Shown: piece by piece, positions 1 through 22,517 of the stretch
Layout of the letters: each line of letters starts with the position of its first letter
How positions within the stretch are numbered: the first letter of the stretch is position 1
Virus record (IMG/VR): IMGVR_UViG_3300004461_000558
Location: 1 to 22,517 of that record
DNA length: 22,517 bases
Reading direction: 5' to 3' (one strand)
DNA from: a virus
Program-made: the position numbers and the translations under genes
The notes under the pieces: generated by a model
What the model was told of the DNA's origin: nothing
Seen by the model: only the letters and a program-made list of their open reading frames with translations
The model's database searches: none

Positions 1-15
1 GGGGTGTTTACAGAG

Positions 16-27
16 CGTCTCCGTAGT
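16..27 (-). repeat. 12-bp repeat CGTCTCCGTAGT, copy 1
   Basis: Exact copy of a 12-mer found four times in the left 4.2 kb, always in the same orientation (ACTACGGAGACG on the leftward-transcribed strand). This copy is noncoding within the window. The other copies are at 2371, 3234 and 4177. Confidence 0.8.
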
Positions 28-97
28 ATGTCTAAAACAGAGGGGACAAATTAAAACTTTACCGTGGGTATTCGCTTATCTGGCAAACCCATCGATA

Positions 98-125
98 CGT
101 GACTATTTTAACGATATATACTTTC
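98..125 (+). repeat. 28-bp inverted repeat, left arm
   Basis: The reverse complement of this arm matches 582-609 at 26 of 28 positions (shared core TATATATCGTTAAAA, then AGTCACG after one mismatch). The two arms face each other and enclose gene 151-543. No target-site duplication is visible outside the arms (CGATA before, CTTAC after), so a transposon origin is not supported. Paired promoters or operators are the alternative reading. Confidence 0.85.
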
Positions 126-150
126 TTATAACTGTGTAAGATTTAAAGGA

Positions 151-543
151 TTAGGGCCGGGTGAAACTTGACCCTATGGAAACCTCTCTGAGGATGTTGT
201 AAGCAGTCAATGCTTTCCCAACAACTAGGAATTTATCGTGTTTCTTTTCAGCTTGAAATACATCTGAAGTTTCAGAAGACAGCCAGTTCAAATAATGCAA
301 GATCGCTTCCTCTTTCGTGCGCCCTTTCAATGTTATGCTCGCTTTCGGCTTGGCATATTTGTTAATTATCAAGGTTTCAGGGTAGTCGATTAAACATTTC
401 TTAAGGTATCCATGAGAGACACCGTCTATTAGCATAAGCCGAGCATACATTTTACGCCCTACTTTATTACACGGCACTAATGGACTAGCCTTTCTTACAT
501 TTCTTTTCTTGTTTTTACTACGTTTTGAATTACTTTTTTTCAT
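151..543 (-). CDS. hypothetical basic protein between inverted repeats
   Basis: This 130-aa product is not recognised. The first 25 residues are rich in Lys, Arg, Ser and Asn, which suits nucleic-acid binding or a disordered tail. The rest looks like a small folded domain, with GRTKEEAILHYLNWL near residues 73-87 as a probable helix. ATG at 543 is chosen as start. An in-frame TTG at 567 would add 8 residues, but neither has a strong Shine-Dalgarno sequence. A 6-bp hairpin (AATAAG/CTTATT, 544-561) lies just upstream of the ATG and could mask initiation. The gene stands alone, separated from operon B by the terminator at 680-708, and is enclosed by the 28-bp inverted repeats. It is real by length and composition; function is unknown. 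Confidence 0.7.
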   Translation of the reverse strand: MKKSNSKRSKNKKRNVRKASPLVPCNKVGRKMYARLMLIDGVSHGYLKKCLIDYPETLIINKYAKPKASITLKGRTKEEAILHYLNWLSSETSDVFQAEKKHDKFLVVGKALTAYNILREVSIGSSFTRP

Positions 544-581
544 AATAAGTGTACTCTTATTGTTCAAAGTACAGTCACATA

Positions 582-609
582 GAAAATATATATCGTTAAA
601 ACAGTCACG
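582..609 (-). repeat. 28-bp inverted repeat, right arm
   Basis: Partner of 98-125 with two mismatches. It lies 15-42 nt upstream of the TTG alternative start of gene 151-543, so read on the minus strand it could carry promoter or operator function for that gene. GTGACTGT occurs twice on the minus strand here (608-601 and 578-571), and the left arm has the related GTGACTAT (99-106). Confidence 0.85.
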
Positions 610-679
610 CTTACTGCATATAGTGTCATTATCATCGCGTTATATGTAAAAGGATAACGTTTATACACGATCACTATAG

Positions 680-708
680 AAAAACTACGTATTCGGTACA
701 TAGTTTTT
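680..708. terminator. bidirectional hairpin terminator ending operon B
   Basis: Arms AAAAACTACGTA (680-691) and TACATAGTTTTT (697-708) pair over 12 positions with a single G-T wobble around the 5-nt loop TTCGG. Each strand ends in a run of five T. It lies 19 nt downstream of the stop codon of gene 728-973, so it is placed to end leftward operon B. It would also stop rightward transcription. Confidence 0.85.
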
Positions 709-727
709 ATATAGAGATAGTAAACTT

Positions 728-973
728 TTAACCGTAGTGCCAGCGATAGAGCATATTGTCTATCAAATCCTCGGCATCTTCTTGGCCCAACTCTGTAGCA
801 GATCTGAGAAATTTAATTGCTTCACAAGTTTCAAGCGCTTCTAACAGGTCTAATAACTTATTATGCTCCTCTTCAGAAATATAAATAAAGTTTTTAAATC
901 TTGGGCCATATGCTAAAATTACAATCTGTACAGGTTTAGGTTTTTTCTTTCTGAAAATATCTAAAAAACTCAT
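728..973 (-). CDS. small hypothetical protein, last gene of operon B
   Basis: The 81-aa product is unrecognised. It has a basic N-terminal patch (FRKKKPKP, residues 7-14), then a mixed strand-helix pattern with an acidic helical stretch EEEHNKLLDLLEALE (34-48). No signal peptide or membrane segment is seen. The start codon overlaps the stop of the upstream gene as ATGA, typical of translational coupling. It is the last gene before the strong hairpin terminator. Confidence 0.75.
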   Translation of the reverse strand: MSFLDIFRKKKPKPVQIVILAYGPRFKNFIYISEEEHNKLLDLLEALETCEAIKFLRSATELGQEDAEDLIDNMLYRWHYG

Positions 974-1266
974 AGATTAATATCTCCCACGTCATTATCG
1001 GGAGTAGTCGGTTGTTCACGTAAAAAGGTATGAGGGTTTAATGCGGGAGGGCACGGCATACTATAAGTATGTGACGTGTAAGGGATTTCGAAAGTGGTGT
1101 GAGAGGTGGTATTGTCTGAGCAATTGCCCATGTGATAGAAATGCGCTACGCATATTAGGAAAAAGGAAGCTAGCAATAAGCATACTAGGCCTATATTTAA
1201 CGTTGCAGTAGTAACATAGGCAAATATACTACCTATATCTTTTTTAGGTTTCACTTGATCATTCAT
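970..1266 (-). CDS. small single-pass membrane protein
   Basis: Start chosen at 1266 (98 aa): it gives a short overlap with the upstream stop and has AAAGG 9-13 nt before the ATG. A longer reading from 1308 would overlap the upstream gene by 50 nt and is less likely. Residues about 14-40 (ATLNIGLVCLLLASFFLICVA) form one membrane helix after a basic cytoplasmic N terminus (KPKK), predicting an N-in, C-out topology. The external part is rich in Thr, Ser, Pro and His. No family is recognised. Position in a leftward small-gene operon suggests a host-interaction role such as superinfection or defence interference (inference only). Confidence 0.7.
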   Translation of the reverse strand: MNDQVKPKKDIGSIFAYVTTATLNIGLVCLLLASFFLICVAHFYHMGNCSDNTTSHTTFEIPYTSHTYSMPCPPALNPHTFLREQPTTPDNDVGDINL

Positions 1267-1477
1267 AACTGTTAGCCTTTTCAGTTGTTGGTAAAATGTA
1301 GTCGTCATCAGTAACGCAATACATTTCGGTTATATAATAATAATCGTTACCTGCTAAGCTGGTATTAGCAAGCTTAAGACAAGATCGCAATTGTTCAGGT
1401 GTTTCACATACCCTGACTTGAATAGGGTGTCCGCTCTCACGGCCATCTAATACAGATACTTTACATACACTTGACAT
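1259..1477 (-). CDS. small hypothetical protein
   Basis: The 72-aa product is unrecognised. It looks like a compact alpha/beta domain, with an ETPEQLRSCLKLA helix (residues 25-37) and an acidic, Tyr-rich centre. The ATG is preceded at close range by a strong Shine-Dalgarno sequence, GGAGGGAG, so expression may be high. The stop overlaps the start of the downstream membrane-protein gene by 8 nt. Confidence 0.75.
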   Translation of the reverse strand: MSSVCKVSVLDGRESGHPIQVRVCETPEQLRSCLKLANTSLAGNDYYYITEMYCVTDDDYILPTTEKANSYE

Positions 1478-1533
1478 AATTTATCTCCCTCCAATTATCA
1501 GATAAGTAAACACCTTCCTTGGCGCTCATAGGA

Positions 1534-2223
1534 TTAGCTAGCTTTCTTATGCGTCATCAAGTTAGATAACTTGCTTTCCGCTTGCTCGATTCCGTCAAGT
1601 GCAGCGTTGAATTCAGTGATAACTTTGCGAAGCTCAGCCGCAACAGTTTTCTTTTCCTCATCACTGAGATTACCTTGCAATTCTCTGAAGTTCTTCAATT
1701 GCTTGGTTACTGCCTTCGTGTAAGTGCTCACTTTCTTACTTACAGAAGGTTCAACTTCTTGTCCCTTCCTAGCTTCTTTTCCCTTTTTAGCTGTATCGAT
1801 GAAAAGCTGATACAGTTGATCAACCTTGCCCGTCTTCAACATCGCGTAATACTTTGCACGATCTAGATCATCCACGGCCTTGTAGGCCTTCGGAGTGTAA
1901 TTGTGCTTAACTATTCCGCTAGTTCCATCGACGGACAGGTTAATTCCCATTACATTCTTAGATATGACTGCTAGTTTATTTTGCATATCCACACCAAAAC
2001 CTGCACTATGTTTAACCAAAGAGCTATACAGCAATGCCACGGTATTGGTCATTCTAGAATGTTCTTCGAAGTATTCGAAATTCTCAGCGATAACCGCCCC
2101 GAATTCGATACCTTGCATTGATTTAAGCTTGGTTACAAACTTAATAATTTTATTTTCACAACGTTTTCTAGCGTCTTGGACAGACTCTTTTGCAACGTCA
2201 GTCTTGTTTTTTTCTTCGTTCAT
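1534..2223 (-). CDS. hypothetical helical protein, first gene of operon B
   Basis: The 229-aa product is unrecognised. It is highly charged and largely helical by composition. A possible coiled-coil region near the C terminus (about 165-222) contains the stretch NLSDEEKKTVAAELRKVI. No membrane segment, signal peptide or catalytic motif stands out. ATG at 2223 has AAGGTAG 8-14 nt upstream. It is the longest of the leftward genes and heads operon B. A T7-like promoter candidate (2323-2345) and nested inverted repeats (2281-2322) lie in its roughly 105-nt leader, so it may be tightly controlled. A structural or DNA-associated role is possible but unproven. Confidence 0.85.
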   Translation of the reverse strand: MNEEKNKTDVAKESVQDARKRCENKIIKFVTKLKSMQGIEFGAVIAENFEYFEEHSRMTNTVALLYSSLVKHSAGFGVDMQNKLAVISKNVMGINLSVDGTSGIVKHNYTPKAYKAVDDLDRAKYYAMLKTGKVDQLYQLFIDTAKKGKEARKGQEVEPSVSKKVSTYTKAVTKQLKNFRELQGNLSDEEKKTVAAELRKVITEFNAALDGIEQAESKLSNLMTHKKAS

Positions 2224-2280
2224 CTTGATCTACCTTTTTATAAGTGGTTAAAGATTCACAAATCTATTACTAGAAAATGG

Positions 2281-2322
2281 AATCATATAAACATACATCG
2301 ATTAATATAAGCTTATATGATT
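2281..2322. promoter_or_regulatory. nested inverted repeats in the leader of gene 1534-2223
   Basis: AATCATATAA (2281-2290) and TTATATGATT (2313-2322) are perfect 10-bp inverted repeats. A 14-bp perfect palindrome, ATATAAGCTTATAT (2305-2318), overlaps the second arm. They lie between the promoter candidate and the start codon, as expected for an operator or an RNA switch in the 5' leader. The regulator is unknown. Confidence 0.55.
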
Positions 2323-2345
2323 TCACCCTATAGTAGAGAGTGTTA
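2323..2345 (-). promoter_or_regulatory. T7-like phage RNA polymerase promoter candidate
   Basis: On the minus strand the 23-mer matches the T7 class III consensus at 16 positions. Matches concentrate in the initiation block (ACTATAGGG then TGA) and the upstream TAA.AC block. The intervening positions that determine polymerase specificity differ. Transcription would start at 2328 and read into gene 1534-2223 through a 105-nt leader. No polymerase gene is in the window. The match score alone is near what chance could give across the window, so the position is what makes it worth noting. Confidence 0.4.
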
Positions 2346-2370
2346 GTAAGGCATGAGGCACATTAACAAA

Positions 2371-2382
2371 CGTCTCCGTAGT
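2371..2382 (-). repeat. 12-bp repeat CGTCTCCGTAGT, copy 2
   Basis: Noncoding copy. It is bracketed by a direct repeat TTAACAAAC (2363-2371 and 2382-2390) and followed by a CCTC/GAGG hairpin (2390-2400). Confidence 0.8.
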
Positions 2383-2389
2383 TAACAAA

Positions 2390-2713
2390 CCTCGCTGAGG
2401 GAGTACACTATTAAACGCGTGTACTTTGAGCTAGCCTCGAAACCTTCGTGCGCCCTCATTGCTTTGTCATGCAATGCTTCCTGAGCTAGAAAAGTGTTTC
2501 AGTTTGCCAAGTCATTTGAGACCTTGGCCAATCTTTTGCGGTTTCTATAATAATACTGAATATGTGTTGTTCTCTCGACCGCTATTCTCGGTTGGCTGCC
2601 TTAATAAAGGTGCCATTACCTTACTTTTGGTCTAGAGCACTATGACAGTACCCGCGTTTACTTTATGTCTACTTGCGTAGTCATACCGTAAGCTACTGTA
2701 TCACAATAGCTTA
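2390..2713. other. series of short hairpins, possible structured RNA
   Basis: Perfect arms seen by eye: 2390-2393/2397-2400; AGTACAC 2402-2408/2419-2425; CATTGC 2457-2462/2471-2476; GCCAAG 2506-2511/2523-2528; ACCG 2578-2581/2589-2592; CCTT 2599-2602/2607-2610; CTAC 2669-2672/2677-2680 (GCAA tetraloop on the minus strand); TAAGCTA 2689-2695/2707-2713. None has a T-run typical of a terminator. This could be an untranslated RNA or a structured intercistronic region; some short stems are expected by chance. Confidence 0.4.
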
Positions 2714-2726
2714 GAGAATGTCTACT

Positions 2727-3056
2727 TTAAATATCCCTGACATTCCTAGGTGCGCTTGTTAGCGTGCGTGAATCAGCCCCTTTCGGGCGCTCATTCTTAC
2801 ATGATTTACGTACCGCGTCAAGCTCCTCTCTATTAAATTGCCTACCTGCAATTTCTTGCAATCTTTTAACAGCTTCGTGATAGTTATTAGTGCCAGCGAT
2901 CATTTTCATTTTCTTTTCCCAATCATTTATCTCAATAATTGCGTCGCGTTGTGCGATAGCAGCGCGGTAGGCCTCTCTGTACTCTAAGCTTACACCTTCG
3001 TATGGCGGAAGTCTGTAGGCTAGACAGTCTTGTCTACCGCGCTCGCTATCTGTCAT
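2727..3056 (-). CDS. hypothetical helical protein, last gene of operon A
   Basis: The start is set at ATG 3056, which overlaps the stop of the upstream gene as ATGA; longer readings would run through that gene. The 109-aa product is unrecognised, charged and mostly helical: residues 24-52 form one amphipathic helix and 55-90 another, containing YHEAVKRLQEIAGRQF. The C-terminal 20 residues are basic and probably disordered (NERPKGADSR). No membrane segment is seen. It is the last gene of operon A, and translational coupling to the preceding membrane-protein gene suggests joint function or stoichiometry. Confidence 0.75.
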   Translation of the reverse strand: MTDSERGRQDCLAYRLPPYEGVSLEYREAYRAAIAQRDAIIEINDWEKKMKMIAGTNNYHEAVKRLQEIAGRQFNREELDAVRKSCKNERPKGADSRTLTSAPRNVRDI

Positions 3057-3217
3057 CCCCAAACACCAACCTTGGCAACAAAAGACACAACCAATGTAAA
3101 CACTACACTGCCCACTACCGGCACCAGGCAAAGAGCCACAACGGTAGCGCACACAATGAACATGATAGCTGCTGCTGGTACTGACAATGTAAACAAAATA
3201 CCTAATACAGTTTTCAT
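3053..3217 (-). CDS. 54-aa membrane protein
   Basis: A short leftward frame begins at ATG 3217 with a strong Shine-Dalgarno, GAAGGTGAG, just upstream and ends at TGA 3053-3055. The product is almost entirely hydrophobic: residues 1-20 could be a signal-anchor (MKTVLGILFTLSVPAAA) and 20-48 a second membrane stretch. It starts 1 nt after the upstream stop and overlaps the next gene by 4 nt, so it fills the operon exactly. The function is unknown. A holin, inhibitor or membrane-interference peptide is possible. Confidence 0.7.
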   Translation of the reverse strand: MKTVLGILFTLSVPAAAIMFIVCATVVALCLVPVVGSVVFTLVVSFVAKVGVWG

Positions 3218-3218
3218 A

Positions 3219-3371
3219 TTACTCACCTTCTAACGTCTCCGTAGTAAGTTGTTCCACGCACTCCCTGACATCGTTAGGAAGGGTATCAGGCTTAAAGATC
3301 AGATTGACTGTAGCTACCGTTAACAGTAAGAAAAGTAGGGTTTCCATTACACTATTTAAAAACTGTTTCAT
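3219..3371 (-). CDS. 50-aa single-pass membrane protein
   Basis: ATG at 3371 is chosen; a TTG 42 nt further upstream would run into the preceding gene. The product has one membrane helix (about residues 9-25, ETLLFLLLTVATVNLIF) followed by an acidic tail. The stop falls 1 nt before the next start. The tail codons contain copy 3 of the 12-bp repeat (read as TTET). It is the second of three consecutive tiny membrane proteins in operon A. The function is unknown. Confidence 0.65.
   Translation of the reverse strand: MKQFLNSVMETLLFLLLTVATVNLIFKPDTLPNDVRECVEQLTTETLEGE
3234..3245 (-). repeat. 12-bp repeat CGTCTCCGTAGT, copy 3
   Basis: This copy lies inside the 3' end of gene 3219-3371, where it encodes TTET. 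It is 17 nt upstream of the start of gene 3053-3217. Copy 4 is read in another frame, so the sequence is conserved as nucleotides rather than as peptide. Confidence 0.8.
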
Positions 3372-3375
3372 ATCT

Positions 3376-3561
3376 TTACCCGTAATAAAAAAGAGTATAG
3401 AACTTATAACCAATCAAATGTGACACGCCAGATAGAATAACAGTTAACGCAAGCAATATCCACAACACTGATATCACATACCACATTCTATCCTTTTGCT
3501 TTGCCAGTGCTAACCTTAGTGTAATCAGTGCCAACAATATCCATTCAATTATAAGCGACAC
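3376..3561 (-). CDS. 61-aa two-helix membrane protein, GTG start
   Basis: GTG at 3561 is chosen because GAGG lies 6 nt upstream and it begins right after the stop of the upstream gene. The only longer option is a TTG at 3588 that overlaps that gene. The product has two membrane helices (about residues 4-20 and 28-50) joined by a short basic loop, KQKDR, predicting both termini outside. The size and hairpin topology resemble small class II-type holins, but a separate holin-like gene exists at 5943-6344, so the role stays open. Confidence 0.65.
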   Translation of the reverse strand: MSLIIEWILLALITLRLALAKQKDRMWYVISVLWILLALTVILSGVSHLIGYKFYTLFYYG

Positions 3562-3562
3562 A

Positions 3563-3910
3563 TTACACCTCACTATTATTGTTGTCAAGCGGGTACATTA
3601 AGAAACCTTCAAGTGCTATATCATCCGTCTCGCGGTCGATGTAGCAGCACTCCTCAGCACAGTAATACCAGTCGCCAGTACCGTCCTTATTGAGATCATA
3701 AAGCTCAATCTCATGCATAGTGCGGATAGCTAACGGTGAGAGATTGTCGCGAATCTCTAAAGCTTTATCAACCTCTAACATAGTCTTTTCAAAAAAGTTT
3801 CTAATGTCTTTGGTCCTGCGCCTTTCGCGAATGTAGTCTTCGATAGGCTTTGAAGATAATGGCGTGGCTGTCATTTGTTTAAGTGCTTCGTCTTCAGTTA
3901 GTAATATCAT
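3563..3910 (-). CDS. hypothetical protein, possible EF-hand-like loop
   Basis: The 115-aa product is unrecognised. The N-terminal half is helical and charged (YIRERRRTKDIRNFFEK near 26-42). Residues 72-83 (DLNKDGTGDWYY) resemble a calcium-binding loop with D, N, D, G at the usual places but without the final Glu. They are followed by a Cys cluster, CAEECC (84-89). The acidic C terminus ends in NNNSEV. The ATG has GGAAG about 10 nt upstream. The first codons overlap the end of the -1 frame extension of the preceding gene. Confidence 0.75.
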   Translation of the reverse strand: MILLTEDEALKQMTATPLSSKPIEDYIRERRRTKDIRNFFEKTMLEVDKALEIRDNLSPLAIRTMHEIELYDLNKDGTGDWYYCAEECCYIDRETDDIALEGFLMYPLDNNNSEV

Positions 3911-4025
3911 GTTGGTCTACTTCCATTACAGTGTGAATAAAATTCAGTTCTTTAATAGCTTCGTGCATGTCAATCGTACCACTCTCAAGCTGAACATGCA
4001 CGTTCTTCGTTAGCTTGAGTTTTAC
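3894..4025 (-). CDS. -1 frame extension of gene 4022-4441
   Basis: After a -1 slip on A AAA AAG, translation would resume at GTA (4025-4023) and continue for 43 codons to TGA (3896-3894). The product would be a 182-aa fusion. The added segment starts VKLKLTKNVHV and contains IDMHEAIKELNFIHTVMEVD, a plausible helical domain. The frame fills the gap between the zero-frame stop and the next gene and overlaps the latter by 17 nt. It could instead be an independent 35-codon gene from GTG 4001, but that start has only a weak ribosome binding site. Confidence 0.6.
   Translation of the reverse strand, partial: VKLKLTKNVHVQLESGTIDMHEAIKELNFIHTVMEVDQHDITN
3962..4019 (-). promoter_or_regulatory. H-type RNA pseudoknot, frameshift stimulator
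   Basis: In minus-strand RNA order: stem-1 arm CTCAAGCT (4019-4012), 9-nt loop, stem-2 arm CGTGCATGT (4002-3994), 2 nt, stem-1 partner AGCTTGAG (3991-3984), 13-nt loop, stem-2 partner ACATGCACG (3970-3962). Stems of 8 and 9 perfect pairs interleave with loop lengths that can span the grooves. The structure starts 5 nt after the slippery heptamer, within the usual window for stimulators. Confidence 0.7.
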
Positions 4026-4441
4026 TTTTTTAGATATTCACCTACTAAGCTGCGACTGTAAGATTCTAAACTATCTAAGCACAGAATGATAGTGTTTAAT
4101 GTGCTCACATTTAGAGGCTTCTCACATGACACTATCGCATCACACTTGCGATACACATGCAAAGGTTTGTGCTCATCGTCTCCGTAGTAAAGCGAGATAC
4201 TATAGTGTTCTTCTATCATGTTCAGTATCTCTGTATCGGTTGGCATCCTATCCTCAAACACATGTGTAGCGCAAGTGTTTTCCTTGAATGATCGTATTTG
4301 TTCTTTCACTTCCTCGATGTTAGTCGAGTGCCTTGGCATCACGATAGGTGTTTTGCATGATACGGACGTATCGTAGAGCTTGACACATTTCAATGCTGTA
4401 AGTGAGTGTGCTCTAGTGTTAGTGGTTACTAGGAATTTCAT
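4022..4441 (-). CDS. hypothetical protein, first gene of operon A, frameshift site at end
   Basis: The zero-frame product is 139 aa and unrecognised. It has mixed alpha/beta composition, five Cys residues (positions 19, 29, 57, 106 and 121) and a central helical stretch STNIEEVKEQIRSFKENT (39-56). ATG at 4441 has AAGG about 11 nt upstream. No membrane segment or known motif is seen. The reading frame ends in CTA AAA AAG TAA, a slippery heptamer touching the stop, followed by the pseudoknot. It therefore probably encodes two proteins, 139 and 182 aa. Codons for YYGDDE contain copy 4 of the 12-bp repeat. It is the first gene leftward of the divergent control region, so it is probably expressed early (inference). 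Confidence 0.8.
   Translation of the reverse strand: MKFLVTTNTRAHSLTALKCVKLYDTSVSCKTPIVMPRHSTNIEEVKEQIRSFKENTCATHVFEDRMPTDTEILNMIEEHYSISLYYGDDEHKPLHVYRKCDAIVSCEKPLNVSTLNTIILCLDSLESYSRSLVGEYLKK
4025..4031 (-). promoter_or_regulatory. -1 frameshift slippery heptamer A AAA AAG
   Basis: The heptamer is phased with the gene as CT[A AAA AAG] and is followed at once by TAA. It is the same sequence as the well-known bacterial -1 slippery site of dnaX, which allows both tRNAs to re-pair after slipping back one base. The stop codon next to it and the pseudoknot 5 nt downstream complete the signal. Confidence 0.75.
4177..4188 (-). repeat. 12-bp repeat CGTCTCCGTAGT, copy 4
   Basis: This copy lies inside gene 4022-4441, where it encodes YYGD. 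The reading phase differs from copy 3. Confidence 0.8.
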
Positions 4442-4585
4442 AGTGTTTATACCTTATTAAACTTGTGCATATCAATTGGTTGTACGAAATACAATGCATG
4501 AGGTGTGCCAATATTAATAAATGTATATAAATCAATGACTTGGCGCATGTGTACGTAAATGAGGTATAGATATAAATGTACCGAG

Positions 4586-4634
4586 AGGTAACGTAAGTTG
4601 TAACATAAGGTAACATAGGTAACATTTAGGTAAC
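4586..4634 (+). repeat. AGGTAAC iteron array
   Basis: AGGTAAC occurs at 4586, 4608, 4617 and 4628, and the variant TTGTAAC at 4598, giving steps of 12, 10, 9 and 11 bp. Near-helical spacing places the sites on one face of the DNA, as in initiator or regulator binding arrays. The binding protein is unknown. Confidence 0.7.
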
Positions 4635-4725
4635 GTTAGTAGGGTAGACGATAGGTGGCGGGTTGAGGTTGAGGTCAATTATACCATAACTGGGGGTAAA
4701 TGAGAATGTTTATCATTAAATGAGA

Positions 4726-4748
4726 GGGTGGGGGCAGGGGGAAGGGGG
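4726..4748 (+). other. G-quadruplex motif
   Basis: Four G-runs of 3, 5, 5 and 5 are separated by loops of T, CA and AA on the plus strand. Such short loops predict a very stable parallel quadruplex. It stands out in otherwise AT-rich intergenic DNA. Confidence 0.75.
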
Positions 4749-4806
4749 TGTATGTTGTTCTAATGCATAGCACCTAATAAATTTCTCGTAGATATTATGG
4801 AATTGG

Positions 4807-4860
4807 CTTGAACTTTATTTAAAATAAGTTGTCCAATATATCTTTATTAATTAGTTCAAG
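4807..4860. repeat. spaced inverted repeat
   Basis: CTTGAACT (4807-4814) and AGTTCAAG (4853-4860) are perfect 8-bp inverted repeats around an AT-rich 38-nt interior. That interior includes the imperfect palindrome AACTTTATTTAAAATAAGTT. It could be an operator, a cruciform or part of an origin unwinding element. Confidence 0.45.
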
Positions 4861-4918
4861 AGATAAAGAAAGAGATAGAAAAGAAGGAAGAGGGTAGGAA
4901 AGGGAGAGAAAGTAAGAA
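4859..4918 (+). other. purine-rich tract before the late block
   Basis: Nearly all bases are A or G with isolated T. AGAGATA is repeated at 4859-4865 and 4871-4877. It leads directly into the first rightward gene and could act as an unstructured leader or a triplex-prone tract. Confidence 0.5.
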
Positions 4919-4952
4919 TCGTATAAGACAGATAAACGGAGAACCATTCAAA

Positions 4953-5096
4953 ATGGCTGTTAAGAAGAAAACAACTAAAGCTATCGCTAAGACTAAGAAA
5001 AAGAAGACTACTTCTAAAAGTTTACCTGGTAAAGGGTTGCTTAAGAAGGCTGGTAAGAGTGTTGAGAGCTATCACAAGCGTCTTAGGGACATCTAA
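4953..5096 (+). CDS. 47-aa Lys/Thr-rich basic protein
   Basis: ATG at 4953 follows GGAG by 11 nt and ends at TAA 5094-5096. The product has about 17 Lys, mostly in the first half (MAVKKKTTKAIAKTKKKK). It then has LPGKGLLKKAGKSVESYHKR and ends RDI. It resembles small histone-like or RNA-binding phage proteins by composition only; no family is recognised. It is the first gene of the rightward block and is followed 15 nt later by another very basic gene. Confidence 0.7.
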   Translation: MAVKKKTTKAIAKTKKKKTTSKSLPGKGLLKKAGKSVESYHKRLRDI

Positions 5097-5111
5097 GTAG
5101 ATAATTGAATC

Positions 5112-5441
5112 ATGCCTAGTTCTAAGAATTATGTAAGAGATTACAAACAAGAGAGAAAGACTCAGTTAGCCAGAGAAGGCCTAGAGCCTGATCGTAAGCG
5201 TGCTCAAGCTCAGCGTAACGCTAAGAAGAGTGGTAAGCGTACAACTGGTGATGGGAAGGATACAGGACATAAGAAGTCACTGAAGAGCGGTGGATCGTCT
5301 AGTAACTCCAATCTGAGAGCAGAGTCTAGATCTTCCAATAGGTCTAATGGTGGGAAGTCAGGTTCGAGGGCTGGTAAAGCAGCTGGAGCGAGAAAAGGAC
5401 ATGCCTCTCGTCGAAAGAATAGTACTAAGAAGAAGGGTTAA
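5112..5441 (+). CDS. HNH-like small basic protein
   Basis: The 109-aa product is extremely basic. Residues 46-80 (GDGKDTGHKKSL, then GGSS, NLRAESRSSNRS) follow the pattern of compact phage HNH-type proteins: a His, GG, a conserved NLR, then an S..NR motif. The usual form has Asp just before the His (DH); here it is Gly (GH), so metal binding may be weakened or lost. The C-terminal tail is Gly/Lys/Arg-rich. In other phages such proteins often lie near the terminase genes and assist packaging-related cleavage (known for the family). Here the terminase is 3.5 kb downstream. A plain nucleic-acid-binding role is the alternative. Confidence 0.55.
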   Translation: MPSSKNYVRDYKQERKTQLAREGLEPDRKRAQAQRNAKKSGKRTTGDGKDTGHKKSLKSGGSSSNSNLRAESRSSNRSNGGKSGSRAGKAAGARKGHASRRKNSTKKKG

Positions 5442-5442
5442 T

Positions 5443-5952
5443 ATGTGGAATAAGATTACCAAGACTGTCGCTGCTGTTGTAGTATTCGTCTCTATCATGT
5501 TGCTTATGATTGACTCTGCTAGGGCTGATCAAGGTGATCCTTCAATGACTATTGGTCTCGGTCATACTATCAACCATAGTTCAGCTACAGTTCATGACCT
5601 TACCTTCTCAGGGTTCTATGATAAAATAGGTCACTGGGATACTCAGTTGAGATTGGTAGGAGAAGGAGATACTAAGAATGGATTCCAAGAACAGTTCCAA
5701 TCTATCAGCATCTCTCGGGTAATAGACCCTGGTTGGAGTATAGGTCCAGTTGACTTCAAGTCTAGAATTGGATATGTGTACTCTCCAGATTCAGTTCTTA
5801 TTGGTGACACTAACTTCCGACTAGGGATTATAACTTCCTGGTTTGATGGCTTGTTCACTATTGAAGCAGCTCACGACTCCAGCGCAAGCTTGTGGGACCC
5901 TAATACAGGCCTTGACGGAATACACTTAGGAGTACCGATCTCATGGTATTAA
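5443..5952 (+). CDS. PagL-like lipid A deacylase family protein
   Basis: ATG at 5443 follows the upstream stop by 1 nt with GAAGGG just before it (169 aa); a longer frame from 5347 overlaps the HNH-like gene and is rejected. Residues 1-28 form a Sec signal peptide ending SARA. The mature part alternates polar and hydrophobic residues like a small outer-membrane beta-barrel and ends in an aromatic, ISWY. The C-terminal motif AHDSSASLWDPNTGLD gives H144 and S146, and D158 falls 14 residues after the His. That is the spacing of the PagL catalytic triad His-Ser-Glu, with Asp for Glu. PagL enzymes remove the 3-O acyl chain of lipid A in the outer membrane. A role in changing the host surface, blocking superinfection or aiding lysis is inferred. 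Confidence 0.65.
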   Translation: MWNKITKTVAAVVVFVSIMLLMIDSARADQGDPSMTIGLGHTINHSSATVHDLTFSGFYDKIGHWDTQLRLVGEGDTKNGFQEQFQSISISRVIDPGWSIGPVDFKSRIGYVYSPDSVLIGDTNFRLGIITSWFDGLFTIEAAHDSSASLWDPNTGLDGIHLGVPISWY

Positions 5953-6344
5953 CAGCAATCTTGTCAGCTATACCTAACCTGATTAAAGAAACTTTCACCT
6001 TCTGGAAACAGAAGAATAAAGCTACTCACGATATGAAGATGGCTGGTATCGAGAACCGTACTCGACTTCTCCTATCAGAGCAAGAAGCTAACCACGAGTG
6101 GGAAATGAAATCTCTTGAGACGTCTTCTAAAGGCCTTAAGCGACTATCCTTCTACCTCTTCGCAGGTCCTATTCTAATCACTGTGATCTCTCCTGAGAGA
6201 GGCGGTCAGATATGGGAGAACCTGTCTCATGTACCTGAAGGTTTCTTAATCATATATTATGCTATCACCGGGGCAATCTGGGGGATCTCCTCTCTCAAAG
6301 ATCACGGAGTAGCGCTTAAGACTTTAGTAGGAAGTAAAATATAA
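5943..6344 (+). CDS. holin-like membrane protein
   Basis: The 133-aa product has a weakly hydrophobic N-terminal helix (1-14), a long charged helix (20-65, rich in Lys, Glu and Asn) and two membrane helices (about 67-83, FYLFAGPILITVIS, and 101-118, FLIIYYAITGAIWGISSL). The segment GPILITVISPERGGQIWENLSHVPE and the ending with GAIWGISSLKDH match the general pattern of the three-helix holin family found in gene transfer agents and many podoviruses. A holin forms inner-membrane lesions at the end of infection. It overlaps the deacylase gene by 10 nt. No endolysin or spanin is recognised in the window. Confidence 0.65.
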   Translation: MVLTAILSAIPNLIKETFTFWKQKNKATHDMKMAGIENRTRLLLSEQEANHEWEMKSLETSSKGLKRLSFYLFAGPILITVISPERGGQIWENLSHVPEGFLIIYYAITGAIWGISSLKDHGVALKTLVGSKI

Positions 6345-6941
6345 ATGCCTAAGATAACCTTAGAAGATGCTGTATCGGGGTACAGATCTAACGCTACAGT
6401 GAATGCCAATAACGATCTTATCGAAGAAGCGTTGAACAACGGAGTATTGTATAGAAACAACCCTACTGGTGAACCTAACCAGATGTTGAATCCTCTAGAC
6501 ATGAACTCTAATGCCATCATTAATGTTGGCGTATCAGACGCTAGCAGTTCTCTAGTGACTAGACAAGATCTAGCTGACCTTATAGGGAATGTAGCAGCTT
6601 CTCCTGTACTCTCGGATATAGCAGACAGACAGATATATGTAGACCAGACATCAGATGTTACAGCCACATTGGACTATTCTTATGGATATGTCAGGTTTGT
6701 ATCTGTCGGTCCAGCAAGCTTCATCGTCCCATCTAGCGGATCTTATGATTTCATGTTAGGGACAGAGATACACGTTCGACAAGCAGGTACAGGGATAATC
6801 TCTATAGTAGAGGATACTGGCGTAACTGTCAACCCTCCATTTGGAGGATCTCTTGTATTGGCCGGACAAGGTGCCACAATCACTGTCAAGAAAGTGGGGA
6901 CAGATGAGTGGGATCTTATGGGACAGGTGTTCGCAGCGTAA
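6345..6941 (+). CDS. tail fibre-type protein, N-terminal adaptor pattern
   Basis: The 198-aa product begins with the pattern seen at the start of many podovirus fibres and spikes: NANNDLIEEALNNGVL (about 20-35), then NQMLNPLDMNSNAIINVG (45-62), i.e. 'pN.M...LDMN.n.I.N'. This part usually anchors a trimeric fibre to the tail. The rest is beta-rich and repetitive (SFIVPSSGSYDFMLGTEIHV; GTGIISIVEDTGVTV), resembling the wall of a fibre or a small decoration domain. It starts immediately after the holin stop and overlaps the next start as TAATG. The receptor specificity cannot be read. Confidence 0.65.
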   Translation: MPKITLEDAVSGYRSNATVNANNDLIEEALNNGVLYRNNPTGEPNQMLNPLDMNSNAIINVGVSDASSSLVTRQDLADLIGNVAASPVLSDIADRQIYVDQTSDVTATLDYSYGYVRFVSVGPASFIVPSSGSYDFMLGTEIHVRQAGTGIISIVEDTGVTVNPPFGGSLVLAGQGATITVKKVGTDEWDLMGQVFAA

Positions 6942-8032
6942 TGCTAATAGATGGCGTAGTAGCTTCATCAGTATCAGGGCTCTCCCTAGACACCTTAGGT
7001 TTTGGCGATGTGATAATTACAGATGACAATTGTTATGTAATTACTCAGTCTGGGGCCAGGATAAGCCATAGTGAGATCAATAGAATAACTGATAGATTCG
7101 GAAGGGATTATAGATACTTCGATAACGAAGACAGGACAGTGTTCTACATCTCCCAATCAGAGATCCTAGCTCACGCTGAAACTGAAGGCACGACTAGAAT
7201 CATAGATAATACTTTATCGACTAATCTGATTAGTATTAAATATGAGGCTACTAATAGACTTCTGTATGTATTGAACAGAACAGGAGAGATCTATTCAGTA
7301 GATCCTAATACTTCTGCTAATGTCAGGATGGATACGTCAGGTATAAGTTTCCCTACTGTCATTGATATGGTACTAGATAAGGCAGGCACTAAGGCATTTA
7401 TAACTTCTGATACAGGTAACATCTACAAGGTAGACTTCCTTACAGGGGTAAGATCCTTACTGACCACTGACCTAAATGGGACCTTCAATGATCGTATAGT
7501 TAAATGGGCAGAAGAAAGAAATGCTGACTCTGCACTTGTAATGGGATTTACTGACACAGTCTTTGCTACGGACAATCAAGATTTAGGCGTGTACAGATTG
7601 AACATGACATCTGAAACATTTTCCCTAGTCCAACCAGTAATAACTGATCCACAAGGCTCCAGATATGTCCAAGCTCCAATATATCACACAGACACCGGAG
7701 TGATATATGGAACGACTAACACTACCTCAGGGTACGCTTCAATAGACTTGAACGACAATACATATTTCTCAGAAACTGCCGCGTTTCCCTTAGACGATAA
7801 CATCTCCTCCTATGCAACATCCCCTTTTCCTGGAGAGATAACAGCTTACTCTTGTAACAGTTACAATGTCCTGTACACGAACTATGCAGATACCTTGCAA
7901 GGCTTGTATAGGTTCAACTTTACAGGGGCTCCTGTAATAAACGGGCAATTGGACCAATGGGGACATGTCTACGATACTATAGACGACACCAGAGACGTAA
8001 TGGCATGTGATGTCGGTTACGCACAAACTTAA
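6941..8032 (+). CDS. beta-propeller-like tail adhesin candidate
   Basis: The start is set at ATG 6941, within the TAATG overlap with the upstream stop (363 aa). Repeated blade-like segments are visible: NRLLYVLNRTGEIYSVDPNT, GTKAFITSDTGNIYKVDFLTG, GVYRLNMTSETF, GVIYGTTNTTSGYASIDLND and NVLYTNYADTLQGLYRFNFTG. Each ends in the strand-turn pattern I/LY.VD typical of propellers. No signal peptide is seen. Its place between two fibre-type genes suggests a receptor-binding or fibre-tip role in the virion. No catalytic motif was noticed, so enzyme activity on surface polysaccharide is possible but unsupported. Confidence 0.55.
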   Translation: MLIDGVVASSVSGLSLDTLGFGDVIITDDNCYVITQSGARISHSEINRITDRFGRDYRYFDNEDRTVFYISQSEILAHAETEGTTRIIDNTLSTNLISIKYEATNRLLYVLNRTGEIYSVDPNTSANVRMDTSGISFPTVIDMVLDKAGTKAFITSDTGNIYKVDFLTGVRSLLTTDLNGTFNDRIVKWAEERNADSALVMGFTDTVFATDNQDLGVYRLNMTSETFSLVQPVITDPQGSRYVQAPIYHTDTGVIYGTTNTTSGYASIDLNDNTYFSETAAFPLDDNISSYATSPFPGEITAYSCNSYNVLYTNYADTLQGLYRFNFTGAPVINGQLDQWGHVYDTIDDTRDVMACDVGYAQT

Positions 8033-8044
8033 TAGGTTATATTA

Positions 8045-8596
8045 ATGCCATCAGTAGAAAAACAAATCAGTGAACTAGATGCATCTACAGATGTAGGGAC
8101 AACTAGTATCCTGCACACTAAAGACAGTAACGGTCTAGATGTTACAATGACTGTGCAGCAAGTGTTGGATTTAGCTGACACTGTTGACCTGACAACTCTT
8201 ATTCCGACAACTGAAACTTCAGTCTTAACTGGAAGCGATTATGGATTGTTTTCAGATGCCTCTGCTTCGGGGGAGATAAAACGGATAACATTCTCTAACT
8301 TCATTGATGGATTAGGATTAGTAGAAGCTGTTGGATCGCTAACCTCTGGGTATTACAGTATCGGTGGGTTAGAGTTCAGATGGGGGCAAGTTACTAGTTC
8401 TACAGACAACGCTGAGACTTTCACATTTGCAGCGCCTTTCACTACAGAGTGCTTTGGAGTGTGGGTGAACAGGGACGATCCTAGTACAGGTACAGCCATC
8501 TCAAGCTCTGGAAAAACAGTTACAGGCTTTGATATAGACAGAACAGGTTCTATCTCAGGAACTTTCCCTGTTCAATACATAGCAGTTGGGAGATAA
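8045..8596 (+). CDS. tail fibre protein with gp53-like C-terminal domain
   Basis: The 183-aa product has a low-complexity, Ser/Thr-rich N-terminal half containing short 'ISELD' and 'ITFSNF' segments typical of fibre shafts. The C-terminal domain (about 103-183) starts YYSIGGLEFRWGQV and ends FPVQYIAVGR. This is the pattern of the tail fibre gp53-like C-terminal domain, usually 'GG....WG......FP..F...' and 'YIAIG'. Such domains form the receptor-facing tip of short fibres. It follows the propeller-like gene by 12 nt and precedes the small terminase. Confidence 0.7.
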   Translation: MPSVEKQISELDASTDVGTTSILHTKDSNGLDVTMTVQQVLDLADTVDLTTLIPTTETSVLTGSDYGLFSDASASGEIKRITFSNFIDGLGLVEAVGSLTSGYYSIGGLEFRWGQVTSSTDNAETFTFAAPFTTECFGVWVNRDDPSTGTAISSSGKTVTGFDIDRTGSISGTFPVQYIAVGR

Positions 8597-8599
8597 AGA

Positions 8600-9082
8600 A
8601 TGGAATTAGATTATTCAAGAATGGTAGCTGAGAGTGGTCATTATAAGACTCAGGGTCTTTTCTATGAATACCGATTCCAGTCCAGCTCAGACTATCTGCC
8701 ATACACTCTGAAAGAGCGTGACTATAAAGGTCACAGGTCAATGTATAAGATATACATGGCATGTGACTCTGAGTATGAAGCTGCCATTAAACTTTTGAAT
8801 TCATGGAAGCATTGGGAGATTCTCATTGCTACCGATTGGTTCTCTAAAGAAGTAGACAAGTGGCGAGAAGAGCGTGAGATAAGAGAGTTAGCATTAGGAA
8901 AATCCGTACTAGTCGCTCAAGCTGAAGAAGGAAATGTGACAGCTGCTAAGGCTTTAGTGGACGGATCTAAGAGAAAAGCAGGCAGGCCTTCTAAGAATGA
9001 AATAAAAGCTGAACTTAAGAAGAAAGTTAAAATGGACAATAAAGTGTCCAGTCTAGTAGACAGAATGGAACGTACTAAGTAA
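8600..9082 (+). CDS. terminase small subunit
   Basis: The 160-aa product lies directly upstream of, and overlaps by TAATG, the large terminase gene, the usual arrangement. Residues 36-80 (YTLKERDYKG, then SMYKIYMACDSEYEAAIKLLNSW) resemble DNA maturase A-type small subunits of podoviruses. The middle is a charged helix (85-100). The AGRPSK stretch (127-132), an AT-hook-like basic element seen in many of these proteins, precedes a Lys-rich helical tail. The small subunit recognises viral DNA and regulates the large subunit during packaging. Identification rests on context and these patterns. Confidence 0.75.
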   Translation: MELDYSRMVAESGHYKTQGLFYEYRFQSSSDYLPYTLKERDYKGHRSMYKIYMACDSEYEAAIKLLNSWKHWEILIATDWFSKEVDKWREEREIRELALGKSVLVAQAEEGNVTAAKALVDGSKRKAGRPSKNEIKAELKKKVKMDNKVSSLVDRMERTK

Positions 9083-10623
9083 TGGCGAAAGCTCAACTGG
9101 GAAATCTAGATAAGATACGTAATAGGGCTCTCACAGACTTATCGTATTTTGCACACCTAGTGAACCCTCACAGAGTGTACTCGGACATACACGAGCAACT
9201 CTTTGAGTGGTGGACTAGAGAGGCTAGGGAAGATAACCAGCTAGCTCTGATACCTCGTGGACATCAGAAGAGTCATTGTGCAGCTGTAAAAGCAGCCTGG
9301 GACATTACTAGGAACCCTGCCATAACGATCTTGTACGTATCAGCGACAGCTGAATTGGCCCAGGCTCAATTGTTTGCTATAAAGCAGATCCTTGAGAGTG
9401 AAGTGTATCAAATGCTTTGGCCAGAGATGATACATGAGGACGAAGGTAAGCGTAAGAAGTGGACCAATACAGAAGTAATCGTTGATCACCCTACACGTGA
9501 ACTAGAAGGGATAAGGGACCACACCATAGCTGCTAGAGGGGTCACTAGTAATATCACCGGACTTCACTGCGATGCTATTTACCTGGATGACTTAGTTGTT
9601 CCTTTGAATGCTTATACTAATGAAGGAAGAGAGAAAGTTGCAAGACTCTACTCTCAATTAGCTTCCATTAAGAATCCTGGAGCTACAACTACAGTTGTCG
9701 GTACACGTTATCATCCTGTAGATCTCTATCATACATTGATGAATATCCGTCAAGACCTCTACGATGAAAATGATGAAAAGGTCGGCGAAAGCCCAACCTA
9801 TGAGATCATGGAAAGGGTTGTAGAAAAAGAAGGTGTTTTCTTGTGGCCTAAGACTATGAGGAACGATGGCAAGTACTTCGGGTTTGATCGTAAAGAACTT
9901 GAGAGAATCAGGTCTGAATACGTAGACTCAGCTCAGTTCTATTCTCAGTATTACAACAATCCTAATGATCCTGCCAATGCAAGAATTGATAGAAATAAAA
10001 TCCAGTATTACGATCACAAGCACATAAAGCAAGAAGATGGCAAGTGGGTATTCAAGGGTAATCGCCTAAATGTGTTCGCAGCTATTGACTTTGCATTCTC
10101 TCTTAATCAGAAAGCTGACTTTACAGCTGTAGTGGTTATAGGGGTATCTGCTGAAAATGATATCTATATCTTGGAGATTGATAGATTCAAGACAGATCGT
10201 ATATCGGTATACTTTGAGCACTTATTAGATGCTCACTCTAAGTGGGGCTTTAGAAAGCTTAGAGCAGAAGTAACAGTGGCACAGCAAGCTATTGTAAGAG
10301 AATTGAAAGAGAATTACATTAAGCCCCATGGACTATCTCTCAGCATTGATGAGTATCGTCCTAGCAGACACGAAGGGAATAAAGAAGAGCGTATAGCTTC
10401 TACCCTTGAGCCAAGGTATGACAATTTGTCAGTTTGGCATTATAAAGGAGGGAACTGTACTCTCCTAGAACAAGAACTTCTAATGTCAAAACCCCCTCAT
10501 GATGACATCAAGGATGCACTAACAGCTGCTATAGACATAGCAGTAGCTCCTAAGTTGAGCGGATCAAGACAGAAGAAAAATAATATTATATTCCACAGTA
10601 GGTGGGGCGGAGTCGCAATTTAA
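9082..10623 (+). CDS. terminase large subunit
   Basis: The 513-aa product is the DNA packaging motor. The ATPase domain shows Walker A-type PRGHQKS (58-64), Walker B AIYLDD (165-170, Asp in place of the more common final Glu) and a coupling motif VVGTRYHP (205-212). The RNase H-like nuclease domain shows AAIDFAF with D336, E396 after the LRA strand, and DDIKD with D475/D478, as expected for three metal-binding acidic clusters. The length is normal for the family. It starts in the TAATG overlap with the small subunit and ends in another with the portal gene. Confidence 0.93.
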   Translation: MAKAQLGNLDKIRNRALTDLSYFAHLVNPHRVYSDIHEQLFEWWTREAREDNQLALIPRGHQKSHCAAVKAAWDITRNPAITILYVSATAELAQAQLFAIKQILESEVYQMLWPEMIHEDEGKRKKWTNTEVIVDHPTRELEGIRDHTIAARGVTSNITGLHCDAIYLDDLVVPLNAYTNEGREKVARLYSQLASIKNPGATTTVVGTRYHPVDLYHTLMNIRQDLYDENDEKVGESPTYEIMERVVEKEGVFLWPKTMRNDGKYFGFDRKELERIRSEYVDSAQFYSQYYNNPNDPANARIDRNKIQYYDHKHIKQEDGKWVFKGNRLNVFAAIDFAFSLNQKADFTAVVVIGVSAENDIYILEIDRFKTDRISVYFEHLLDAHSKWGFRKLRAEVTVAQQAIVRELKENYIKPHGLSLSIDEYRPSRHEGNKEERIASTLEPRYDNLSVWHYKGGNCTLLEQELLMSKPPHDDIKDALTAAIDIAVAPKLSGSRQKKNNIIFHSRWGGVAI

Positions 10624-12377
10624 TGGTAGGCAAGGTAGCAGAACTTGAGAACGTGTTCAGTCGAGAGCAACAGGCTGAAGCTATAGTTAGAAAGTATTCC
10701 ACCTCTAACAATCAAAGACAAGAGTGGTTAGGTGCTCAGAGAGAGAAGCGAAACTTCTTATTCGCTACTGACACTAGGCATACTAGTGCAGGCAGACTTC
10801 CTTGGAAGAATAGCACGACCACTCCTAAGCTTACTCAGATAAGGGATAACCTCCACGCTAATTATATGGCAGCGTTGTTCCCCAATGATGATTGGGCTAA
10901 ATGGGAAGGTTACTCTCAGGACGACGATACACAAGATAAAGCTGAGGCTATCCAAGGATATATGAGCAACAAGCTTAGAGAGGGCAAATTTATGTCCGTT
11001 GTCTCTAAGGCTGTGTATGACTATATCGATTACGGTATCGCTATAGGTGACGCTGAGTATATAGATGAAACCAGAGAAGACTCTATAACAGGAGAAGAGA
11101 TACCAGGATTCAAAGGTCCTAGGGCTAAGCGTATATCTCCTTTGGACATCGTATTTAACCCAGCATGTGAAAACTTTGGCGATAGCTACAAGATCATGAG
11201 ATCTATCAAGACCTTCGGAGAACTAGAAGCTGATGCTCAGGATATGCCAGATAAGCAGCATTATCTAGATGCTCTTAAGAAGGCTAGAGAAGTCAGATCT
11301 GCCGCAGCGAATGGGGCATACTCATCAGAAGACTTTGACAAAGCAGCTGGATTCAGTGTGGATGGATTTGGCAGTTTACAGGAGTACTTCCAGTCTCCTT
11401 ATGTAGAGATCTTGGAGTTTGAAGGGGACCTACATGATCCTGTCACTGATCGCCTAGAACGAAACCAAGTTATTACCGTTATCGATAGATCTTATGTTAT
11501 TCGAAGAGGTATTATACCTTCTTGGTTAGGAAAAGGCAACAAGGTAATGGTAGGTTGGAGGGAACGTCCTGACAACTTATACGCTATGGGGCCTTTAGAT
11601 AACCTGGTAGGTATGCAATACCGTATAGACCATCTAGAGAATCTTAAGGCAGATGTGTTCGATTTAATCGCATATCCACCTCTTGTCATTAAGGGTGAAG
11701 TAGAGCCGTTTGAGTGGATGCCTAATTCAGAGATCCATATTACAGATCCTGAAGGCAGCGTGGAAATGCTTAGACCTGATACTACAGCTCTCAATGCAGA
11801 CTTCCAAATTGATCGACTAGAACAGAAAATGGAAGATATGGTTGGAGCTCCTAAGCAAGCTATGGGGATTCGTACTCCAGGGGAGAAGACAGCCCACGAA
11901 GTACAGACTCTAGAGAATGCGGCTGGAAGAATCTTCAATGAAAAGGTTAGAAACTTCGAGATAAACTTCGTAGAGCCACTTCTTAATTCTATGCTTGAGA
12001 TGTCTAGACGTAACCTCGACACAGCTGATGTAATCCGTGTGATGGACGATGATATAGGGGTGACCAAGTTCCTGACTATCACCAAAGAAGACATAACAGC
12101 TAAAGGCACTATAAGGCCTGTAGGAGCTCGCCACTTCGCTGCTAGAGCTCAGATGATGCAGAACCTTACAGGAATCTTTAACTCCCCTGTAGGGCAGGTC
12201 ATAGCGCCTCACTTGAGTCCTAAGCAGTTAGCTAAGATGATGGAAGAGTTGATAGGTGTCGAGAAGTTCCAGCTAATACGAGACAACGTAGCTGTATTTG
12301 AGAATGCTGAGACTCAGAAGTTAGCTGAGCAGACTCAAGAAGACGCTGAAGTAGAAAGTATTACACCGACGGAGTAA
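10623..12377 (+). CDS. portal (head-tail connector) protein
   Basis: ATG 10623 in the TAATG overlap with the terminase stop is preferred, with GGAG 11 nt upstream; an upstream ATG at 10602 would lie wholly within the terminase gene (584 aa as called). The length, position after the large terminase, and pattern are those of podovirus portals: an N-terminal TPKLTQIRDNLHANYMAALFP region and a C-terminal GTIRPVGARHFAARAQMMQN region. A central 'MVGAPKQAMGIRTPGEKTAHEV' stretch corresponds to the stem/tunnel-loop area in portals. It forms the dodecameric ring at one capsid vertex through which DNA is packaged and ejected. The C terminus is acidic. Confidence 0.88.
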   Translation: MVGKVAELENVFSREQQAEAIVRKYSTSNNQRQEWLGAQREKRNFLFATDTRHTSAGRLPWKNSTTTPKLTQIRDNLHANYMAALFPNDDWAKWEGYSQDDDTQDKAEAIQGYMSNKLREGKFMSVVSKAVYDYIDYGIAIGDAEYIDETREDSITGEEIPGFKGPRAKRISPLDIVFNPACENFGDSYKIMRSIKTFGELEADAQDMPDKQHYLDALKKAREVRSAAANGAYSSEDFDKAAGFSVDGFGSLQEYFQSPYVEILEFEGDLHDPVTDRLERNQVITVIDRSYVIRRGIIPSWLGKGNKVMVGWRERPDNLYAMGPLDNLVGMQYRIDHLENLKADVFDLIAYPPLVIKGEVEPFEWMPNSEIHITDPEGSVEMLRPDTTALNADFQIDRLEQKMEDMVGAPKQAMGIRTPGEKTAHEVQTLENAAGRIFNEKVRNFEINFVEPLLNSMLEMSRRNLDTADVIRVMDDDIGVTKFLTITKEDITAKGTIRPVGARHFAARAQMMQNLTGIFNSPVGQVIAPHLSPKQLAKMMEELIGVEKFQLIRDNVAVFENAETQKLAEQTQEDAEVESITPTE

Positions 12378-12383
12378 AACAAT

Positions 12384-12635
12384 ATGCATTCTTCTTGGAC
12401 TAACGGATTAGAAAAGCAACAAGCCGAAGACATGAAAACTACCGTGAAATACTCTGGAACAGTCCTTTCCAGACTAGTAGATATATTAGAAAAAGAGATT
12501 TCAATATCTGAGAGAGATCAATTATCTAGGGATTACTCAGATGCATCGTGGGCATATAAGCAAGCTGATTATATTGGACAACAGCGCTCATATGCTAAAG
12601 TATTAACTATTATTAAAAGCGCAATAAAGGAATAA
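12384..12635 (+). CDS. small hypothetical head-region protein
   Basis: The 83-aa product is unrecognised. It is helical and charged, with a possible coiled coil in residues 20-45 (VLSRLVDILEKEISISERDQLSRD). GGAG lies about 10 nt before the ATG, inside the end of the portal gene. An internal ATG at 12432 would give a 67-aa form. Placed between portal and scaffold, it is probably a head-assembly accessory; small genes occur at this place in several podoviruses. Confidence 0.65.
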   Translation: MHSSWTNGLEKQQAEDMKTTVKYSGTVLSRLVDILEKEISISERDQLSRDYSDASWAYKQADYIGQQRSYAKVLTIIKSAIKE

Positions 12636-12636
12636 T

Positions 12637-13386
12637 ATGACTGACCAAGTTATAACAGAAACAAAAGGTACTATCTTTGAAAGTGCCGCTAAAGTCGAAG
12701 ACCAGAAGACAACTTCTACCGACCAGGCCGAGGTGAAATCAGATCCTGTTGATGTTAATAAGCTATTCGCCGACAAGCTAGCTACTATTACAAACGAGGA
12801 TGGAGTACAAAAGTATAATACTCTTGATCAACAATTACAAGGTCACCTCAATGCTGAAAGGCATATTAAAACTCTGGAAACAGAGATGCAAGACCTTCGT
12901 AATAAAATTAAAGGACAAGAGACTATGCAAGAAGCACTTCAAAACTTATCTGCCAGACAAGAACCAGAGACGACCAAATCTGAGGGAATTAACGCAGAGC
13001 AATTAAAAGGAATGACTCTAGAGACTCTAAAACAGTATGAGCAATCTAAGATCCAAGATACCAATAAAAAAGAAGTATCTGATCAATTGATCGCTAAGTT
13101 TGGGGATCAAGACAAGGCCAAGTTAGCGTACAAAGCTAAGGCAGAGGAGCTAGGTGTTGATATTGACACTCTAGTAGATCTCGCAGCTAAGTCTCCTAAA
13201 GCCGTACTTTCTTATTTTGGAACTACTCAAGATAATTCTTTTAACACTACTACTGGCTCAATGAATACATCTGCTATCGAGGCTCCAGCTAAGAAAGAAG
13301 TAGATTATTCGGCCAGGTATTTAACTAGCACAAGCCCTTCTCTCGGAAAATGGAAAGAAGCTGGCGAAGGCTTATATAATAACTAA
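12637..13386 (+). CDS. capsid scaffold protein
   Basis: The 249-aa product has no recognisable enzyme motif. It is acidic, rich in Gln, Glu, Lys and Thr, and mostly helical, with a long coiled coil at about 62-106 (LDQQLQGHLNAERHIKTLE, then MQDLRNKIKGQ). The C terminus after residue 200 is low complexity. Position directly before the major capsid gene, length and composition are those of phage scaffolds (T7 gp9-like role), which template procapsid assembly and leave before or during packaging. No protease gene is recognised, so release without cleavage is likely. Confidence 0.8.
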   Translation: MTDQVITETKGTIFESAAKVEDQKTTSTDQAEVKSDPVDVNKLFADKLATITNEDGVQKYNTLDQQLQGHLNAERHIKTLETEMQDLRNKIKGQETMQEALQNLSARQEPETTKSEGINAEQLKGMTLETLKQYEQSKIQDTNKKEVSDQLIAKFGDQDKAKLAYKAKAEELGVDIDTLVDLAAKSPKAVLSYFGTTQDNSFNTTTGSMNTSAIEAPAKKEVDYSARYLTSTSPSLGKWKEAGEGLYNN

Positions 13387-13397
13387 GGATTAATTAA

Positions 13398-14363
13398 ATG
13401 ATTACTCGCGATACTAACCTCGCTTTCCTCGAAGCGCAGCAGTATTCACAGTACCTTCTTCGAAACTTGTACGATGGATTACTTCCTACAAATTTTTATC
13501 GTAACGTTTCAGATTTCGGCACTGGGTCTACTTTAAACATCAAAACTATTGGTGAAGTTACTTTACAGGACATCACTGAAGACGAAGATTTCCAATACAA
13601 TCCAATCGAGACTGGCTCAGTTACTTTAAGTATTACTGATTACCCAGGCGACGCTTGGTATGTAACTGATGAGTCTCGACAAGACTTGAGTCAAGTTGAA
13701 GCACTTAATGCAGCACGAGCAGAAGCTGGTAAACGTGCTTTCCAAGAACACTTTGAAAGTCGTTTCCTAAGTGTTATGAACTCAGCTCAAACAGCTGGCG
13801 CAAATAATGCTGTAAATGAGTTTGCTCATCGTTTCCGCGCAAGTGGGACTAACCAGACTATCGCTGAAAAAGACTATATCGATATGCGACTAGCTTTCGA
13901 TAAAGCTAACGTTCCTGTTGGTGGTCGAATTGCTATTGTAGATCCTGTTGCAGCAGCATCATTGTCTAAGCTAGCAACTCTTACAACTAATATGGACGCA
14001 GTTGGCGAAGCTTACTCTCTTGCAAAAGATGGGTTTGATCGTGAACATGCATTTGTAACTATGTTCCACGGCTGGCAGATCTGGACTTCTAATCGTCTAC
14101 CTACCGTAACAGGTGAAACTCTATCTCTATTTGACGGAACTTCATCAGCTTCAACTTCAGGTAAAGCTAACATCTTCATGTCTATGGCAGATGATAACAC
14201 TAAACCTGGAATGGTTGCTTGGCGAGCAATGCCAAGTGTAGAAACTGATCGAGATATGGACAAGCGACGTGACAAGTTCACTATGGCTGGCCGTTTCGGT
14301 ATTGGCGCACAGCGTCTTGATACTCTCGGTGTTATTGTTTCTTCTGCAACTGCAACTGAATAA
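13398..14363 (+). CDS. major capsid protein
   Basis: The 321-aa product lies right after the scaffold with a good Shine-Dalgarno (AAGGA). It has the organisation of an HK97-fold capsid: an N-terminal arm, an E-loop-like beta region (TLNIKTIGEVTLQDITEDED, about 43-62), a long spine-helix candidate (LSQVEALNAARAEAGKRAFQ, about 95-114) and C-terminal A-domain strands. All of the roughly 20 Arg codons read here are CGN (CGT, CGA, a few CGC). Neighbouring genes use many AGA/AGG, so translation is probably selected for high yield. It ends 12 nt before the probable decoration protein, and both lie before the terminator at 14881. Confidence 0.88.
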   Translation: MITRDTNLAFLEAQQYSQYLLRNLYDGLLPTNFYRNVSDFGTGSTLNIKTIGEVTLQDITEDEDFQYNPIETGSVTLSITDYPGDAWYVTDESRQDLSQVEALNAARAEAGKRAFQEHFESRFLSVMNSAQTAGANNAVNEFAHRFRASGTNQTIAEKDYIDMRLAFDKANVPVGGRIAIVDPVAAASLSKLATLTTNMDAVGEAYSLAKDGFDREHAFVTMFHGWQIWTSNRLPTVTGETLSLFDGTSSASTSGKANIFMSMADDNTKPGMVAWRAMPSVETDRDMDKRRDKFTMAGRFGIGAQRLDTLGVIVSSATATE

Positions 14364-14375
14364 GGAATAATAATA

Positions 14376-14870
14376 ATGAACGGTATTTATGAAGGAAACA
14401 CAGGCCTAGGCGTATTTAATCACTACGGTCCTCGTGGAACACAAGACGGTGTAGTTGGCGGCGGCAAGCTTCCAGTACATGGTAACATTGATGAAATGGT
14501 TGTATATGTTAACTCTGCCGACTTCGGTACAGACGAAACATTTGACACTCAGTTCACTTTACCGTCAGGTGCAATCCCAGTATCAGCTATCTTCGAAGTA
14601 ACTGAAGACTTCACTCAAACTGGCGGAACTACTAGCCTTACTTTGAATGTTGGAACCAGTGGTTCAGAAGGTACTAACGGATACAGCATCTCTGATGCCG
14701 CTACAACTCTATCAGCAGTCACTGAGCTAGACTCAGCAGCAGCTGGTACTTGGGCTTCAGCTCTAGCAGCTGATACTCTTGTTGGCGTATCTCTTGTCGC
14801 AGGTGGTGGTACTATCACTGCTGTAACAGGTGGTGAAGCTAAAGTTGTAGTTCGTTACTACAAAGTGTAA
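14376..14870 (+). CDS. probable capsid decoration protein
   Basis: The 164-aa product is rich in Gly, Thr, Ala and Val with few charged residues. Its pattern is beta-sandwich-like (EMVVYVNSADFGTDETFDTQF; TTSLTLNVGTSGSEG; GEAKVVVRYYKV at the end). It directly follows the major capsid gene with AAGGA before the ATG and shares its Arg codon preference, with only CGT at its two Arg. High-yield codon use, position and the terminator right after it suggest an abundant head-surface protein. A major tail component is the alternative. Confidence 0.6.
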   Translation: MNGIYEGNTGLGVFNHYGPRGTQDGVVGGGKLPVHGNIDEMVVYVNSADFGTDETFDTQFTLPSGAIPVSAIFEVTEDFTQTGGTTSLTLNVGTSGSEGTNGYSISDAATTLSAVTELDSAAAGTWASALAADTLVGVSLVAGGGTITAVTGGEAKVVVRYYKV

Positions 14871-14880
14871 TTGTATTGAT

Positions 14881-14902
14881 AGGGGGCAGATTACTGCCCT
14901 TT
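14881..14902 (+). terminator. hairpin terminator after the capsid genes
   Basis: GGGCAG (14884-14889), tetraloop ATTA, CTGCCC (14894-14899), extended by two G-U pairs and an A-T pair into the T-rich run TTTATAT. It lies 11 nt after the stop of the decoration gene. T7 has a comparable terminator after its capsid gene, which sets a high capsid-to-downstream ratio (known for T7). Confidence 0.8.
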
Positions 14903-14922
14903 ATATAACTAATAGGTGAGAC

Positions 14923-15216
14923 ATGTCATTACCATTAAAGGGAGAACTAACTCCTGAAAAACCAAATTCTCCTGACTTTGAGTTTACTGGAGAAGTATCT
15001 ATCCTTATTGAAGGTGAAGTAGGTACAGTAGAGATACAACGATCTTTGAAAGGATCTGATTTTTTCACACTAACAGATACAGCAGGCAGTCCCGCAGCTT
15101 TTTCAGTTGATGGAGTAGCTTATAATGCTCAGTTAGAGAATAAAACTGGAACTTCTAAATATCGATTAGTAGCGTCTGTTGTAGATACACCTATTAACTA
15201 TATTATCTGTAAGTAA
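14923..15216 (+). CDS. small beta-rich virion protein candidate
   Basis: The 97-aa product has alternating hydrophobic and polar residues (FEFTGEVSILIEGEVGTVEIQ; SKYRLVASVVDTPINYIIC) typical of a single beta-sandwich domain. No family is recognised. It is the first gene after the terminator at 14881-14902 and is followed 13 nt later by a coiled-coil gene. It probably belongs to the virion as a head or fibre component, inferred only from context. Confidence 0.6.
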   Translation: MSLPLKGELTPEKPNSPDFEFTGEVSILIEGEVGTVEIQRSLKGSDFFTLTDTAGSPAAFSVDGVAYNAQLENKTGTSKYRLVASVVDTPINYIICK

Positions 15217-15229
15217 GGAAGATAGTTAA

Positions 15230-15721
15230 ATGTTAACATCAAGTATATTGAAACAGAATGACCAGTTACTATCGGTCTTAGCTGATTCTAAAAAGCTTAC
15301 TAAAATTCTTGAAGAAATCAAGAAAGCAGATAAAGCTGCCAAAGAGAGTATGAAAGCTCTTTCACAAGGCAAGTCTTATAAATCTGCGTTAGAAGCTATG
15401 AAGTTAGAAGCTGAAGAGTATAGTAAAGACGTAGTAAAGGCTAAGAAGTATCTTAAGGATTACAAGCTCAAAGCTATTGCACTAGTTGAAGAAGCTCGTA
15501 ATGAAGCTGAAGTTGTTTTGTCAGAGGCTAGTAAAGTTAAAACTGAATCACAAGACAAATTAACTGCGATTGAAATAGCGCTTAAAAATGCTAAAGAGTG
15601 CGAAGAAAGCACTACCAAGGCTTTGGCTCAAGCAGCTATGAAAGAAGCTAAGACTTCAGATCTTAAGAAGCAATACGAAGACAAACTTAAAGATATCAAG
15701 AAACGACTCGAAGGTCTTTAA
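15230..15721 (+). CDS. long coiled-coil protein
   Basis: The 163-aa product is almost wholly helical, rich in Lys, Ala, Glu and Leu, without Pro or Trp. Heptad-like repeats run from about residue 20 to the end (TKILEEIKKADKAAKESMKA; KDVVKAKKYLKDYKLKAIAL). A strong AAGGAAG ribosome site precedes the ATG. Such a rod could be the stalk of a fibre or an internal virion protein. The adjacent beta-rich genes favour a structural stalk, but this is inference. Confidence 0.65.
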   Translation: MLTSSILKQNDQLLSVLADSKKLTKILEEIKKADKAAKESMKALSQGKSYKSALEAMKLEAEEYSKDVVKAKKYLKDYKLKAIALVEEARNEAEVVLSEASKVKTESQDKLTAIEIALKNAKECEESTTKALAQAAMKEAKTSDLKKQYEDKLKDIKKRLEGL

Positions 15722-15724
15722 TTC

Positions 15725-17413
15725 ATGGCTGATCCCGCAGTAACCAATCTTACTCAACTAGACCCTTCAGATACTGCCTCGTGGACATCTGCTGTAGTGG
15801 GGAATGCTGACGATGATATACCTGATCTAGGTGTAACCATTGAAGGTATCAATCCTCCTAATACATGTGTAAACTTTGAGTCATCTTCTTCTAGTTACAT
15901 AAATGGTCAAAAATATAGCGCTTACAGTCCATCATGGACAGCTATAGATTTGTCATCCGCTGACTCTGCAGTACTTGTTCATTTCGCAGGAAACCCAGGA
16001 CAGTTTAACCAAGTGTCTGGAGATTCTGATGGGATAACCATGTACGCCTTTAACTCAGATAGAGCTAACTACGCTTACTGGGAAATAGGAGGATCGGGAG
16101 ATACTTTCTACAAAGGTGCTGCAACCTTCTTCCCTCTTCTCTTAAGAGATGCTGATAGAACAGGCACAGGCTGCACATGGGACAATACAAGTGTAGTAGA
16201 GATAGGGGTAGCTTTTAAAGCTGGAGGAGATGGCCAGTTCGGGATAAGTTTCAGAATAGATCAAATAATTCAAGTGAACGGGGAAGTAGTCCTATCTGAG
16301 GGGGACCTATCTACCGTAGGTACTTTCAAAGAGTATAGAGATCTCTTGTTCTCAAATGCATCAACAGGAGATTTTTATAATGCTGCTAACGCTTACATTC
16401 CTCCTGCTTACGGGTTCGGCTACCCTATTCGTATAAACAGTACTAACTTCTCAGATAGTAACTCCAGTTTTATATTTTTGCCTAACGATCCAGAAGCAGG
16501 CTTCACAGTTCCTACCACAGGGTATTATAGTTTAACTATAGACCCTGACGTAGTTACAGCAACCTTAGACTTTTCAGACATAGTATTCGCATACAGTACA
16601 GGCACTTACCCCCTAGTTGTAGATGGAAGCTCCTTAACCTCAGGCACACTGGACTTTACTCGCACATCTTTCTTGAATACATCAAGCGTTGTGGTGGAAG
16701 GTTCTCAGACTACTATGACTAACTGCTCATTGCCAGGACCCTCTTCGGTGTCTCTGTCAGGGGCTACCTTAATAAATATGAGCATAGATGACTGTGCTCA
16801 GCCAGTAGAGATAGACGGAGACCTTGGATCGGGCTCGTCTATACAAATAACAAACCCTCAATCAGATTCTCTTCAGTTTAACATTGATGTAGGAGATTAT
16901 TCAGACATAGACTTCACTGTTCCGTCTGGAGGAATTGTTAACGTAGATCCAACTACAGACTCAGGTACTTATAACTTATCTGGTATTTCAAGCACAGGCA
17001 CAGTAGAATTCGATAACCTAAGCTCAAATGACACTACCATAGTTATACCTTCATCTTTATCCAATACAGTTACGAGTCCTACAACAGGCGGTGGTTCAAT
17101 AACCATAGATAACGCAGTGACCGTAGACGTGACTGTAACGGCTATAGATGTTCAAACAGGTCTGGGCGTACCTTCAGCTAGGGTCAGACTAGAAGCTTCC
17201 TCAGGAGGCGTAGAAACAGAGGGTACTGTTATCTTACAAGGCCTTACAGACTCATCAGGTGTCTTGACATCTTCTTATACATTTACAGGAAGTCAACCTG
17301 TTACAGGGACAGTCAGAAAAGCTGGCGCAGACCCTTATTACAAACCAGGGTCTCTAAGTGGGACTATAACTTCAACAGGGTATAATGTCCCTGTGACACT
17401 AGTGAGAGATTAA
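15725..17413 (+). CDS. large beta-rich virion protein with Ig-like C-terminal domain
   Basis: The 562-aa product has three parts. Residues 1-210 form a globular beta domain (aromatics, YAYWEIGGSGDTFYKG). Residues about 240-455 have a repetitive Ser/Thr/Asp-rich beta-solenoid pattern (short strands such as SSVVVEGSQTTMTNCSLPG). The C-terminal domain (about 465-562) carries VDVTVTAIDVQTGLGVPSARV, GLTDSSGV and TVRKAGADPYYKPG, a carboxypeptidase-regulatory/Ig-like fold that recurs in phage virion proteins. It is probably a head-tail appendage or fibre. No catalytic residues were recognised. Confidence 0.6.
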   Translation: MADPAVTNLTQLDPSDTASWTSAVVGNADDDIPDLGVTIEGINPPNTCVNFESSSSSYINGQKYSAYSPSWTAIDLSSADSAVLVHFAGNPGQFNQVSGDSDGITMYAFNSDRANYAYWEIGGSGDTFYKGAATFFPLLLRDADRTGTGCTWDNTSVVEIGVAFKAGGDGQFGISFRIDQIIQVNGEVVLSEGDLSTVGTFKEYRDLLFSNASTGDFYNAANAYIPPAYGFGYPIRINSTNFSDSNSSFIFLPNDPEAGFTVPTTGYYSLTIDPDVVTATLDFSDIVFAYSTGTYPLVVDGSSLTSGTLDFTRTSFLNTSSVVVEGSQTTMTNCSLPGPSSVSLSGATLINMSIDDCAQPVEIDGDLGSGSSIQITNPQSDSLQFNIDVGDYSDIDFTVPSGGIVNVDPTTDSGTYNLSGISSTGTVEFDNLSSNDTTIVIPSSLSNTVTSPTTGGGSITIDNAVTVDVTVTAIDVQTGLGVPSARVRLEASSGGVETEGTVILQGLTDSSGVLTSSYTFTGSQPVTGTVRKAGADPYYKPGSLSGTITSTGYNVPVTLVRD

Positions 17414-17417
17414 TTGA

Positions 17418-19118
17418 ATGGCTATAGAAACAGATTTTAGTGTTACCAGAAGTACGGGAGATATCCGTGCTATTGCTGGCACTGACAACTATACAGTACT
17501 GGAACTTCACAGATGGCTTCAGGATTTAGCCGATGATGCTAGTTCAGTTGGTGATGATGAGATCGATATTACCGATGAAGTCCCATCAGATAAAGCCTTT
17601 GATACTATCATTACTCTTTTAGGTGACTACAATATTGACGATGCTACAGCTCAACGGTTGTATGGCGGATCTATAACACAAGGCACTGGTGGAACACTGG
17701 AAAGATATCCTGGTGTGTCCATAGTTGGCAACTTCCCTTCTGGCACTGAACCTCAGATTATTCAGAACAATGTCAAGTTGACTAACTTCTGGGGTAATGA
17801 GTACAACCCTAACAGCTCTCTAGGTATCTCTCACCAGTTCTTGGTAAAGACTATCGATGCAGGGGTAGAGATAGATGGAGGTAGAGTTAGAGGCCAGTAC
17901 AGAGGGTATGGAAACGAGTACAAAGAAGCATCTACTGTTCTAAGTGTAGGTGTAGGTGTTATCGCATTAGGTAATATTCAAAACGATGCATTTAACGATG
18001 TGTCATTAGTGAATGTCAATGCCTCTCCTTACACCACTGTAGCTAACGATAATGAAGGCTACAATTCTATAGACCTTAATAACGGTAACGGGGCACAGCC
18101 TTATTACTCAGACTGGAATCCTAACTCAACTGATCTGGCAGGTCTTTATAACAGAATTAAATACTTAACCAGAGATGGAACTTCTGACACTATCTACGGA
18201 ATCAACGGAGAGCTCTTCCGAGGGATCACGCATGAGATAACTGTAGATGGAGGGTCTGGTACTTGGAGCACTCCAGAGAACGTCACATGGACAGGAGGTT
18301 CAGGTCAGTTGCTAGCTGTGGATAACTCTACAGCCACATCAGCTACTACCTTATGGATACAATTACTTACCGGTGTAGCTCCTACAGATAATCAAGATAT
18401 TACAGGGACAACTTCATCTGCTGTCAATACAGTAAATGTCATTGTCACTGAACGTAACTTACCTAGTAACTCTGTAATTGGAGCGTACTTCGGGACTGTA
18501 ATTGGAGGGTTCGGTGTAGGTGTAGATGAGAACTTCTTGTCTTCTGCAGACTCACTTACAGACCTTAACGCTGTTACTCAGACTCCTCCAAACAATGTTC
18601 AGATAACAGTGTCTGGCGTAGAGGGTGGAGTTTCAGGCCAGGATTACATCCTTCTAGGACGGAACGACGGAGCTGGTAATTTAGAGACTGACACTTACAG
18701 TGCTAACGGTGCTCAAGTTTCAGCTAGTACTACTTACGTAGTAAATGAAACTATTAACACTGATGACCCTGCTTCAGGCTTTGTCCGCATCTTTGACGCT
18801 ACTAACAACTCTTTTGGAAAGGTTGCTTACACTAGCTACTCAGGATCGACATTCACCCTGGACACCACTATTGGTTTTGATGTCGCAGATGCTGCAGAAT
18901 CTTTTGTACCTTTCCTAGACGGACAAGGTTCAGGTGGTACTTTAGGAAGTGAAGATGGATCTATCAGTACCAGTATAGTTTTCTCCTCTTCGATTGATGT
19001 GATAGGAAGTATACGGAATGGCAGCGTTACAGCTGTTGCCCCTATCAAGCCTTTCCCACTAGCCGGTTCTGTAGGTAGCGGTGGATTCTCTGTAACAGCA
19101 GTGAGAACTCTTGACTAA
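17418..19118 (+). CDS. large virion structural protein
   Basis: The 566-aa product starts with an alpha/beta N-terminal part (SVTRSTGDIRAIAGTDNYTV; LELHRWLQDLADDAS). Long Gly/Thr/Asn-rich beta stretches follow, and it ends in GSGGFSVTAVRTLD. I recall related proteins as virion proteins of other environmental phages, often paired with the next gene. It follows the previous gene by 4 nt and overlaps the next start as TAATG. Function is unknown beyond a probable structural role in head or tail. Confidence 0.6.
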   Translation: MAIETDFSVTRSTGDIRAIAGTDNYTVLELHRWLQDLADDASSVGDDEIDITDEVPSDKAFDTIITLLGDYNIDDATAQRLYGGSITQGTGGTLERYPGVSIVGNFPSGTEPQIIQNNVKLTNFWGNEYNPNSSLGISHQFLVKTIDAGVEIDGGRVRGQYRGYGNEYKEASTVLSVGVGVIALGNIQNDAFNDVSLVNVNASPYTTVANDNEGYNSIDLNNGNGAQPYYSDWNPNSTDLAGLYNRIKYLTRDGTSDTIYGINGELFRGITHEITVDGGSGTWSTPENVTWTGGSGQLLAVDNSTATSATTLWIQLLTGVAPTDNQDITGTTSSAVNTVNVIVTERNLPSNSVIGAYFGTVIGGFGVGVDENFLSSADSLTDLNAVTQTPPNNVQITVSGVEGGVSGQDYILLGRNDGAGNLETDTYSANGAQVSASTTYVVNETINTDDPASGFVRIFDATNNSFGKVAYTSYSGSTFTLDTTIGFDVADAAESFVPFLDGQGSGGTLGSEDGSISTSIVFSSSIDVIGSIRNGSVTAVAPIKPFPLAGSVGSGGFSVTAVRTLD

Positions 19119-20410
19119 TGGCGATCACAATAGATTACCCATCACAGGTTATTTCTATTCCTAGGGCTGACTTACAGTTAGTCCAATCTTCGCCTACTGA
19201 AATCAGACAACTAGATCTTGATACTTTCAGATTAGAATTGAGAGATTTAGAGGATGATGAAGAAGGTTCTGTGTATCCAGCTACGGTTGATCACACACAG
19301 CCTAAGTCGATCTCGGGTGTAACCCTAGCCAGGGTTGTAGAGATAATAAACAACTACACGATTACCTTCGAAGATGGACAGTACGCTGTCAACATCATCG
19401 GAGGGAATACCAACCTGGGAGATTTTGTAAACGTTAACCAAGTGTCTATCCGTACTTCTAACAGTGCAGGACTGACTTATTCTAAGGAAGTGGAAGATCA
19501 GAGTTTCACTGATTCAAGGGTTTACATAAATACTGTAACCGGATTATCGGGTACTCAGTTCCCCAGAGGGACCCCTGGAGATCCAGTATCTAACCTAATC
19601 GATGCTGAGCTCATTATAGCTAACAGGAACTTCCCTAAAAGGCTTTCACTTACAGGTGACATAGTTGTAGGCAATGGGGAGACTGTAAATGACTTTGATA
19701 TCTTAGGGTCTGCATTCTCACTTGCCAGTGTCACTTTGGAGCCAGGGTCCACTTCAGACAACTTGGTGCTGACTGCGTGTACCGTAGACAGTTCAGTAGG
19801 TGGGGCATCTTCCCGCTACGACGATTGCCTTATCTCTAACATTGTTGGAGTTGAAGGTGGTTGCTCAGAGTCCAAACTTGGAGGCTTGATAACAGCCACT
19901 AATGACGTAGATTTCAAGAACTGTTATGGAACGTTTGGATTGATCATGTCAGGCTCTGGACTGAGTGTTAACCTTGTGAACTTCAGTGGAAATGTCACTA
20001 TCGTTAACCTGACTGACAGCGGTAGCACAGTTAACATTGGGGCTATTTCTGCCGTAGTGACTATCGATTCTAGCTGTACTGCAGGGGATGTAATCCTGGC
20101 AGATGTAGATCTAGTAATAGATAATTCAGGTCCAGATTGCGATGTCACTATTGTGAACCAACATGCTGTTACACAAGCAGGTTTAACTCAGATACCTGGT
20201 GCCACATCCTCTGAAGTGTTCTCACAGGCCACAGAAGGCTCTGAGACGTTCTTAGAGGCTATAAGGCTAATCAGGGCAGAGGCAGCAGGAGAAGTCTCAG
20301 TGTCGGGCAATACAGTGAGTTTCAGAGATGCTGCAGATACTAAGAATAGAATTGTTGCAGTAACTGATAGTAACGGTCAGAGAACTTTTAACACAGTCGA
20401 CGGGACGTAA
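19118..20410 (+). CDS. tail/baseplate-type structural protein
   Basis: The 430-aa product carries two patterns I recognise from many phage tail-module proteins. The first is VEIINNYTITFEDGQYAVNI followed by an NVNQVSIRTSNSAGL stretch (about 68-120). The second is a C-terminal helix-turn AIRLIRAEAAGEVSVSGNTV with FRDAADTKNRIVAVTDSNG and R (about 380-425). The middle (170-360) is beta-solenoid-like, with repeated short strands. It is probably a structural component of tail or appendage, produced together with the previous gene (TAATG overlap). The exact position in the particle is unknown. Confidence 0.6.
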   Translation: MAITIDYPSQVISIPRADLQLVQSSPTEIRQLDLDTFRLELRDLEDDEEGSVYPATVDHTQPKSISGVTLARVVEIINNYTITFEDGQYAVNIIGGNTNLGDFVNVNQVSIRTSNSAGLTYSKEVEDQSFTDSRVYINTVTGLSGTQFPRGTPGDPVSNLIDAELIIANRNFPKRLSLTGDIVVGNGETVNDFDILGSAFSLASVTLEPGSTSDNLVLTACTVDSSVGGASSRYDDCLISNIVGVEGGCSESKLGGLITATNDVDFKNCYGTFGLIMSGSGLSVNLVNFSGNVTIVNLTDSGSTVNIGAISAVVTIDSSCTAGDVILADVDLVIDNSGPDCDVTIVNQHAVTQAGLTQIPGATSSEVFSQATEGSETFLEAIRLIRAEAAGEVSVSGNTVSFRDAADTKNRIVAVTDSNGQRTFNTVDGT

Positions 20411-20748
20411 TGTCTTACTACGCTAGTAATTATTATTCAAGTAATTATTACTTAACAACGTACTACGTTGGAACTAGTGGCGGCGGAAGTGGTCCAATAT
20501 TCACTAGTGATACTTATTATAACAAGCTAGGTGAGTTAGGTTATAAAGGATCGTTAGCTGATAGACAATTCCAGTACTTACGTGATCTAGGTTACACAGG
20601 ACCTCAATCAACAAGGCAAAGAGACAGACTACGTGATCTAGGATATCCTGGACCTACTGCTTCTATGCTATTAAAACAAAAAACAGATGCCGAAGGTTTC
20701 AGGTGTATATCTGAAATGATGACTAAGACAGGATTAATACCAGTATGA
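20410..20748 (+). CDS. Tyr-rich protein with three LGY repeats
   Basis: The 112-aa product has a Tyr-rich start (SYYASNYYSSNYYLTTYYV, residues 2-20) and a Gly-rich linker. Three repeats at exact 17-residue steps follow: LGELGYKG (40-47), LRDLGYTG (57-64) and LRDLGYPG (74-81), with RQ between them. The last two repeats are also close at DNA level (ACGTGATCTAGG twice). The repeats look like small helix-turn units that could bind a partner or form a spacer. The start overlaps the previous stop and the stop overlaps the next start. It is probably a virion accessory protein; the family is not recognised. Confidence 0.6.
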   Translation: MSYYASNYYSSNYYLTTYYVGTSGGGSGPIFTSDTYYNKLGELGYKGSLADRQFQYLRDLGYTGPQSTRQRDRLRDLGYPGPTASMLLKQKTDAEGFRCISEMMTKTGLIPV

Positions 20749-21293
20749 CAATTGAATTAAGTGACGCTACAGACCCTAACTTACATGAACCTAAAGGCGC
20801 ATCATCAGCTAGCAATCTAACTGTGTACACGTCTAATGGTCTAGGATCAGGTTCCTGGTCTCCTCAACTGAGCCTATCTAATGCCCTTATGACTATGAGG
20901 AACAACTCCACAGTTACTACGATCACTGCAGCGGACACACCTGTGTTGATAACAGGAGCCTGGACCGAAGAGTCGGCAGGTCTATACGACACGACAGTAT
21001 CAGGTAGAGCTACCCATCTTGACTCACGAACCAAAGTGGTAAACATCGATACTTCACTGACTTTAGATGTATCAGCCGGTACAGTCGATGTCACTGCTTA
21101 TGTGTATAAGAACGGATCTCAGATACCTGAGAGTGAGAGAACAGTATCTGTTACATCAGGGTCAACAGAGAACCTTATCCTAATGTGGCAATCATCTATG
21201 GATCAGACAGATTATATTGAAGTGTATGTGGAAAATAACACAGACGACGCAGATATAACTGTAACTGATGCTATTCTGAGGATCAAAGCGTAA
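20745..21293 (+). CDS. C1q/TNF-like jelly-roll virion protein candidate
   Basis: The 182-aa product starts with NLHEPKGASSASNLTVYTSNGLGSGSW, a lead-in seen in several phage tail-module proteins. A beta-rich domain follows with alternating strands (KVVNIDTSLTLDVSAGTVDV; TENLILMWQSSMDQTDYIEV; DITVTDAILRIKA at the end), compatible with a trimeric jelly-roll of the C1q/TNF type. It is coupled to the previous gene (ATGA) and to the tail tubular gene (TAATG), so it probably belongs to the tail or its appendages. Confidence 0.6.
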   Translation: MTIELSDATDPNLHEPKGASSASNLTVYTSNGLGSGSWSPQLSLSNALMTMRNNSTVTTITAADTPVLITGAWTEESAGLYDTTVSGRATHLDSRTKVVNIDTSLTLDVSAGTVDVTAYVYKNGSQIPESERTVSVTSGSTENLILMWQSSMDQTDYIEVYVENNTDDADITVTDAILRIKA

Positions 21294-22048
21294 TGGCTAA
21301 ACTCTCTCTTATAGAGATAGTCAATGACATCTCTAACGACTTAGATACAGAACCTTTCAATAGTATCGATGATACTGTAGAGTCTGTACAGATAGCACAA
21401 ATAGTCAAGACATCTTACTTTGAGATAATGGCAAGAAGTAATTGGCCACATCTTAAAAGAACTGTCCAGCTAGACAACGTATCAGATACTGAAAAGCCGA
21501 CTCACCTAAAGCTTCCTGAACTGACTAAAGAAGTAGTCTCGTTCTCTTATAACAAGCTTAGAGAAGACAGTCTTACAAGAGACAGGTTCAGTTGCTTAGA
21601 ATACTTGCCTGCTTCAGACTTCATAAAAAAGATGAACGAAAGGAACCTAGACAATGAGAACGTTATAAAAACGTTTGACTTTGGAGGAGCTCCTTTTTAC
21701 ATTTTAAATAACAAAGCTCCTAGTTGCTTCACCTCTTTTGATGATGAATATATTGTATTGGATTCTTATAACTCTGTTATAGAAGATACAGTACAAGGCT
21801 CAAACACTCAGGCTATCATTTACTTCGAACCTTCTTGGACTCATGAAGATTCAGCTATCCCTGATATCCCTAGCGAAGCTTTCCCACTTCTTATCGAAGA
21901 AGCTAAGTCTACAGCATTCATTGTACTGAAGCAATCTCCTAATGCTAAGTCAGAGCAAAAGGCCAGAAGGCAGAAGGTTTGGCTATCACGGAAATCGTGG
22001 AGAGCTGAAGGCGGCGTACAGTATCCTAATTATGGAAGATATAGATAA
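21293..22048 (+). CDS. tail tubular protein A (gatekeeper), T7 gp11-like
   Basis: The 251-aa product has the N-terminal helical pattern of podovirus adaptor proteins: LSLIEIVNDISNDLDTEPFN, then Q-A-IV-TSYFEIMARSNWPHLKR, i.e. an Asn-Asp-Ile start and a 'W' before a basic turn. A central beta domain follows, then a C-terminal helix AFPLLIEEAKSTAFIVLKQS and a basic end (KARRQKVWLSRKSWRAEGG), close to the usual ending of gp11-like proteins. It would form the ring between portal and nozzle. Position directly before the nozzle-like gene supports this. Confidence 0.75.
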   Translation: MAKLSLIEIVNDISNDLDTEPFNSIDDTVESVQIAQIVKTSYFEIMARSNWPHLKRTVQLDNVSDTEKPTHLKLPELTKEVVSFSYNKLREDSLTRDRFSCLEYLPASDFIKKMNERNLDNENVIKTFDFGGAPFYILNNKAPSCFTSFDDEYIVLDSYNSVIEDTVQGSNTQAIIYFEPSWTHEDSAIPDIPSEAFPLLIEEAKSTAFIVLKQSPNAKSEQKARRQKVWLSRKSWRAEGGVQYPNYGRYR

Positions 22049-22517
22049 TGCCTCAGCAAACTGTAAATAAAGAGTATAACACTTTTGTAAAAGGTTTGAA
22101 CACTGAAGCAGGACCTCTCACTTACCCTGAGAATGCATCTCTATCTGAAGATAATTTCGAACTTAACACTAAAGGTTACAGAAGCCGAAGGTTAGGTATA
22201 GATTACGAATCTGAATATACCCTCATTGATTCAGGCAATGTAGAAGCAGAGTTTATCGATAAAGCTGTAAATGTCACAAAGTGGGAAGATGTCAATACTA
22301 ATGGCAGCCTTATCATCTTAGTAGTTCAAATAGGGTTGGATCTATTCTTCTACGATGCCACTAAGCAACCTGTCACAGGAACTCCATTGAATGGAGGCAA
22401 CCCTATAACACTAGAAGGCGATAAAGGATTAGTATTCCAGACAGCTAATGTGTCAGGGAATTTTGCTGTAGTTACAGGAGGAGATGTTATTTATCAACTG
22501 TTCTACAATAGCACAGA
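22048..22517 (+). CDS. tail nozzle-type protein (gp12-like), cut by window end
   Basis: ATG in the TAATG overlap with the gatekeeper gene. 156 codons are visible and the frame is open at the right edge, so only the N terminus is seen. The start carries YNTFVKGLNTEAGPLTYPEN (10-29) and SRRLGIDYE (46-54), a pattern I recognise from tail proteins of marine and other podoviruses. Gp12-like nozzles follow the gatekeeper gene in T7 and are much longer (about 800 aa), so most of the gene would lie beyond the window. The identity is from order plus the N-terminal pattern. Confidence 0.65.
   Translation, partial: MPQQTVNKEYNTFVKGLNTEAGPLTYPENASLSEDNFELNTKGYRSRRLGIDYESEYTLIDSGNVEAEFIDKAVNVTKWEDVNTNGSLIILVVQIGLDLFFYDATKQPVTGTPLNGGNPITLEGDKGLVFQTANVSGNFAVVTGGDVIYQLFYNST

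Follow-up and report, generated by a model that had tools for sequence, protein, structure and literature searches.

Identification of a probable frameshift site

At the end of the first ORF in the leftward arm of a phage genome, an A-rich heptamer adjoins the stop codon, and two interleaved inverted repeats follow it. This raised the question of whether the gene is decoded into a single protein or, by a -1 shift of the ribosome, into two proteins of different length. The window (the whole stretch of DNA analysed, 22,517 nt of IMG/VR record IMGVR_UViG_3300004461_000558) was searched for the elements of such a shift, and the features located are listed in Table 1. Taken together, they indicate that the locus very probably carries a genuine -1 programmed ribosomal frameshift of the dnaX/IS3 type, with predicted products of 139 and 182 aa.

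Read on the minus strand, the order of elements was GTAGGTGAATATCT AAAAAAG TAA AA CTCAAGCT AACGAAGAA CGTGCATGT TC AGCTTGAG AGTGGTACGATTG ACATGCACG. The zero-frame codons across the heptamer were CTA AAA AAG TAA, which is the X_XXY_YYZ phase, and the heptamer occupied codons 137 to 139 of the 139-codon ORF with TAA following at once. The -1 frame was blocked upstream by a TGA (4040-4038) and open from 4037, so any shift must fall within 4037-4025, where the heptamer sits. Translation of the -1 frame gave VKLKLTKNVHVQLESGTIDMHEAIKELNFIHTVMEVDQHDITN before a TGA (3896-3894), and a shifted product would thus have 139 + 43 = 182 aa. The original prediction of an in-phase slippery heptamer at the gene end, a 5-nt spacer, stems of 8 and 9 bp, loops of 9, 2, and 13 nt, and a -1 frame open for 43 codons was exact in every coordinate and length. 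It had also proposed that this frame bridges exactly to the next gene; the open frame does reach that gene, but the two overlap by 17 nt (ATG at 3910-3908).

Table 1. Features of the candidate frameshift locus and its surroundings (positions in the window).
Feature	Position	Strand	Basis or remark
Zero-frame ORF, 139 aa	4022..4441	(-)	First ORF of leftward arm; orphan
Slippery heptamer A_AAA_AAG, in phase	4025..4031	(-)	Read from sequence
Zero-frame stop TAA, adjoining heptamer	4022..4024	(-)	Read from sequence
Spacer between heptamer and pseudoknot, 5 nt	4020..4024	(-)	Read from sequence
Pseudoknot stem 1, 5' arm CTCAAGCT	4012..4019	(-)	Inverted repeat
Pseudoknot stem 1, 3' arm AGCTTGAG	3984..3991	(-)	Inverted repeat
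Pseudoknot stem 2, 5' arm CGTGCATGT	3994..4002	(-)	Inverted repeat
Pseudoknot stem 2, 3' arm ACATGCACG	3962..3970	(-)	Inverted repeat
SD-like AGGTG, putative upstream stimulator	4039..4043	(-)	Motif and distance rule of PMC4066793
-1 frame extension, 43 codons (VKLKL...HDITN) and TGA	3894..4025	(-)	Translation, codon statistics
Next ORF, 115 aa, possible translational-coupling target	3563..3910	(-)	Start overlaps extension end by 17 nt
Sigma54-like -24/-12 element TTGGCAC-N5-ATGCA, putative promoter of 139-aa gene	4495..4511	(-)	Element and spacing shared with relative L082

The pseudoknot and its expectation by chance

The interleaved repeats correspond to an H-type pseudoknot in which all 8 pairs of stem 1 and all 9 of stem 2 are Watson-Crick. 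With 9 and 13 nt, the two longer loops have the length needed to cross the helices. To estimate how often such a structure arises by chance, H-type pseudoknots with L1 of 1-15, L2 of 0-5, and L3 of 2-25 nt were counted in 2,503 dinucleotide-preserving shuffles of the window (56.4 Mb). Stems of 7 and 7 bp were found 461 times, stems of 8 and 8 bp 32 times, and stems of 8 and 9 bp five times, corresponding to a chance of about 5e-7 per heptamer when six spacer positions are allowed. The genes in the window contained 12 in-phase heptamers, only two of which were A_AAA_AAG, giving a whole-window expectation of about 6e-6. In the window itself, a pseudoknot with 7/7-bp stems occurred nowhere else; the single plus-strand match was the same site in reverse. 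All four elements said to agree independently in the original prediction (heptamer, spacer, pseudoknot, open -1 frame) are present, and their joint occurrence is far beyond chance.

As a natural control, every heptamer that was preceded by 40 or more open codons, lay close to a zero-frame stop, and was followed by 25 or more open codons in the -1 frame was collected from the window and related phage loci (3.26 M strand-bases). Among the 202 candidates, the site at 4031-4025 was alone in combining a strongly slippery motif with a pseudoknot. A TTTTTTC in locus L043 had a minimal 6/6 knot at a spacing of 10 and lay opposite a coding strand. Of the other A6G sites with open -1 frames in relatives, those inspected (L108, L132, and L043) proved to be neighbouring genes that start at an ATG of their own and lack a pseudoknot, and these were rejected as frameshifts.

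Stacking energies were -14.6 kcal/mol for stem 1 and -17.1 kcal/mol for stem 2. Over the same bases, the best nested fold reached -14.4 kcal/mol, versus a rough estimate of -19.5 kcal/mol for the whole pseudoknot with a Dirks-Pierce-like penalty. The pseudoknot faces competition from a nested fold without stem 1, whose z-score was modest (-1.55); since the nested fold is thus unremarkable, the argument is carried by the interleaved perfect repeats and not by folding energy. No tRNA genes were found in the window.

Putative stimulatory elements around the heptamer

When combined with the stimulators of IS911 or IS3, A_AAA_AAG ranks in the top three motifs for efficiency in E. coli, and stimulatory structures are placed 5-8 nt downstream of the heptamer (PMC4066793), a range that includes the 5-nt spacer observed here. 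Upstream, AGGTG at 4043-4039 lies 8 nt before the second base of the heptamer motif. SD-like stimulators, in a list that includes AGGKG, have been described as experimentally proven at 6-17 nt upstream (PMC4066793), and AGGTG agrees with both the list and the range. In the leftward genes, 9.4% of codon-phase positions carried SD-like motifs by chance, so AGGTG by itself is weak support, but no start codon is present at RBS distance that it could serve.

Coding-like character of the extension

The 43-codon extension looked like protein-coding sequence. Its codon positions were heterogeneous in composition (p 4e-4, compared with shuffles without in-frame stops), and only 1 of the 43 codons began with T (p 5e-5). 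The codon-position signal persisted in the part downstream of the pseudoknot alone (p 0.013). In addition, the -1 frame had the highest codon-usage score of the six frames and was the sole open one.

Proposed mechanism

Ribosomes translating the 139-aa ORF would reach A_AAA_AAG with AGGTG behind them, which could pair with the 16S rRNA tail, and the pseudoknot ahead, which could block entry of the mRNA. The ribosome would then pause with lysyl-tRNAs on AAA and AAG, and the heptamer would be prone to shifting because tRNA-Lys re-pairs well on AAA. Some ribosomes would slip back by one base, pair again on AAA AAA, and continue to give 182 aa, and the remainder would terminate at the adjoining TAA to give 139 aa. 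The two proteins would share an N terminus and differ by the 43-aa C-terminal extension. A frameshift rate in the tens of percent is plausible where a single tRNA-Lys reads both codons. We infer both the slippage itself and the use of the two products from these sequence elements.

Shifted ribosomes would end 12-16 nt past the ATG of the next gene. The shift may therefore also couple translation of the 115-aa gene, which is a plausible second role.

Alternative explanations

Four other readings of the locus were weighed. A sequencing or assembly error, in which the true run is A7, the ORF is one continuous frame of 182 aa, and the heptamer is an artefact, would account for the coding character of the extension. 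The sequence is a single metagenomic contig without reads, and homopolymers are common sites of indel errors. However, A6 is short for such errors, and an error would explain neither the SD-like element nor a pseudoknot with perfect stems at the canonical spacing of 5 nt (chance about 5e-7); we regard an error as very unlikely. Slippage of the polymerase on the A run, instead of a shift of the ribosome, could likewise yield the long product, as A-rich runs are able to cause either event (PMC3711429). Transcriptional slippage has been described for A runs longer than 7 (PMC3711429), whereas the run here is A6, and it would need neither the pseudoknot nor the SD element. This origin of the long product seems extremely improbable.

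Pseudoknots control some phage and ribosomal-protein mRNAs. With the structure located 50-110 nt ahead of the next gene's ATG (3910), it could be a regulatory RNA of the 115-aa gene, acting in translation control or mRNA processing, with the heptamer and the open frame incidental. Nevertheless, the pseudoknot starts 5 nt past an in-phase, highly slippery heptamer that falls inside the 13-nt stretch permitting a shift, coding periodicity is found in the -1 frame, and no Rfam family matched anywhere in the window, leaving only a very slight chance for a regulatory RNA. None of these three readings is as good an account as ribosomal frameshifting. The chief purpose of the shift could also be the coupling of translation to the next gene, with the 43 residues themselves non-functional. 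The end of the extension just past an ATG whose SD is weak is in favour of this, but the codon-position signature of selection at the protein level is against it. Coupling as the main purpose is improbable, and it is compatible with the frameshift proposed here rather than exclusive of it.

Homologue searches

Searches of IMG/VR, GTDB species genomes, 50,697 phage records, PHROGs, Pfam, PDB, and 84 related viral records gave no relative of the 139-aa protein. A search for relatives of the 115-aa neighbour also returned none, and the DNA pattern of heptamer plus stem 1 had no match in viral_contigs. L004, L082, and L086, the nearest relatives whose sequence extends past the shared genes on the upstream side, either carried other first genes there or ended too soon. 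The single-sequence AlphaFold2 model of the 139-aa protein had a pLDDT of 34 and was not used.

Comparison with known frameshift systems

The layout is closest to those of IS3 and dnaX. E. coli dnaX has the same A_AAA_AAG, an upstream SD-like element, a downstream structure, and two products with a common N terminus. In contrast, its downstream structure is a hairpin instead of a pseudoknot, and its shift leads to the shorter product, whereas the longer one would result here. In the IS3 family (IS3, IS911), A-rich heptamers flanked by stimulators on both sides (a pseudoknot in IS3) direct a -1 shift that gives the longer product. An IS3-family orfA/orfB pair was nevertheless rejected for this locus: transposase features (an OrfA helix-turn-helix, OrfB DDE domains) had no Pfam or PHROG match in either ORF, and the extension comprises 43 aa rather than a catalytic domain.

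In phage tail chaperones of the lambda G-GT type, ribosomes that move to the -1 frame close to the end of a short gene produce a minor, C-terminally extended form, and a shift near the 3' end of the T7/T3 gene 10 capsid gene also gives an extended protein (PMC5009743). The present locus resembles both in the position of the predicted shift and the C-terminal extension, and the G-GT case also in the shortness of the gene. Unlike lambda G-GT, the gene belongs to a podovirus-like genome and is encoded in an arm on the strand opposite all structural genes; together with the absence of a tail chaperone family match for the 139-aa protein, this led us to reject a tail assembly chaperone frameshift. 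Unlike T7/T3 gene 10, the shifted gene is unrelated to the capsid gene, which is located at 13398-14363 (+).

Of 2,476 annotated frameshifts in SEA-PHAGES, 2,397 were in tail chaperones and the remaining 79 in hypothetical proteins (PMC10885494). The proposed mechanism is thus an established one, the -1 programmed frameshift. Its setting, a non-structural gene of a Zobellviridae-like phage, is unusual, since tail chaperones make up the great majority of annotated phage cases. Most documented DNA-phage frameshifts serve tails or capsids, and they are rare in a small, probably early gene of this kind. With the full stimulator set of SD-like element, A_AAA_AAG, and H-type pseudoknot, a small orphan gene heading a non-structural arm would widen the known use of frameshifting, and the 43-aa extension would escape gene callers.

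The phage and the promoter region

The terminase was 55-57% identical to those of marine podophages, including 55.5% to that of Methylophilales phage MEP401, which is annotated as Zobellviridae. Judging from this similarity, the phage appears to be an uncultured, marine-type, Zobellviridae-like one. Terminase, portal, capsid, and tail genes were all directed rightward. As far as visible, the earlier description of the 139-aa gene as small, non-structural, and of no assigned function holds: the gene is placed in the leftward arm, apart from the structural genes, and has no family match or homologue in the collections searched. It is probably an early gene, considering its position, the promoter-like region just upstream, and its absence in relatives. 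Tentatively, the frameshift might set a fixed isoform ratio in an early, host-facing regulatory gene and couple the next early gene, thus acting in takeover control and not in virion assembly, though we consider this unlikely.

In the promoter-like region, five GTTAC repeats (4588-4634, minus strand; gaps 11, 9, 10, 12) precede the sigma54-like element, which has the GG-N10-GC pattern. The same element was found in L082 (6716, minus strand), with repeats at 6798-6840 at gaps of 12, 8, 10, and 12. The distance from the last repeat to TGGCAC was 82 nt in both, though the downstream gene in L082 differs. This arrangement suggests an early promoter of sigma54 type with an activator array, or a phage-specific promoter resembling one. 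TTGGCAC-N5-[AT]TGC was also present in two more distantly related phages, L088 (4305, minus strand) and L031 (6854, minus strand), where a TCATTGATTT or TTTATATACATTT block precedes it; in L031 it lies ahead of a leftward 183-aa ORF. The bare motif was not clearly commoner over all loci than a rough chance estimate.

Neighbouring genes

An 81-aa protein (728-973, minus strand) showed a very weak resemblance, below the cut-off (E 0.07), to the ribosomal L7/L12 C-terminal domain. The 229-aa protein encoded at 1534-2223 (minus strand) matched phrog_11658 (E 1e-6), the sole family match among the leftward-arm genes scanned. It has a like-sized counterpart in L082 (20% identical); a sequence search with the 229-aa protein returned no relatives.

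On the plus strand, a 171-aa protein (5437-5952) without a Pfam match is encoded between two conserved genes and has, by eye, a likely signal peptide. The corresponding slot is empty in L082, and in L004 (1573-1935) it holds a protein that by eye resembles an M15-type peptidase. This position is an exchangeable slot, which may be related to lysis.
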